Below, in pieces: positions 1 to 64,000 of a stretch of DNA of 64,000 nucleotides (position 1 is its first letter; the number at the start of each line of letters is the position of its first letter). The stretch comes from Desulfamplus sp. (GTDB taxonomy: Bacteria; Desulfobacterota; Desulfobacteria; Desulfobacterales; Desulfobacteraceae): the NCBI GenBank assembly GCA_015232555.1, contig JADFZJ010000015.1, positions 1-64,000 of the forward strand, written 5' to 3'. Under the pieces are notes generated by a model. That model had not been told where the DNA came from. It worked only from the letters and a program-made list of their open reading frames with translations, and did no database searches. The translations under genes and the position numbers were made by a program.

Positions 1-126
1 GGCGATAATGCAAGTATTACTGCTGAACTTATAGCACCGATTGCTATGGAGAAAGAGCTTCGCTTTGCCATCAGGGAAGGTGGTCGTACTGTAGGGGCTG
101 GTGTTATTGGTGAAATAATCGAATAA
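1..126 (+). CDS. tuf: Elongation factor Tu, C-terminal end (first tuf copy, cut by window edge)
   Basis: Only the last 41 codons and the stop of an EF-Tu gene are in the window; the start lies to the left. The encoded end of domain 3 ([10 protein letters not shown]... [10 protein letters not shown]) is the part of EF-Tu that contacts the tRNA T-stem. The bases are identical to 15204-15329, the end of the complete tuf, and the identity stops one base after the stop codon. Two tuf copies, one before rpmG/tRNA-Trp/secE and one before rpsJ, is a common bacterial arrangement. The perfect match suggests that gene conversion keeps the copies alike. Confidence 0.97.
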
Positions 127-141
127 AACAAGGAGTTCGTC

Positions 142-294
142 GTGCCAAGAGTAAATATAACGCTTGCATGTACAGAGTGTAAAAGAAAAAATTATACTAC
201 TACCAAAAATAAACGTATAACTCCAGATAAACTTGAGTTTGAAAAATATTGCAGGTTCTGTAAAAAGCATGTTAAGCATAAGGAAACAAAATAG
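142..294 (+). CDS. rpmG: 50S ribosomal protein L33
   Basis: This 50-residue protein begins with [13 protein letters not shown] and is a typical L33 of the large subunit, located near the E site. Two CxxC pairs (C10/C13 and C37/C40) make it the zinc-binding C+ form. The start is GTG, preceded by AAGGAG at 130-135, 15 bases after the tuf stop. The order tuf-rpmG-tRNA-Trp-secE-nusG is conserved in many bacteria and supports the call. Confidence 0.97.
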
Positions 295-301
295 TCCTCA
301 T

Positions 302-406
302 GTTTATTCAACGACAAAATATTAATTTTTTAAATTTAGATATTTTTTGTTGAATAATTAAGTCGTATGCTAATATCTACAAAAACAGACGGATATTATC
401 TGTTTT
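302..406 (+). other. Intergenic inverted repeats between rpmG and tRNA-Trp
   Basis: Two hairpins fill this AT-rich gap. The first pairs TTATTCAAC (304-312) with GTTGAATAA (349-357), with partial pairing further in. The second is an 8-bp perfect stem, AAAACAGA (382-389) with TCTGTTTT (399-406), ending in a short T-run. They could be a weak terminator or processing sites that separate tuf-rpmG mRNA from the tRNA and secE. No clear promoter was seen in front of the tRNA. Confidence 0.35.
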
Positions 407-413
407 AATATGC

Positions 414-490
414 AGGTCAGTAGCTCTAATTGGTAGAGCGCCGGACTCCAAATCCGGATGCTGGGGGTTCGAGTCCCTCCTGACCTGCCA
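414..490 (+). tRNA. trnW: tRNA-Trp (anticodon CCA)
   Basis: A full cloverleaf can be folded by eye. The acceptor stem is AGGTCAG/CTGACCT, the anticodon stem CCGGA/TCCGG encloses the loop CTCCAAA with anticodon CCA, and the T-arm loop is TTCGAGT. The 3' CCA is encoded (488-490). tRNA-Trp in front of secE-nusG is a widespread gene order. Confidence 0.97.
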
Positions 491-610
491 TTTTTATGCA
501 GTATATGGAGTATGCCTTAAGCTTTGTTTCGCAAAAAATCATGGCAATTCATGGTGTTTTGACTTTAAGACTTAAAAGTGTTTTGATATATAGTTCAGGT
601 TGGGAGCATT

Positions 611-988
611 ATGGCAAGATTGCAGAAAAAAAAGTCATCAAATGACAAAATTAAAAAAAGTGGTTCATCTGAAGAAAATTCCTCTGAGAATAATGAGAAA
701 CAAGGTTTATCTATTGCTACTACACCTCGAATCGTCCCAACCGCCACATTTAAAAATACAAGAGATATGACAGCTCAGGCTGTTGTAGATGGTGAGCTTA
801 ATTTTTTTCAAAAAGGGGTTCAATTTTTACGTGAGGTGCAGGCTGAACTTAAGAAAGTTACATGGCCTAACCGGAAACAGACCGCAGGGGCAACTGTTGT
901 TGTTATTATACTTGTATTTATTATTGCAGCATTTCTGGGGTTGGTGGATGTTACACTTTCAAAATTAGTACAGATAGTGCTTGCATAA
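611..988 (+). CDS. secE: Preprotein translocase subunit SecE
   Basis: SecE clamps the SecY channel in the inner membrane. The 125-residue protein has a long charged, Lys/Ser/Glu-rich N-terminus (about residues 1-60), the conserved amphipathic stretch AELKKVTWPNRKQT at about 78-91, and a single C-terminal membrane helix at about 95-117. This is the short one-helix form; E. coli SecE has three helices. GGGAG at 602-606 supports the ATG start. It is followed 23 bases later by nusG, as usual. The charged N-terminal extension has no obvious assignment. Confidence 0.95.
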   Translation: MARLQKKKSSNDKIKKSGSSEENSSENNEKQGLSIATTPRIVPTATFKNTRDMTAQAVVDGELNFFQKGVQFLREVQAELKKVTWPNRKQTAGATVVVIILVFIIAAFLGLVDVTLSKLVQIVLA

Positions 989-1011
989 GTGCACAATAAA
1001 GGGAGTTTAAG

Positions 1012-1545
1012 GTGTCTCGTAGATGGTATGTACTTCATGTGTATTCAGGATATGAACAGAAAGTAAAGCTTGCCTTAGAAGATGGAATAGCCAAATCTAA
1101 ATGTTCTGATAAATTTGGCGAGGTACTTGTTCCTACAGAACATGTTGTTGAACTTGTCAATGGTAAAAAACGTGAATCTTCAAGAAAATTTTATCCTGGC
1201 TATATTCTTGTCAACATGGAATTGAATGATGAGACATGGCATATTGTTAATTCAACCGCAAAAGTTACAGGTTTTTTAGGTGGTAAAAATAGACCCTCGC
1301 CAATAAGCGAGAAAGAGGCAGCTCAGATCATTGAGAGAATGGAAGCTGGTAAAACTAAACCTCAGCCAAAATATATTTTTGAAATTGGTGATGAGGTTCG
1401 TGTTGCAGACGGTCCTTTTGCAAGTTTCAATGGAATTATTGAAGATGTCAATCCTGAAAAAGGCAAGGTAAAGGTACTTGTCAGTATATTTGGCAGGGCA
1501 ACACCTGTTGAGCTGGATTTTGTGCAGGTGGCAAAAGTTAATTAG
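1012..1545 (+). CDS. nusG: Transcription termination/antitermination factor NusG
   Basis: NusG binds RNA polymerase at the clamp, suppresses pausing and couples transcription to Rho or the ribosome. The 177-residue protein has the NGN domain first (RRWYVLHVYSGYEQKV at the start, FYPGYILVNM at about 63-72) and a C-terminal KOW domain (GDEVRVADGPFASFNG... ). Length is standard. The start is GTG at 1012 with GGGAG six bases upstream. It sits in the usual place between secE and rplK. Confidence 0.98.
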   Translation: MSRRWYVLHVYSGYEQKVKLALEDGIAKSKCSDKFGEVLVPTEHVVELVNGKKRESSRKFYPGYILVNMELNDETWHIVNSTAKVTGFLGGKNRPSPISEKEAAQIIERMEAGKTKPQPKYIFEIGDEVRVADGPFASFNGIIEDVNPEKGKVKVLVSIFGRATPVELDFVQVAKVN

Positions 1546-1672
1546 TTGACTATAATAATTGTTGGATTGTTTTTCCATCTGCTGTGTGAATCTGATGTTC
1601 ACAGGTGAGAGCACGTTAAAAAGCACTGGATAACGCCAACTGATAAATACATATGTGTCAGGAGTGTAGAAA

Positions 1673-2095
1673 ATGGCAAAAAAAGTAACGGCACAGGTAA
1701 AGCTTCAGGTTCAGGCTGGTAAGGCTAATCCATCTCCGCCGATTGGTCCTGCTTTGGGTCAGCATGGCGTTAATATAATGGATTTCTGTAAAGCATTTAA
1801 TGCAAGAACAGCCAATGATGTTGGTTCAATTATTCCTGTTGTGATTACAGTGTTCCAGGATAGAACTTTTACTTTTATAACAAAAACCCCGCCGGCATCC
1901 ATGTTACTGAGAAAAGCAGCTCAGATTGAAAAGGGGTCCAGTGCACCAAATAAAGAAAAAGTGGGTAAAGTGACCAAGGATCAAGTTGTAGAAATTGCTA
2001 AACTAAAAATGGAAGACTTGAACGCCGTTGATCTTGAAGGTGCTGTTAAAATAATATCGGGAACAGCACGGAGTATGGGTATAGAGGTTGTTTAA
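1673..2095 (+). CDS. rplK: 50S ribosomal protein L11
   Basis: L11 forms the GTPase-associated stalk base with 23S rRNA. The 140-residue protein shows the hallmark proline-rich N-terminus ([20 protein letters not shown]) and the C-terminal rRNA-binding domain ending [12 protein letters not shown] good AGGAG precedes the ATG. The 127-base gap after nusG contains a small hairpin (about 1583-1604, GTGAA/TTCAC) of unknown role. rplA follows after 24 bases, which is the classic L11 operon pair. Confidence 0.98.
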
Positions 2096-2119
2096 ACCTA
2101 AAGGAGTGAGTGACATAAA

Positions 2120-2812
2120 ATGCCGAAACACGGTAAAAAATATATAGAAACAGTTAATAAGATCGACAGACAAAAGCGTTATGATTTTAATGAAGCTTTA
2201 GATATCTCACTCTCTTCATCCTATGTCAAATTCGATGAGACCGTAGATATAGCTGTCAGACTTGGTGTTGATCCGCGTCATGCAGATCAGATGGTCAGAG
2301 GCACTGTTATTCTTCCCAATGGTCTTGGTAAAGAAGTTAAGGTGCTCGTATTTGCAAAGGGAGAAAAAGAAAAAGAGGCATTAGAAGCTGGTGCTGATTT
2401 TATTGCAGATGACGAAACTGTAGAAAAAATTAAGAATGGATGGTTTGGATTTGATAAAGCCCTTGCCACACCAGATATGATGGGTACTGTTGGTAAATTA
2501 GGTAGAATACTTGGTCCAAGAGGATTAATGCCTAATGCAAAAACAGGCACTGTTACTTTTGATATAGAAAAAGCGGTTAAAGAGCTTAAGGCTGGAAAGA
2601 TTGAATTCAGAGTTGAGAAGGCAGGTATTGTACATGCTCCCATTGGCAAAGCATCTTTTGGAGTTGAAAAACTTGCGGTAAATGCCAATGCTTTTCTTGC
2701 GAAAGTTCTTGCTTTAAAACCACCTGCAAGTAAGGGTACTTATATCAAGGATATCAGCGTTTCAACAACAATGGGACCTGGTATAAAGATAGACCCTTCT
2801 GTAATAAAATAG
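2120..2812 (+). CDS. rplA: 50S ribosomal protein L1
   Basis: L1 forms the mobile L1 stalk that escorts deacylated tRNA out of the E site. In many bacteria it also represses the rplK-rplA mRNA. The 230-residue length is standard. Recognisable stretches are [35 protein letters not shown] and the C-terminal [20 protein letters not shown] lies just before the ATG. Confidence 0.98.
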
Positions 2813-2914
2813 AGTCTTAATAAATTTTTTTTAATTTTTCTATAAGGTTTTGTTTTATTTTTAGCCTAACTGCCTATTTTTTATTATAATTTATGCTTGT
2901 TAGCTTATAGTTGT

Positions 2915-3010
2915 TGTCTGTCAAAGACAGCAGGTACACCTTGAATCTATATTAATATTTAATATAGATTGCAGCGTGTATAAACGGTGATGCCGGCCTG
3001 CCGAGACAGA
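2915..3010 (+). ncRNA. Ribosomal protein L10 leader (cis-regulatory RNA)
   Basis: The gap before rplJ carries the two conserved halves of the L10 leader: a GTCTGTC...GACAGCAGG element at about 2916-2933 and CCTGCCGAGACAG at about 2997-3009. The halves can pair to form the L10-L7/L12 binding kink-turn region. Between them is a perfect 10-bp hairpin, AATCTATATT/AATATAGATT (2944-2970). In known cases the L10(L12)4 complex binds this leader to repress its own operon. The ends given are approximate. Confidence 0.8.
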
Positions 3011-3071
3011 ATGTTTTGGCACAGTTGGCACCTCTGAAAAATAATAAATATGGAAAGGAGGTGTGTTTGAT

Positions 3072-3593
3072 TTGAACCTGACAACAAAAAAAGAATTAGT
3101 TGAAAAGCTGAACTCACGTCTTGCAGAGACTCAAATTGCTCTGATTGTAGATTATAATGGGCTTGACGTTGAGTCAATGACTCAACTCAGAAATGAGCTG
3201 AGGAAAGAGGGTGCTCATTTAGAAGTTGTAAAAAATACGCTTTTGTCAATGGCATCTGAAGGGACAGATATATCTGTTCTAAAAGAGTTTCTTAAAGGTC
3301 CCAATGCCATTGTAACATCAAAAGATGATCCTGTTGCACCGGCTAAAGTTCTTGTAAAATTTGCTGATAGTAATCAGAAACTTGAGATAAAAATCGGTGC
3401 TATCAACGGACGGTTGCTTAATATTGATGATATTAAAGCTCTTGCCAAAATGCCACCAAAAGAGATATTGCTGGCTCAGGTATTATCTGCCATGAACGCG
3501 GTACCTACTGCAATGGTAAGAGTGCTTGGAGAAGTTCCAAGATCTTTCCTGTATGTGCTCAATTCAATCGGGGATCAGAAAAAGGCTGCTTAA
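3072..3593 (+). CDS. rplJ: 50S ribosomal protein L10
   Basis: L10 anchors the L7/L12 dimers to L11/23S rRNA in the ribosomal stalk. The protein has the L10 pattern of LADYNGL-like strand, LRNELRKEG and LKGPNAIV, and a C-terminal helix that binds L7/L12. The frame is open from a GTG at 3063, but that codon lies only about two bases after the AAGGAGG at 3055-3061. I therefore choose TTG at 3072, which has normal spacing and gives 173 residues starting MNLTTKKELVEKL. The L10 leader RNA lies directly upstream. Confidence 0.95.
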   Translation: MNLTTKKELVEKLNSRLAETQIALIVDYNGLDVESMTQLRNELRKEGAHLEVVKNTLLSMASEGTDISVLKEFLKGPNAIVTSKDDPVAPAKVLVKFADSNQKLEIKIGAINGRLLNIDDIKALAKMPPKEILLAQVLSAMNAVPTAMVRVLGEVPRSFLYVLNSIGDQKKAA

Positions 3594-3616
3594 CAATTTA
3601 TATTTTTAATTATTTT

Positions 3617-3645
3617 AAAGGGATAGTATCCCTTTCTTGTTTTTT
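3617..3645 (+). terminator. Attenuator-like hairpin between rplJ and rplL
   Basis: AAAGGGA (3617-3623) pairs perfectly with TCCCTTT (3629-3635) around a 5-base loop, followed by CTTGTTTTTT. It has the form of a weak intrinsic terminator. It lies inside the rplJ-rplL operon, so it more likely allows partial read-through or protects an mRNA end. L7/L12 is needed in several copies per L10. Confidence 0.5.
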
Positions 3646-3662
3646 AAGGAGAACAAATAAAA

Positions 3663-4049
3663 ATGGCTGATATAACAAAAGATGATGTAGTTGAGTTCAT
3701 TGCTGGGATGACGGTTCTTGAACTTTCACAGCTTGTAAAGGAATTAGAAGAAAAATTTGGTGTTTCTGCTGCAGCACCAGTTGCTGTTGCAGCAGCAGGT
3801 CCTGTGGCTGGTGCTGAAGTTGCAGCAGCAGAAGAGCAGACTGAGTTTAATGTAATTTTAGAATCTTCTGGTGACAAAAAGATCAACGTAATTAAAGAAG
3901 TTAGAGCCATTACGGGTCTTGGCTTGAAAGAGGCAAAAGCTCTTGTTGATGAGTGCCCAAAACCTTTGAAAGAAGGAGTGTCTAAAGACGAGGCACAAAA
4001 AATAAAAGAACAGCTTGAAGCTGCGGGAGCACAGATCAGTATTAAATAG
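3663..4049 (+). CDS. rplL: 50S ribosomal protein L7/L12
   Basis: L7/L12 is the multicopy stalk protein that recruits translation GTPases. The 128-residue protein has an N-terminal dimerisation region (about 1-35), an alanine-rich hinge at about 38-60, and the conserved C-terminal domain. That domain includes [24 protein letters not shown], the surface contacted by EF-Tu and EF-G. Length is typical. Its AAGGAG start signal lies just after the hairpin at 3617-3645. Confidence 0.98.
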
Positions 4050-4126
4050 TTTGTGTCAGTATTGAAGATTATACGCTCGCCGTTACAAACTATTGGAAAA
4101 ATTGGCAGATTGCACACACACACGAT

Positions 4127-4158
4127 GCGGAGGTTAAGCCAAATGGCTTTGTCTCCGC
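4127..4158 (+). promoter_or_regulatory. Hairpin in the rplL-rpoB gap
   Basis: GCGGAG (4127-4132) pairs with CTCCGC (4153-4158), and AAGCCA/TGGCTT pair inside after a small internal loop. No T-run follows, so this is not a standard terminator. Many bacteria have an attenuator or RNase III cleavage site at this position that sets the ratio of ribosomal protein to RNA polymerase. That role is inferred from position only. Confidence 0.45.
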
Positions 4159-4193
4159 TTTCACGGTTATAATAAACCATTATTGGAGATACC

Positions 4194-7100
4194 ATGACCG
4201 GGAGCCTCTTGGCAGACAAGCAGACATCAGAACAATATGTAAAAGAACAAAATATAACAAAAAAGTCTATTATAGACAAACGTATTAGAAAAGAGTTTGG
4301 AGGTAAAAACAAGGTTGTTGAAATTCCTGATCTGATAGGAATGCAACGTACATCCTTCGAACATTTTCTTCAAAGAGAAGTCCTTCCTGAAAACAGAGAA
4401 GATATTGGCATTAATTCTGTATTTAAATCTGTTTTTCCCATAAAAGATTTTACAGGCACATCATCACTTGAATATGTTTCATACTCTTTTGGTGATATAA
4501 AACACTCTGTTGAAGAGTGTATAAGCCGTGGAATGACCTATGAAATTCCGGTGAATATAAAAGTTCGCCTTGTAGTGTATGAAGTTAATAGAGATGCAGG
4601 CGTTACATCCATCCGTGACATCAAGGAGCAGGATATCTATTTCGGCAATATCCCTTTGATGACTAAACGGGGTACTTTTATTATTAACGGAACAGAACGT
4701 GCTGTGGTGAGCCAGCTTCATCGATCTTCAGGTGTTTTTTTTGACCATGATAAGGGTAAAAATCATTCAAGCGGTAAAATTGTTTATACAGCCAGAATTA
4801 TTCCTGTACGTGGTTCTTGGATTGATATGGAAATTGATCCTAAGGATATCATATATATACGTATTGATCGAAGGAGGAAATTCCCTATATCCATCCTGTT
4901 TAAAGCCTTTGGCTATACAACAGAGGACATACTGACTCTTTTTTATCAAAAAGATTTCATTGTTAAAAAAGACGGTTCCTATTTTAAAAAGTTTAACCCT
5001 GATAACTTGAAGAGACACAGGGCAAGTTATGATGTAATTGATCCTCAGACAGGTGAAGTTGCTGTAAAAAAAGGAAGACTTTTTACAAAACGTGCATTAA
5101 AGCAGTTAAAAGATGCTGGTCTTGAATATATTCCCATCAATAAAGACGAGTTGTATGGGAAAGCTTCTGCAGAAACAATCTGTCACCCTGTGACAGAAGA
5201 GCTGCTTCTCAGAGCAGGAGAACTTCTTAGTATTGATGTGCTTGAAAGGATTGAGATAGCAGGTCTTGAGAGTTTTAAAATACTTTATGTTGATTCTTAC
5301 AGTTCAGACTCTATGAGGAAAACTCTTGCTGTGGATAAGGTCTCATCCCGTGTTGAGGCACTTATGGAAATTTACAGGAGACTCAGACCCGGCAATCCAG
5401 CAACGGCTGAAGTAGCTCAGGAGTTTCTTGATCATCTTTTTTTCAAACCCGCATATTATGATCTTTCGAATGTGGGACGTCTGAAGATGAACCACCGCCT
5501 TGAGATTGAAACAGATATTGAGGTTAAAACTTTAAGAAAAGAGGATATTCTGCTTACAGCTGAAAAATTGGTTCAACTGAAAGATACCCAAGGTGCTGTT
5601 GACGATATTGACCATCTTGGAAACAGGAGAGTCAGGGCTGTCGGAGAATTGCTGGAAAATCAGTACAGGATTGGTCTTGTAAGGATGGAGCGTGCCATCA
5701 AAGAGCGGATGAGTATGCAGGAGGTTGATGCAATGATGCCAAACGATCTTGTCAACCCCAAACCTGTATCAGCCGTTGTTCGTGAATTTTTTGGTACCAG
5801 CCAGTTGTCTCAATTCATGGATCAGACAAATCCTCTTTCTGAAACTACACATAAACGCCGTCTTAGTGCTCTTGGACCAGGTGGATTGACCCGTGAGAGG
5901 GCGGGATTTGAGGTAAGGGATGTTCATACCTCGCATTATGGCAGAATCTGTCCTATTGAAACACCTGAGGGACCAAATATTGGTTTGATTGTATCTTTAT
6001 GTACTTATGCTCGCGTAAATCGTTTCGGGTTTGTGGAGACACCTTACCGTATTGTAAGAGATGGTGTTGTGTCAAAAGATATCAAGCATCTCTCCGCTTT
6101 TGAAGAGAAGGAGCATCCTATCGCTCAGGCAAGTGCTCTGCTTGACGGTGAAGGAAGATTTATAAGGGATAATGTCTCTGCAAGGGTGGCTGGTGAGTTT
6201 GAAATGGTTGCCAGTAATGATATTGAGTTCATGGATGTTTCACCTAACCAACTTGTATCAGTATCTGCATCACTTATACCGTTTCTTGAAAATGATGATG
6301 CTAACAGAGCTTTGATGGGATCAAACATGCAGCGGCAAGCAGTTCCTCTTATTAAGAGCGAGGCACCGCTCGTTGGCACTGGTATTGAAGGGGTTGTGGC
6401 AAGAGACTCAGGCGTCACTGTTGTTGCTGAACATGACGGTGTTGTAGTGAATGTTGATGCCCAGAGAATAGTTGTAAAAAATTTTGTAGATACTAATACT
6501 TTTTCTGATACAACAATTGGTGTGATTGATAAAATAGTGTCTATTTATACTGCTTCAAAATTTGTCAGGTCTAATCAAAATACCTGTTTTAACCAGAGAC
6601 CTATTGTTAAAAAAGGGGATTTTGTTAAAAAAGGTGAAGTGATTGCAGATGGACCTTCAACAGAGCGGGGAGAGCTTGCTCTTGGAAAAAACGTGACAGT
6701 TGCGTTTATGCCTTGGAGCGGTTACAACTACGAGGACTCTATTCTTGTAAGTGAACGGTTAGTTATGGATGGTGTATATACTTCTGTCCATATAGAAGAG
6801 TTTGAAGTCGTTGCAAGAGATACAAAACTTGGAAAAGAGGAGATCACAAGAGATATTCCTAATGTGGGAGAAGAGGCATTAAAAGATCTGGATGACAGCG
6901 GTATTATCAGATTAGGTGCTGAGGTAAAACCAGGAGATATCCTTGTGGGTAAGGTAACCCCCAAAGGAGAAACCCAACTCTCTCCAGAAGAAAAATTACT
7001 TAGGGCTATTTTTGGTGAGAAAGCAGGAGATGTAAAAGATACCTCTTTAAGGGTTCCGCCCGGAGTAGAAGGCATTGTTACAAGTGCTAAGGTATTTTCA

Positions 7101-8537
7101 AGACGCGGGTTACCTAAAGATGAACGTACAAGGTTTATTGAAGATTTTGAAATTGAAACCTTAGAGAAGAACAGAGATGATGAGGTAAAGATTATCACTG
7201 AAACGGCAAAAGAGCGTTTAGAAGAGATTCTTGATGGTCATAAAATCACCACCCCTCTGAAGAAAGGAAAAAATGTAGTTATTCCCGCTGGTACTTTAAT
7301 TAAAAAGAATCTTTTCAATGATATAGAAAATAGCAATCATATAAAGCTGTCTATAACAGATATCCTTGGGATATCTGTTGAAGATCCTCATGCTGCTGAG
7401 GAAACTGCGAGAGAGCTTGGAATTAAGACCGAATTTGCTCAAGATGTAATTGAAAAGGCTGAACGCCAGATAAAACTTGCCAATGAGTTTTTTAACAGCC
7501 AGGTGTTGCGATTTGAAAAGGGAGATGAACTGCCTCCTGGTGTGCTCAAGCTTATTAAGGTAAATGTCGCTATGAAGCGGGTTCTTTCAGTTGGAGATAA
7601 GATGGCTGGAAGGCATGGAAATAAGGGTGTTGTTTCAAGAATTCTTCCTGTTGAAGATCTGCCTTATTTTGAGGATGGAAGAACTGTTGACATGGTTCTC
7701 AATCCTCTTGGTGTACCATCACGTATGAATGTAGGACAGATACTTGAAATCCATTTAGGATGTGCTGCCCGAGGTCTTGGTCGTCAAATTGATGATCTGA
7801 TTGATGAGATGAAATATGATGAGTTAAAAGTACGTCTTAAACGTATTTTTACTACACCGCCTGTTAAAATAGCAGATATAATAAAAGGTGAGAAGAAATA
7901 TGATTTTGACGCTCATTATATAGCTGATGAAACAACACCTGTTTCTGTTGTTCATCATGATGAGAAGAGCTTTGTTGATGATGTTGACGGTATGGACGAG
8001 CGAGAGCTTATTGCGTTTGCCTCCCAGTACAGAAATGGAGTGCATATGTCAACACCTGTATTTGATGGAGCTTCAGAAGAGGAGATTAAGGCACTAATTA
8101 AGTATGCAGGACTTAATCCCTCAGGACAGTCTGTTCTGTATGATGGTAGAACGGGAGAGGCATTTGATAAACCCATAACCGTGGGAATCATGTATATGCT
8201 CAAACTCCACCATCTTGTTGATGACAAACTGCATGCCCGTTCTATAGGTCCATACTCTTTAGTGACTCAGCAGCCGCTTGGAGGGAAGGCTCAGTTTGGC
8301 GGTCAAAGGTTGGGTGAAATGGAAGTATGGGCAATGGAAGCTTATGGTGCTGCCCACGCTCTTCAGGAGTTTATCACTGTTAAATCGGATGATATGAGTG
8401 GACGTACCCGCATGTATGAGAAGATCGTCAAAGGTCAGAATGTTCTTGAACCTGGAATGCCTGAATCTTTCAGAGTTCTTACCAAAGAGCTTCAGAGTTT
8501 AGGGCTTGATATCAATCTAATTGAAGGAAATAATTAA
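4194..8537 (+). CDS. rpoB: DNA-directed RNA polymerase subunit beta
   Basis: This is the beta subunit of core RNA polymerase, 1447 residues, somewhat longer than E. coli RpoB (1342). About 25 extra residues precede the conserved start (KRIRKEFGG...). Landmarks seen are the rifampicin-pocket region ([19 protein letters not shown], then [12 protein letters not shown]), the GYNYEDSI and KVTPKGE motifs, [13 protein letters not shown], and the C-terminal [18 protein letters not shown]. The ATG at 4194 has GGAG five bases upstream. The stop overlaps the ribosome binding site of rpoC. Confidence 0.99.
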
Positions 8538-8547
8538 GGAGAAGATA

Positions 8548-11500
8548 TTGGAAACCATATACGATTTCTTTGCAAAGCCAAAAGATCCCAAGCTGTATAA
8601 AGGTGTCCAGATAAGCCTTGCTTCTTCTGATCAGATTAGGGAGTGGTCCCATGGTGAGATAAAAAAGCCTGAAACCATAAATTACAGAACTTTCAAGCCC
8701 GAGCGTGATGGACTTTTCTGTGCCAAGGTTTTTGGTCCTACTAAAGACTATGAATGTAACTGCGGCAAATATAAACGGATGAAACACAGAGGTGTCGTTT
8801 GTGAAAAATGCGGTGTTGAAGTTATTCAATCTAAAGTTCGCCGCGAGAGGATGGCTCATATTGAGCTTGCATGTCCTGTATCACATATCTGGTTTTTAAA
8901 GAGTTTGCCGAGCAAAATTGGAAATGTGCTTGATCTTACCCTGAAGAATCTCGAGAAAATTCTCTATTTTGACTCCTATGTTGTTATTGATCCAGGACAG
9001 ACTGAACTGACACGACTACAACTGCTTTCCGATGAAAAGTATCAGGAGGCAATTGAACAGTTTGGATATGAGTTTGAAGTGGGTATTGGTGCAGAGGCTA
9101 TTTTAAAGTTGCTTGAAGAGGTTGATCTTGCGGCGGTCTATAAAGAGCTGAGAGAAGAGATTACTACCACCAAATCTGTTGCCAAAAGACAGAAAATGTC
9201 CAAACGACTTAAGGTTGTAGATGCGTTTCTCAATTCTGGTTTAAGCCCTACCCGTATGATTATGACAGCTATACCTGTCCTGCCGCCTGATTTAAGACCT
9301 TTGGTTCCTCTTGAAGGCGGACGATTTGCTACATCTGATCTTAATGATCTCTACAGAAGGGTAATAAACAGGAATAACCGTCTAAAGAGGCTGATAGATC
9401 TTAATGCTCCTGATATTATTGTTCGCAATGAAAAAAGGATGCTGCAAGAGTCTGTAGATGTTCTTTTTGATAATGGACGGCATGGCAGAGTTGTAACAGG
9501 TACTAACAAAAGACCTTTGAAATCTTTAAGTGATACTCTTAAGGGTAAACAGGGGCGGTTTCGGCAGAATCTTCTTGGTAAACGTGTTGACTATTCAGGG
9601 CGTACTGTTATCACAGTAGGACCAAACTTACGCCTTCATCAGTGCGGACTTCCTAAAAAAATGGCATTAGAACTGTTCAAACCGTTTATTTACAACTACC
9701 TTGAGCAGAAAGGTCTTGTATCTACTGTTAAAAGTGCCAAAAAAATGGTTGAACGAGAAGAGACAGTTGTGTGGGATGCTCTTGACCATGTGGTGAGAGA
9801 GTATCCTGTGATGCTAAACCGTGCTCCAACCCTTCACCGTTTGGGTATTCAGGCATTTGAACCTATTCTTATCGAAGGCAAAGCCATTCAATTGCATCCT
9901 CTCGTATGTACTGCATTTAACGCTGACTTTGACGGAGATCAGATGGCAGTTCACGTTCCACTTTCTCTTGAGGCAAGACTTGAGGCAAGAGTCTTAATGT
10001 TGTCAAGTAACAATATTCTCTCTCCAGCCAATGGTCAGCCTGTTATTGTGCCGACTCAAGATATTGTTCTTGGGATATACTATATGACTCGAGGAGCGGA
10101 TGGAAAGCCAGGAGGAGGTACGCTTTTTTCAAGCGTTGCCGAAGTAAGATCTGCGTTTGATTCAGGTGAACTCAATCTTCATGCCAAAATAAGGGTTAGA
10201 ATTGACGGAAAAATCCATGAGACAACAACTGGACGTATATTGTTGTGGGAAATTATCCCTGGAGATACTCTGCTCTCATTAAGCCGTATTCTTATTAAAA
10301 ATAGAGACAGAGAAGGAAGTGACTCACATAGTCAATTGGCTTATAATGCACTTAAGGAGCTAAAAAGCGGTGAGAATTTTGATAGTGTAAGATCTAAATA
10401 CTGTGATGATGAGACAATTCAAAAATATGGTAATACAGGCATACTTACACACAAAGACTTCACTAATGTCTTTCAAGTTTCAGATATTGTGGCAAATCAT
10501 CTGTTTGAGCTTTTAGAGACCCAGTATTCTGATATTATTGAGTCTGGCGGTGATTTTAATATTTTCCGTGTTGATGAACGTAAAAGCACCATTCCATTTT
10601 ATCTCGTCAACAGGCTTATGGATAAGTCTGCTGTCCGTGCCCTTGTTGATTATGCCTACAGAAATATAGGACTCAAAGAGACTGTTATTCTGGCGGACAG
10701 ACTTAAAGATATCGGATATGAATACTCCACACTCGGTGGTCTTTCCATTTGTATTGATGATATGATTATTCCAGAAAGCAAATGGGATATTATAAAAAAG
10801 GCTGAGCAGAGTGTACTTGATATCAAGCAACAATATTCTGAAGGACTTATTACACAAGGTGAAAAATATAACAAAGTAGTAGATATTTGGGCTAAAAGCA
10901 CAGATGATATTGCTGACGCTATGATGGCTGTTATGAAAAATCCAGGAGGAGCTAACTCCAAAGAGGATGTCTTAAATGCTGTTTATATGATGGCGGATTC
11001 AGGTGCAAGAGGAAGTAAGGATCAGATGAGACAGCTTGCTGGTATGCGCGGACTTATGGCTAAACCATCAGGTGAAATTATAGAGAACCCTATTACAGCC
11101 TGTTTTCGTGAAGGTCTGACTGTGTTACAATATTTTATATCAACACATGGTGCAAGAAAAGGACTTGCTGATACCGCCCTTAAAACAGCAAACTCAGGAT
11201 ATTTGACCCGTCGTCTTGCTGATGTTGCTCAGGATTGCACTGTTGTTGAGCATGATTGTGGGACTCTTATGGGAGTGGATGTAGAGTCATTGCTTGAAGG
11301 TGGTGAAGTTATCCAGAGCCTTGGTGAGAGGATTCTTGGCAGGGTAGTTCAAGCAGACGTAATAGACCCCTATAAAAATGAGGTGATTGTAAAAAAAGGG
11401 GTTGAGCTTAATGAGCGGATGGTTGAAAAAATTGAATCTGCTGGTGTTACAACCGTAAAAATAAGATCTGTACTTACATGCAAAGCTAAAAATGGAGTGT

Positions 11501-12966
11501 GTGCTAAGTGTTATGGTCGAGATCTCGCACACGGGCAGACAGTTGAGATAGGTCAGGCTGTTGGAATACTTGCTGCTCAGTCCATTGGTGAACCTGGCAC
11601 ACAGCTTACCATGCGTACTTTTCATATTGGAGGAACAGCCAGCCGTAAAGTTGAAGTTGCTGAAATTAAAGCAAGAGTAGCGGGCATTATCAAATTTAAT
11701 GAAAATCTTGATATTGCCTTTAGAAAAACCTCTGACGCAGAGAACCCCGAGCAGATTGTAATGAACAGGAAAGGCGGAGGTTTCTCTATTGTAGGTCCTG
11801 AGGGAAGGGAAAGAGCTAAGGAGGAGGTTATTTACGGTGCTACTCTGTTAGTAAAAGATGGGCAAAATGTCGAGGTTGGAGATGTGCTTGCAACTTGGGA
11901 TCCTTTTACAACACCGATTATTACAGAGGTCAGCGGTAGAGTGAGGTATGCAGACATTGAAGTTGGTAATACAGTTCAAGAGCAGATTGATCCTGTAACT
12001 GGTAAAGCCAGCCGCACTATTATTGAAGGTAAATCATCTGAAAAATCAGCAGAGGTTCTTCGTCCTCAGATTACCATTAAAGATAAGGATGGAAAGGGGG
12101 TAAAACTTCCAGGTTCTTCATCTGTTGTAAGATATTTTCTTCCTGTAAACGCTATTCTTATGAAAGATGAAGATGATGAAGTTATGGCAGGTGATGTTAT
12201 TGCCAAGCTGCCCAGAGCGACTACCAAAACTAAAGATATTACAGGTGGGCTTCCAAGGGTTGCCGAGTTATTTGAGGTACGTAAACCAAAAGAACCAAGT
12301 ATGTTGAGTGAGATAGATGGTTACGTAACAGTTACTAAAGGTGCGAAAGGTAAACAAAAAGTAACTGTTACGCCAACGGATATCGGAGATAAAAAAGAGT
12401 ATCTGATTCCTAAAGGAAGACATCTTAGTGTTTATGATGGTGACTATATCAAGGCTGGAGAGCCGCTTATAGGTGGAAGTGCCAATCCTCAGGATATTCT
12501 AAATATCAAAGGTGAAGTTGCTTTAGCACGCTATCTTGTAGATGAAGTACAGGAGGTGTATCGCCTGCAAGGTGTAAGGATAAATGACAAGCACATTGAG
12601 GTGATAATTAGTCAGATGATGCGTCGTGTCAAAGTTATTGAAGTTGGAGATACCAATTTTATTCCTGATGAGCAGGTTGATCGAGTGAAATTTGCAGAAG
12701 CAAATCGTCAGGTTGTCATTAAAGGCGGTGAACCTGCAAGAGGAGAGCCTTTGATACTTGGTATCACAAAGGCATCTCTTGCAACAGACAGTTTTATCTC
12801 TGCTGCATCATTTCAAGAGACAACAAAAGTATTAACCGAGGCAAGTATTCAGGGCAGATATGATGATCTCAGAGGTCTTAAAGAGAATGTCATTATGGGG
12901 CGTCTGATTCCTGCTGGGACAGGATTTCCTGGTTATAGGGGAATCAAAATAGAAACATTGTCTTAA
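8548..12966 (+). CDS. rpoC: DNA-directed RNA polymerase subunit beta'
   Basis: This subunit carries the catalytic centre of RNA polymerase. The N-terminal zinc ribbon ([20 protein letters not shown]), the active-site loop [16 protein letters not shown], the bridge-helix/trigger-loop region and the second Cys cluster ([15 protein letters not shown]) are all intact. The frame is open from 8521, inside rpoB. AAGGAG at 8536-8541 instead points to TTG 8548, giving [14 protein letters not shown], the usual beta' N-terminus, and 1472 residues. It overlaps nothing and starts 10 bases after the rpoB stop. Confidence 0.98.
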
Positions 12967-13030
12967 AGAAACAATATATTGAATAAACGTTGTCTTACTT
13001 ATGAAGCAAAAGCATAGGTACACAAAAAGC

Positions 13031-13057
13031 TTGACAAAGATAGAGGATATATATAAT
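13031..13057 (+). promoter_or_regulatory. Probable promoter of the rpsL-rpsG operon
   Basis: A consensus -35 TTGACA (13031-13036) is followed by TATAAT (13052-13057) with a 15-base spacer; an overlapping TAATAA would give 17. It lies in the 151-base rpoC-rpsL gap, about 60 bases before rpsL, where a separate promoter for the str operon is expected. Confidence 0.5.
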
Positions 13058-13117
13058 AATTCACTATTTTGTCGCATAATAAAAATTGAAACGGGTCGTT
13101 AAGGAGTTTTATAAAGT

Positions 13118-13489
13118 ATGCCTACCATTAATCAATTGGTAAGAAAGGGAAGGGATAAAGCTGAAAAAAAACAGGGAACGCCTGCTCTGAAAGGCGGTCC
13201 CCAGAAAAGAGGGGTTTGTACAAGAGTATATACCTCGACACCAAAAAAACCAAACTCAGCTCTCAGAAAGGTGGCAAGAGTCAGGCTTACTACTGGACTT
13301 GAGGTTGCCGCATATATTCCTGGTATGGGACATAATCTCCAAGAACATTCAGTTGTCCTTGTAAGAGGAGGAAGGGTGAAAGATCTTCCAGGTGTCCGTT
13401 ATCATATTGTCAGAGGAACTCTTGATACTCTTGGTGTAGAGGACAGAAAGCAGGGAAGATCAAAATATGGAGCCAAACGCCCCAAATAA
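13118..13489 (+). CDS. rpsL: 30S ribosomal protein S12
   Basis: S12 sits at the decoding centre and controls accuracy. The 123-residue protein is standard, beginning [12 protein letters not shown] and containing [15 protein letters not shown] and the [25 protein letters not shown] region. The lysines mutated in streptomycin-resistant strains are in their wild-type form (TPKKPNS). AAGGAG precedes the ATG. rpsG follows 66 bases later. Confidence 0.99.
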
Positions 13490-13555
13490 TGGCTGCTTTT
13501 TTAATTAATATTTCTTTTGAGCTTTGAATCGGGTTTAAGGATTTGGTGGATATAT

Positions 13556-14023
13556 ATGGCAAGAAAAAAAATTGTATCAGGACATTTACAGAAGGGTATG
13601 GCACAGAAAGATCGCCTCGGCTCAAAATTTGTAAATTGTATTATGAAAGATGGCAAAAAGAGTGCTGCACAGAAAGTTTTTGACGGTGCATTGCTGCTGG
13701 TGGAAAAAAAGATTGGAGAACCATCACTGAATGTGTTTGAAAAAGCTGTAAACAATATCAAACCTTCTGTGGAGGTGAAGTCACGCAGGGTTGGCGGTTC
13801 AACCTATCAGGTTCCCACTGAAATAAAATCATCAAGGCAGACTGCACTTGCATTCAGATGGCTGCTTAAGTTCAGCAGAACGCGTTCTGAAAAAGGCATG
13901 GTAAATAAATTAGCTGCTGAGTTAATGGATGCTTATAACGAACGCGGTGGGGCAGTAAAGAAAAAAGAAGATACTCATAAAATGGCAGAGGCAAATAAGG
14001 CGTTTGCTCATTTTAGATGGTAG
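13556..14023 (+). CDS. rpsG: 30S ribosomal protein S7
   Basis: S7 is the primary binder of the 3' major domain of 16S rRNA and lines the E site. An upstream ATG exists at 13517, but the family begins with MARKK. The ATG at 13556 is preceded by GGTGGA, so I use it; the length of 155 residues is standard. Motifs include [26 protein letters not shown] and the C-terminal [10 protein letters not shown]. The next gene is tuf, not fusA, which normally lies between them. Confidence 0.98.
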
Positions 14024-14060
14024 ATAGATACTGTTTAAGTATTTACTGTTGTTTTTTATT

Positions 14061-14089
14061 TTGAAGATTTTTAAAAAATTATGTATATT
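14061..14089 (+). promoter_or_regulatory. Possible promoter in front of tuf
   Basis: TTGAAG (14061-14066) and TATATT (14084-14089) are separated by 17 bases in the 112-base rpsG-tuf gap. This would let tuf and the S10 operon be transcribed apart from rpsL-rpsG. It is based on motif match only. Confidence 0.4.
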
Positions 14090-14135
14090 ATTTTTCAAAA
14101 GAATCCTGTTAATGTTTCAGGGAGGATAATTTAAA

Positions 14136-15329
14136 ATGGCAAAAGAGAAGTTTAAGAGAAACAAACCCCATGTGAATATAGGAACTATAGGTCATATAGA
14201 TCATGGTAAGACGACTTTAACGGCTGCGATTACGAAGCATGCGGCACTGAAGGGTAACGGTACTTATGTTCCCTTTGATGAGATAGATAAGGCCCCGGAA
14301 GAGCGTGAGCGTGGAATCACGATTGCAACAGCACATGTGGAGTATGAGAGTGAGAAGAGGCACTATGCCCATGTTGACTGCCCAGGTCATGCGGATTATA
14401 TAAAGAACATGATAACGGGAGCGGCTCAGATGGATGGAGCTATTCTTGTAGTAAGTGCAGATGATGGTCCTATGCCGCAGACGAGAGAGCATATACTTCT
14501 TGCACGTCAGGTAGGAGTACCAAGCATGGTAGTATTTTTAAACAAATGCGACATGGTTGATGATATGGAGTTGATAGAGCTTGTTGAGATGGAGTTGAGA
14601 GAACTGCTTGACAAGTATGATTTTCCAGGAGACGATACCCCTATTATCCGTGGAAGTGCTTTAAAGGCTCTTGAGTGTGATGAGCCAGACGGAGAGGATG
14701 CAAAGTGTATTACCGAACTTCTGAATGTTTTAGACTCCTATATACCTGAGCCAAAGCGTGATATGGACAAAGACTTTTTGATGCCGATAGAGGATGTATT
14801 CAGTATCTCAGGTCGTGGAACTGTTGTGACTGGAAGGATAGAGAGGGGTATAGTCAAGACTGGAGATGAAGTTGAGTTAGTAGGTATTAGAGAGACTGCA
14901 AAAACTACCTGTACTGGTGTTGAGATGTTCAGAAAACTTCTTGATGAAGGTCAGGCAGGAGATAATGTAGGTCTTTTGCTTCGTGGAACTAAGAGAGATG
15001 CAGTGGAAAGAGGACAGGTTGTAGCAAAACCAGGTACAATTACCCCGCATACGAAGTTCAAAGCAGAGATTTACTGTTTGAGCAAGGAAGAGGGAGGTCG
15101 TCACACACCGTTTTTCAGTGGATACAGACCGCAGTTTTTCTTCAGAACTACCGATGTTACGGGTATTTTGAGTCTTGCAGAGGGTGTAGAGATGATAATG
15201 CCTGGCGATAATGCAAGTATTACTGCTGAACTTATAGCACCGATTGCTATGGAGAAAGAGCTTCGCTTTGCCATCAGGGAAGGTGGTCGTACTGTAGGGG
15301 CTGGTGTTATTGGTGAAATAATCGAATAA
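14136..15329 (+). CDS. tuf: Elongation factor Tu (second, complete copy)
   Basis: EF-Tu is the GTPase that delivers aminoacyl-tRNA to the ribosome. All 397 residues are present. The P-loop is GHIDHGKTT, switch II is DCPGHADY, the guanine motif is NKCDM, and GSALKALE follows. Domains 2 and 3 are complete, with the kirromycin-region [16 protein letters not shown]. Strong GGGAGGA precedes the ATG. Its last 126 bases equal the partial tuf at 1-126. It leads directly into rpsJ (22-base gap), so it probably also drives the S10 operon. Confidence 0.99.
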
Positions 15330-15351
15330 AGCATAAGAATATAAGGCTGTT

Positions 15352-15660
15352 ATGATAAAATCAAAAATTAGGATCAGGCTCAAAGCATACGATCATAAAC
15401 TTCTTGATCAGTCATCTATTGATATCGTTGATACTGCAAGAAAGACAGGTGCAAAGGTTGTGGGTCCGATACCACTTCCGACAAGGATTAATAAATTCTG
15501 TGTTCTCAGATCTCCACATGTGAATAAAAAATCCCGTGAGCAGTTTGAAATTAGAACTCATAAAAGACTGATGGATATACTTGAGCCAACTCAGCAGACA
15601 GTTGATGCTCTTATGAAACTTGATCTTTCGCCAGGTGTTGATGTTCAGATAAAACTTTAA
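15352..15660 (+). CDS. rpsJ: 30S ribosomal protein S10
   Basis: S10 (NusE) is both a 30S head protein and a NusB partner in antitermination complexes. The 102-residue length is standard. Key stretches are [45 protein letters not shown] and the final [11 protein letters not shown]. It is the first gene of the S10 operon. Confidence 0.98.
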
Positions 15661-15707
15661 GCAAAAAGAGTGCCTTAAATATTATTTAAGGTCAGGCGGG
15701 AATGATA

Positions 15708-16337
15708 ATGTGTAATGGAATTTTAGGAAAAAAAATCGGGATGACCAATGTTTTTGCATCTGATGGTCGTCTTATCCCTGTAACAGTTGTCCAGGTCGGA
15801 CCATGTTATGTGACTCAGATCAAATCGGATAAAACCGATGGATATAGTGCACTGCAGTTGGGTTTCGGGGAAAAGAGTCTCGTAAAGGTAAATAAACCAG
15901 ATGCTGGACATTTTGCCAAAAGCGGGTCTGCTGCCTTTTCAGCTCTGTGCGAATTCAGGGTCGATGCTCCTGAGACATACCAATTAGGACAGCTTATAAA
16001 CCTTGATATGTTTTCCGTTGGTCAGAAGATTGATGTTGCAGGTATTTCCAAAGGACGCGGATTCGCAGGGACAGTAAAGAGATATGGATTTACCATGGGT
16101 CCTAAATCACATGGAAGTCGAAATATTCGTGAACCAGGCTCTGTTGGTTGTAGTGCTTGGCCATCAAGAATTATAAAGGGGAAAAAAATGCCTGGTCATA
16201 TGGGTGTTGACAGAAAGACAGTCAAAAATCTTCAGATTGTTGATATCAGACCTGAACAGAATCTGATGTTGATAAAAGGTGCTGTTCCTGGTTCTAAAAC
16301 AGGTATTATTGAGATTTTTAAATCCAACTCAAAATAA
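15708..16337 (+). CDS. rplC: 50S ribosomal protein L3
   Basis: L3 is an early assembly protein whose long loop reaches the peptidyl transferase centre. Two ATGs lie six bases apart. The second (15708) has proper spacing from AGGCGGGA at 15694-15701 and gives MCNGILGKKIGMT, 209 residues. The conserved GRGFAGTVKRYGF... HGSRNIREPGSVG and MPGHMGV motifs are intact. A 168-base gap to rplD is unusually large for this operon. Confidence 0.97.
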   Translation: MCNGILGKKIGMTNVFASDGRLIPVTVVQVGPCYVTQIKSDKTDGYSALQLGFGEKSLVKVNKPDAGHFAKSGSAAFSALCEFRVDAPETYQLGQLINLDMFSVGQKIDVAGISKGRGFAGTVKRYGFTMGPKSHGSRNIREPGSVGCSAWPSRIIKGKKMPGHMGVDRKTVKNLQIVDIRPEQNLMLIKGAVPGSKTGIIEIFKSNSK

Positions 16338-16351
16338 AGAATACCGATATA

Positions 16352-16430
16352 AAAAATTTGTCTTTCAAAGATGGACAATTTTTATAACCTGATATAGGTC
16401 AACTGTTATTTAACCTAAACAATATAGGTT
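16352..16430 (+). promoter_or_regulatory. Two hairpins in the rplC-rplD gap
   Basis: The first stem pairs AAAAATTTGTC (16352-16362) with GACAATTTTT (16374-16383), with one bulged base, and ends in a T-run like a weak terminator. The second is AACCTA/TAGGTT (16412-16430). L3 and L4 genes are normally close together, so a structured gap here may be an attenuation or L4 autoregulation site. The function is inferred only from position. Confidence 0.4.
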
Positions 16431-16505
16431 ATTATTTACTTACGATTATGGGTATTGCAATAATTTCGCAGTGATGCATGGTCGTTATTTTTAATGAGGA
16501 AGTAT

Positions 16506-17126
16506 ATGGCTGCTGTAGATGTTTTGAACAGATCAGGTGAAAAGGTGTCAGAAGTAAATCTTTCTGATGAGATATTCACCGTTCCTGTAAAAAAGAGTGT
16601 ACTGCATGATGTGGTTAGAATGCAGCTTGCATCAAGACGCTCAGGAACTGCCGTTGCCAAAGGCAGATCAGATGTTGCAGGAAGTACAAGAAAATTGTAC
16701 AGGCAGAAGGGGACTGGAAACGCAAGGTCAGGCGGTATTAAGTCCGCTCTTAGAAAAGGGGGCGGAATCATTTTCGGTCCAGTCCAAAGATCCTATGAGC
16801 ATAAAGTCAACAAAAAGGTAAAGAGACTTGCCATGAAAATGGCTTTAAGTTCAAAATTACAGAATAATGAACTTTTTGTTATTGACTCCTTTGGTTTAAA
16901 TCAGATTAAAACAAAGGAACTTGTGAATGTTACACGGAATCTTGGTTTGAAAAATGTTCTGATTATCACTAACGAAGATGATAGAACTCTTTTTCTCTCA
17001 GCAGAGAATCTACCTGAAATCAAAGTGCTTAAGACCGAGGGTCTTAATGTGTATGATCTTCTTAAATATGACAATCTTCTGCTTGTAGAATCTTCCATCC
17101 AGGCAATTGAAGGGAGGTTTGCTTAA
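16506..17126 (+). CDS. rplD: 50S ribosomal protein L4
   Basis: L4 lines the exit tunnel and, in enterobacteria, represses the S10 operon. The frame opens at an ATG at 16494, but that codon is part of the GAGGAAG ribosome binding site. ATG 16506 gives the family-like MAAVDVLNRSGEKV start and 206 residues. The tunnel loop region RSGTAVAKGRSDVAGSTRKLYRQKGTGNARSG is clear. The stop is three bases before rplW. Confidence 0.97.
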   Translation: MAAVDVLNRSGEKVSEVNLSDEIFTVPVKKSVLHDVVRMQLASRRSGTAVAKGRSDVAGSTRKLYRQKGTGNARSGGIKSALRKGGGIIFGPVQRSYEHKVNKKVKRLAMKMALSSKLQNNELFVIDSFGLNQIKTKELVNVTRNLGLKNVLIITNEDDRTLFLSAENLPEIKVLKTEGLNVYDLLKYDNLLLVESSIQAIEGRFA

Positions 17127-17129
17127 ATA

Positions 17130-17417
17130 ATGATCGAATATGATATTATAAGACGGCCTGTTCAGAGTGAAAAGTCTAATTTGCAGAAGGAGGAGTCTAA
17201 TCAACTTACTTTTGAGGTTTCACCATCTGCAAACAGGGTGGAAATTAAAAATGCAATAGAAAAAATATTCAATGCCAAAGTTAAATCCGTGAATACGCTG
17301 AATGTAAAGGGTAAAGTAAAGCGTCGTGGACGCATACTCGGAAAAAGACGGGACTGGAAGAAAGCCATTGTAAGGTTAATGCCCGGGCAGAGAATTGATT
17401 TTTTTGAAGGTGTTTAA
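17130..17417 (+). CDS. rplW: 50S ribosomal protein L23
   Basis: L23 sits at the tunnel exit, where trigger factor and SRP dock. The 95-residue protein begins with [12 protein letters not shown] and contains [24 protein letters not shown], the family signature. It starts three bases after the rplD stop and ends 12 bases before rplB, so it is tightly coupled. Confidence 0.97.
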
Positions 17418-17429
17418 AGGGATAAGAAA

Positions 17430-18260
17430 ATGGCAATTAAGAAAACAAAGCCCACATCACCCGGAAGAAGAGCACAGGAATATTTTACATTTGAAGAAAT
17501 AACTAAAGATAAACCTGAACGTTCTCTTATAAAAAAACTGAAGAAGACGGGTGGAAGGAACTCATACGGAAGAATAACCAGCAGGCATAAAGGCGGCGGT
17601 GCTAAAAAACAATACAGAATGATTGATTTTAAGAGGGATAAAGACGGTATCCCTGCAAAAGTGAGTGCCATAGAGTATGACCCTAACCGAAGTGCACGCA
17701 TTGCTCTTTTAGTTTATGCTGATGGAGAAAAAAGATACATACTTGCTCCCCGTGATATATCCGTTGGAGATATTATTGAGACAGGTCCTCAGTCCGATAT
17801 TAAGCCTGGCAACTGCCTTCCACTTGAAAACATACCACTTGGTACACGTATTCATAATGTGGAGCTTAAGCAGAACAAAGGCGGTCAGATTGTACGAAGT
17901 GCTGGTACCTATGCAAGGCTTATGGCTAAAGAGGGAACTTATGCACAGGTACTTTTGCCTTCAGGTGAAGTACGTATGATTCATATCAAATGTAAGGCAA
18001 CCATTGGAAGAGTTGGAAATGAAAAGCATGGTGATGTCAGCATAGGTAAAGCTGGTCGTACCAGATGGCTTGGCATACGCCCATCTGTAAGGGGTGTTGC
18101 AATGAACCCTGTTGATCATCCAATGGGTGGTGGTGAAGGAAGATCTTCTGGCGGAAGGCAGCCATGTACACCATGGGGCGTGCCAACAAAGGGTTATAAA
18201 ACCCGGACAAACAAGAGATCTAATCAGTACATCGTAAAAAGAAGAGCTAAGAAAAAATAA
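17430..18260 (+). CDS. rplB: 50S ribosomal protein L2
   Basis: L2 is required for subunit joining and peptidyl transfer. All 276 residues are present, including [16 protein letters not shown], the OB and SH3-like domains, and the C-terminal [26 protein letters not shown]. That last stretch contains the conserved histidine near the peptidyl transferase centre. Operon spacing is short on both sides. Confidence 0.99.
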
Positions 18261-18272
18261 AGGTGATCTGAT

Positions 18273-18557
18273 ATGCCAAGGTCGTTGAAAAAGGGCCCAT
18301 ATATAGCCCAAGAACTTTTGAAAAAGGTAGTAGCACTTCAAGATAGTAAAAGTAGTAATCAGGTAATAAAAACCTGGTCACGCAGGTCAACTATTTTTCC
18401 AGAGATGGTTGGTATTACACTTGCTGTGCATAATGGAAAAAAATTTATTCCCGTCTTTGTTACAGAAAACATGGTAGGGCATAAACTTGGTGAGTTTTCG
18501 CCAACTCGCACCTTTTATGGTCATGCAGGCGATAAGAAATCTAAAGTTAAAAAATAA
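18273..18557 (+). CDS. rpsS: 30S ribosomal protein S19
   Basis: S19 is a 30S head protein that partners S13 at the A-site finger. The 94-residue protein has the signature [36 protein letters not shown] and [14 protein letters not shown]. It starts 12 bases after rplB. Confidence 0.98.
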
Positions 18558-18589
18558 GCTGACGGGTTTTAACATTAAAGGATATACAG

Positions 18590-18925
18590 ATGGAAGTTAA
18601 GGCGGTAACAAAATATGTGCGTATTTCGCCGTTTAAACTGCGTGCACCTGTTGATGCTGTAAAAGGTAAAAAAGTGGAAGATGCATTGAATCTTCTTAAA
18701 TTCATGCCTCTTAAGGCAGCCGATATTATATCAAAGACCCTGAGGTCGGCAGTTGCTAATGCAGAGCACAATAATGAGATAGATGTAGATGATCTTGTTG
18801 TAAAAAATATATCAGTTGATCATGGTCCCTCTTTGAAAAGATTCAGGGCCAGGGCCAGGGGCAGAGGTGCAAGGATTCTGAAAAGAACCAGTCACATAAC
18901 AGTCACAGTTGCGGAAACGGTCTAA
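18590..18925 (+). CDS. rplV: 50S ribosomal protein L22
   Basis: L22 binds all 23S domains, and its beta-hairpin lines the exit tunnel. The 111-residue protein shows [17 protein letters not shown] near the start and the hairpin with [20 protein letters not shown] at the end. AAAGGA lies before the ATG. Confidence 0.98.
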
Positions 18926-18940
18926 ATAGGGAGGGAAGGC

Positions 18941-19588
18941 TTGGGCCAAAAAGTAAATCCGATTGGATTAAGATTAGGTATCACAGGAACATGGGACTCC
19001 AGATGGTATGCAGATAAAGAATACGCTGGTTTTGTATATGAAGATTACAAAATTAGAAAGTTTCTTAAAAAAAAGCTTTATCATGCAGGAATTTCAAAAA
19101 TTGAGATTGAGCGATTTTCAAAACGCATCAGAGTCAGAGTGTTTGCTGCAAGACCAGGAATTATAATAGGTAAAAAAGGGGCTGATATTGCCCTTTTAAA
19201 GCAGGAGCTTGAAGGTATTGTATCACCTGAGGTTCTGATTGATATTAAAGAGGTAAGAAGACCTGAAACCGATGCTCAGCTTGTTGCCGAGAATATTGCC
19301 CTGCAGCTTGAACGCCGTATCGCCTTTAGAAGAGCAATGAAAAGAAGCGTTACCTCTGCTATGCGTTTTGGAGCACAGGGAATAAAGATTATTTGCTCTG
19401 GAAGACTTGGCGGTGCAGAGATGGCGAGAACTGAATGGTATAAAGAGGGACGAATTCCGCTTCATACACTCAGGGCTGATATGGATTATGGTTTTATTGA
19501 AGCACAAACTACATACGGAACTATTGGTATTAAGGTTTTTGTATTTAAAGGTGAAGTGCTTAATGCAGAACAAAAAGTTACAGTTTAA
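18941..19588 (+). CDS. rpsC: 30S ribosomal protein S3
   Basis: S3 forms part of the mRNA entry helicase. The start is TTG at 18941, after GGGAGGGAAGG, giving [13 protein letters not shown], the invariant N-terminus. The KH domain has [13 protein letters not shown], and the C-terminal domain has [27 protein letters not shown]. Length is 215 residues, standard for the family. Confidence 0.98.
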
Positions 19589-19609
19589 AATGCTGGTAAG
19601 GAGATAATT

Positions 19610-20017
19610 ATGCTGAGTCCCAAAAAAGTAAAATACCGTAAGCGGATGCGCGGCAGGTTAAAGGGAAAACCCAGCAGGGGAACGGAACTTAATTTTGGTG
19701 ATTTTGGACTTCAGGCGGTTGAATGTGGTTATGTAAATGCACGGCAGATTGAAGCTGCTCGTATTGCAATGACCCGTAAAATAAAAAGACTCGGAAAGAC
19801 TTGGATCCGTTTTTTTCCTGATAAACCTATTACCAAAAAACCTGCTGAGGTTAGAATGGGTAAAGGTAAGGGACCGACTGAAGGGTGGGTTGCAGCAGTA
19901 AAACCCGGCAGGATTCTCTATGAAATGGAAGGAGTGCCAAGAGAACTTGCAATTGAAGCTTTTGAGCTTGCAGCAAGTAAACTCTGTGTTAAAACACGCT
20001 TTGTGGAGAGGGTATAA
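19610..20017 (+). CDS. rplP: 50S ribosomal protein L16
   Basis: L16 organises the A-site region of 23S rRNA. The 135-residue protein starts [16 protein letters not shown] and contains [24 protein letters not shown] and the loop [12 protein letters not shown] that approaches the peptidyl transferase centre. AAGGAGA precedes the ATG. Confidence 0.98.
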
Positions 20018-20023
20018 CAACGC

Positions 20024-20221
20024 ATGAAGACAAGTGAAATCAGAGCCATGAGTGCCGATGAAATTCATATTAAACTGGCTGAGCTGAAAAAAGAGTTTTT
20101 TAATCTTCGTTTTCAGCATGGTGTAGGTCGGCTTGAAAAAACATCCATTCTCCCTAAAATCAGAAAAGATATAGCCAGGCTGATGACCATATCCAGGGAA
20201 ATGAACTTAAATATTAGCTAA
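20024..20221 (+). CDS. rpmC: 50S ribosomal protein L29
   Basis: L29 is a small two-helix protein near the tunnel exit, next to L23. The 65-residue protein has the family pattern [26 protein letters not shown], followed by [14 protein letters not shown]. It starts six bases after rplP. Confidence 0.96.
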
Positions 20222-20240
20222 TTTGAGAAAAGTTGATGCC

Positions 20241-20498
20241 ATGAATGAAAGAGGAAGAAAGAAAATACTACTGGGGACAGTGGTATCAGATAAAATGGAA
20301 AAGTCAGTGGTGGTTCAAGTTGAGAGGCTTGTTCAACACACTGTTTACAAAAAATATATTAAAAAATACAAAAAGTATGCTGCTCACGACGAAACAAACC
20401 AGTGTAAAACCGGTGATGTGGTTAAAATTACAGAGTCAAGGCCTTTGAGCAAAACAAAGAGATTTCGGGTCAGTGAGATTGTGAAGAGGGCAGTTTGA
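20241..20498 (+). CDS. rpsQ: 30S ribosomal protein S17
   Basis: S17 is an OB-fold primary 16S rRNA binder. The frame is open from TTG 20223, but no ribosome binding site precedes it. ATG 20241 has GAGAAAAG upstream and gives [19 protein letters not shown], 85 residues, the usual size. Motifs [10 protein letters not shown] and [18 protein letters not shown] confirm the family. It is the last gene of the S10 operon. Confidence 0.95.
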
Positions 20499-20516
20499 TT
20501 TAAGAGGAGTTGAAAA

Positions 20517-20885
20517 ATGATTCAAACCGAGACGAGATTGACTGTGGCAGACAACTCCGGAGCCAAGGAACTTTATTGTATTAAAGTCCTTGGCGGCTCG
20601 AAAAGACGTTATGCCGGTATTGGAGATATTATTGTTGTTTCAGTAAAAGAGGCAATACCCAATGCCAAGGTAAAAAAAGGTGATGTAGTAAAGGCTGTAA
20701 TTGTAAGAACCAAAAAGGAAATCTCAAGACCCGATGGTTCAATGATTAGATTTGATGACAATTCAGCCGTTATTATCAACAATTCCAACGAACCGGTTGG
20801 AACCCGTATTTTCGGCCCGGTTGCAAGAGAACTTCGAGCCAAAAAGTTTATGAAAATAATTTCCTTAGCTCCGGAAGTTCTTTAA
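20517..20885 (+). CDS. rplN: 50S ribosomal protein L14
   Basis: L14 forms an intersubunit bridge with 16S helix 14. The 122-residue protein has [33 protein letters not shown] at the front and [10 protein letters not shown]...[11 protein letters not shown] at the end. It is the first gene of the spc operon part and follows rpsQ by 18 bases. Confidence 0.98.
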
Positions 20886-20917
20886 CCGCTTCGGTTTAGT
20901 ATTTAAGAGGATTCTCA

Positions 20918-21247
20918 ATGGAAAGAGTAAAAACAAGAATAAAAACTGACGATAAAGTTAAAATCATTGCCGGTAAAGATAAAGGGAAAATCGGTAAGGT
21001 TTTAAAGGTGCTCAGGAAAAAAAATCGGGCTGTAGTTGAAAATGTTAATATCGCAAAGGTTCACCAGCGCCCAACTCAGGGTAACCCACAGGGCGGTATT
21101 GTTGAGAAGCCAATGCCGATTGATTATTCCAACCTGATGCTCATGTGTAACAAGTGTATCGCACCTGTTCGTATTGGCATAAGAGAGCTGGAAAATGGGA
21201 AAAAGGTGAGATTTTGCAGAAAATGCAATGAACAAATTGACGCCTAA
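20918..21247 (+). CDS. rplX: 50S ribosomal protein L24
   Basis: L24 starts 50S assembly. The KOW motif ([21 protein letters not shown]) and [15 protein letters not shown] are clear in the 109-residue protein. The C-terminal part carries two Cys pairs (CNKC and CRKC), a zinc-ribbon-like feature found in some L24 proteins. AGAGGA precedes the start. Confidence 0.97.
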
Positions 21248-21271
21248 GATGCAGCTTAAGGAGCAAAAACG

Positions 21272-21808
21272 TTGAGTCTTAAAGATATATATGAAAAAGA
21301 TGTGATACCAGAGTTGAAGAAAAATTTTGGTTATCAGAACATGATGCAGATTCCAATGTTGGAAAAAATAGTGTTGAATATAGGACTTGGAGAAGCAATC
21401 AAAAATGTAAAGCTGCTTGATTCTGCCGTAGCAGATTTAGCTTTGATTGCTGGACAGAGGCCTGTAATAACAAAGGCCAGAAAATCGATAGCCGCATTTA
21501 AACTTCGTGAGGGAATGCCTATTGGATGTATGGTAACCCTTCGTCGTGAAAAAATGTATAATTTTTTGGAAAAATTGATTAACATCGCACTTCCTCGTGT
21601 GCGTGATTTCAGAGGGATATCTGGAAAAGCGTTTGATGGAAGAGGTAATTATAGCCTTGGCATTAAAGAACATATTATTTTTCCTGAGATTGATTATGAC
21701 AAAACAGACAGTATTAAAGGTCTTAATGTCTCTATAGTCACGACAGCAAAAACAGATGAAGAGGGCAAAACACTCCTGAAGTTATTTGGGATGCCTTTCA
21801 AAAATTAG
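21272..21808 (+). CDS. rplE: 50S ribosomal protein L5
   Basis: L5 binds 5S rRNA and contacts the P-site tRNA. The start is TTG at 21272 after AAGGAGC. The 178-residue protein has [62 protein letters not shown] and the final LLKLFGMPF. Confidence 0.98.
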
Positions 21809-21817
21809 GAGGGAATT

Positions 21818-22003
21818 TTGGCAAAAACGTCTCTTATTGTTAGGGCGGAACGGAAGCAGAAGTTTGAGGTACGTGCTTACAATCGTTGCCCGATATGCGG
21901 AAGACCCAGAGGATTTATCAGAAAAGCAGGTATATGTAGAATTTGTTTCAGAAGTCTTGCATCTGTTGGCAGATTGCCAGGTGTTACCAAATCGAGTTGG
22001 TAA
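21818..22003 (+). CDS. rpsN: 30S ribosomal protein S14, zinc-binding type
   Basis: The 61-residue S14 type Z has two CxxC pairs (C24/C27 and C40/C43) that hold zinc. The sequence [24 protein letters not shown] is the family hallmark and SSW is the usual end. The start is TTG at 21818 after AGGAGGG. The gap to rpsH (120 bases) is AT-rich with no clear signal. Confidence 0.97.
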
Positions 22004-22123
22004 TACATAATGTATGGCTGATAAACTCTGTATAAAAATTCATTATTTAAAACAAGAAAAATATAATAAAATTTTTTAATTAAGAAGATTAAGAGAGATA
22101 AGTAATCTGATCGGGAGATAAAT

Positions 22124-22522
22124 ATGGCAATGAGTGATCCCATAGCGGACATGCTTACAAGAATCAGAAATGGTGGAAAAGCTGAGTTCGCAAAAGTGGA
22201 TATCCCAGGGTCCAAACTTAAAGTTGAAATGGCACGGGTGCTAAAAGAGCAGGGATATATAAAAAATTATAAATTCTTGGAAGATACAAAGCAGGGTATA
22301 TTGCGTATTTATTTAAAATACGCCGGAAATAAAAAACCTACAATTTATGGACTTGAAAGGGTTAGTAAACCCAGCAGAAGAGTATATAAAAAATCTAAAG
22401 AGATAAAACCGGTTTTAAATGGGCTTGGGATATCAATTTTATCCACTTCAAAAGGTTTGATGACGGATAAACAGGCAAGAAACGAGAATGTGGGCGGTGA
22501 AGTCCTCTGTAATATCTGGTAA
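22124..22522 (+). CDS. rpsH: 30S ribosomal protein S8
   Basis: S8 binds the central domain of 16S rRNA and represses the spc operon in E. coli. The 132-residue protein begins MAMSDPIADMLTRIRNGGKA and ends with the signature STSKGLMTDKQARNENVGGEVLCNIW. GGGAGA is five bases before ATG 22124; an ATG two codons later is possible. Confidence 0.98.
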   Translation: MAMSDPIADMLTRIRNGGKAEFAKVDIPGSKLKVEMARVLKEQGYIKNYKFLEDTKQGILRIYLKYAGNKKPTIYGLERVSKPSRRVYKKSKEIKPVLNGLGISILSTSKGLMTDKQARNENVGGEVLCNIW

Positions 22523-22536
22523 CACAGGAGGGGTAG

Positions 22537-23079
22537 ATGTCACGAATAGGTAAAAAACCGATCCAGATTCCAGAAAAAGTCAAAATCACTGTTGATAATG
22601 AGATTTTGACTGTTAATGGTCCGAAAGGGACTTTAACGAGAAGTCTGAATCCGGCTGTAAAAATTAGTATTGAAGATGGAATTTTGCATGTTGCACCTTA
22701 TAATCCAGAGGATCGTAAAGTTGTCGCACTTCAGGGAATGTATCGTGCATTGATCCAGAATATGGTAACTGGTGTTACTATTGGCTATGAAAAAATCCTT
22801 TTATTGAGTGGAATCGGCTATAGGGCGGAGATGAATGATAAGAGTATTCTCCTGAATGTCGGCTATTCCAATCCTGTGAATTTTCCACTTCCTGAAGGAA
22901 TTTCTGCACGAGTAGATAAAAATACCCAAATTACACTATCTTCGATTGATAAGGAAAATTTAGGTGCAACTGCCGCTAACATCAGAAAAATAAGACCTCC
23001 TGAACCATATAAAGGTAAAGGTATTATGTATTCTGATGAGACAATAATCAAGAAAGCAGGAAAGTCTGCAGCAAAATAA
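22537..23079 (+). CDS. rplF: 50S ribosomal protein L6
   Basis: L6 has two related domains near the sarcin-ricin loop. The 180-residue protein starts MSRIGKKPIQIPEKV, has NGPKGTLTRSL, and ends with RKIRPPEPYKGKGIMYSDE. ACAGGAGGGG gives a strong ribosome binding site. Confidence 0.98.
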   Translation: MSRIGKKPIQIPEKVKITVDNEILTVNGPKGTLTRSLNPAVKISIEDGILHVAPYNPEDRKVVALQGMYRALIQNMVTGVTIGYEKILLLSGIGYRAEMNDKSILLNVGYSNPVNFPLPEGISARVDKNTQITLSSIDKENLGATAANIRKIRPPEPYKGKGIMYSDETIIKKAGKSAAK

Positions 23080-23101
23080 TCTAAACCGGGAATAGAATGT
23101 T

Positions 23102-23470
23102 ATGGCAAATACATCCAAAAAATATATCTCACGAATTAAGAGAAAAAAGAGAATCAGAAAAAAGATGACAGGTACTGAGGAGCGTCCGAGATTGAATATC
23201 TTCAGAAGTGCCAGCCATATATATGCCCAGATAATCAACGACATTGAGGGCAATACCATTGTTTCTGCATCTACCCTTGATAAAGAATTTACAGATGCGG
23301 GTAAAAAAGGTGGAAATAAAGATGCGGCAGTGACTATTGGCAAACTTGTAGCCAAAAGAGCACTTGACAAGGGAATTACTAAAGTGGTTTTTGACAGAAA
23401 TGGATTTCTCTATCATGGTCGGGTTAAAGCACTTTCAGACGGAGCCCGCGAAGCCGGGTTGCAATTCTAA
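23102..23470 (+). CDS. rplR: 50S ribosomal protein L18
   Basis: L18 is a 5S rRNA binder with L5 and L25. The 122-residue protein shows [31 protein letters not shown] and the C-terminal [28 protein letters not shown]. It stands in the usual order between rplF and rpsE. Confidence 0.98.
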
Positions 23471-23489
23471 TTAAGGAGGAGGAAGTCCC

Positions 23490-23984
23490 TTGGTCAGTAA
23501 ACAAACAGAAGAGAGTCAGTTGATCGATAAAGTAGTAAGGATCAACAGAGTTGCAAAGGTTGTAAAAGGCGGAAGAAATTTTAGTTTCAGTGCCCTTTGT
23601 GTTGTAGGTGATGGTGAGGGTAGTGTAGGTTTTGGTCTTGGCAAAGCAGGCGAGGTTCCAGAGGCTATTCGTAAAGGGGTTGAAAAGGCAAAAAGAAGTA
23701 TGACAAAGGTTGCTATACTGGACGGTACAGTGCCATTTGAAGTTACTGGACGTTCAGGTGCAGGCAGAGTTCTCTTAAAACCCGCTTCTCCTGGAACAGG
23801 TGTTATTGCCGGTGGTGCTGTTCGTGCGGTTCTTGAAGCTGCTGGAGTTACTGATATATTGACAAAATGTATTGGAACTAATAATACTCACAATGTTGTA
23901 AGAGCAACTATGGCAGGATTGAAATCACTCGAAACAAAGGACGAGGTTGCAAAACGGCGTGGCCTTAGACCTGAAGAATTATAG
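23490..23984 (+). CDS. rpsE: 30S ribosomal protein S5
   Basis: S5 is part of the mRNA entry pore and affects fidelity. The 164-residue protein has the double-stranded-RNA-binding fold ([29 protein letters not shown]) and the C-terminal domain with [17 protein letters not shown]. The start is TTG at 23490 after AAGGAGGAGG. Confidence 0.98.
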
Positions 23985-23998
23985 CGGAGAGACGAATA

Positions 23999-24181
23999 AT
24001 GTCTGGTAAAGTAAGATTGACACAGATAAGAAGCCTCATCGGGCGTCCTGAAAAGCATCGGAAGATACTTCGTGCACTGGGATTAAGACGGATGCACATG
24101 ACAGTTGAACATAATATGAATCCTGCAATTATGGGGATGGTAAAAAAAGTTCCTCATCTTGTCAGTGCAGAGGAGATTTAA
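23999..24181 (+). CDS. rpmD: 50S ribosomal protein L30
   Basis: This small 60-residue L30 has the signature [26 protein letters not shown]. It starts 15 bases after rpsE and ends one base before rplO. Confidence 0.96.
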
Positions 24182-24182
24182 A

Positions 24183-24623
24183 ATGAAGTTGCATGAACTG
24201 GCTCCCGCTGAGGGAAGCAGGCATAAAAGAAAAAGAGTTGGGCGTGGTCCAGGCTCTGGTATGGGCAAAACATCAACAAAAGGACATAAAGGGCTTAAAG
24301 CAAGGTCCGGAGGCGGAGTGAGACCAGGATTTGAAGGCGGACAGATGCCTTTGCACAGAAGATTGCCTAAACGCGGGTTTACAAACATTCACAGAGATGT
24401 TGTAGCTATTGTGAATGTGGCAGAACTTGATGATAGATTTGAGTCTGGCATGATTATTGATGAACTTGCTTTGAGAAATGCAGGGCTTATTAAAGGGTCT
24501 ATTGACAAGGTTAAAATCCTTGGTAATGGCGAGGTTACTAAAGTTTTCTCACTTAAAAATTGTCTTGTCAGCAAAACTGCAAGAGAAAAAATTGAGACAG
24601 CAGGTGGAAACATCGAACAATAA
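24183..24623 (+). CDS. rplO: 50S ribosomal protein L15
   Basis: L15 is a late 50S assembly protein. The frame opens upstream inside rpmD, but ATG 24183, one base after the rpmD stop and after GAGGAG, gives [20 protein letters not shown], the family start. Length is 146 residues. The glycine-rich [47 protein letters not shown] region is intact. Confidence 0.98.
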
Positions 24624-24660
24624 TTAATATGAGAATAGTAATAATCTGAGGTTTTTATTA

Positions 24661-25974
24661 ATGATTCAGAGTGGATACCAGAACATACTTAAGCTTCCCG
24701 ATCTTAAAAGAAAGCTGCTCGTTACGCTTGCATTGCTTTTTGTCTATCGAGTTGGAGTCCATGTCCCAACACCGGGCATTGATGCCGCAGCATTGGCTTC
24801 TTTTTTTGACAGTGCTAAAGGAACTCTTTTTGCGATGTTTAACATGTTTTCAGGCGGGGCTCTCGAAAATCTTTCTGTCTTTGCCCTTGGAATCATGCCT
24901 TATATCAGTGCTTCAATTATTCTTCAATTAATGACTGTTGTTGTACCCCACCTTGAACAGCTCTCAAAAGAAGGTGAACACGGCAGGAAAAAGATCACTC
25001 AGTACACAAGATATGGTACTGTCGCATTAAGTATTATCCAGGGATTTGGCATCAGTGTTGGACTTGAAGCCATGACCTCTCCAGCAGGTGCTCCTGTTGT
25101 AATGTATCCGGGCTGGGGGTTTCGTATTGTCACAGTAATAACACTTACAGCTGGAACCGCATTTATAATGTGGTTAGGTGAACAGATTACGGAGAGAGGT
25201 ATTGGAAACGGCATCTCACTTATAATTTTTGCAGGTATTGTGGCAAGAATGCCAACGGCAATTGGTAATACGCTTAGGTTGGTTTCAACTGGTGAAATGG
25301 GGATATTTATTGTTATTATCCTTATTGTTCTTATGGTTGTCGTAATTGGCTGTATTATTTTTATGGAACAGTCACAACGGAGAATTCCTGTTCAGTATGC
25401 AAAAAGAGTTGTTGGTCGCAAAATGTACGGAGGGCAGACATCACACTTACCATTGAAGATTAATACTGCTGGTGTTATTCCGCCTATTTTTGCATCCTCC
25501 ATAATCATGTTCCCAGCTACTCTGGCCAATTTTATTGACCTCCCGCTTATGCAAAGTATAGCGGCAGCAATGCATCCAGGAACAATCGTATATAATCTTA
25601 TATATGTGGGTTTTATTGTATTTTTCTGTTTTTTTTATACCGCAGTCACCTTTAATCCTGATGATGTTGCAGAGAGGATGAAGAAGAATGGCGGCTATAT
25701 ACCTGGTATCAGACCTGGTAAAAAAACAGCAGAGTATATTGATAAGGTTCTGACACGAATCACTCTTGGCGGGGCAGTTTATGTTTCGGCAGTATGTGTT
25801 CTTCCAACAATGCTGATGACAAAATTTAATGTACCGTTCTACTTTGGCGGTACAGCACTACTGATTGTTGTAGGGGTGGCTATAGATACAATATCTCAGA
25901 TTGAAACTCACATGATTTCAAGAAATTATGAAGGTTTTCTGGGTAAAACAGGGGCGATAAAAGGAAGAAGGTAA
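24661..25974 (+). CDS. secY: Protein translocase subunit SecY
   Basis: SecY is the central pore of the Sec translocon. The 437-residue protein has ten expected membrane helices. Landmarks include [12 protein letters not shown] in the plug and helix 2 area, [45 protein letters not shown] and the cytoplasmic loop motif [20 protein letters not shown]. It closes the spc part. adk and map, which often follow secY, are absent; infA comes next. Confidence 0.99.
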
Positions 25975-26027
25975 ATTTTTTTATCTAACGTGTGTGAGTG
26001 TTTATATTACAAGGAGTATAATGTTAT

Positions 26028-26246
26028 ATGGCAAAGGAAGAACCCATCAAAGTTGAGGGCACCGTACTTGAAACACTGCCCAATGCCATGTTTAAGGTTG
26101 AACTTGATAATAAGCATCAGCTCCTTGCACATATTTCAGGCAAGATGAGAATGCATTTTATTAAAATTCTACCCGGTGACAAGGTGACTGTTGAATTATC
26201 ACCATATGATCTGTCACGTGGCAGAATTACCTATCGTTATAAATAG
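26028..26246 (+). CDS. infA: Translation initiation factor IF-1
   Basis: IF-1 occupies the 30S A site during initiation. The 72-residue S1/OB-fold protein has [47 protein letters not shown] and the final [17 protein letters not shown] precedes the start. A long hairpin follows the gene. Confidence 0.98.
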
Positions 26247-26254
26247 TATAATAT

Positions 26255-26330
26255 ATATGCTGTTTGGATAGTTGCTGCCAAAAATAGTATTGAATGGTTA
26301 CTGCAACTATCCTTTTAATAGCATATTTTT
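26255..26330 (+). terminator. Nested hairpin with T-run between infA and rpmJ
   Basis: A perfect 10-bp stem, GGATAGTTGC (26266-26275) with GCAACTATCC (26303-26312), is followed by TTTT. An outer stem, ATATGCT (26255-26261) with AGCATAT (26320-26326), is followed by TTTTT. The two T-runs fit a terminator or attenuator. Since rpmJ, rpsM and the rest of the alpha operon follow without a clear new promoter, partial read-through is likely. Confidence 0.6.
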
Positions 26331-26345
26331 GAGGAGTAAATAATA

Positions 26346-26459
26346 ATGAAAGTTAGAGCTTCAGTCAAAAAAATATGTAAAGATTGTAAGATTATCCGTA
26401 GATCTGGAGTTGTCAGGGTCATATGCATAAACAAACGTCATAACCAGAGGCAGGGATAG
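26346..26459 (+). CDS. rpmJ: 50S ribosomal protein L36
   Basis: This 37-residue protein is a typical L36: [15 protein letters not shown] at the start, [14 protein letters not shown] at the end. The zinc ligands C11, C14, C27 and H32 are present (C+ form). GAGGAG lies before the ATG. It is followed 12 bases later by rpsM. Confidence 0.96.
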
Positions 26460-26471
26460 GGGGTACAGAGC

Positions 26472-26840
26472 GTGGCGAGAATTGCAGGCGTAGATTTACC
26501 TAGAAATAAACATGTAGTGATTGCATTGACAGGTATTTATGGTATAGGCAGAAGCAGATCCATGGATATCATTTCCGAAGTTGGTCTTGATCCAACTATG
26601 AAAGCCGATGATCTTAGTGAAGAGCAGGTAAATGAGATTAGAAAGATCATTGACAGTAAATATAAAGTTGAAGGTGAGCTTAGGGCAGAGACTTCAATGA
26701 ATATCAAAAGGCTTATGGATCTTGGCTGCTACCGCGGGCTTCGTCATAGAAAATCCCTTCCATGTCGTGGTCAGCGGACAAGTACTAATGCCAGAACAAG
26801 AAAAGGTCCAAAACGTGCTGCTGTTAAAAAGAAGAAGTAA
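26472..26840 (+). CDS. rpsM: 30S ribosomal protein S13
   Basis: S13 forms bridges with the 50S subunit at the head. The 122-residue protein starts at GTG 26472 ([26 protein letters not shown]), and the C-terminal tail [17 protein letters not shown] contacts tRNA. It is in the alpha operon, before rpsK. Confidence 0.98.
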
Positions 26841-26900
26841 GTATTGTTTATGACACTTATTTATGAGCAATCCTGCTAATCAGGAGAAATAGGGAATCTA

Positions 26901-27296
26901 ATGGCGAAAAAAGCAAAAAAAACAGTAACAAAGAAAAAAGTTAAGAAAAATATATCAACAGGTGTTGTACATATTCAGTCAACATTTAATAACACTATTA
27001 TAACAATAACCGATGAGACAGGCAATACTATATCCTGGTCAAGTTCGGGTATCCAGGGGTTTAAAGGCTCACGAAAAAGTACACCTTTTGCATCAAAAAT
27101 GGCTGCCGAGGACGCAGGAGCCAAAGCTATGGAACATGGAATGAAAAACGTCAGTGTTTATGTCAAAGGACCCGGTGCTGGTCGGGAATCAGCATTAAGA
27201 GCACTTCATGCTCTCGGTTTTAATATTTCCATGATAAAAGATGTTACCCCTGTACCTCATAACGGATGTCGCCCGCCAAAGAGAAGAAGGGTTTAA
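26901..27296 (+). CDS. rpsK: 30S ribosomal protein S11
   Basis: S11 lies on the platform near the E site. The 131-residue protein has a Lys-rich N-terminus, then [20 protein letters not shown] and [18 protein letters not shown], and ends with [32 protein letters not shown] precedes the ATG. Confidence 0.98.
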
Positions 27297-27311
27297 TTTT
27301 ACCAGCTCTGC

Positions 27312-27361
27312 TTACCTTGTTGATAAGTTTTATATGTTTACCTTGTCCATAGGTTTTATAT
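27312..27361 (+). repeat. Tandem direct repeat (2 x 24 bp, period 26) in the rpsK-rpsD gap
   Basis: The units at 27312-27335 and 27338-27361 share 21 of 24 bases (TTACCTTGTnnATAnGTTTTATAT) and are separated by GT. The second unit ends right at the AAGGAGG of rpsD. S4 is the usual repressor of the alpha operon, so a duplicated site here could be a regulatory element or a chance duplication. Confidence 0.8.
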
Positions 27362-27374
27362 AAGGAGGAAAACG

Positions 27375-28001
27375 TTGTCACGTTATAGAGGTTCTGTCTG
27401 CCGTCAATGCAGACGCGAAAATATGAAGTTGTTTCTTAAAGGAGATCGCTGTTATTCAGACAAATGCAGTTTTGACCGAAGAGCATACCCGCCGGGTCAG
27501 CATGGTCAACGTCGCGGAAAGAGTTCTGATTACGGTATCCAGCTTAGAGAGAAACAGAAAGTCAGAAGAATCTACGGAATTTCTGAAAAGCAGTTTAGAA
27601 TTATTTTCACCAGTGCTGACCGTCAGAAAGGAATTACAGGTATAAATCTTTTAGGTCTTCTTGAGAGAAGACTTGATAATGTGGTCTTCAGACTTGGCTT
27701 CACAAGTTCAAGAACACAGGGAAGACACTTTGTAAGACACAACCATTTTCTGATTAATGGAAAAAAAGTTAATATCCCTTCATATGTTATGAAAGCCGGG
27801 GATGTTGTTGAACTCAAAGAAAAAAGCAAAAATGTAAAAGCTATTGCCGATTCCGTTGAAACAGTTGTAAGAAGAGGAATACCACAGTGGCTTGAACTTG
27901 ATAAAGACGGCTTAAAAGGGGTAGTCAAATCACTGCCCAACCGTGAAGATATTACACTGCCCATACAGGAACAGCTGATTGTAGAACTCTATTCAAAATA
28001 A
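27375..28001 (+). CDS. rpsD: 30S ribosomal protein S4, zinc-binding form
   Basis: S4 starts assembly of the 30S body and often represses the alpha operon. The 208-residue protein has four N-terminal cysteines (C9, C12, C26, C31) forming a zinc site. The S4 RNA-binding domain follows ([33 protein letters not shown]). The start is TTG at 27375 after AAGGAGG. Confidence 0.98.
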
Positions 28002-28048
28002 TTGGATGGAGTAGCAGTTTGTCCTAAGATTATATCAGGAGATAAACA

Positions 28049-29101
28049 ATGTCATCAGATGAACTTGTATATGTGAACTGGCATGAGATGATAAGGCCAG
28101 AAAAGGTAGTTGTTACAACAACTTCTACATACGGTAAATTTGTATGTGAACCCCTTGAAAGGGGGTTTGGAATAACAATAGGTAATTCTCTGAGGCGTAT
28201 CATTCTTTCGTCCCTTTATGGTGCAGCCATTGTTTCTGTAAAGTTTGAGGAAGCACTTCATGAGTATAGTGTAATACCTAACGTCAGAGAAGATGTTTCT
28301 GAAATCATAATGAATCTTAAGTCAATAAAACTTAAGGTTGATAATTTAGAAGATAAAACTTTAACGATCAATGTTGAAGGAGAAGGCAATGTCACTGCAG
28401 CACATCTTCAGGGTGTTAATCCAGGTGTGCAGGTACTCAATCAGGATCAACACATTGCAGCCCTCTCAAAGGGCGGTGTGTTAAAAATGTCCTTAAAAGT
28501 AAAAACAGGAAAAGGATTTGCACTGGCATCTGCCAATAATGACCCTGATGCACCGGTAGGAACCATTCCCATAGACAGCGTTTTTTCGCCTATAAAAAGA
28601 GTGAAATATGTAGTTGGGACATCCAGAATCGGTCAAAAAACAGACTATGACAAATTGACTATGGAAGTCTGGACAGATGGCAGTGTTACTCCTGAGGATT
28701 CAGTTGCCTTTGCTGCAAAAATTCTTAAAGAGCAGATGAATCCTTTTATCAATTTTGATGAAGACATTGAGCCTGAACAGGAAGACAGAGACCACGAACG
28801 CTCTGCTAAAGATTTTAACGAAAATCTTTACAGAAGTGTTGATGAGTTGGAACTCTCTGTAAGAAGTTCCAATTGTCTTAAGAATGCCCAAATACTCAAA
28901 ATCTATCAGCTTGTTCAGAAGACTGAGAGTGAAATGCTTAAAACCAAAAATTTTGGCAGGAAATCCTTAAATGAAATTAAAGAGGTATTAACTTCAATGG
29001 ATCTCTCTCTTGGCATGGACCTTGACGGATTTGAACCACCTGCTGAAGATGAAGTGGTTGAGCAATTATCTAACGACGAAGATTCGGAACACCCTTCTTG
29101 A
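28049..29101 (+). CDS. rpoA: DNA-directed RNA polymerase subunit alpha
   Basis: Alpha dimerises to start polymerase assembly. The N-terminal domain (about 1-240) has [22 protein letters not shown] and [21 protein letters not shown]. The C-terminal domain (about 265-335) has [13 protein letters not shown] and [13 protein letters not shown], which contacts UP elements and activators. The 350-residue length includes a short acidic tail. TCAGGAG precedes the start. Confidence 0.98.
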
Positions 29102-29137
29102 TGAATATCAAGTTAACGAAGGAGAAAAAAATTTCCC

Positions 29138-29497
29138 ATGAGACATAGAAAAGCAGGCGTAAAGCTGAATCGCACCTCAAGCCACAGAAAAGCCATGTTC
29201 AGAAACATGGTAACATCCCTATTCAAGCATGAGAGCATTAAGACTACCGATGCCAAGGCAAAGGAATTGAGAAAACATGCGGATAAAATGATTACCCTGG
29301 CTAAAAGAGGGGATTTACATGCAAGGCGTCAGGCATTAGCCTATATTAGAGAAAAAGATGTTGTGCATCAGTTATTTAATGATGCAGCAGAGAAGTTTGG
29401 CGGCAGAGAAGGTGGATACACAAGAGTTATTAAACTTGGACCTCGTTCTGGTGATGCTGCCCCAATGTCAATGATTGAGCTTGTATTGGACAAATAA
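29138..29497 (+). CDS. rplQ: 50S ribosomal protein L17
   Basis: L17 is a 50S tunnel-exit region protein, 119 residues. It starts [24 protein letters not shown] and has [23 protein letters not shown] at the end. It is the last gene of the long ribosomal cluster; a strong terminator follows 35 bases later. Confidence 0.98.
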
Positions 29498-29531
29498 TTG
29501 ATATTATAATTTCAAGTTGAATATAAAATCC

Positions 29532-29580
29532 AAAGCCCTGGTTAGCAAATATTGTGCTAGCCAGGGCTTTAATTATTTTT
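29532..29580. terminator. Bidirectional intrinsic terminator after the ribosomal protein cluster
   Basis: A 16-bp stem pairs AAAGCCCTGGTTAGCA (29532-29547) with TGCTAGCCAGGGCTTT (29555-29570), with a single G-T wobble, around a 7-base loop. It is followed by AATTATTTTT. It marks the end of the alpha operon. birA begins just after it, so birA must be transcribed by read-through or from a promoter within this short gap. Confidence 0.9.
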
Positions 29581-29595
29581 TTCAGGATACACTCC

Positions 29596-30474
29596 ATGCT
29601 ATATGATTTCCCAAACACAGATGCAATAGGTTCCATAAAACTTAATAAGACAAATTGTTCAGAAAGTAATGTCAAAAAAAGAGATGCAGATATTTACTGT
29701 TTTGAAACACTTACAAGCACAATGGATAAGGCAAGGAAACTTGCACGTAACAATGCTCCACATTTGAGCGTTGTAGTTGCTAAAGAGCAGACTAAAGGGC
29801 GAGGACGGCTTAACCGAACATGGGTATCAGAAAGAGGCGGATTGTGGTTTACCATCATACTAAGACCTAAACTTCCACCACCACTTGCTTTTCAGGTTAA
29901 TTTTGCTGCGTCTTTGTCTCTTGCTAAAACATTAAAGCAAAAATATGAGTTAGATGTCAGTGTTAAATGGCCTAATGATATTCTCTTTAAAGATAAAAAA
30001 CTTGCTGGTTTATTGTCAGAGTTAGAAACGGATGAAGATGCGATATCATTTGTCAATATTGGTATTGGCATTAATGTCAATAATAACCCTGATAAAGATC
30101 AACCAAATGCCGTTTCCATAAAAAATATTTTGAGCAAGGATTCAGGCGAAGAGATTTCTCAAATGGATTTATTGTATTCATTTCTTGACTATTTTGAAAA
30201 TCAGTTAATGGATATTTCTATTGAAGAATCTCTATCTCCACAACCGATATTACAATCCATAGATAATACTCAACAAATTCAGATTAAATCTGCAAGACTT
30301 ATTGAGCAATGGAAGAAGATGACCTCGACCATTGGCAGGCAGGTAAGAATTGAAACATTTGATGGTATTTACGAAGGTGTTGCCGTTGATATAGATGAGA
30401 GTGGAGCTTTAATAATAAACGATGAGAATGGAATTGAAAAAAGAGTCATTTATGGTGACTGCTTTTATCAATAG
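29596..30474 (+). CDS. birA: Biotin--[acetyl-CoA-carboxylase] ligase
   Basis: This enzyme makes biotinyl-AMP and attaches biotin to carrier proteins. The frame is open from within the terminator, but ATG 29596 (AGGA 8 bases upstream) is preferred, giving 292 residues. The catalytic core has GRGRLNRTWVSERGGLWFTI and KWPNDILFKDKKLAGLLSE, and the C-terminal SH3-like domain has GRQVRIETFDGIYEG. There is no N-terminal helix-turn-helix, so it is a ligase without the repressor function. A polar Gln/Ser-rich insert sits at about residues 215-238. Its 3' end overlaps the convergent rnhA by 29 bases. Confidence 0.95.
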   Translation: MLYDFPNTDAIGSIKLNKTNCSESNVKKRDADIYCFETLTSTMDKARKLARNNAPHLSVVVAKEQTKGRGRLNRTWVSERGGLWFTIILRPKLPPPLAFQVNFAASLSLAKTLKQKYELDVSVKWPNDILFKDKKLAGLLSELETDEDAISFVNIGIGINVNNNPDKDQPNAVSIKNILSKDSGEEISQMDLLYSFLDYFENQLMDISIEESLSPQPILQSIDNTQQIQIKSARLIEQWKKMTSTIGRQVRIETFDGIYEGVAVDIDESGALIINDENGIEKRVIYGDCFYQ

Positions 30475-30937
30475 TCTGACCGATAGATGGCAATGAAAAA
30501 TGATGTTTGATCGCCTTTGTAGCAAGGCTATCTGCTTTTTCATTTCCTGCAATTCCAGCGTGCCCTTTAGTTTTAATTAGTCTGATATCTTTAAATTTAT
30601 TTATAAGTTCTCTTAGTTCTGCAACAAGCTCCTGATTCTTTGCAGCTTTCCATCGTTTGGTAAGTATTCCAAGTGCATAGCTGCTATCTGTATAGAGGCG
30701 AACGGGCAGATCACACCTTTTTAGCTCAAGAAGTGCTCTCTTGATTGCAGTCAGCTCTGCTATGTTGTTTGTAGTGTGGCCAATTGATTCAGATATCTCT
30801 TTTTCATGATCTCCGAATTTCATAAAAATCCCAATACCTCCGGGTCCAGGATTTCCTGATGATGCACCATCTGTATATATGGTTATAATGTTGTCAGTCG
30901 TTTGGTTATTTTCATCAATAACACTCTTTTCAATCAT
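30446..30937 (-). CDS. rnhA: Ribonuclease HI
   Basis: RNase HI cuts the RNA strand of RNA-DNA hybrids. The 163-residue protein has the four metal-binding acids: D23 in YTDGASSGNPGPGG, E61 in NIAELTA, D84 in YTDSSY and D136 in NEKADSLA, with H126 in KGHAG. A short N-terminal extension precedes the fold. It overlaps the end of the upstream NamZ-like gene by 8 bases and the convergent birA by 29 bases. Confidence 0.95.
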   Translation of the reverse strand: MIEKSVIDENNQTTDNIITIYTDGASSGNPGPGGIGIFMKFGDHEKEISESIGHTTNNIAELTAIKRALLELKRCDLPVRLYTDSSYALGILTKRWKAAKNQELVAELRELINKFKDIRLIKTKGHAGIAGNEKADSLATKAIKHHFSLPSIGQTIDKSSHHK

Positions 30938-32282
30938 AAAGATAAAATTTCCTGCTCATCTGTTTAAATTTTTCAAGGTCGTGCTGCCACGATGCTTCAA
31001 TAGTATCTATATCTTCAAGGTTCTCCACTGCCTCTCTCAATTCTCTATCTCCAAGTATCAGATCAATTGGCATCTTCACATACTCATATTCATAAGGCGG
31101 CTCTTTCCATCTAAATTGATCAGCATGATGCCTTATAATTTGTTGAATCAGAATAAGGGACGTTTTATATGGTTTAAACAGCTCAGGCTCAACCACATGA
31201 ATCTGAAATCCACGACAGACCTGTTCTTGCCATTTTCCAGATGTCGGTTGAAATGCAATAGGTCGCAACACAACGCTGTGAAGATTTTTAGTACCAGATC
31301 GACTGGGATTGCTTGAAATATCTGATTTGATAGTCTGATTAGAGAGCGAATCAAGAATTTTTTTAGAATTGATAAATGGTGCTCCAAATATCTCAAACGG
31401 CTGTGTGGTTCCTCTGCCTTCTGAAATGTTTGTACCCTCCCAGATTACCTGTCCAGGATAAACCAAAGCTGAAATTGGCGTTGGTAGGTTTGGAGATGGT
31501 GCTATCCAAGGAAGATTGGTATCGGGGAAAAGCATATCTCTCTTCCAGCCAACCATTGGTATTACAGTTAAATCGCACTTTTTTTCTGAAATATGAGATT
31601 TTTCAGAAACAGATTGTTGCGTTCTCTGTTCATCTTTTTGAGTAATACTACCTTTGGTAAATTCAGAGTTAAAAAGAGTTGCAATCTCTCCAACCGTCAT
31701 TCCGTGCCTCATGGGAATTGGAAATCTTCCAACAAAGGATGAATATTCTTGCCTAAGAATATTTCCCTCTACAGCAACCCCTCCAATCGGATTTGGGCGA
31801 TCTAAAATAACAACATCCTTGTCATATTTTGCAGCGGTTTCAATACAATAGGAGATGGTATAAATAAATGTATATACCCGTGTCCCAACATCTTGAATAT
31901 CAATAATAAGTGTGTCAATTAAATCAAACATCTCCTTTGTGGGAATGCGGGTCGTGCTGTAAAGGCTAAATATTGGTATTTTTAGGCTGGGGTCGATTGT
32001 GTGATCTGATTCCGCCATATTATCTTGCTTTTCTGCATGAAATCCATGCTGCGGTGAAAAAAGAGCCTTAAGTTGATCAGGAAATATATCGTTTATCAAA
32101 TTTGAAGCGTGTCTGAAATATCTGTCGACTGAAGCAGGGTTTGCAAGCAGACCCAATCTTTTGCCTTTGAGCTTCTCTCTATTCATAGTGGCTGTCTGGC
32201 TAAAACATAAATTTTCAAGACCTGTTACTACTTTAACTTGAGAAACCGCTTTAATTACTTGAGATAGTGCTTTGTCGTGCAT
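30930..32282 (-). CDS. NamZ/DUF1343-family exo-beta-N-acetylmuramidase-like protein
   Basis: DUF1343 proteins include NamZ (family GH171), which removes terminal MurNAc from peptidoglycan fragments. The 450-residue protein shows the family marks GKRLGLLANPASVD, LFSPQHGF, IDIQDVGTRVYTFIYTI, LDRPNPIGG, MRHGMTVGE, NLPWIAPSPNLPT and WEGTNISEGRGTTQPFE. I see no signal peptide, although known members are secreted, so it may act on imported fragments or the true start may differ. Two polar inserts (about residues 215-245 and 325-345) interrupt the fold. AGGA precedes the ATG; rnhA overlaps its end. Confidence 0.85.
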   Translation of the reverse strand: MHDKALSQVIKAVSQVKVVTGLENLCFSQTATMNREKLKGKRLGLLANPASVDRYFRHASNLINDIFPDQLKALFSPQHGFHAEKQDNMAESDHTIDPSLKIPIFSLYSTTRIPTKEMFDLIDTLIIDIQDVGTRVYTFIYTISYCIETAAKYDKDVVILDRPNPIGGVAVEGNILRQEYSSFVGRFPIPMRHGMTVGEIATLFNSEFTKGSITQKDEQRTQQSVSEKSHISEKKCDLTVIPMVGWKRDMLFPDTNLPWIAPSPNLPTPISALVYPGQVIWEGTNISEGRGTTQPFEIFGAPFINSKKILDSLSNQTIKSDISSNPSRSGTKNLHSVVLRPIAFQPTSGKWQEQVCRGFQIHVVEPELFKPYKTSLILIQQIIRHHADQFRWKEPPYEYEYVKMPIDLILGDRELREAVENLEDIDTIEASWQHDLEKFKQMSRKFYLYD

Positions 32283-32327
32283 CTTTGTATCCTGAATTGA
32301 AATATTTCTTAAATTGAATCAAAAAAG

Positions 32328-32356
32328 TTGACAATAGATTAAAAGCTCAATAAATT
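32328..32356 (+). promoter_or_regulatory. Possible sigma-70 promoter upstream of hisC
   Basis: TTGACA (32328-32333) and TAAATT (32351-32356) are 17 bases apart in the 249-base divergent gap between the NamZ-like gene and hisC. This would give a leader of about 170 bases for hisC. No other clear element was seen in the gap. Confidence 0.45.
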
Positions 32357-32531
32357 ATTCAGCTTATATCTAAACTGAAAGCTGACTATTTTTCTCTCAC
32401 TATCTATCACATATTTGGTTTTTATTACAGTCTTAATCTATGGCTGTTTACCTTAAATTTAGACATCTGATTATAATAACAGTTTATTGCACAATAAATG
32501 TTTATTTTATGACCGTTTTTAGGAGTTCATT

Positions 32532-33704
32532 ATGCGACTCAATGTTCCTGATTATATTATGTCAATCAAACCCTACGAGCCCGGCAAGCCTATTGATGAG
32601 CTTGAGCGAGAGTATGGGATTAAAAATATTGTTAAGCTTGCATCAAATGAGAATCCTGTAGGTACCTCTCCTTTAGCTGTAAAGGCAATAGGTGATCATC
32701 TTGCAACCATGAACCGATATCCTGATGGCAGTGCATTTAAATTGACAGCCAAACTTGCAGAGCGTTTTAACGTAAAATATGAAAATGTGATTGTTGGCAA
32801 TGGTTCTGATGATATCATAGCTCTGCTTGCCCATGCGTTTCTTGGAACTGGCAGAGAGGCACTCATGCCGCTTCCATCGTTTCTGATGTATGAAATTTCA
32901 GTCAGAGCATCGGGTGGGACTCCTGTAATGGTGACATTAAACGGTCTTTCGCTTGACCTTGATGCACTGGCAAATTCAGTAACAGAAAAAACGGCCATGA
33001 TTTTTTTGACAAACCCTAATAACCCGACAGGAAGCCACTTTACAACTACAGAATTTGATGCTTTTATGGCAAAAATCCCTTCTGATGTCATGGTTATTGT
33101 GGATGAAGCATATATCGAATTTGCAAGAGACCCAAACATTTTCAACAGTCTGAACGTAGAAAACAGGCTTAGAAACTCTTTATTGAATAGAACTGAAGTT
33201 ATAGATTTAGAAAGTGTTAGCACTGCAAGAGAAATTATCCCTTTAGTTGACTCAAGAGTAATATCATTGCGAACATTTTCAAAGGCTTATGGACTTGCTG
33301 GATTCAGGGTCGGATATGGTATAATGGATTCGGAGATTGTATCGGTGCTGCACAGGATAAGACAGCCATTTAATGTAAATTCGCTTGCTCAAATAGCTGC
33401 TGCTGCGGCTCTTGATGACTATGGTTTCTTTGAATTGGGTATAAAAACAATGCATAAGGGAATTGATTATCTTGTAAAAGAGCTATCTGCAATGGGAATT
33501 AAAACTTTCCCTACTCAGGCAAATTTTTTCCTTTTAGATGTTAAAAGAGATGCAACCGAGGTTTTTAAAGAGATGCTAAGATATGGAATAATCACCCGTT
33601 CCATGAAGTCTTACGGATTCCCATCATGTTTAAGAATCAGTGCTGGTTTGCCAAACGAAAATCGTGCCTTTATTGAGGCTCTCAAAAAAGTAATATCTCT
33701 ATAA
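32532..33704 (+). CDS. hisC: Histidinol-phosphate aminotransferase
   Basis: HisC is a PLP enzyme converting imidazole-acetol phosphate to histidinol phosphate. The 390-residue protein has LASNENPVGTSP, RYPDG, NPNNPTG, VDEAYIEFA and the PLP-lysine motif RTFSKAYGLAGFRVGYG (K251). Compared with usual HisC (about 350-370 residues) there is an insert at about 204-238, between EFA and the PLP strand. AGGAG precedes the ATG. No other his gene is nearby. Related aromatic aminotransferases are similar, so the substrate is not certain. Confidence 0.88.
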   Translation: MRLNVPDYIMSIKPYEPGKPIDELEREYGIKNIVKLASNENPVGTSPLAVKAIGDHLATMNRYPDGSAFKLTAKLAERFNVKYENVIVGNGSDDIIALLAHAFLGTGREALMPLPSFLMYEISVRASGGTPVMVTLNGLSLDLDALANSVTEKTAMIFLTNPNNPTGSHFTTTEFDAFMAKIPSDVMVIVDEAYIEFARDPNIFNSLNVENRLRNSLLNRTEVIDLESVSTAREIIPLVDSRVISLRTFSKAYGLAGFRVGYGIMDSEIVSVLHRIRQPFNVNSLAQIAAAAALDDYGFFELGIKTMHKGIDYLVKELSAMGIKTFPTQANFFLLDVKRDATEVFKEMLRYGIITRSMKSYGFPSCLRISAGLPNENRAFIEALKKVISL

Positions 33705-33763
33705 TGACCCATTGAAATGTATAATGGACTATAAAAAGGGCAAATAAATATCAGAATCGATAG

Positions 33764-34555
33764 ATGAAAATGAAAAATGAAAAAAGAATCATTACAATTG
33801 ATGGACCATCAGGAGCGGGAAAAACTACTATAAGCAAATTGCTTGCTAAGCATTTAGGGTATGTATATGTTGATACAGGCTCACTCTACCGCGGAGTTGC
33901 CTATGAGGTTTGTCGTTGCAGCATCAACTGGGAAGATGATGATGAACTTAATGTTCTTTTGACTTCCCTTGCTTTTGAGTTAAAGTTAGATACAGGAGGA
34001 ACGTATCACCTTTTCAGCTCGGGACAAGATATTACCGACTATATAAGAACGCCTGAGATTACAATGCTATCCTCTGATTTGTCGGCAAAACGAGCGGTAC
34101 GTCAGGCTCTGCTTGGTTTTCAAAAAGATATAGCACAGAAGGGCGATGCTGTCTTTGAAGGCAGAGATATGGGAACAGTAGTGTTTCCAGATGCAAATTA
34201 CAAATTTTTCCTTTCTGCCGATTTAAAGACAAGGGCGTTGAGACGTTATAATGAAATAAATCAAAATCAATCCTCTTCTAAATCTTATGATGAAAAGCAG
34301 CTCCCTGATGAACAGCAAACTTTTGAGCAACCTAATAAGCCAGATCAAGCTCAGACAATTGATAGCACGCAGGATATTGATGATTACCAGACTCTTGATG
34401 AGATTGAAAACGCCATATCTTTGCGTGATAAAAACGATTCATCAAGAGATATTGCACCTTTAAAACCTGCTAACGATGCAATTATGATTGACTCAACTGA
34501 TCTGACGCTTGAAGAGGTAGTTAATAAAATAATATCCTGTATTAGTTCAAAATAG
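33764..34555 (+). CDS. cmk: Cytidylate kinase with polar insert
   Basis: Cmk phosphorylates CMP and dCMP. The P-loop is GPSGAGKT (14-21), with DTGSLYRGVAY, FEGRDMGTVVFPDA and the C-terminal RDKNDSSRDIAPLKPANDAIMIDST. At 263 residues it is longer than usual (about 220-230). The extra part is a Gln/Asp/Ser-rich stretch at about 167-210, where the short LID loop between LRRYNE and the conserved RD normally lies. cmk followed by rpsA is a conserved pair. The ribosome binding site is weak and ATG 33770 is an alternative start. Confidence 0.93.
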   Translation: MKMKNEKRIITIDGPSGAGKTTISKLLAKHLGYVYVDTGSLYRGVAYEVCRCSINWEDDDELNVLLTSLAFELKLDTGGTYHLFSSGQDITDYIRTPEITMLSSDLSAKRAVRQALLGFQKDIAQKGDAVFEGRDMGTVVFPDANYKFFLSADLKTRALRRYNEINQNQSSSKSYDEKQLPDEQQTFEQPNKPDQAQTIDSTQDIDDYQTLDEIENAISLRDKNDSSRDIAPLKPANDAIMIDSTDLTLEEVVNKIISCISSK

Positions 34556-34757
34556 TTATCTATATTGTGTTAAAGAATTGAGCTTGATATGTGAAAATAA
34601 ATTTTTTTCATATTTGTGTATTTTTTATTGTTTTCCATTTTTCCTTCTGTTATATGTAATAAATTATACTCTTAACTGAAATATCATTATATTCTCGAAT
34701 AAATGTATGGTATTATTGGACAGAGTATAAAATACTGTTTAGGGGGAAATAATATTA

Positions 34758-36551
34758 ATGAATAACATTGCTGAAACTAACGAGAACAACAACATGAACA
34801 CTGAAGAAATTGAGACTGCCGAAGAAGTCAAAACAAACCCCAAATCCGAAATGGTGCTCACGGGCGAAGAGACAATGGACGAATTGATGGGTATTTATGA
34901 GGAGAGCTTTAAACGCTTTGAAGAGGGACAAGTTGTAACTGGAACCATTATCTCCGTGGATAGAGATCACGTACTTGTCGATGTGGGTTATAAATCTGAA
35001 GGGCAGATCGCAATTCATGAATTCAGAGATGAACAGGGCAATGTAAATGTCAATCTTGGTGACAGGGTTGAAGTAATGGTTGAGGTGTGGGACGAAGAAG
35101 AGGAAACTGTTATCCTCTCTAAGGAAAAAGCTGCCAAGGTAAAGGTCTGGGATTCAATTAAAGATATCTATGAGTCAGATGGCACAATTGAGGGAGTAAT
35201 TACAAGCAGAGTAAAAGGCGGATTCTCGGTTGATATTGGACTACCAGCCTTTTTGCCTGGATCTCAGGCAGATTTACGTCCTATCCGCAATATGGATGAG
35301 ATGGTAGGACAGACCTACACATTTAAAGTTCTAAAGTACAACAGAAAGAGAAGCAACATCGTTCTGTCTCGACGTATTATACTTGAAAATCAGCGTGAGC
35401 AGGCAAGAACCGAAACTCTTGATTCTATTGAAACAGACAAAGTAATGATCGGCGTTGTTAAAAATATTACTGAATATGGCGTGTTTGTCGATCTTGGCGG
35501 AGTTGACGGTCTTCTTCATATTACAGATATCTCATGGGGCAGGGTTAAACATCCTTCTGAACTTTTCTCTGTTGGTGACAAGATTAAGGTCAAGATACTC
35601 TCCTTTGATTTTGAAAAGGAACGCGTATCCCTTGGCATGAAACAGCTTACTCCAGACCCATGGACAACTGCTCAGACTAAATACCCTGTCGGCTCAAAGG
35701 TAAAGGGCAAAGTTGTAAGTCTGACTGATTACGGTGCATTTGTAGAACTTGAAGAGGGTGTTGAAGGTCTTATCCATGTATCTGAAATGTCATGGACAAG
35801 AAAAGTACGTCATCCATCTAAAATGGTATCAGTAGGTGAGGAGGTTGAGGCAGTTGTATTGGATCTCAAGCCTGACAACCGCAGAATCTCACTTGGTATT
35901 AAACAAACTATGGAAAATCCATGGGAAGTTATCAGCGAAAAATATCCTGTTGGAACTGTTATTGAGGGTAAGATCAAGAATATAACTGATTTTGGTCTTT
36001 TTATTGGAATTGATGATGATATTGACGGTCTTGTTCATATCTCTGATATCTCATGGACAAAACGGATCAAACATCCTTCTGAGGTCTATAAAAAGAATGA
36101 TATTATTCAAGCTGTTGTACTTGACATTGATAAAGCCAGTGAACGTTTTTCACTTGGTATCAAACAAACACAACCAGATCCATGGGTAACCGTTGGAACA
36201 AGGTATAAAGTTGGCACTGAAATTTCAGGTCTGATAACCAACGTGACAGATTTTGGTGTATTTGTTGAGCTTGAGGAAGGCATTGAGGGTTTGATACATG
36301 TTTCCGAGATAAGCAAAGAGAAGATTAAAACTCCTGTAGATCAGTTCAAGACAGGCGATTCTATTACTGCCAGAGTTATGAATATCAACAGCGATGAAAG
36401 ACGCATAGGACTCTCTATCAAACGCCTTGAGATGGAGGAGGAACAGGAGCATGTTCAGGATTTTGTAAAAAATGCCAAGCCTGCTACATCATCCTTTGGC
36501 GAGCTGCTCAGAGACAATCTTGAGGAAGCCGCAAAATCAGAAGAAAAATAG
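34758..36551 (+). CDS. rpsA: 30S ribosomal protein S1
   Basis: S1 binds mRNA and helps unfold it on the 30S. The 597-residue protein has six S1/OB repeats after an acidic N-terminus of about 45 residues. They start near residues 53, 138, 223, 308, 395 and 482, recognised by GVFVDLGGVDGLLHITDISW and variants such as GAFVELEEGVEGLIHVSEMSW. GGGGG precedes the ATG. The upstream 202-base gap is AT-rich without a promoter I would defend. An intrinsic terminator follows. Confidence 0.97.
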   Translation: MNNIAETNENNNMNTEEIETAEEVKTNPKSEMVLTGEETMDELMGIYEESFKRFEEGQVVTGTIISVDRDHVLVDVGYKSEGQIAIHEFRDEQGNVNVNLGDRVEVMVEVWDEEEETVILSKEKAAKVKVWDSIKDIYESDGTIEGVITSRVKGGFSVDIGLPAFLPGSQADLRPIRNMDEMVGQTYTFKVLKYNRKRSNIVLSRRIILENQREQARTETLDSIETDKVMIGVVKNITEYGVFVDLGGVDGLLHITDISWGRVKHPSELFSVGDKIKVKILSFDFEKERVSLGMKQLTPDPWTTAQTKYPVGSKVKGKVVSLTDYGAFVELEEGVEGLIHVSEMSWTRKVRHPSKMVSVGEEVEAVVLDLKPDNRRISLGIKQTMENPWEVISEKYPVGTVIEGKIKNITDFGLFIGIDDDIDGLVHISDISWTKRIKHPSEVYKKNDIIQAVVLDIDKASERFSLGIKQTQPDPWVTVGTRYKVGTEISGLITNVTDFGVFVELEEGIEGLIHVSEISKEKIKTPVDQFKTGDSITARVMNINSDERRIGLSIKRLEMEEEQEHVQDFVKNAKPATSSFGELLRDNLEEAAKSEEK

Positions 36552-36577
36552 CCATCACGGCATGATAAAAATTGATA

Positions 36578-36617
36578 TGCCGGAGACAGAGATAATGCTC
36601 TGACTCCGGCTTTTTTT
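36578..36617 (+). terminator. Intrinsic terminator of rpsA
   Basis: GCCGGAGACAGAG (36578-36590) pairs with CTCTGACTCCGGC (36597-36609), one mismatch, and TTTTTTT follows. This is a classic Rho-independent terminator 27 bases after the rpsA stop. Confidence 0.92.
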
Positions 36618-36667
36618 ATACTCTAACGCTGATGAATCAATGGTAATGAACGCTCTTAAGAATTTGA

Positions 36668-36696
36668 TTGACAATCATAATAAAAAAAATTATTAA
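36668..36696 (+). promoter_or_regulatory. Promoter of tRNA-Pro
   Basis: TTGACA (36668-36673) and TATTAA (36691-36696) are 17 bases apart. The expected start site is about 10 bases before the mature tRNA 5' end at 36715. Confidence 0.7.
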
Positions 36697-36714
36697 TACA
36701 TGCTTTGTTGCAGT

Positions 36715-36791
36715 CGGGATGTGGCTCAGTCTGGTAGAGCACAGCGTTCGGGACGCTGGTGTCGGAGGTTCAAATCCTCTCATCCCGACCA
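36715..36791 (+). tRNA. trnP: tRNA-Pro (anticodon CGG)
   Basis: The acceptor stem is CGGGATG/CATCCCG. The anticodon stem CAGCG/CGCTG encloses the loop TTCGGGA with anticodon CGG, and the T-arm is GGAGG-TTCAAAT-CCTCT. The 3' CCA is encoded. It reads the CCG proline codon. Confidence 0.97.
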
Positions 36792-36860
36792 TGATAATAG
36801 AACCCTTCACCATTCTCTCACTCCACATACTTTCACTCTAATAATTATCTGCCAAACGTT

Positions 36861-37799
36861 ATGAAAAATATCACACTTGCCTACTCAAGTTGTCCAAATG
36901 ATACCTTTATCTTTTACGCTATTGCTCATAAATTGCTAAAAATACATAAAACAGGTGTAACCAGTAAGATTAAACCTGACGATATTGGCACTAAAAATAT
37001 TGTTGGTTATAAAGATGCGATTAATTTAACAGATAATATAGAGTTTAAAATAACTATTGCAGATGTTGAAACACTTAATCAACATGCTGCAAATGGCTTC
37101 TTTGACGTTACCAAGCTCTCTTTTGCCACATTTGGAGTATTGAGGGATAAATACGCATTGTTAAGAACCGGTGCGGCGATAGGAAGGGGCTGTGGACCGC
37201 TTTTGATCTCGCTGCCTGAAAGAAGGATGATAAATTATAGTAAAATTGCCGTTCCTGGAACAGGAACAACTGCATTTGTTCTCTTCTCCCTATTTTTAAA
37301 AGAAAATTTTCCCCAAGTTAAACCTGAATTTATCCCCATGCCATTTGAAAAAATAATGCGGGCTGTAAAAGATGAAATAGTTGATTTTGGTGTTATAATA
37401 CATGAAGGGAGGTTTATCTATAAGAATCTTGGACTTGAATCCTTTGTTGATTTAGGTGAATGGTGGGAAAGTTTTACACAACTTCCTATTCCACTTGGTT
37501 GCATCGCTATAAAAAGAAGTATTTATCAGAATGCTCCAGAGTTGGCAGTCAGAATTCAGCAAATGATAGGAGAAAGTATTCAATATGGATTTGATCATCC
37601 TGAATCAGGGAGAGCCTACATAAAAATACACGCTCAAGAGTTAGACGATGAGGTTATCAACCAGCATATACATCTTTATGTCAATAATTTTTCAAAAAAT
37701 ATTGGAAATGAAGGCGAGGCTGCCATCCGTATATTTTTTCAAAAGGCTGAAGATGCTGGTCTAATAAAGCCAAGCACCCAGCCTATTTTTGCTTGTTGA
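36861..37799 (+). CDS. mqnD: 1,4-dihydroxy-6-naphthoate synthase (menaquinone, futalosine pathway)
   Basis: MqnD turns cyclic dehypoxanthinyl futalosine into 1,4-dihydroxy-6-naphthoate in the alternative menaquinone route. Family marks in the 312-residue protein are LAYSSCPNDTFIFYA, ADVETLNQHA, FFDVTKLSFATFG, GRGCGPLL, PGTGTTAFVLF and VIIHEGRFIYKNLGLE. An insert of roughly 25-30 residues (about 30-60) lies between the first strand and the VETLN motif. No other mqn gene is in the window. It implies a menaquinone-based respiratory chain. Confidence 0.9.
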   Translation: MKNITLAYSSCPNDTFIFYAIAHKLLKIHKTGVTSKIKPDDIGTKNIVGYKDAINLTDNIEFKITIADVETLNQHAANGFFDVTKLSFATFGVLRDKYALLRTGAAIGRGCGPLLISLPERRMINYSKIAVPGTGTTAFVLFSLFLKENFPQVKPEFIPMPFEKIMRAVKDEIVDFGVIIHEGRFIYKNLGLESFVDLGEWWESFTQLPIPLGCIAIKRSIYQNAPELAVRIQQMIGESIQYGFDHPESGRAYIKIHAQELDDEVINQHIHLYVNNFSKNIGNEGEAAIRIFFQKAEDAGLIKPSTQPIFAC

Positions 37800-37933
37800 T
37801 ATTCTCTATCGTTCTTATATATTTCAATCAAATAACGGACTTTTTCTTAGTCTTTTTGAAATTAGACATTAACAGACTCTGTTCAATCAGCAAACAAATA
37901 GATTATAGATATTAAAAAAGGAGATTGATAAAA

Positions 37934-39961
37934 ATGGCATCACTTAGCAATCTGAAAATTGGTTATAAAGTTGTTTTAGTAACGCTTATTCCTCTTACAC
38001 TATTTTTCATAACTGGCACAATGACAGTTGTTGAACACTTGAATGAATGGAAAATTGTAGAGACTATGGAGAAGAACATGGAACTTTTCAGACACGCTTC
38101 ATCTTTGGTTAATGAGTTGCAAAAAGAGCGTGGAAGAACTTCTATGTATCTTGGAAATACTTCATTAGGTGAAACTGATATGAATAGTCAGCGTCAGTTA
38201 TCTGATGAAAAAATCGAACCGTTTTTGAAATCGTTGCAAGATGCTGTTATTAAAAAAGAGGATAAAGATAAGGTAGAAAATATTGACAGCACTATTCGAG
38301 ACCTTAGAAGCAAGATAGGCTCTACAATAACAGAGCCAACAGCATCGGCAAAAGTTTATACTGAAATTATAGAAAAATTTATTGATACAATGTCTGCAAC
38401 AGCTAATGCTCCAACTGCTCGCGGAATAGGAAAGGTTATGAGTTCTTTGCTCCTATTAGAAAGTGCAAAAGAGAGTGCAGGGCTTACAAGAGCAACTGTT
38501 TCTGGAATTATCAGTAAAAACGATATAGTCCCCAATAATGTTTTAAATATGGTGCTCTCACTCAAAGCAGGAACAGACATAAATATGAGTTCTCGTGCTT
38601 TGATGCTTCCACCAGACTCAATGAAAAAGATAGCAAGTCTAAAAACTCAAGAACACTGGCAGACAAGAGATTCTATGATTAATAGAGTAATTGAAAAATA
38701 TCGAGAGGGGCAATTCGATCTTGATCCACAAGAGTATTTTAAAGCAGCAACAATGGTTGTAGATGACTTAGGAGATTTAGTTCATACAGAAATTGAAACA
38801 TTAGAAAACAGAGTAACTAAAATCCAAAAAGAGATCAAAAATAGTGTTATAATTAATGTTGGAATGATTGTCGGTGCATTTGTCGTTTCTGTTGTTCTTG
38901 CTTTTATTATAATTATAAGTATTGTCAAGCCTATACGAAGCACTGTAACTATGCTTAAAGATATTTCAGAAGGTGAAGGAGATTTAACACGCCGTCTTGA
39001 TGATTCAAGACATGATGAAACAGGGGAGATGTCCCGTTGGTTTAATCTGTTTATCAATAAAATTCAAAATATCGTTATTGATATAACCCAATATTTTCAA
39101 GGACTTGCTTCGGCTTCCACTGAGCTTATGGCTATATCGGAACAGACAGCCTCATCAGTTAAAATTATGGCTGAACAGGCTTCAAGTGTTGCGGCAGATG
39201 CAGAAACTGCTGGTATCAATACTCATGCTGTATCAACAACAATGGTAGAGACATCTTCAAGTCTAAACAGCGTTGCTGCTGCAACTGAAGAGATGAGTGC
39301 AACTATTGGAGAGGTTGCAGCTAATGCAGAAAGGGCAAGAGTTGTTGGTGAGCAGGCATCAAAACGTGCATCTGATATAACACGTTTAATGGAAACTTTA
39401 GGGCAGGCTGCCAAAGAAATTGGACAGGTTACTGAAACGATTACTGAAATTTCCTCTCAAACTAACCTGCTTGCATTGAATGCTACTATTGAAGCTGCAC
39501 GTGCTGGAGAGGCTGGTAAAGGATTTGCGGTTGTTGCAAATGAAATTAAAGCACTTGCTCTTCAGACATCAGGAGCAACTGAAGATATTAAATCCAAAAT
39601 TAATGGGGTTCAAAACTCTGCTTCAAATGCAGTCAATGATATGGTTAAGGTCAACAGTGTCATTCAGGAGATGGAACAGATTATATCTTCAATTGCAGCA
39701 GCCATAGAGGAGCAGGCATCAGTAACACGAGATTTATCAGATAATATCTCAAGAGCCTCTGCAGGAGTCCAAGATTCTGCTGACAGGATGTCTGAAACTG
39801 ATAAGGCATCTAACGAGATAAGCAGGAAAATAAATCAATTAAGTTTAGGGCTTAGTGAACTGAGGCAAGGAGGGGAACAGGTTCACTCCAGTGCTGCTGA
39901 AATGTCAATACTTGCTGAAAAATTAAGGCATTTGGTAGGTCAGTTCAAAACTGCTGTTTAA
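37934..39961 (+). CDS. Methyl-accepting chemotaxis protein with NIT sensor domain
   Basis: This is a transmembrane chemoreceptor. The frame opens at TTG 37925, but AAGGAG at 37918-37923 fits ATG 37934, giving 675 residues. The order is a membrane helix at about 12-32, a NIT domain (nitrate/nitrite-sensing type, ELQKERGRTSMYLG near residue 58), a second helix at about 310-335, HAMP, and the signalling domain. The signalling hairpin tip SSQTNLLALNATIEAARAGEAGKGFAVVANEIK is intact. No CheA/CheW/CheY genes are nearby. The ligand is unknown; NIT does not prove nitrate. Its end overlaps the convergent YkgJ-like gene by 17 bases. Confidence 0.92.
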   Translation: MASLSNLKIGYKVVLVTLIPLTLFFITGTMTVVEHLNEWKIVETMEKNMELFRHASSLVNELQKERGRTSMYLGNTSLGETDMNSQRQLSDEKIEPFLKSLQDAVIKKEDKDKVENIDSTIRDLRSKIGSTITEPTASAKVYTEIIEKFIDTMSATANAPTARGIGKVMSSLLLLESAKESAGLTRATVSGIISKNDIVPNNVLNMVLSLKAGTDINMSSRALMLPPDSMKKIASLKTQEHWQTRDSMINRVIEKYREGQFDLDPQEYFKAATMVVDDLGDLVHTEIETLENRVTKIQKEIKNSVIINVGMIVGAFVVSVVLAFIIIISIVKPIRSTVTMLKDISEGEGDLTRRLDDSRHDETGEMSRWFNLFINKIQNIVIDITQYFQGLASASTELMAISEQTASSVKIMAEQASSVAADAETAGINTHAVSTTMVETSSSLNSVAAATEEMSATIGEVAANAERARVVGEQASKRASDITRLMETLGQAAKEIGQVTETITEISSQTNLLALNATIEAARAGEAGKGFAVVANEIKALALQTSGATEDIKSKINGVQNSASNAVNDMVKVNSVIQEMEQIISSIAAAIEEQASVTRDLSDNISRASAGVQDSADRMSETDKASNEISRKINQLSLGLSELRQGGEQVHSSAAEMSILAEKLRHLVGQFKTAV

Positions 39962-40574
39962 CAAGCATCTGTGCAATGGTCTGTCTAATTCTTGTTACTC
40001 TGCCGATAACTTTGGTCAGGTAATCTTTCTCAATTGCTGCCATTTCTGAATAGAATGGGGTTCTGTCAAATTTAATATACCCTGATGCATTGAACAGCTC
40101 GTAACCCACCTTGCATCCAGGGTTTAAAACAGCAGGATTTGGAATAGAATTTAATGATGGGGGTAAAACTGAACTTGAGACAGATGATTGAGAAGGCTTT
40201 AAAATCTCATGCGGAATACCGTGAAGTCTGCAAATCATGGGTCTGAAGTTATATAGAATACATTTTCCATCTTGATTCAAAGGACACATGACTCTTATGC
40301 TCTCCCCTTTTTTTGCTGCAATATCTCTTTTAGTGCAGACCTTCTGTGCCCTTTTTTTAGCAGCAATAACCGCAGGAACAGGAAGCTTATCAAACGCTTT
40401 TAGCAGATAGGCTTTCTCCACTAAAGTATGGTGGTAAAATTCTGTCTCACAGCAGTTTTCATCACAGCCATTGCATTTAAAACCATATAATGAGGCTGTT
40501 TTATCCCACGCTCTGTCCATCTTGGTATATAAATTTGAAAGCCGTTCAAATATCTGTTTTTCTGCATCCTTCAT
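39945..40574 (-). CDS. YkgJ-family cysteine cluster protein
   Basis: The 209-residue protein carries the CxxCxxxCC-type cluster (C34, C37, C41, C42) plus further cysteines in CPLNQDGKCILYNFRPMICRLHG and in NPGCKVGYE. This is the pattern of the YkgJ family (predicted Fe-S or zinc cluster proteins; function not established). A Ser/Pro-rich insert lies at about 128-148. It is on the opposite strand to its neighbours and converges with the chemoreceptor gene. Confidence 0.85.
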   Translation of the reverse strand: MKDAEKQIFERLSNLYTKMDRAWDKTASLYGFKCNGCDENCCETEFYHHTLVEKAYLLKAFDKLPVPAVIAAKKRAQKVCTKRDIAAKKGESIRVMCPLNQDGKCILYNFRPMICRLHGIPHEILKPSQSSVSSSVLPPSLNSIPNPAVLNPGCKVGYELFNASGYIKFDRTPFYSEMAAIEKDYLTKVIGRVTRIRQTIAQMLVKQQF

Positions 40575-40667
40575 TCAAAATCGCCTGCTTTATCTGCTAT
40601 CTATCATCTTTCTCATAGAAGGGACTCTGATCCTATTGATTAATGATGATTAGTAAATGATTAATGT

Positions 40668-41804
40668 TTATACTCTTGGTCTTGGAAAAAATAATCTACT
40701 GTAAAGTTCAAGTGCATACCGATCCGTCATACTTGCAATTATATCACAAACTGAACGCTTTAAAGAATTTTTTGAAGGTTCCCACGGTGCCATTTCCATT
40801 CTTTCAAGCTCTATCTGAAGAAAATCAATATCATTCATAAAGTGTTTATAAAGCTCAATCAGAACTTTTTTTGCCTTGACAAACTCTTGATGCACTGATG
40901 GAGCACGATAGACTTTATTGTAAAGAAACTGCCTTAACATAGTCATTGCAGAGTATGTAGATTCTCCAATATAGAGGGTAAACTTTATATTTCCTCCAAT
41001 ATTTTTTTCTCCACTGTTGCTGATAATATCCTGCATCATGGTTCGTGCCCTTTCGGAGTGGCTTCTGCCAAGCTGTCGTTTGCAGATATCAGGAATCTCA
41101 TTTTCTGTAATAACCTTGCTTCTTAAAGCATCATCAAGGTCATGGTTGAGATAGGCGATTATATCGGCAATCCTGACAATTTTACCCTCAACTGTTAATG
41201 CCGTGTTGCCTGGTGTTGAAGGGAGTATCTCACCAAAACCTTTGGCATGTTTTAAAATACCATCTCTGACCTGATATGTGAGATTAAGTCCCTCACCCCG
41301 TTTTTCCAATTTATCAACCACTCGGAGACTCTGGACGTTGTGGGAAAAGTGGCGAGAAAATATCTCTTTTAAAGCTGTCTCTCCACCATGACCAAATGGG
41401 GTATGACCTAAATCGTGTCCAAGTGCAATAGCTTCGGCAAGGTCTTCGTTTAATCTCATGGCTCTTGCAATATTACGTGCAATTTCAGAGACTTCAAGCG
41501 TGTGGGTAAGTCGGGTTCTGTAGTGATCTCCAAGAGGTGAGAGAAAAACCTGAGTCTTGTGTTTAAGCCTCCTGAATGCGTTGGAATAGACTATTCTGTC
41601 TCTGTCAAGCTGAAACGGAGTTCTGATGCTGCACACGCTCTCCTCTTTAAAACGTGGACCTGCGTTAGCACTTGGATATCCGTGTGCAGATAAAAAACCT
41701 CTCTCCCGCTCTTGATATATCTCGCAGATTGTAGAGACTCCATAAGTTGAAGCTTTCTCAGAAATGGAGATATCATTGCCGATTAAAGGGGGTACTATGT
41801 TCAT
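40668..41804 (-). CDS. dgt: Deoxyguanosinetriphosphate triphosphohydrolase-like protein (dNTPase)
   Basis: HD-domain dNTPases cut dNTPs to nucleosides and triphosphate. The frame reaches 41882, but ATG 41804 has GAAAGG six bases upstream and gives 378 residues, normal for the family. Motifs are RDRIVYSNAFRRLKHKTQVF, the HD metal site in RLTHTLEVSEIARNIAR and ALGHDLGHTPFGHGGE, and IADIIAYLNHDLDDAL. Whether dGTP is the real substrate cannot be told; many members need dNTP activators. Confidence 0.92.
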   Translation of the reverse strand: MNIVPPLIGNDISISEKASTYGVSTICEIYQERERGFLSAHGYPSANAGPRFKEESVCSIRTPFQLDRDRIVYSNAFRRLKHKTQVFLSPLGDHYRTRLTHTLEVSEIARNIARAMRLNEDLAEAIALGHDLGHTPFGHGGETALKEIFSRHFSHNVQSLRVVDKLEKRGEGLNLTYQVRDGILKHAKGFGEILPSTPGNTALTVEGKIVRIADIIAYLNHDLDDALRSKVITENEIPDICKRQLGRSHSERARTMMQDIISNSGEKNIGGNIKFTLYIGESTYSAMTMLRQFLYNKVYRAPSVHQEFVKAKKVLIELYKHFMNDIDFLQIELERMEMAPWEPSKNSLKRSVCDIIASMTDRYALELYSRLFFPRPRV

Positions 41805-41961
41805 AAAATGCCTTTCTGATGCGTTAAATATGAAAAAAACATTGTGCATACTGTTCAAATTTTGTAAAGAACTTTCTGACAAAAGAGATCGGACATATTA
41901 AATAGAAAATATCGAAAGAATTTTTACTCCAATCTGTAAATAAACCCGAAGAGAGCTGATT

Positions 41962-42549
41962 ATGACCTGCTTAAAAGATAGGTATTGTAAAAAAGATGAA
42001 CACTATATGGGACTTGCACTGGCAGAGGCATCTAAAGCATTTGATCAAGGGGAGTTTCCTGTGGGCTGTGTCATCATTTTTAATAATACATTGGTGGCAA
42101 GTGGCTCAAGAAGGGGAACCGCATCACTTGAAAAATATCCAAGCGAAATTTACCATGCCGAAATCAGAGCACTCCAAAACTTTGAAAACAGCATAGCTGA
42201 TAGAACAGATATTAATATTATACCCGAAAAATGTACTCTCTACTCCACAATGGAGCCTTGCCTTATGTGTTTTGGTGCTATTATTCTTTCTGGTATCAAA
42301 CATATTGTCTATGCTTTTGAAGACCCTATGGGGGGTGGAACCTCCTGTGATCTTGAACAATTATCCCCTCTTTACAGAGAGAGCGATATAAGGGTTGTGC
42401 CCCATATCCTCAGAGACGAGAGCCTTGAACTGTTTGCACGTTTTTTCTCTAAAAAAGACAATGCATACTGGAAAAACAGCTTGCTTGAGGAATATACACT
42501 TAAGCAGGCAAAAATTGTTAAAAGCCTGTTAGATGAAACCTCTAAATAA
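41962..42549 (+). CDS. Zinc-dependent nucleoside/nucleotide deaminase (TadA/CMP-dCMP deaminase superfamily)
   Basis: The 195-residue protein has the deaminase zinc site: H65-A-E67 and P-C100-x2-C103 (STMEPCLMCFGAI). It differs from canonical tRNA adenosine deaminase TadA in the stretch after the cysteines (FEDPMGGGTSCDL) and has a longer C-terminal tail. It could be TadA-like or act on free bases/nucleosides. The start at 41962 follows a GAAGAGAG stretch. It lies divergently from the dGTPase gene, so both may handle nucleotides. Confidence 0.85.
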   Translation: MTCLKDRYCKKDEHYMGLALAEASKAFDQGEFPVGCVIIFNNTLVASGSRRGTASLEKYPSEIYHAEIRALQNFENSIADRTDINIIPEKCTLYSTMEPCLMCFGAIILSGIKHIVYAFEDPMGGGTSCDLEQLSPLYRESDIRVVPHILRDESLELFARFFSKKDNAYWKNSLLEEYTLKQAKIVKSLLDETSK

Positions 42550-42599
42550 AATTATAAAGCGTCTTGAAGAGACCAAATGAAGAGATGGATAAATATTTC

Positions 42600-42629
42600 T
42601 TGCATTTTTAAGTAAAAATTATATATAAT
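42600..42629 (+). promoter_or_regulatory. Probable promoter of the infC-rpmI-rplT operon
   Basis: TTGCAT (42600-42605) and TATAAT (42624-42629) are 18 bases apart, about 110 bases before the infC start. The leader between them is AT-rich. Confidence 0.55.
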
Positions 42630-42736
42630 TATCCGTTGATAATGCAGAATAATAACTGAAGCTATTATTCTGATTATTCTTGATTAATATGAAATATTTA
42701 TGATGATCACAGAACTGTAAGCATGGGAGGTGTGGG

Positions 42737-43261
42737 ATAGTTAAACAGGGTAGTAGCAAGGACAGGGTAAGTGTAAACAGGGAGATCAGGGCAACTGAAG
42801 TTCGAGTTATTGGTCCTGACGGGGAACAGATAGGCGTTATGTCTATTAACGACGCACTGCGGAAGGCTACGGAACATGCACAGGATCTCGTTGAGATATC
42901 CCCCAATGCAAAACCACCTGTCTGTAAAATAATGGATTACGGCCGATACAAGTATGAGATTACAAAAAAATATCAGGAGGCCAGAAAAAAGCAGAAAGCA
43001 TCTCAGATTAAGGAAATAAAGGTCAGACCTAAGACTGACACGCATGATCTTGAAACAAAAGTTAATCATATAGAGAAATTTATAGCTAACAACGACAAGG
43101 TCAAAGTGACTATGATGTTCAGAGGCAGAGAGATAACGCTTATGCAGCAGGCAAAAGATATCTTTGGAAAGATTTCAACCATGACAGAACCTTTTGCTCA
43201 GATTGAACAACATGCCAAGTTTGAAGGTAAAACCATGACCATGATTCTTGCTCCAAGATAA
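42737..43261 (+). CDS. infC: Translation initiation factor IF-3 with an ATA start codon
   Basis: IF-3 checks start codons and keeps subunits apart. An ATG exists at 42839, but it would remove the conserved N-terminal part (VNREIRATEVRVIGPDGEQIG). Reading back in frame, there is no ATG, GTG or TTG before the stop at 42704-42706. The only position with a good ribosome binding site (GGGAGGT, 42725-42731) is ATA at 42737, giving 174 residues, the usual size. Rare starts (AUU in E. coli) are how IF-3 represses its own translation. rpmI and rplT follow. Confidence 0.93.
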   Translation: MVKQGSSKDRVSVNREIRATEVRVIGPDGEQIGVMSINDALRKATEHAQDLVEISPNAKPPVCKIMDYGRYKYEITKKYQEARKKQKASQIKEIKVRPKTDTHDLETKVNHIEKFIANNDKVKVTMMFRGREITLMQQAKDIFGKISTMTEPFAQIEQHAKFEGKTMTMILAPR

Positions 43262-43370
43262 TCTGCAGAATCTGTTAACAGCTCTGGAAACATAAGTGTC
43301 CTGGATATATCCATGTGCTCTGCGGGATTTTGTGATCTAAAAAGATTTTATTTATTATAAAAAATAACAG

Positions 43371-43420
43371 TATGGTGGCGTTATGTCCCTTGGGTATGAT
43401 GTGCCACCATATCTTTTTTT
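43371..43420 (+). terminator. Attenuator/terminator between infC and rpmI
   Basis: TATGGTGGC (43371-43379) pairs perfectly with GCCACCATA (43403-43411), followed by TCTTTTTTT. It lies 45 bases before rpmI. In several bacteria L20 or IF-3 operon expression is controlled by leader attenuation in this region, so this is likely a regulated terminator rather than the operon end. Confidence 0.75.
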
Positions 43421-43465
43421 GAAGTTGATGCAATTTTTAAGAATAGACCATTTAAGGAGAATATA

Positions 43466-43663
43466 ATGCCCAAAATCAAAACTAACAGAGCCGCTGCAAA
43501 GCGGTTTACCAAAACAGGCTCAGGGAAATACAAGTTCAAAAAATCACATGCAAGCCATATTCTGACCAAGAAGACAACTAAACGGAAACGTGGGCTTAGA
43601 AGACCCCAAATTATTGCTGCAAGTGATATGCGTGAAGTCAGACGTATGCTGCCAAATGGCTGA
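43466..43663 (+). CDS. rpmI: 50S ribosomal protein L35
   Basis: The 65-residue basic protein has the L35 signature [21 protein letters not shown] and [26 protein letters not shown] precedes the ATG. It sits between infC and rplT as in most bacteria. Confidence 0.98.
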
Positions 43664-43718
43664 TGAAAATTTAATATAAAATGCTCTATAAAGACGATAT
43701 TTAAGGAGTTAATATAAA

Positions 43719-44069
43719 ATGAGAGTAAAAAGAGGTTTCAAGGCAAGAAGACGCAGAAACAAGGTTTTGAAACTGGCGAAGGGTTTCAGAGCAGGACGTG
43801 GCAAGCTGTTCCGTACAGCATCAGACTCAGTGCACAAGGCGTTGATGTACAGCTATCGTGACCGCAGAACACGCAAGAGAGAATTCAGAAGATTATGGAT
43901 TGCAAGAATAAATGCTGCTGTAAGAATGAACGATCTATCATACAGCAAATTCATTCACGGTCTTAAATTAGCAAATGTTGAGCTTGACCGTAAGGTTCTT
44001 GCTGATCTTGCAATATGCGATCCTGCTGGATTCTCACAGATAGCCAAGGCTGCATCTGCTAAACTTTAG
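43719..44069 (+). CDS. rplT: 50S ribosomal protein L20
   Basis: L20 is needed for early 50S assembly and often represses its own operon. The 116-residue protein has [49 protein letters not shown] and [10 protein letters not shown]-like C-terminus. AAGGAG lies before the start. A hairpin follows before pheS. Confidence 0.98.
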
Positions 44070-44108
44070 CCTTTTTTATTAACATTCAGTCTTCTTTAAT
44101 TAATATAA

Positions 44109-44129
44109 AGACGCACATTATGTGCGTCT
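44109..44129 (+). promoter_or_regulatory. Perfect hairpin between rplT and pheS
   Basis: AGACGCACA (44109-44117) pairs perfectly with TGTGCGTCT (44121-44129) around TTA. No T-run follows. It ends 7 bases before the pheS ribosome binding site, so it could be a processing site or limit pheS translation. Confidence 0.45.
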
Positions 44130-44148
44130 CTACTGTTTGGGGATTGTT

Positions 44149-45186
44149 GTGGAACAGACAAATACAGTACAGGAAACCATATCTGATACTCTTGTAGATA
44201 TTGAACGTGAGGCTTTCCGGGAAATAGAATCAGTTGAAGCTATTGAGGCGATGGAGCGTCTTGCTACAAAATATATTGGAAGAAAGGGGATACTGACAGC
44301 TTTTCTCAGAAATATTACCCAGCTTCCTGTTGATGAGCGTCCTTCTGCGGGTAAAAATGCCAATCTTTTGAAAGTCAGATTAGAAGCAGCTTTCAACGAG
44401 CTTAAATCACGTCTTGAGTCTGCTACTGAAGATAGTGGTTCTCTTATTGATATTACTTTGCCAGGAAGAGTTCCAGCAAGAGGCACTCTCCATCCAGTGA
44501 CAAAAATTTCAAGAGAGATTATCTCTATATTTTCAAGAATAGGATTTGAGATTGCAGAGGGACCTGAAGTTGAAACAGATTATTATAACTTTGAGGCACT
44601 TAATATTCCAAAGTATCATCCAGCAAGAGATATGCAAGACACATTCTATGTTTCTGAAAATATTGTTCTTCGCACCCATACGTCTCCAACACAGCCAAGG
44701 ATTATGGAAAAGGTAAAACCTCCAGTGAGGATTATCGCTCCTGGTAAAGTCTATCGATGCGATTCAGACGTAACTCACACACCAATGTTTCATCAGGTTG
44801 AGGGGTTGATGGTTGATCACAATGTATCCTTTGGTGACTTAAAGGGGACGCTATCGACATTTATTAATCAGCTTTTTGATGATGATATAGCATTGAGATT
44901 CAGACCAAGTTTCTTTCCGTTTACAGAACCGAGTGCAGAGGTTGATATTGAGTGTGTAATGTGCAGAGGTGAAGGGTGTCGTGTCTGCTCAAGAACTGGC
45001 TGGCTTGAGGTTCTCGGTGCTGGTATGGTGCATCCTGCTGTATTTGAAAACGTGGGATACGACACTGATGAATATACAGGCTTTGCATTTGGAATGGGGA
45101 TTGAGAGGCTTGCAATGCTCAAATACGGCATAGATGATCTCAGAAAATTCTTTGAAAACGATATGCGGTTTTTAAGGCAGTTTTAA
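44149..45186 (+). CDS. pheS: Phenylalanine--tRNA ligase alpha subunit
   Basis: PheS holds the catalytic class II core of the (alpha-beta)2 PheRS. The start is GTG 44149, after TTGGGGA; an upstream GTG in frame lies in the hairpin. The 345-residue protein has an N-terminal coiled coil, then GRVPARGTLHPVTK, GFEIAEGPEVETDYYNFEALN, THTSPTQPR, GKVYRCDSDVTHTPMFHQVEG, and FRPSFFPFTEPSAEVD. It ends with FAFGMGIERLAMLKYGIDDLR. pheT follows after 29 bases. Confidence 0.98.
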   Translation: MEQTNTVQETISDTLVDIEREAFREIESVEAIEAMERLATKYIGRKGILTAFLRNITQLPVDERPSAGKNANLLKVRLEAAFNELKSRLESATEDSGSLIDITLPGRVPARGTLHPVTKISREIISIFSRIGFEIAEGPEVETDYYNFEALNIPKYHPARDMQDTFYVSENIVLRTHTSPTQPRIMEKVKPPVRIIAPGKVYRCDSDVTHTPMFHQVEGLMVDHNVSFGDLKGTLSTFINQLFDDDIALRFRPSFFPFTEPSAEVDIECVMCRGEGCRVCSRTGWLEVLGAGMVHPAVFENVGYDTDEYTGFAFGMGIERLAMLKYGIDDLRKFFENDMRFLRQF

Positions 45187-45215
45187 TTTCAACGACACTA
45201 CCCAAAGAGTATTTT

Positions 45216-47708
45216 ATGAAATTTACTTTAAGCTGGTTAAAAGAATATACTTCCGTAGAATATAATCCATCTGAAATAGCTGAAAAGCTTACTATGGCAG
45301 GTCTTGAGGTTGACTCCCTTGAGAACAGATTTGCATACCTTGATAAAGTTGTTGTCAGCCGTGTTGAACATACTCAACAACATCCAGGAGCAGACAATCT
45401 GACATGTTGCAGGGTCAATGTGGGTAATCTTCTTGCTGATAGTAAAGATGATGCAGACGCTGATACTATCTTAAATATTGTCTGCGGTGCCCCTAATGTC
45501 AGGGAGGGGTTAGTTGTTCCATGTGCTCTTGTTGGAGCAATTTTGCCTGGTGATATTGAGATTAAAAAGAGCAAACTGCGTGGTGAAGTCTCTGAGGGGA
45601 TGCTGTGCAGTGCTGCTGAACTAAGACTTGATTCTAATTCAGACAGAACTGCTGGTATTATGGAGCTTGATTCAAACTTGACTATAGGAACGCCACTTGC
45701 AGAGGCTCTTAATCTTTATGATTATCTGTTTGAAGTTGATCTGACTCCCAACAGACCAGACTGCTTGAGTGTAATCGGGCTTGCAAGAGAGATTGCTGCA
45801 TTCAGCGATCCTGCTCAAAAATTAACGCTCCCGTTTGACAATATAAATTTTAATGCATCTTCAAACAGAGGTGTTTCAATCCACGACTTTGCCAAAGTTG
45901 AGGTTTTTGATCCAGATTTATGCCCAAGATACAGTGCTGGAATGCTCATCAATGTAAAGGTTTGTCCCTCACCTTTCTGGCTTCAGGATCGCCTTTTATC
46001 CGTTGGGCTTACACCGATAAACAATATTGTAGATGTTACCAACTTTGTAATGATGGAGACAGGACAGCCTCTTCATGCCTTTGATTATGACAATATTGCT
46101 AAACGCAGGATTGAGGTAAAGCGAGCCGGCGGTAACATCGAGTTTAAAACTCTTGACAGTAAAGCCCATAATCTTGAACCAGACATGCTGATGATATGTG
46201 ACGGCGAACGTCCTGTTGGCATTGCAGGTGTAATGGGTGGAGAAAATTCTGAAATTCTGAACAGCACAACTAAAGTACTTGTAGAAAGTGCATACTTTAA
46301 TCCTATATCTATCAGAAGAACTGCAAAGCGTTCAGGAATAAATACAGATGCCTCCCACCGTTTTGAAAGAGGAGTTGATCCTGTTGCAACCAAAGATGTT
46401 CTTAAACGGGCAGTCTCTCTGATGGCTCAAGTATCTGGCGGAACAATTCTCAATGATCTTATAGATGTATATCCTGTGAAACACACTCCTGCTCAAATTG
46501 TTGTCAATACAGATTCTTTGAATTTAAGGCTTGGTACAGTCTTAAGTTACGATGAGATTCAAAAACATATTGAGTCTGTAGGATTCAAGGTGGAACGAAT
46601 CGACACCAACTTAATGAAGGTGACAGTGCCATCTTTCAGGGTTGATGTAACAAGAGCCGAGGATATATCTGAAGAAGTCGCAAGGCTTTGGGGATATAAC
46701 AACATTCAGACGAGTTTTCCCAAAGTGCCTGCAAAAGCGAACGCACCATCTGCAAAAATTATTCTAAGAGAGCAGATAAGAGATATTATGAACGGGTTCG
46801 GGTTTAGTGAAGCTGTCAACTACAGTTTTACATCAGCTTCAGCCTGTGACAACCTTTTGCTTGAACCTTCTGATGTGCGGCGTTCTGTTGAAGATATTGT
46901 AAATCCGATTTCAGAAGAGCTTGCTGTCCTTAGAACCTCTCTGCTGCCCGGGCTTCTTGAAAACATGAGACGCAACAACGCGCAGCAGGTTGACTCATTA
47001 AGACTTTTTGAGGTTGGTAAGGTTTTTATAGCAACTCATAAAGGTGAACAGCCCATAGAAAAAGAGATGCTCACAGGAATCTGGACTGGATTGCGTAATG
47101 ATATCTCATGGGATGCGAAACCTGTATATTGTGATTTTTTTGATATAAAAGGGGTCGTTCAAGGAGTGTGCTCTTCCCTTGGAGTTGAGCAAATTCTGTT
47201 TGAGAAGGCTGAGTTGTCGATTTGTCCGTACTATCAGAAAGGGCAAGGGGCAATGGTCAAGGCGAATAGCAAGCTGATTGGTTCTGTAGGAAAGATAAAC
47301 AGTCATATACTTAAAAATTTTGGTCTCAAACAGGATGCTTTTGTATGTGAAATAGATATGGAGACTCTTTTGTCTCTTACATCTGCTCCTTGTGCTATGG
47401 GAAAAACCACTCCTCTTCCAAAATTTCCATCTCTTGCACGTGATATGACTCTGATTTTAGATACAGATATTGAAGCAGGTGCCATATTATCATATATTGT
47501 GGCATTAAAAACAAACCTGCCTATTATAGAAGATGTCTTTATATTTGATCTGTATGAGGGTAAACCTCTATCTGAAGGTAAAAAATCTCTCTCTATGAGA
47601 ATTGTATATAGATCGTGGGAAAAGACTTTGACTGAAAAGATGATAAGTACAGTTCATGCTGATATATCAAAACGTATTATGGAAAAGTATGGGGCTGATT
47701 TACCTTAA
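45216..47708 (+). CDS. pheT: Phenylalanine--tRNA ligase beta subunit
   Basis: PheT provides tRNA binding and editing of Tyr-tRNA. The 830-residue protein has, in order, the tRNA-binding OB domain (about 40-160, with HPGADNLTCCRVNVG and VCGAPNVREG), B3/B4 editing domain (TPNRPDCLSVIGLAREIAA onward), B5, a catalytic-like core (RLFEVGKVF), and the C-terminal FDX-ACB anticodon-binding domain (about 740-830, KFPSLARDMTLI). Length is at the upper end of normal. Confidence 0.97.
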   Translation: MKFTLSWLKEYTSVEYNPSEIAEKLTMAGLEVDSLENRFAYLDKVVVSRVEHTQQHPGADNLTCCRVNVGNLLADSKDDADADTILNIVCGAPNVREGLVVPCALVGAILPGDIEIKKSKLRGEVSEGMLCSAAELRLDSNSDRTAGIMELDSNLTIGTPLAEALNLYDYLFEVDLTPNRPDCLSVIGLAREIAAFSDPAQKLTLPFDNINFNASSNRGVSIHDFAKVEVFDPDLCPRYSAGMLINVKVCPSPFWLQDRLLSVGLTPINNIVDVTNFVMMETGQPLHAFDYDNIAKRRIEVKRAGGNIEFKTLDSKAHNLEPDMLMICDGERPVGIAGVMGGENSEILNSTTKVLVESAYFNPISIRRTAKRSGINTDASHRFERGVDPVATKDVLKRAVSLMAQVSGGTILNDLIDVYPVKHTPAQIVVNTDSLNLRLGTVLSYDEIQKHIESVGFKVERIDTNLMKVTVPSFRVDVTRAEDISEEVARLWGYNNIQTSFPKVPAKANAPSAKIILREQIRDIMNGFGFSEAVNYSFTSASACDNLLLEPSDVRRSVEDIVNPISEELAVLRTSLLPGLLENMRRNNAQQVDSLRLFEVGKVFIATHKGEQPIEKEMLTGIWTGLRNDISWDAKPVYCDFFDIKGVVQGVCSSLGVEQILFEKAELSICPYYQKGQGAMVKANSKLIGSVGKINSHILKNFGLKQDAFVCEIDMETLLSLTSAPCAMGKTTPLPKFPSLARDMTLILDTDIEAGAILSYIVALKTNLPIIEDVFIFDLYEGKPLSEGKKSLSMRIVYRSWEKTLTEKMISTVHADISKRIMEKYGADLP

Positions 47709-47771
47709 TATGATTAGATGATAAAATAGAATTACTCTGAAAAAGCACCAACTCAGCCAAATAAAGATTTG

Positions 47772-47800
47772 TTGACAATATTTTTTTTTTAAGATAATCT
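47772..47800 (+). promoter_or_regulatory. Promoter of tRNA-Gly
   Basis: TTGACA (47772-47777) is followed by a T-rich spacer and GATAAT (47793-47798, 15-base spacer) or TAATCT (47795-47800, 17-base spacer). The tRNA 5' end is at 47819. Confidence 0.6.
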
Positions 47801-47818
47801 TATACGTATAGTTTACAC

Positions 47819-47894
47819 GCGGGCATAGCTCAGTTGGTAGAGTACAAGCTTCCCAAGCTTGGTGTCGCGAGTTCGAATCTCGTTGCCCGCTCCA
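47819..47894 (+). tRNA. trnG: tRNA-Gly (anticodon CCC)
   Basis: The acceptor stem is GCGGGCA/TGCCCGC. The anticodon stem CAAGC/GCTTG encloses TTCCCAA with anticodon CCC, and the T-arm loop is TTCGAAT. The 3' CCA is encoded. It reads GGG. Confidence 0.97.
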
Positions 47895-47966
47895 TTGACC
47901 TTCAGGGGTAATTTCAGAGACGATTAGTATTTGTTAAGACAAATTATCTTGTTGTACATCAGGGAG

Positions 47967-47985
47967 CGGGCATTTGCCCGTTTTT
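47967..47985 (+). terminator. Intrinsic terminator after tRNA-Gly
   Basis: CGGGC (47967-47971) pairs with GCCCG (47976-47980) around ATTT, followed by TTTTT. It lies 72 bases after the tRNA and 43 bases before rimP. It may end tRNA transcripts or allow partial read-through into rimP-nusA. Confidence 0.7.
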
Positions 47986-48028
47986 CTGTTTATTGGGGGG
48001 AAATATTCTCTATTGTCGCGGGGGATTA

Positions 48029-48511
48029 ATGCTCAAGGAAAAAAATAATACCTGTTCTTTTGGTGAGACTGTTAGAAAAATTGCAGAGCCATTGTGTGAG
48101 GCTGAACAGATTGAATTTGTACATGCGGAACGACTCTCTGACAGAGGAAGAACTATTATCAGAATTTATCTTGATAAAGAGTGTGGAATTACTATTGATG
48201 ACTGTGTAAATATGAACAGACAGATTGGGGATATCTTAGATGTACATCTTGAAGATATTGGACATTACAATCTTGAAATTTCTTCCCCTGGACCCCGTCG
48301 TCCCTTAACAAAAATGTCAGATTTTGAACGATTCAAAGGCAAACAGATAAGTTTGGAAGTTACCGAGTCTATTAATGGAAGAAAAAAGTTTAAAGGCTTG
48401 CTTGAAGGTATTGAGGATGAAAATATTATTTTGACCATAGAACAGCAGACAGTAAAAATTGAGTATGACAATGTAAGTAAAGCCAGACTCGCAGCCACCC
48501 ACGGGGAATAG
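48029..48511 (+). CDS. rimP: Ribosome maturation factor RimP
   Basis: RimP helps 30S assembly. An upstream in-frame start (47993) exists, but ATG 48029 with CGGGGGAT upstream gives MLKEKNNTC..., 160 residues, the usual size. Family marks are RIYLDKECGITIDDCVNMNRQIGDILD and YNLEISSPGPRRPL. nusA starts two bases after the stop, so the two are translated together. Confidence 0.96.
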   Translation: MLKEKNNTCSFGETVRKIAEPLCEAEQIEFVHAERLSDRGRTIIRIYLDKECGITIDDCVNMNRQIGDILDVHLEDIGHYNLEISSPGPRRPLTKMSDFERFKGKQISLEVTESINGRKKFKGLLEGIEDENIILTIEQQTVKIEYDNVSKARLAATHGE

Positions 48512-48513
48512 AA

Positions 48514-49968
48514 ATGCTTATTACAGATATTAAACGTGTTATTGAACAGGTTAGCCGTGAAAAGGGTATTAATAAAGAGGTCTTGATATCTACCCTTAAA
48601 GAGGCTATTGAATCGGCTGCCAGAAAGAAACTTGGTGCCAGGGCTGATATTGAAGTTCATTATGATGAAAAGAGCGGTGAAGTTGAAGTTTTTCAGTTTA
48701 AAGAGGTGGTATCTGTTGTTGAAGACCCTGAAGTTGAACTCACAATGGAGGATGGGTTGAAATATGATCCTGAATGTGAAGAGGGAGACAGCCTTGGTAT
48801 TAAAGTGGATACATCACTGTTTGGCAGAATTGCAGCTCAATCTGCAAAGCAGGTCATTATTCAGAAGATGAAGGAAGCAGAAAGAAATGCCGTGTATGAT
48901 AACTTTATCAATAAAAAAGGGGATATCATAAATGGCATTGTTCAGCGAATAGACAGAGGCAACATCATTGTAAATCTTGGACAGGCAGAGGCAGTGTTGC
49001 CATCTAAAGAGCAGATGCCAAGAGAAAATTACAAAAGAGGAGATCGTATCCGTGCCTATGTTCTTGATGTTCTTGAAGAGTCAAGGGGTTCTCAGATTGT
49101 TCTTTCAAGAACACATCCTGAATTCCTTGTTAAGCTGTTTGCTGCTGAGGTTCCAGAGGTTGCTGAATCCATTGTCACAATTCAAGGAGCTGCCAGAGAA
49201 CCTGGTGTCCGCTCAAAAGTTGCTGTAACTTCGTCTGACTCTGATGTGGATCCTGTTGGTGCCTGTGTCGGTATGAAAGGGAACAGGGTTCAGAGCATTG
49301 TACAGGAACTTAAGGGGGAAAAAATTGATATTATCCAATGGAATCCAGATATTGCAAAATTTGTATGTAATGCCCTTGCACCAGCAGAAATATCAAAAGT
49401 GATCATTGATGAATATAACAGAACTATGGAGATTATAGTTCCTGATGAGTTTTTATCCATTGCTATAGGAAAAAACGGTCAGAATGTCCGTCTTGCGTGT
49501 AAGTTGACCGGATGGCATCTTGATGTTATGAGTAAAGATGAATACAGCCGAAAAGAGAAACAGAGACATGATTCACTTATGAAAATTCCAGGTATGACAG
49601 AGAGCCTTGCGGACGCACTGTATCAAAATGGTTTTGCTAGCCTTAAAGATGTGGCATTGGGTGATATTACAAGTATCTGTTCTGCTTCGGAACTATCTGA
49701 ACAGGATGCCGTAATTTTAAAAAAGCGGGCGGGTGAGATGCTCCACTTATCCAAATCATTTTCAAGAATTACAGGCGGTGTACATAATAATGGTGAGGTG
49801 TCGTCTAAAAGTGTAGATAGTGAATATGAAGAGAGTGAGGTAGACAATCAGACTAATAATGAAGCCGTTGACAACATCTCCTCCGATAATGATAATCGTT
49901 TTAAGCATGCTGAAGATGTAGGCACTGAAAGATTTTTGCAGGATTCATCCAAAACTGAACAGCTATAA
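48514..49968 (+). CDS. nusA: Transcription termination/antitermination protein NusA
   Basis: NusA modulates pausing, termination and antitermination. The 484-residue protein has the polymerase-binding N-terminal domain (about 1-130), S1 (about 135-200), and KH1/KH2 (about 205-345; VGACVGMKGNRVQSIVQEL and IAIGKNGQNVRLA). A helix-hairpin-helix region (about 365-415) and an acidic, Asn/Ser-rich tail follow. infB follows after 56 bases. Confidence 0.97.
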   Translation: MLITDIKRVIEQVSREKGINKEVLISTLKEAIESAARKKLGARADIEVHYDEKSGEVEVFQFKEVVSVVEDPEVELTMEDGLKYDPECEEGDSLGIKVDTSLFGRIAAQSAKQVIIQKMKEAERNAVYDNFINKKGDIINGIVQRIDRGNIIVNLGQAEAVLPSKEQMPRENYKRGDRIRAYVLDVLEESRGSQIVLSRTHPEFLVKLFAAEVPEVAESIVTIQGAAREPGVRSKVAVTSSDSDVDPVGACVGMKGNRVQSIVQELKGEKIDIIQWNPDIAKFVCNALAPAEISKVIIDEYNRTMEIIVPDEFLSIAIGKNGQNVRLACKLTGWHLDVMSKDEYSRKEKQRHDSLMKIPGMTESLADALYQNGFASLKDVALGDITSICSASELSEQDAVILKKRAGEMLHLSKSFSRITGGVHNNGEVSSKSVDSEYEESEVDNQTNNEAVDNISSDNDNRFKHAEDVGTERFLQDSSKTEQL

Positions 49969-50024
49969 GTTATAAAATTTAAGAAATTAAAATAAAAATA
50001 GGAAAGAATATTGTGGGGGAACAG

Positions 50025-53000
50025 ATGGCAAAAATCAGAGTACATGAACTGGCCAAAGAGCTTAATCTTACAAACAAGGCTATTTTGACAAAGCTTAAGG
50101 CTATGAATATAGAAGTTAAAAGCCATATGAGTTCTCTTGAAGATGAGACGGTCGAACATATAAAATTAAATATTTTCGGCAATAAACAAAAAGATCAGGA
50201 CTCCAAAACTGGTACATCTGTGATTCGCCGCCGTAAAAAACATAAAAATGAGATATCCTCTTCACATCCCGAAATAAGGCGGACAGAACAACCCTCATCT
50301 GACAGAGATGACAATTATGAAGATATGCTTGCAGATAATAAACCGATAGTAGAGGTTGAACCATTAACGGTAGATTTATCTAAAGATAGTAATGAATATA
50401 AAGAAGGTCAAAAACAAAATAGTTCTATAGACAATAAAGCTATTCAAGAAGATAATGTGAACAAAAAAGACAAAGAACTAAACCCAAATAAGCTGTCTGA
50501 TGATAAGATTCAACAAGATAAAGACAATTATGATGAAAAGATGCTCTCTGAGGCGGAAAAAAGTGCCCATAATGAAGGTAACAGTGGCTCACTGTCACAA
50601 GAAACTGTATCTCACGATGCTGATAGTTTGGCAGCAGAAGATAAATCTCAAAAATCAGAAGGCATAACAGAAACATCTAAATATTCTGAGGAATATCGTG
50701 TATCTAAAGAAGAGATAACGCGTAATGAGAGTTCTAAGGATAAAGAGAATTCTGAAGAGACTGTATCAATCTCAAAAAACGATGTTGCTGCCGATCAAGA
50801 TGATGATAGACAGAACAGTAATGAAGAGACATCTGATTCAGAACAAGATAATGATGCTTCTTCTGGTAATGATAAAAAAAAGAAACGCAAGAAAAAACAG
50901 AAAAAATCAGAGCCTGCAAAAATTATTAAACTTGCAGAACCTCCACCACCCCTTGTCCCTGTATCACCTGCCCCTAAAAAAAGAGAGTATGTTGAAAAAA
51001 TATCCAGTGTGAAAAATCTATCTTCTGATAGAGAGAAGACATCGCATAACAGGGAAAGAACTGTTTATGAGAAAGATAAATCAATGGCTGACCGAGAGAG
51101 AGCACCTTACAATCGTGGTGAACGTACAGGTTCTGAAACAACCTTTCAACATAAGGGAAAGACAGCTTTTGATAAAGATAAAGCAGGAAATTCTGACAGG
51201 GAACGGACACCATTTGATAGAGACAAAATAGCAACTAAAGATCGAATACTTTCTGATAAGGATACACTATCAACTAACAGAGAACGCACACCTTCAACTA
51301 ACAGAGAACGCACACCTTCTGATAGAGAAAAATCAGTGTATAGCCCTTCTGGCAGAAGCGGGGTAAAATCAGAGTCAGCATTTTCAAAAACACGTAATAA
51401 AAAAGATGTGATTAGTGATATTCCTTTTATTCCTATTGAACCTTCAGACAAAGATGATGCAAAATCAAAACGGAAGAAACTCAAGGTAAAAAAGAAAAAA
51501 TGGGGTGAAGATGAAGATTTGAGTTCAGAGGAAAAAGTCGGACAGAAAAAACGCAAATCAGTTGTTGAAGGAAAAGATCTTTACGAGCAGGGCTTTTTAG
51601 CCAAAAAAAGCCGTAAGAAGGATAGTAAAAATCGGCAGAGACCAAAACCTCAGCAGAAAACTCAGATTACTGTTCCAAAAGCTATCAAACGTAGAATTAA
51701 GATAGATGAAACTATAGAACTATCAGAACTTGCAAAAAGGATGAGTATTAAGGCAAATGAGATGATTCAAAAGCTCATGGGTATGGGAATTATGGTTACA
51801 GTGAACCAGACCATAGATTTTGATACTGCCGCCTTAGTTGCCGCAGAATTTGATTACGAGGTCGAAAAAGCAGCAGTTGCTGAAGATATGCTTTCACATG
51901 CAAATGAAGCTGATGATCCTGATAATCTGATTCCACGCTCTCCAGTTGTTACTATTATGGGACATGTTGACCACGGAAAAACTTCTCTTTTGGATGTGAT
52001 AAGAAAATCTAAAATAACTACGGGAGAAGCCGGCGGAATTACCCAGCATATTGGTGCATATAGTGTTGAAACCCCTAATGGCGGTGTTGTTACATTCCTT
52101 GATACACCAGGTCATGCTGCCTTTACATCAATGAGATCAAGGGGTGCCAAGATAACTGATATTGTTGTACTTGTTGTTGCTGCTGATGATGGTGTCATGC
52201 CTCAGACAGTTGAGGCAATTAACCACTCAAAGGCTGCTGGAGTGCCTGTTGTGGTGGCTGTCAATAAAATAGATAAACCTGACGCTGATCCAGAGCGTGT
52301 AATGCGTGAACTTTCAGATCATGGGCTTCTCTCAGAAGAGTGGGGTGGCGATGTAATTTTTGCAAAAGTCTCAGCAAAAAAGAGACAGGGTATTGATGAA
52401 CTTCTTGATCTGATTCTTCTTCAAGCAGAGGTTTTAGAGCTTAAAGCAAATCCAAACAGATTGGCAAAAGGGCATGTTGTTGAAGCACGCCTTGATGCAG
52501 GTCGAGGTCCTGTTGCAACGGTTCTAGTTCAGCAGGGAACTCTTAAAACAGGTCAGCCCGTTGTCTGCGGACTACATTCTGGTAAGATACGTCTTATGAC
52601 TGACGATATGGGGAAAAACATGGATACCGCAGGGCCAAGTACTCCTGTGGAGATTGTGGGATTAAGCGGAGTTCCTGAAGCAGGTGATGAATTTATAGCC
52701 CTTGCATCAGAAAAAGATGCCAAAAATATAAGTGAAAGCAGGATGCAGAAAGAGCGTGCCAAGGAGCTTGCCAAAAAGAGCAGGGCAAATCTTGAAAAAC
52801 TTTTTGCCAACATGGGGTCAGATCAGGCAAAGCAGCTCAAACTTATCATAAAGGCAGATGTTCATGGATCTCTTGAGGCACTTAATGACTCTCTGATAAA
52901 ACTTTCCCAGGAAGAGGTAGATATTAAAATTGTCCACTCAGGAACAGGTGCGATCAATGAGTCTGATGTATCTCTTGCAGCAGTATCTGATGCCATTATC

Positions 53001-53483
53001 ATCGGGTTTAATGTACGCCCAACTCCAAAAGTTCGTGAAATGGCAAAAGATGAAAATGTTGATATGCGATTCTATGATATAATCTACAATGTTATCAATG
53101 ATATCAAAACCGCTTTAACCGGACTTATGCCTTCAACTTTCCATGAAATTATTATCGGCAGGGCAGAGGTACGTGACATATTTGTAATACCAGGTAAAGG
53201 AACTATTGCCGGCTGTTTTGTGCAGGACGGTAAGGTCGCCAGAGGAGAAAAGATACGTCTTTTGCGTGATGGTGTGATAAAATGCGACAGCAGCCTCTCT
53301 TCTTTACGTCGATTTAAAGATGATGCTAAAGAAGTTACTCAAGGCTATGAATGCGGTATCGGCATTGAAAGATTCAACGATCTCAAAGTTGGAGATATTA
53401 TTGAATGTTACGAAGTTGAAGAGCGTAAAGCCAGTATAGAGAGCTTAAAGGAGTCAACCACCTCACCTGCTGAGAACGAATAA
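50025..53483 (+). CDS. infB: Translation initiation factor IF-2 with a very long low-complexity linker
   Basis: IF-2 is the GTPase that brings initiator tRNA to the 30S. The frame also opens at GTG 50013, but ATG 50025 ([13 protein letters not shown], after GGGGGA) matches the family and gives 1152 residues. Domains are IF2_N (1-52), a charged linker of about 500 residues, a second IF2_N (about 562-615), the GTPase (P-loop GHVDHGKT near 645, [18 protein letters not shown]), and domains II-IV. The linker contains RERTP/DK repeats, including an exact 24-bp tandem duplication at 51270-51317. The core is normal. Confidence 0.97.
51270..51317 (+). repeat. Exact 24-bp tandem duplication inside infB
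   Basis: The bases 51270-51293 and 51294-51317 are identical and encode two copies of STNRERTP in the IF-2 linker. It lies within a longer run of degenerate RERTPxDR/DK units (about 51040-51340). Perfect identity suggests a recent replication slippage event. Confidence 0.92.
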
Positions 53484-53511
53484 GGCATATAAGGTAGTTT
53501 GGAGATTACTT

Positions 53512-53862
53512 ATGAAACCATATCCAAGAGCAGATAGGATTGGCGTTGCTATTCAGACCGCTCTTTCTGAGCTGTTGAGTAGAAAAATAGAGGATCCCAG
53601 AATCTCAATGGTAACCATCAGCAGTGTGGAACTTACATCAGACTTAAGGGTTGCACACATATATTTCACACTGTTTGGTAATCAAGACAAGGTAGAGGAT
53701 GCAATGACGGGTTTTGAAAGTTCTCGTGGTTATATTAAAAAACATATTGCACCTAAACTTGGTCTTAGATATATGCCAGAATTGAAATTTATCTACGATA
53801 AATCCTTTGATCATGGTTCAAAAATTGATGCTCTTCTCAATTCAGTAATTAAGAACAACTGA
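53512..53862 (+). CDS. rbfA: Ribosome-binding factor A
   Basis: RbfA binds the 30S during late maturation and cold adaptation. The 116-residue KH-type protein has RADRIGVAIQTALSELLSRKIEDPRISMVTI, DLRVAHIYFTLFG and RYMPELKFIYDKSFDHGSKI. It starts 28 bases after infB. truB normally follows closely, but here lies about 9.6 kb downstream. Confidence 0.97.
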   Translation: MKPYPRADRIGVAIQTALSELLSRKIEDPRISMVTISSVELTSDLRVAHIYFTLFGNQDKVEDAMTGFESSRGYIKKHIAPKLGLRYMPELKFIYDKSFDHGSKIDALLNSVIKNN

Positions 53863-53964
53863 AATTAAATATAGAAGCCCTATAGCTTGTCTTGGTTGTG
53901 ATAACTAAGTTTTAGGGGGTAAAGCAGAATGTTCAAAAAATGTAAACAATCATTAAATCAATAT

Positions 53965-53992
53965 ATCCACGCCCATAGGACGTGGATTTTTC
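53965..53992 (+). terminator. Terminator after rbfA
   Basis: ATCCACG (53965-53971) pairs with CGTGGAT (53981-53987), followed by TTTTT. It sits in the 286-base gap between rbfA and the channel fusion gene and probably ends the nusA-infB-rbfA transcript. No convincing promoter for the next gene was found in the rest of the gap. Confidence 0.7.
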
Positions 53993-54148
53993 CATCTATA
54001 CCGAATGAAAATCTTTTATTTGAACATATCAAAACAGATAATAGAATCTGGCATCTTTAATCTTTTACCAATCTTTTTACATCTTTATTAAAGCTATTTT
54101 CAAAGATTCTCTCCAAAAAGTGTCAACTATTTTTAGGGTAAATGAAAT

Positions 54149-57067
54149 ATGCCAAAACTCATATTTAAAATTTTTTTTATTATAATTTTTATACTTTTTA
54201 TTCTGCCTCTTGTTATCTCCACCGATAATCTCTTTTCCCAAAACTCAGAAGATATTCACATTGCTGTAATAAGTCCTATCTCAGGTCCAAATTCATCCAA
54301 CGGAAAATCCGTTATTCAGGGAATCAGGCTCTATTTTGATGCCCTCAACCAAGCTGGAGGAATTAATGGCAAAAGAATCGTTCTTGATATGTATGATGAT
54401 GAGGATGATGCTGCAAAGGCAGAAGAGCAGGCTCTTAAAATTGTAACTGACAATAAGGCTCTCGCAATTATTGGTCACGAAAGCAGTTCTTGCTCTATCA
54501 ACGGAGGGCGAGTTTATAAGCAAAATCAGATTCCTGCCATATCTCCTACATCAACTGATGTCATGGTAACCAAAGATAATGAGTGGTATTTCAGAACTAC
54601 TTTTCATAATGACTTTCAGGGACGTTTTTTAGCAAATTATATTTCCAAAGTATTCCAGAAAAATATCATCAGTATCATTCATGAAGACCTTGACTATGGA
54701 GCTAATCTTGCTGCTATTTTTCAAAAAACATATCAAGATATGGGTGGAAATGTAAAACATATATGGAGATATGAGGTAAAGGACAAGAATTTAGATTTGC
54801 GGCTGAAACAGATTGTTGATGAATTGCAAAGCAACGCTGACAATGCAGGGCTCATTTTTCTTGCACTACACCCTCCTGAAGGATTTAAGCTTATAAAGTT
54901 GATAAGAGACAGTGGGATTAAAAATCCTGTTCTTTTTGCAGCAGGTATTGATTCTCCTGAATTCTTAAAACAATTCGATAAATTTCCGAAAGAGAAGAAC
55001 AACCCTGGATATTATACAAATGGCATGTATGCGGCAAGCGGCATTATCTTTGACACGGCAGATGAAAATGTTCAGGCTTTTATTGAATCCTACCATTTAA
55101 AATATGGTGAAGAGGCTAACCGGAGGGCAGCATTTTCATATGATGCAGCAAAGGTAATCCATAAGGCTATCATTAACGCTGGAATAAAAGGCAAGCAAAA
55201 CACTTTAAAAGAAGATCGAAAAAAGATCAGGGATTATCTTGCCTCGCTCAACAATCCTTTTGATGCTGTAGAGGGGGTTACTGGATTCACATATTTTAAT
55301 GAAACAGGAGATCCGTCTAAACCCATTTCAATGGGAATTTTCAAAAATCAGCAACTTATATCTGCTCCAGTCCAGATACAAGATATCCAGTATCTCAACG
55401 AAATTCCAGATTTTGATAGGGCACTAAAAGAAGAACGGGTGCTTATTATGGATAACAAATATATGTATAAGACCAATGTGGTCTATACTGGTATAAAAAT
55501 CAACAAACTAACTGAAATTGATGTAAAATCACTGACTTTTATGTCTGATTTTTATATTTGGTTTAGATATTACGGAGATATACAACCACAAAAAATAGAA
55601 TTCCTTAATGCTGTAGAACCGCTTGATCTTGGCTTGCCTGTAGATAAGAAAATAACAGATCAGATTACCTACCAATTATATCATGTGAAAGGGCGTTTTC
55701 GGATGGACGCTTTTAAAGATCGCCGCATTTTTGGGGAGCATGTTTTAGGAATAGGGTTTCGTCATATCGACATGCCCCGATGCAATCTTATCTATGTAAC
55801 GGATTTATTGGGGATGGGATCGACAGAATCCTTGGAGGAGAAAATCAGAAAATCTCAGGCACTCAATCCAGAATATGGCTGGACTGTGAGCCGTGTTGCA
55901 TTCTATCAAGGTATCTCAAAAAAAGAGTCTCTTGGTAATCCCGAGCATCTTAATAATCAATCAGGCATAGTTGACTATTCAAGATTTAATATTGGAATCC
56001 GTATTAAAAAAGTAGAATTCAAGATTAGACGGAATATTCCGTTGATGGTTGCAAAATGTCTGGCCGTTATCTCTGTTTTTGTCTTATTATCAATTTTACT
56101 TATCGGGGTAAAAAGAGACTCTTTCTTAAAAAGAAAATCAATTTTATTGACTCAGGCTATCTCTCTCTTTCTGTTTTTATTAAGCGTAGAGATGGTTTTA
56201 TTGCAATGGCTCATAGAGAACAATGAAGCGTATGATCCTCAATTAACCATACAAATATTTGACATTTTATGGTGGGTGAGCCTCGGATTTTTTTTGAACA
56301 TGGCATTTGAACGATTTATCTGGATACCTATAGAAAAACGTGCAAATAGAAGCATACCTAATCTTGTACGTCGCTGTGTCTCTTTGATCGTCTGGATGCT
56401 TGTGTTTTCAGGAATTATAGCTTTTGTATTTGATCAAAAAATAACCAGTCTTTTAGCAACTTCTGGTATGATCGCCATGATTATAGGTTTGGCAATACAG
56501 ATTAATATTTCTAATATATTTTCAGGAATTGCTATAAATATAGAGAGACCGTTCCGCATTGGTGACTGGATTAAACTCAATGACAAATTTGAAGGAAAGG
56601 TCGTTGATATAACATGGCGTACGACCAGAATACATACTCCAGCTAATAATATCCTGAGTGTTCCCAACTCAATGGCATCAGAGGCTGTTATTCAGAACTT
56701 TGACTATCCAGATGATTCCTATTCAATCATCATCAAGATTCATGTTGATCCTGAACATAATCCTGAACATGTGGAAAAAATACTTTTAAATGCAATGCTT
56801 TCCGATGAAGAGGTTAAAAATGCTGTTGTTAGGTTTGATTTTGGGGAGTGGTCAAATGAATATCTTGCCATATTTAAAGTTAAAAATTATGGAAAGATGC
56901 GGTTGTATCGGCACAAGGTTGCAAAAAGAATATATCACGCTCTTAATGAGGCACAAATCGTGAATACCAATATGTCTCACAATGTAAATAAAATATACAG
57001 TATGGATAAAATTGAAAATTTAAAAGAACTCACGGGAGAGGAAAATATTATTGAAGCGATACATTGA
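54149..57067 (+). CDS. Fusion of a periplasmic binding protein, a pentameric-channel-like ligand domain and an MscS-type channel
   Basis: The 972-residue protein is a predicted ligand-controlled channel. Residues 1-30 are a signal or anchor helix. Residues 33-415 resemble the Leu/Ile/Val-type binding proteins (IAVISPISGPNSSNGKSVIQGIRLYFDALNQAGG, ESSSCSINGG, AFSYDAAKVIHKA). Residues about 440-628 resemble the extracellular domain of Cys-loop-type channels (TGIKINKLTEIDVKSLTF, SDFYIWFRYYGD, then YSRFNIGIRIKKVEFKIRRNIPL before the membrane). Helices follow at about 630-654, 665-688, 700-722 and 740-762. Then comes the MscS pore helix and beta domain (TSGMIAMIIGLAIQINISNIFSG, ERPFRIGDWIKL, 765-945). 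The first and last parts I recognise with good confidence; the middle domain by pattern only. Confidence 0.8.
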   Translation: MPKLIFKIFFIIIFILFILPLVISTDNLFSQNSEDIHIAVISPISGPNSSNGKSVIQGIRLYFDALNQAGGINGKRIVLDMYDDEDDAAKAEEQALKIVTDNKALAIIGHESSSCSINGGRVYKQNQIPAISPTSTDVMVTKDNEWYFRTTFHNDFQGRFLANYISKVFQKNIISIIHEDLDYGANLAAIFQKTYQDMGGNVKHIWRYEVKDKNLDLRLKQIVDELQSNADNAGLIFLALHPPEGFKLIKLIRDSGIKNPVLFAAGIDSPEFLKQFDKFPKEKNNPGYYTNGMYAASGIIFDTADENVQAFIESYHLKYGEEANRRAAFSYDAAKVIHKAIINAGIKGKQNTLKEDRKKIRDYLASLNNPFDAVEGVTGFTYFNETGDPSKPISMGIFKNQQLISAPVQIQDIQYLNEIPDFDRALKEERVLIMDNKYMYKTNVVYTGIKINKLTEIDVKSLTFMSDFYIWFRYYGDIQPQKIEFLNAVEPLDLGLPVDKKITDQITYQLYHVKGRFRMDAFKDRRIFGEHVLGIGFRHIDMPRCNLIYVTDLLGMGSTESLEEKIRKSQALNPEYGWTVSRVAFYQGISKKESLGNPEHLNNQSGIVDYSRFNIGIRIKKVEFKIRRNIPLMVAKCLAVISVFVLLSILLIGVKRDSFLKRKSILLTQAISLFLFLLSVEMVLLQWLIENNEAYDPQLTIQIFDILWWVSLGFFLNMAFERFIWIPIEKRANRSIPNLVRRCVSLIVWMLVFSGIIAFVFDQKITSLLATSGMIAMIIGLAIQINISNIFSGIAINIERPFRIGDWIKLNDKFEGKVVDITWRTTRIHTPANNILSVPNSMASEAVIQNFDYPDDSYSIIIKIHVDPEHNPEHVEKILLNAMLSDEEVKNAVVRFDFGEWSNEYLAIFKVKNYGKMRLYRHKVAKRIYHALNEAQIVNTNMSHNVNKIYSMDKIENLKELTGEENIIEAIH

Positions 57068-57173
57068 TCTCTGTGGCAAATTCCTATTGCGTTTTATATG
57101 ATGTTGATATATTGAAAAATATCTTGAAGAGAGACAAAAACATCAGAAAATTAATTTTACAGGGCAGCAGGTT

Positions 57174-59084
57174 ATGACAACACAAAACGAACCATCTGTA
57201 ATATCATCTAACAGCTCACTTTTGGACAAGCTTATTTCTGATCCTATTCTGAAAAATGCTTCGTCAAGAGATATGGCTCACATGCTTATGCACGTAGAGT
57301 ATCGCCGCGTTGAGAAGGGTGAAATTCTACTTCACGAAAACGAACCCGCAGATAAGTTATTTCTTATTGAAAGCGGGGAATTCAAATTTTTGAGGCAGGG
57401 ATCGGATACAGAAATAGAAAGACGTAAAATAATTCCCATATCTGGAGGCTATTTAGGACAAGAAGGTGTGCTCGGATCAGAGGTTTATGTCATGTCAGTC
57501 GTTGTTTCAGAACCATCGACTGTAATAGTAATTCCTACCAGAGATATTTTGCGTATTACCGATACCTCCCCTGAAATTAAAAACAGTTTTTTTGAATCCT
57601 ATACAAATAGGGATCCCGCCACGCCTGAAAAAATAGTACAGCAAAAAAATATTATTGATACATCTAAAGAAGAGGAGCCTTTTCCTATCAAAGCAACTAT
57701 AGGATGGCTCGTAACATTTCTTGGTAGCGTAGGAGTGTGGGTTGCTGCATCCCATTTCGGACTTGAAAGGAATACCGGCTACTATATAGCAATAATTACA
57801 TCTGCGGTATTCATGTGGATATTTAATATTGTACCTGCATTTGCACCACCGCTTTTCGTAGTGCTCATGGCAATTCTGCTGGACATTGTTCCTCCGAGTG
57901 TTGCAGTGTCGGGATTTGCCTCAGGCAGTTTTTTCATGCTTCTTAGCGTGTTTGGTGTAGGGGCTGTAATGGTTGTCTCAGGGCTGACATTTCGAATCTC
58001 CCTTCTTATCCTGAATCTTGTACCATCATCTTCTTTCTGGTACAGTGTCAGTCTGTTTTTTAGCGGATTTATACTGACACCAGTTGTACCATCCCAAGGG
58101 GCACGTACAGCTATCATATCACCGTTTCTTGTGGACCTTATGGGCGCTTCCGAGCCGAGGGAGAAGGATATGTTAGGTGCTCACTTTGTCAACTGCACTC
58201 TCGGCGGTGTTGGATTGATGGCATCAGTGTTTCTTACTGGAAAACCTGCAAATCTTATAGTTCTTGGTATGTTTGACTATCAGACCCAATTTGCCTTCCA
58301 ATGGCTAAACTGGCTTTTTGCAGCATCGTTTACAGGAATACTAATGTTTATCATGTTTTTTGCTATTTCATGGCTTGTTTTCAAAAACTCCAGGAATTTC
58401 AGAATTCCTCGAAATATCATATCAAAACAGTTAAAAGTTCTGGGTCCAACATCCTCTTTGGAACGGGGAGCTTTGGGAGCTATTGCTATTCTGGTTATAG
58501 GTATTTTATTTACATCTGTGCATAAGGTAGATATCCCATGGATGTCATTTTCTATTCTGACAGTTCTTATTCTCTTCGGATTTATCGGAAACAACGAGAT
58601 TCGCTCCCAAATTGACTGGACAACCTTGATTTTTGTAGGAGCCATAATTGCATGGCTGCCGGTTATGTCCCAGACTGGATTAGATAAGTTAGTAGCAGAT
58701 AATTTAGGATGGCTTGGCGATTATATGAAAACAAGCCTTCCTATGTTTATAGGCATGTTGTGCCTTCTCATAGTCATTGTCCGCCTTGTTTTGCCTGAAC
58801 CAATTACAGTGATTCTTTTTGTTACAGCTCTCTTTCCCCTTGCAAATTCAGCGGGTATTTCTCCGTGGATTGTAGGCTTTATTATTTTGACTATGGCAGA
58901 GGCATATATATTTTCCTATCAATGCGGATATTTTATACAGCTCAAAGAAATTTTATTATTTAACGGTCTTGACAGTGTATATGACGAGCCGAGAATAATT
59001 GTATTTAACGTTCTCATGATCATCGGTCGGGTTTTAGCAATTTATGCTTCGATACCATTCTGGAGGTATATGAATATCATATGA
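57174..59084 (+). CDS. Cyclic-nucleotide-binding domain fused to a DASS/SLC13-type anion transporter
   Basis: Residues about 15-150 are a CRP-like cyclic-nucleotide-binding fold (VEKGEILLHENEPADKLFLIESGEFKFL, then LGQEGVLGSEVYVMSVVVSEPSTVIVIP). From about 175 to 632 there are roughly 11-13 membrane helices arranged like DASS (SLC13) or ArsB-type transporters, with the re-entrant segment around VPSQGARTAIISPF. The classic SNT sodium motif of DASS is not evident, so the substrate (dicarboxylate, sulfate or other anion) is open. The gene starts 106 bases after the channel fusion and overlaps the next gene by 4 bases (ATGA). I am sure of the two-part layout, less so of the transport class. Confidence 0.8.
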   Translation: MTTQNEPSVISSNSSLLDKLISDPILKNASSRDMAHMLMHVEYRRVEKGEILLHENEPADKLFLIESGEFKFLRQGSDTEIERRKIIPISGGYLGQEGVLGSEVYVMSVVVSEPSTVIVIPTRDILRITDTSPEIKNSFFESYTNRDPATPEKIVQQKNIIDTSKEEEPFPIKATIGWLVTFLGSVGVWVAASHFGLERNTGYYIAIITSAVFMWIFNIVPAFAPPLFVVLMAILLDIVPPSVAVSGFASGSFFMLLSVFGVGAVMVVSGLTFRISLLILNLVPSSSFWYSVSLFFSGFILTPVVPSQGARTAIISPFLVDLMGASEPREKDMLGAHFVNCTLGGVGLMASVFLTGKPANLIVLGMFDYQTQFAFQWLNWLFAASFTGILMFIMFFAISWLVFKNSRNFRIPRNIISKQLKVLGPTSSLERGALGAIAILVIGILFTSVHKVDIPWMSFSILTVLILFGFIGNNEIRSQIDWTTLIFVGAIIAWLPVMSQTGLDKLVADNLGWLGDYMKTSLPMFIGMLCLLIVIVRLVLPEPITVILFVTALFPLANSAGISPWIVGFIILTMAEAYIFSYQCGYFIQLKEILLFNGLDSVYDEPRIIVFNVLMIIGRVLAIYASIPFWRYMNII

Positions 59085-60133
59085 ATATTAAAAAACATTT
59101 TCTACTATTCCTAAAGATAACTATTGTAATACTTGTGGCAGGCTTCATCCTTGCCCAGAAAGCACAAAAACCGAGAATACTCGTTATGCACAGTTACCAT
59201 ACTGACTATCCTTGGGTTATCCAGATGGACGAGGGTATTCGAAGGATTTTTGAGAGTCGTCAGGGCATCACATTGAGACACTACTACATGGACCTTAAAA
59301 ACCATACATCAGATGATTTTAAGAGAACAGCCGCTGCTACAGCCCACATTACAATTAAAAACTGGAAGCCTGATGTTCTTATAATTGCTGATGATATAGG
59401 TCAAAAATTGGTTGGTATGAAATATCTTAATGATCCCTCTATAAAAATCGTATTCTGTGCGGTGAACGGCGGCGTAGATATATACGGATATGATAAAGCA
59501 GACAATGTTACAGGAATATTTGAACGTAAACCCTTATCTGCTATCAGAGAAACTCTACTTATGATTGCACGGGCAAGAGGTATAAGTTCTGACGTTACTG
59601 GGAAGAAACCAAAAGTAGTCTTTGTTTGTGATGAGTCTGGTTCAGTTACAGCAGAACTTCCTGGTCTCAACTCCTTTGATTGGGAAGGTCTTGAATGGCT
59701 TCCTCCTGTACGGGTAGATAATTTTGATGCGTGGAAAAAGGCTATCAACGAAGTCAACGGTTATGCAGATATTATTCTGGTGAGTGATTACAGGGAATTT
59801 AGACTGCCTTCTGGTGAAAAAGAGCCAATTCCACCTTCGGATATTATGGCATGGACAGAGGCTAATTCTAAAATTCCAATTTTAGGAATGTCTCTTATTA
59901 ATGTATATGATGGCGGTATGTTATCCGTCTTTACTTCAGGATATGAACAGGGTGAAGTTGCAGGAAGCATGGCTTTTGATATTGTACGTGGGAAAAATCC
60001 TAAAGAGATTCCTTTTGCTGATACCAAACAATTTCTTATTTCTGTCCGTAAATCTGCTACAGACAATCGTGGACTTCCAATTCCTGCGATTTATGAAGCC
60101 TTTGCCAGAGCTACAGAGAACTTTTATGAGTAA
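59081..60133 (+). CDS. Membrane-anchored ABC-type substrate-binding protein (ABC_sub_bind family)
   Basis: The 350-residue protein has an N-terminal hydrophobic anchor (about 7-25) without a lipobox cysteine. A two-lobed binding fold follows: ILVMHSYHTDYPWVIQMDEGIRRIF, KPDVLIIADDIGQKLVG, FCAVNGG, and the later IPILGMSLINVYDGGMLSVFTSGYEQGEVAG. This is the ABC_sub_bind pattern (PF04392-like). It overlaps the transporter gene by 4 bases, so the two are made together, but there is no ABC permease or ATPase in the window. It could present ligand to the transporter or the channel fusion; that is inference. Confidence 0.75.
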   Translation: MNIKKHFLLFLKITIVILVAGFILAQKAQKPRILVMHSYHTDYPWVIQMDEGIRRIFESRQGITLRHYYMDLKNHTSDDFKRTAAATAHITIKNWKPDVLIIADDIGQKLVGMKYLNDPSIKIVFCAVNGGVDIYGYDKADNVTGIFERKPLSAIRETLLMIARARGISSDVTGKKPKVVFVCDESGSVTAELPGLNSFDWEGLEWLPPVRVDNFDAWKKAINEVNGYADIILVSDYREFRLPSGEKEPIPPSDIMAWTEANSKIPILGMSLINVYDGGMLSVFTSGYEQGEVAGSMAFDIVRGKNPKEIPFADTKQFLISVRKSATDNRGLPIPAIYEAFARATENFYE

Positions 60134-60220
60134 AGTATGAAAAAATTTAATCTGTTTCCTGAATCTCTTGAGTTGAATAACCCTTAATCAAATGTCATCT
60201 ATGGTATAAGTTATAATTAT

Positions 60221-61147
60221 ATGAATAAAATTCTGATTACCACCTCATCTTTTGGCGTACATGATGCTACCACTCTTGAAAGATTAAAAAATGCTGGATT
60301 TGAAGTTGTAATGAATCCTTATAATCGCAAACTTACAGAGAATGAGGTAGAATCCTTGATCGAAACTCACGCTCCTGTAGGCATGATTGCTGGTGTAGAG
60401 CCACTAACATCTGATGTTCTTCGCAAAACATATAGTCTTAAGGTTATTTCTCGATGTGGTATAGGCATTGATTCTGTTGACATCAAAACAGCGTCAAGTA
60501 TGGGTATTGTTGTGACCAACACACCTGATGCACCCACTATTCCTGTTGCTGAACTTACTGTAGGACTTATCCTCTCTCTTCTTCGTAGAATCCATAGTGC
60601 AGATTCAGCCATACGAGACGGTAAATGGTATAGACCCACAGGTGGACTTGTTTTTGGCAAAACTGTAGGCATTATCGGCTGCGGAAGAATTGGATCCTAT
60701 GTTGCAACTCTTCTATCATCTTTCAAGTGCAAGATATTGGGCTACGATGCCTATCCGCATTCTAATACCTCAATCTGCTATCAATCTTCAGAATTGTCCC
60801 CCCTTCTTGCTCAATCCGATATAATTAGCCTCCATATACCTTACAGCCCTGAAAATGATCATTTTATCAGCCGCGATAGGATCAGGCAGATGAAAAAAGA
60901 TGCGTATCTCATTAACGCTGCAAGAGGAGGGCTTATAGACGAAGACGCCCTGTATGATGCTCTTAAATCAGGTCATTTAGGAGGTGCTGCACTTGACTCT
61001 TTTGAACAGGAACCCTATTTGGGTAATCTTAAAGAGTTAGATAACGTTCTGCTCACAAGCCATATAGGTTCTTATGCGTTAGAAGGCAGAATTATAATGG
61101 AAAACCAGTCAGTAGATAATCTGCTTAGAGAATTGGGAAAAAAATGA
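60221..61147 (+). CDS. D-2-hydroxyacid dehydrogenase (phosphoglycerate dehydrogenase-like)
   Basis: The 308-residue NAD-dependent enzyme has the nucleotide motif GCGRIG (153-158) and the catalytic triad R235 (NAARGG), E264 (SFEQEP) and H281 (SHIGSYA). The regulatory ACT/ASB domain of biosynthetic SerA is missing, so it is a short-form member and the substrate is uncertain. It is the first of four closely spaced genes; the next starts 29 bases on. The weak ribosome binding site near 60209 leaves the start slightly uncertain. Confidence 0.88.
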   Translation: MNKILITTSSFGVHDATTLERLKNAGFEVVMNPYNRKLTENEVESLIETHAPVGMIAGVEPLTSDVLRKTYSLKVISRCGIGIDSVDIKTASSMGIVVTNTPDAPTIPVAELTVGLILSLLRRIHSADSAIRDGKWYRPTGGLVFGKTVGIIGCGRIGSYVATLLSSFKCKILGYDAYPHSNTSICYQSSELSPLLAQSDIISLHIPYSPENDHFISRDRIRQMKKDAYLINAARGGLIDEDALYDALKSGHLGGAALDSFEQEPYLGNLKELDNVLLTSHIGSYALEGRIIMENQSVDNLLRELGKK

Positions 61148-61176
61148 AGTAATTTGAAGAAACTTTGGAGTGATTT

Positions 61177-61824
61177 ATGGGGGATAGTAAAAAATCTGTA
61201 CCATTTCAGGCTGTTTTATTTGATTTTGACGGAGTAATTTTAGATTCTGTTAATGTAAAAACTGAGGCTTTTGCTAAACTTTTTCGCAGCTACGGACCTG
61301 AAATAGAACGGCAGGTGGTTGAATATCATCTTTCTCATGGTGGAGTATCCCGTTTTAACAAATTCAAATATTATTATGAAAAGCTGCTTAATACCCATTT
61401 AAGCGAAGAAAAGATTTTACAGTTGGGAGAGGAGTTTTCAAAGTTGGCTTTGCAGGGTGTGCTGGAAGCACCGTTTATTGAAGGTGCTATAGAGAGCCTT
61501 AAAGTATTGCATCAACAAGCGATTCCAGCTTTTGTTGTATCTGGAACTCCTCAGGAGGAACTTAGCTATATTATACAAAAACGTGATATTGGCTTATTGT
61601 TTACGGAAGTTCATGGTTCTCCTAAACTCAAACATGAGATTATCTTAGATATACAGACAAGATACAATTTGGAACCATGCAGGTGTCTATTTATCGGAGA
61701 TGCTATGACTGACTATAATGCAGCAACAGCAACTGGTACACTCTTTCTTGGGATTATTCCAGAAAATACTCCATCCAATTTTCCACCCGGCACATCAGTC
61801 TCTTCAACTGTTTCCTTTCTATGA
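61177..61824 (+). CDS. HAD-family phosphatase
   Basis: The 215-residue protein has the HAD nucleophile motif DFDGVILDS (D16, D18), the Ser/Thr motif VVSGTPQEEL, Lys in SPKLKHEII, and the metal motif FIGDAMTDYNAA. The cap domain type (helical, between motifs 1 and 2) is that of phosphoglycolate/beta-phosphoglucomutase-like members. TTGGAG precedes the ATG. Its place between a hydroxyacid dehydrogenase and an epimerase hints at dephosphorylation of a sugar or hydroxyacid intermediate. Confidence 0.85.
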   Translation: MGDSKKSVPFQAVLFDFDGVILDSVNVKTEAFAKLFRSYGPEIERQVVEYHLSHGGVSRFNKFKYYYEKLLNTHLSEEKILQLGEEFSKLALQGVLEAPFIEGAIESLKVLHQQAIPAFVVSGTPQEELSYIIQKRDIGLLFTEVHGSPKLKHEIILDIQTRYNLEPCRCLFIGDAMTDYNAATATGTLFLGIIPENTPSNFPPGTSVSSTVSFL

Positions 61825-61863
61825 TCCAAATAAAAGTTTTTTACTACAAGGAGGTTGTTTAAA

Positions 61864-62778
61864 ATGGATAAAGTTGTTGTCTTTGGAGGTTCTGGATTCA
61901 TTGGAAGCCATGTGGCGGACGAGCTTACTTTCAAAGGATATGATGTTGTTATCTTTGATAAAATAGCATCACGATATCTTCAGAAAAACCAGACGATGGT
62001 TATTGGTGATCTGCTGGACAGACAATCTATTCTCGAAGTTGTAGAAGATGCTAAATATGTCTATCACTTTGGCGGTATAGCAGATATTGAAGAATCAACC
62101 AGGACACCATGGGAGACTATGTATATTAATGTAATGGGAACTTGTGCTATTTTAGAAGCATGTGTGGCATTGAATATAAAACGCTTTCTATTTGCAAGTT
62201 CCATGTATGTTTATACTGAACTTGGAAGTTTTTACAGAGTATCAAAGCAGTCATGTGAAAAACTTATCAAGGAATATTCCAGAAAATTTGGTTTGGGTTA
62301 CACAGTATTTAGAATTGGGACTCCTTATGGACCAAGATCAAACCATTTTAATTCTATCAAAAAAATGCTGGTTCAAGCATTTCATCAGAGAAAATTAACC
62401 TGTTACGGCTCTCCTGACGAGGTCAGAGAATATATTCATGTATCTGATGCTGCACAGGAGTGTGTCTCGCTTTTAGATGACATGTATCATAACCAGCATG
62501 TTATAATGACAGGCAATCAATCTTTCAGATTAGACATGCTTGCAAAAACAATAAGGGAGATGCTCGGCAATGATATAGATATTGAATATCTGCCCAGAGG
62601 AGAGGGACATCATTATCATATTACCCCGTATTCATATAAACCTGAAAAAGCTATTAAGGTGACACCGATGCACTATCATGATTTGGGGCAAGGGCTGCTT
62701 GAGCTTTTATACGAGCTTGGTGGAAGAAATTCTGGTAGGCCTATAGAAATAATAAAATATGAACTGAATGCGAGATAA
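61864..62778 (+). CDS. NAD-dependent epimerase/dehydratase (extended SDR)
   Basis: The frame opens at TTG 61855, but AAGGAGG at 61849-61855 fits ATG 61864, giving 304 residues. The Rossmann motif is GGSGFIGSH, with ASSMYVY and the catalytic YRVSK, then FRIGTPYGPRS and EYIHVSDAA. These are features of nucleotide-sugar or sugar epimerases/dehydratases. The substrate cannot be read off. The next gene begins two bases after its stop. Confidence 0.88.
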   Translation: MDKVVVFGGSGFIGSHVADELTFKGYDVVIFDKIASRYLQKNQTMVIGDLLDRQSILEVVEDAKYVYHFGGIADIEESTRTPWETMYINVMGTCAILEACVALNIKRFLFASSMYVYTELGSFYRVSKQSCEKLIKEYSRKFGLGYTVFRIGTPYGPRSNHFNSIKKMLVQAFHQRKLTCYGSPDEVREYIHVSDAAQECVSLLDDMYHNQHVIMTGNQSFRLDMLAKTIREMLGNDIDIEYLPRGEGHHYHITPYSYKPEKAIKVTPMHYHDLGQGLLELLYELGGRNSGRPIEIIKYELNAR

Positions 62779-62780
62779 AA

Positions 62781-63425
62781 ATGGATATAATTATTGATCT
62801 TTCTCATCCTATTTATGATGGTATGCCCTGTTATCCAGGAGACCCTGGAGTCAGGATTGAACGGGTTAAGCAGATCGGAAAAGATCGAGTTAATGTAACT
62901 GAAATCTCAATGGGAAGCCACACTGGAACTCATTTAGATGCACCATCTCACATGATTAAAAATGGGAATAGTTTAGATAAAACGGATATTTCATGGTTTT
63001 GCGGCAGGGCAATCAAAATAGATATAAGCCGCTATACTGAATATGATTTGAGGGATTTTCCATACGATGGTGTGATTATAGAAACTGGTTGGTGGGCACA
63101 TTTCAACAATCCTACCCGCTACTTTAGCAACGAAAGACCTTCAATCCCAACCTCTTTTGCACAATCTCTTGCTGCTACAGGTATAAAATTTTTTGGATGT
63201 GATCTGCCAAGTGTTGATCAAAGCGGGGTACAGGATAAAATTATCCATCTTACCTTTCTGAATAAAAACATCATTATATATGAAAATCTGACAAACTTGG
63301 ACAAAATACCCGAAGGTATTCCATTTACCTTTATTGGCTTTCCCCTGAACATATATGATATTGATGGCTCTCCTGTGAGAGCAGTGGGGATCAAAGACGA
63401 TCCTATTATAGGAGATCGTTTTTAG
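62781..63425 (+). CDS. Cyclase-family metal-dependent hydrolase (kynurenine formamidase-like)
   Basis: The 214-residue protein begins IDLSHPIYDGMPCYPGDPG and has the metal motif H47-TGT-H51-L-D53-AP-S-H57, the mark of the cyclase/KynB family (hydrolases of formamides, lactones or related amides). FFGCDLPSVDQSG is the other conserved block. It overlaps none but follows the epimerase by two bases, so it is part of the same unit. A kynurenine role is not suggested by the neighbours. Confidence 0.85.
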   Translation: MDIIIDLSHPIYDGMPCYPGDPGVRIERVKQIGKDRVNVTEISMGSHTGTHLDAPSHMIKNGNSLDKTDISWFCGRAIKIDISRYTEYDLRDFPYDGVIIETGWWAHFNNPTRYFSNERPSIPTSFAQSLAATGIKFFGCDLPSVDQSGVQDKIIHLTFLNKNIIIYENLTNLDKIPEGIPFTFIGFPLNIYDIDGSPVRAVGIKDDPIIGDRF

Positions 63426-63441
63426 AGCGGTATTGGATTAT

Positions 63442-64000
63442 ATGACACAAAATGGAATTATTGCGATTGACAAACCAGAAGGTATATCTTCAGCAGCGGT
63501 CGTTGCTATAGTCAAAAGAAAACTTGGCGTAAAAAAAGTTGGGCACACTGGAACTCTTGATCCATTTGCAACTGGCTTGATGCTGTGTGGCATCAATAAA
63601 GGGACAAAATTATCCCAATTTTTTCTTGGCAGTTCTAAACACTATTTAGCAGAAGTTGCCCTTGGAATAGAGACAGATACTCAAGATTATACAGGTCAGC
63701 TCGTAAACAGGTGTGACCCGTTGGTGCTTGATTCACTCACCCATGACACAATCATTGAGACAGTTGAAAAATTGAGAGGGATTCAGATGCAAAAGCCCCC
63801 TCTATACTCTGCCCTTAAACACAATGGAAAACCCCTCTACAAGTTAGCAAGAGAGGGAAAGCCCGTCCAGAAACCATCCCGCATGATTGAAATTCACTCT
63901 ATTGAAATCTTAAATATTCAGAAGGAATCAGCGGCTGACCTTATATCAAAGCCAAAATTTTTATCAGATGCAATACTTTTAACCATTTCAGTTCACTGCT
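63442..64000 (+). CDS. truB: tRNA pseudouridine synthase B (partial, cut by window edge)
   Basis: The first 186 codons are present and open to the edge. The protein makes pseudouridine 55 in tRNAs. It begins MTQNGIIAIDKPEGISS and has the catalytic motif GHTGTLDPFATGLM (Asp is the nucleophile), then IETDTQDYTG and QKPPLYSALK. It normally sits next to rbfA, and here follows the inserted block by 16 bases. Confidence 0.95.
   Translation, partial: MTQNGIIAIDKPEGISSAAVVAIVKRKLGVKKVGHTGTLDPFATGLMLCGINKGTKLSQFFLGSSKHYLAEVALGIETDTQDYTGQLVNRCDPLVLDSLTHDTIIETVEKLRGIQMQKPPLYSALKHNGKPLYKLAREGKPVQKPSRMIEIHSIEILNIQKESAADLISKPKFLSDAILLTISVHC

Follow-up and report, generated by a model that had tools for sequence, protein, structure and literature searches.

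The window, i.e., the whole stretch of 64,000 nucleotides of Desulfamplus sp. DNA analysed here, includes a complete gene on the forward strand. The gene is a single uninterrupted frame, with an ATG start and a stop codon, encoding a protein of 972 residues (P0001, the window protein). From the N-terminus, the order of parts is a type-I periplasmic binding protein (PBP) domain, a beta-sandwich akin to the extracellular domain (ECD) of pentameric ligand-gated ion channels (pLGICs), and an MscS channel (Table 1).

Table 1. Positions in the window of the gene, its predicted parts, and the next gene downstream.
Feature	Residues	Position	Strand	Basis
Complete gene, PBP - pLGIC-type ECD - MscS channel		54149..57067	+	Frame, Pfam, AlphaFold2 model
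N-terminal hydrophobic helix	2-32	54152..54244	+	AlphaFold2 model; hydropathy peak at residues 5-23
Type-I periplasmic binding domain, LIV type	36-412	54254..55384	+	Pfam, phmmer against the PDB, Foldseek
pLGIC-type extracellular beta-sandwich	430-621	55436..56011	+	Profiles and predicted fold
Pro-loop (Cys-loop equivalent) region, I527 instead of the signature proline	517-537	55697..55759	+	
Five predicted membrane helices, YnaI-like		56042..56545	+	phmmer against the PDB, AlphaFold2 model
MscS beta domain and C-terminal cage domain	800-940	56546..56968	+	PF00924 at residues 787-851; AlphaFold2 model
Downstream gene, cyclic-nucleotide-binding domain and DASS-type anion symporter		57174..59084	+	

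The first-pass annotation, made from the sequence alone, had proposed the unbroken 972-residue frame, a LIV-type binding domain at the N-terminus, and an MscS channel at the C-terminus with four membrane helices ahead of its pore helix. All of these proposals hold. Pfam places Peripla_BP_6 at residues 36–393 (5.9e-40) and MS_channel_2nd at residues 787–851 (5e-19); it has no match, at E up to 1, in residues 400–640. A full-length AlphaFold2 model based on 75 natural sequences (pLDDT 85.4, pTM 0.69) is laid out as a two-lobed PBP, an all-beta ECD (residues ~430–621), five membrane helices (632–655, 663–691, 697–732, 738–760, and 765–799, the last being the pore helix), and MscS beta and cage domains. 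The last strand of the ECD passes into the first membrane helix within about 10 residues. The hydrophobic helix at the N-terminus is predicted to be an export signal or a membrane anchor. In the full-length alignment of 75 rows, five Desulfamplus relatives are 72–79% identical to the window protein, and the other 69 are 29–56% identical.

The receptor domains

The two-lobed LIV-type fold of the binding domain is found by Pfam, phmmer, and Foldseek. LIV-type PBPs of the PDB match within residues 34–402 (phmmer, best 5.3e-27), and Foldseek pairs the domain with LivK 3td9 at 1.5e-24. When the full-length model is searched, the best 50 Foldseek matches are all type-I binding-protein folds, including metabotropic receptors and sensors, and carry no information on the regions beyond the binding domain. 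Ser113, which we take to be the equivalent of the carboxylate-binding Ser79 in LIV-type PBPs, is kept in 65 of the 75 rows, and Thr136 (the Thr102 equivalent) in 42. Position 265, presumably the place of an ammonium-binding acid, is Asp in 30/75 rows and Ala in the window protein. As a guide to amino-acid specificity, these pocket residues are mixed. We propose that the ligand is a small organic molecule, probably a carboxylate or resembling an amino acid.

The identity of the middle domain is approached through a group of relatives in which the same domain is followed by about four hydrophobic helices in place of MscS. These PBP-ECD-4TM relatives align to the window protein over most of residues 1–680 with 23–36% identity. 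With 17 sequences of the MscS-type middle domain, hhalign gives E 9e-55 and 35% identity to their ECD. A 15-row profile of the 4TM relatives, covering ECD and helices, in turn finds a GABA-A chimera (8e-20), ELIC (1e-16), and GLIC (1e-11) in the PDB; their ECD alone reaches 3e-7, and the best 60 of 134 rows are all pLGIC entries by name. More directly, the MscS-type ECD profile (67 sequences) matches an alignment of four bacterial pLGIC-type proteins with E 1.2e-15. Two of these four rows (L123 and L041) are above the Pfam cut-off for the pLGIC ligand domain, and the other two have no Pfam match.

The predicted fold agrees. Modeled alone, the middle domain has a pLDDT of 84.9 and a pTM of 0.80, and the best 50 Foldseek matches are all PDB entries of pLGICs or acetylcholine-binding proteins, with E from 4.8e-9 and modest TM-scores (0.47–0.58 by query length among the 50 matches listed). 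VIA-align, as a second look at the Foldseek matches, gives Z values of 15.5 to GABA-A (rmsd 2.8, 159 residues aligned), 15.2 to sTeLIC, and 15.1 to ELIC. Searched alone against the PDB, the MscS-type ECD profile finds no pLGIC, either with 17 sequences (E up to 5) or with 67, where one unrelated chain appears at E 0.75. Thus, the MscS-type ECD is linked to pLGICs only by way of the 4TM relatives, the predicted fold, or the bacterial pLGIC-type proteins. The chain of profiles, the direct profile, and the fold together support a pLGIC-type extracellular domain, a likeness that the first-pass annotation had suspected from short motifs.

A reading of residues 440–628 as an unrelated fold or an MscK-like region was considered and is ruled out by the fold search and the profiles.

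With E up to 10, Pfam finds Neur_chan_LBD in 4 of fifteen 4TM relatives (best 0.0014) and Neur_chan_memb in 2 of the fifteen (best 0.21). One protein of this type, L113, scores 32.4 bits with the Pfam model of the pLGIC membrane region, above its cut-off of 28.1. Across the order, the Pfam pLGIC ligand-domain model has matches in 2 of 146 genomes, and the window genome is not among them. Because the model matches so few genomes and 4TM relatives, ordinary annotation overlooks the PBP-ECD-MscS family.

Pore, Pro-loop, and putative ligand site

Residues 656–850 match E. coli YnaI, a low-conductance channel and the best solved MscS-family match of the window protein, at E 3.9e-16 (phmmer against the PDB). 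PF00924, the MscS beta domain that follows the pore helix, scores 68.6 bits against a cut-off of 20.2. YnaI has five membrane helices, as does the model of the window protein, and is not known to have a large periplasmic receptor region; the window protein, in contrast, has ~600 residues of ligand-binding folds ahead of its pore part. In the pore helix, G780, N786, and N789 are present in 75/75 rows. The hydrophobic gate positions, which we assign on the basis of E. coli MscS numbering, are also conserved (M777 in 71/75 rows, L781 in 72/75). A profile of the 4TM part of the relatives has no listed match in the window protein, i.e., the four-helix M1–M4 pore of pLGICs was not found. As judged from profiles and model, the window protein is by its pore a member of the MscS superfamily, whose channels are gated by membrane tension. 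It does not qualify as a pLGIC, since tests for the four-helix pore and for the Pro-loop proline found neither.

The first membrane helix may or may not be a retained pLGIC M1: BLAST alignments extend to residues ~670–685, but the helix set resembles that of YnaI from 656 on.

The Pro-loop proline, which would couple receptor to pore, is present in 18 of 18 4TM-type rows (two of which cover a single gene) versus 10 of 95 MscS-type rows. The residue after the proline position is Phe or Tyr in 87 of those 95 rows. Despite the loss of the proline, the ECD core is kept, as seen at G448, W471, F472, R473, F517, D552, G596, and S611. In pLGICs, the Pro-loop contacts the M2–M3 loop. An exchange of the pore removes the M2–M3 linker, so loss of the proline is expected. 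The pattern suggests that the receptor domain was retained while the element contacting the M2–M3 loop was released.

The ECD residues speak both for and against a retained orthosteric site. In loop C, G596 and S611 are kept in 95/95 MscS-type rows and P598 in 92/95, and position Y610 is aromatic in 94/95. By the 4TM-profile alignment, we take Y610 to be the equivalent of ELIC F188, presumably a residue of the ELIC site. The canonical loop B and loop D aromatics, in contrast, are not kept: position 540 of loop B is mainly R (43 of the 95 rows) or K (30), and position 469 of loop D is not kept aromatic (Y 26, H 16, K 12, F 10, N 9). The ECD may therefore serve chiefly to pass on a signal.

Distribution and history of the family

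A scan of a genome collection, patterned on the MscS type, yielded 187 confirmed relatives, the best 80 of which correspond to 78 loci. PBP, ECD, and MscS lie in one frame at 71 loci, two loci have only the PBP-ECD-4TM form, and five have cut or broken frames; because of the pattern used, the ratio of 71 to 2 does not reveal how common either type is compared with the other. Thus, the three-domain order that the first-pass annotation had read from one gene is conserved across several phyla. By phylum label, the 71 loci are from Pseudomonadota (37), Thermodesulfobacteriota (25), Spirochaetota (4), Myxococcota (2, a doubtful label for contigs titled only Deltaproteobacteria), Cloacimonadota (1), and Cyanobacteriota (1); one more, with no phylum label, is SAR324 by title. 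Three viral stretches fitted a pattern, and none was confirmed as a relative.

Strong matches occur in all ten searched genomes of the window genus, among them the window genome (the best E of each is 6.6e-152 or lower). In an even draw over the phylum, the ECD was found at E 1e-10 in 5 of 395 genomes, and among those five only the window genome has it in frames of MscS length (973 and 1008 residues). The family is sporadic.

The 78 loci hold 87 PBP-ECD-MscS frames, 46 of which carry an additional C-terminal cyclic-nucleotide-binding domain (CNBD). Pfam finds none in the window protein, where the CNBD is on the next gene instead. Fourteen of the 78 loci have two copies, a PBP-ECD-MscS frame (broken in L078) and, downstream of it, a frame that also has the CNBD. 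The 14 upstream copies form one cluster in the ECD tree (SH-aLRT 91), and the downstream copies adjoin in two clusters. This arrangement suggests that the two copies are paired subunits. For one CNBD-bearing form, L101, the next gene is a Cache-cyclase.

In the ECD tree (101 rows; a quick method with no bootstrap), a single branch with SH-aLRT 99 separates 17 4TM-type from 84 MscS-type rows, the pattern expected from a single exchange of pores. Several changes of the CNBD label occur on this tree. In the PBP tree, the MscS group requires three changes, not one. It follows that a single swap, though fitting for the ECD, is unproved for the whole N-terminal half.

Gating models and significance

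We favor, with reasonable but not high confidence, the proposal that the window protein is an inner-membrane channel of the MscS superfamily gated from the periplasm by a stack of PBP and ECD receptors. The PBP-fused branch of bacterial pLGICs has this stack in common with it. The identities, order, and conservation of the domains and the absence of the pLGIC pore and its coupling proline are observed, while ligand, gating, and oligomeric state are inferred. Ligand gating of the channel is likely, and the two receptors may act as stacked sensors. The steps would be as follows. A PBP lobe would close on a small organic ligand, amino-acid-like or a carboxylate. Closure would rearrange the ring of pLGIC-type ECDs below, which may hold a site of its own at the subunit interface. 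The ECD would then pull on the first membrane helix, shift the YnaI-like helix bundle, and open the hydrophobic gate in the M777/L781 region. Ions or small osmolytes would flow, changing the membrane potential or the osmolyte content. In many relatives, the cytoplasmic CNBD would provide further control by a cyclic nucleotide; in Desulfamplus and Desulfoluna, such a domain is instead part of the adjacent DASS transporter.

Counting against this gating model are the site residues that are only partly kept (loops B and D; Thr136 and position 265 of the PBP) and a conflict of symmetry, as MscS channels form heptamers and pLGICs pentamers. The protein might instead be an osmotic release valve whose PBP and ECD, like the periplasmic region of MscK, are structural and do no more than tune or anchor the channel. 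Its MscS signature, its YnaI-like helix set, and the partial retention of the canonical aromatic box are consistent with such a valve. We consider it unlikely, since two small-molecule-binding domains occur together in 87 frames with Ser113 largely kept, the receptor pair is common to pLGIC-type relatives, and fusion of a CNBD to more than half of the frames points to chemical control.

The gene neighborhood raises a different possibility, namely that the pore is closed or vestigial and that signaling is by conformation or by contact with a partner. The window gene starts 286 bases downstream of a frame ending at 53862, presumably rbfA-like, and a 106-base gap separates it from the CNBD-DASS symporter gene. 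Besides the window, all seven scan loci of the window subgroup (Desulfamplus and Desulfoluna, L043–L049) have a CNBD-DASS homolog as their next gene. The window genome also has a paralog (G000:C84), after which comes a TolC-type outer-membrane gene. Homologs of this TolC-type gene come next in 11/11 loci of the paralog clade, some of them from Magnetococcales and one from a gammaproteobacterium (three checked by Pfam, the rest by BLAST). Either neighbor could be such a partner. A dead pore would have no need, however, of the strongly conserved pore-helix residues and gate positions, and we judge this reading improbable. That separate genes were joined by an assembly or sequencing artefact has a negligible probability: many of the genomes are metagenome assemblies, and L072, L078, and L082 have broken frames, but the same order is found in one frame at 71 of the 78 loci, which come in part from named strains such as Desulfoluna spongiiphila AA1 and Desulfonema magnum 4be13 (the latter a complete chromosome). 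An artefact is thereby ruled out as the source of the fusion.

Several known systems resemble the window protein in part. The bCNG channels, reportedly described by Caldwell in 2010 as MscS-superfamily members with a CNBD, are to our knowledge devoid of PBP and ECD. As presented in PMC4560390, they are a precedent for ligand gating in MscS channels, joining an MscS pore to a ligand-binding domain as here; the window protein itself has no CNBD, unlike them and unlike 46 of the 87 frames of its relatives. The same paper says that some of 15 MscS subfamilies, left unnamed in the passage concerned, carry ligand-binding domains. DeCLIC (PMC9897478, PMC12664993) resembles the window protein in carrying an additional periplasmic sensor N-terminal to a pLGIC ECD but differs in its N-terminal domains and in its normal pLGIC pore. 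Tasneem et al. 2004 (PMC549065) described PBP-I-fused pLGICs in Magnetospirillum and Bradyrhizobium, for which they suggest a chemotaxis-receptor role, as well as operons with other binding proteins. The fused proteins share with the window protein the PBP-ECD order and a homologous ECD, whereas the window protein has a five-helix MscS pore and a beta/cage domain and lacks the Pro-loop proline. The term MscS is absent from the text of Tasneem et al. 2004 and from passages of the two DeCLIC papers, and the terms mechanosensitive and periplasmic are absent from passages of Jaiteh 2016 (PMC4795631). PBP-pLGIC fusions are already known; in searches of the PMC library, no report of a pLGIC-ECD/MscS fusion was found.

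Evenly balanced, in our view, is the broader proposal that the pore of a neurotransmitter-receptor-type channel was exchanged for an MscS pore, giving a separate ligand-gated class in which a fivefold-type receptor gates a pore of a sevenfold family, with periplasmic inputs (PBP and ECD) and often a cytoplasmic one (CNBD). In the pLGICs known to us, bacterial or animal, the ECD is always on the same four-helix, fivefold pore. If the proposal is true, the pLGIC ECD would be a portable gating module, free of the four-helix pore and of pentamers. The ECD might form a heptameric ring, the MscS pore might be pentameric, or the two might be mismatched. That the ECD is joined to an unrelated pore in a conserved natural protein shows that the receptor module can be re-used, and it offers a test of how ECD motion opens gates. 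Desulfamplus and Magnetococcales are magnetotactic. For these bacteria, as for large sulfur bacteria and Leptospira relatives, the family points to a way in which chemical sensing could reach MscS channels. If its parts work as suggested, the window protein would be an unfamiliar kind of chemically gated channel.

Receptor and channel parts, separate and fused

Parts of the kind joined in the 972-residue PBP-ECD-MscS protein (periplasmic binding domain, pLGIC-type extracellular domain, MscS pore) also occur in separate genes. At L123, the PBP gene lies immediately 5′ of a plain pLGIC gene, in which Pfam places Neur_chan_LBD above cut-off; this pair is the unfused form. At L030, two separate MscS frames, one of which was run through Pfam, lie upstream of a PBP-ECD-4TM gene (four pLGIC-type helices) on the same strand, the parts being adjacent and unfused. 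In Candidatus Parabeggiatoa, a single 1212-residue frame joins PBP-I, a pLGIC-type ECD, four helices and, C-terminally, an SBP_bac_1 binding protein.

Coordinates of the features discussed
Locus	Positions	Feature
L123	201-2548	PBP gene and pLGIC gene
L030	1064-5999	MscS frames and PBP-ECD-4TM gene
L113	4687-8322	Candidatus Parabeggiatoa frame
L021	905-5423	Second PBP-ECD-MscS gene and TolC-type gene
L101	984-6604	CNBD-bearing form and cyclase gene
Window	59081-60133	ABC_sub_bind gene

Neighboring genes

Immediately 5′ of the PBP-ECD-4TM genes of L027, L031 and L032 is a gene in which Pfam shows Peripla_BP_6 fused with SBP_bac_5; the corresponding gene of L029 carries at least a PBP. At L101, a dCache-adenylate/guanylate cyclase gene comes next after the CNBD-bearing form. 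In the window, another substrate-binding-type protein, ABC_sub_bind, is encoded directly 3′ of the CNBD-DASS (anion symporter type) gene, which it overlaps by 4 bases.

The second copy and its TolC-type neighbor

The window's own genome carries a second PBP-ECD-MscS gene (contig C84). Next after it comes a gene for a TolC-type outer-membrane protein, and homologs of this TolC-type gene occupy the same position in all loci of the paralog clade (11/11). This constant adjacency hints that the pair may form a ligand-gated trans-envelope conduit.
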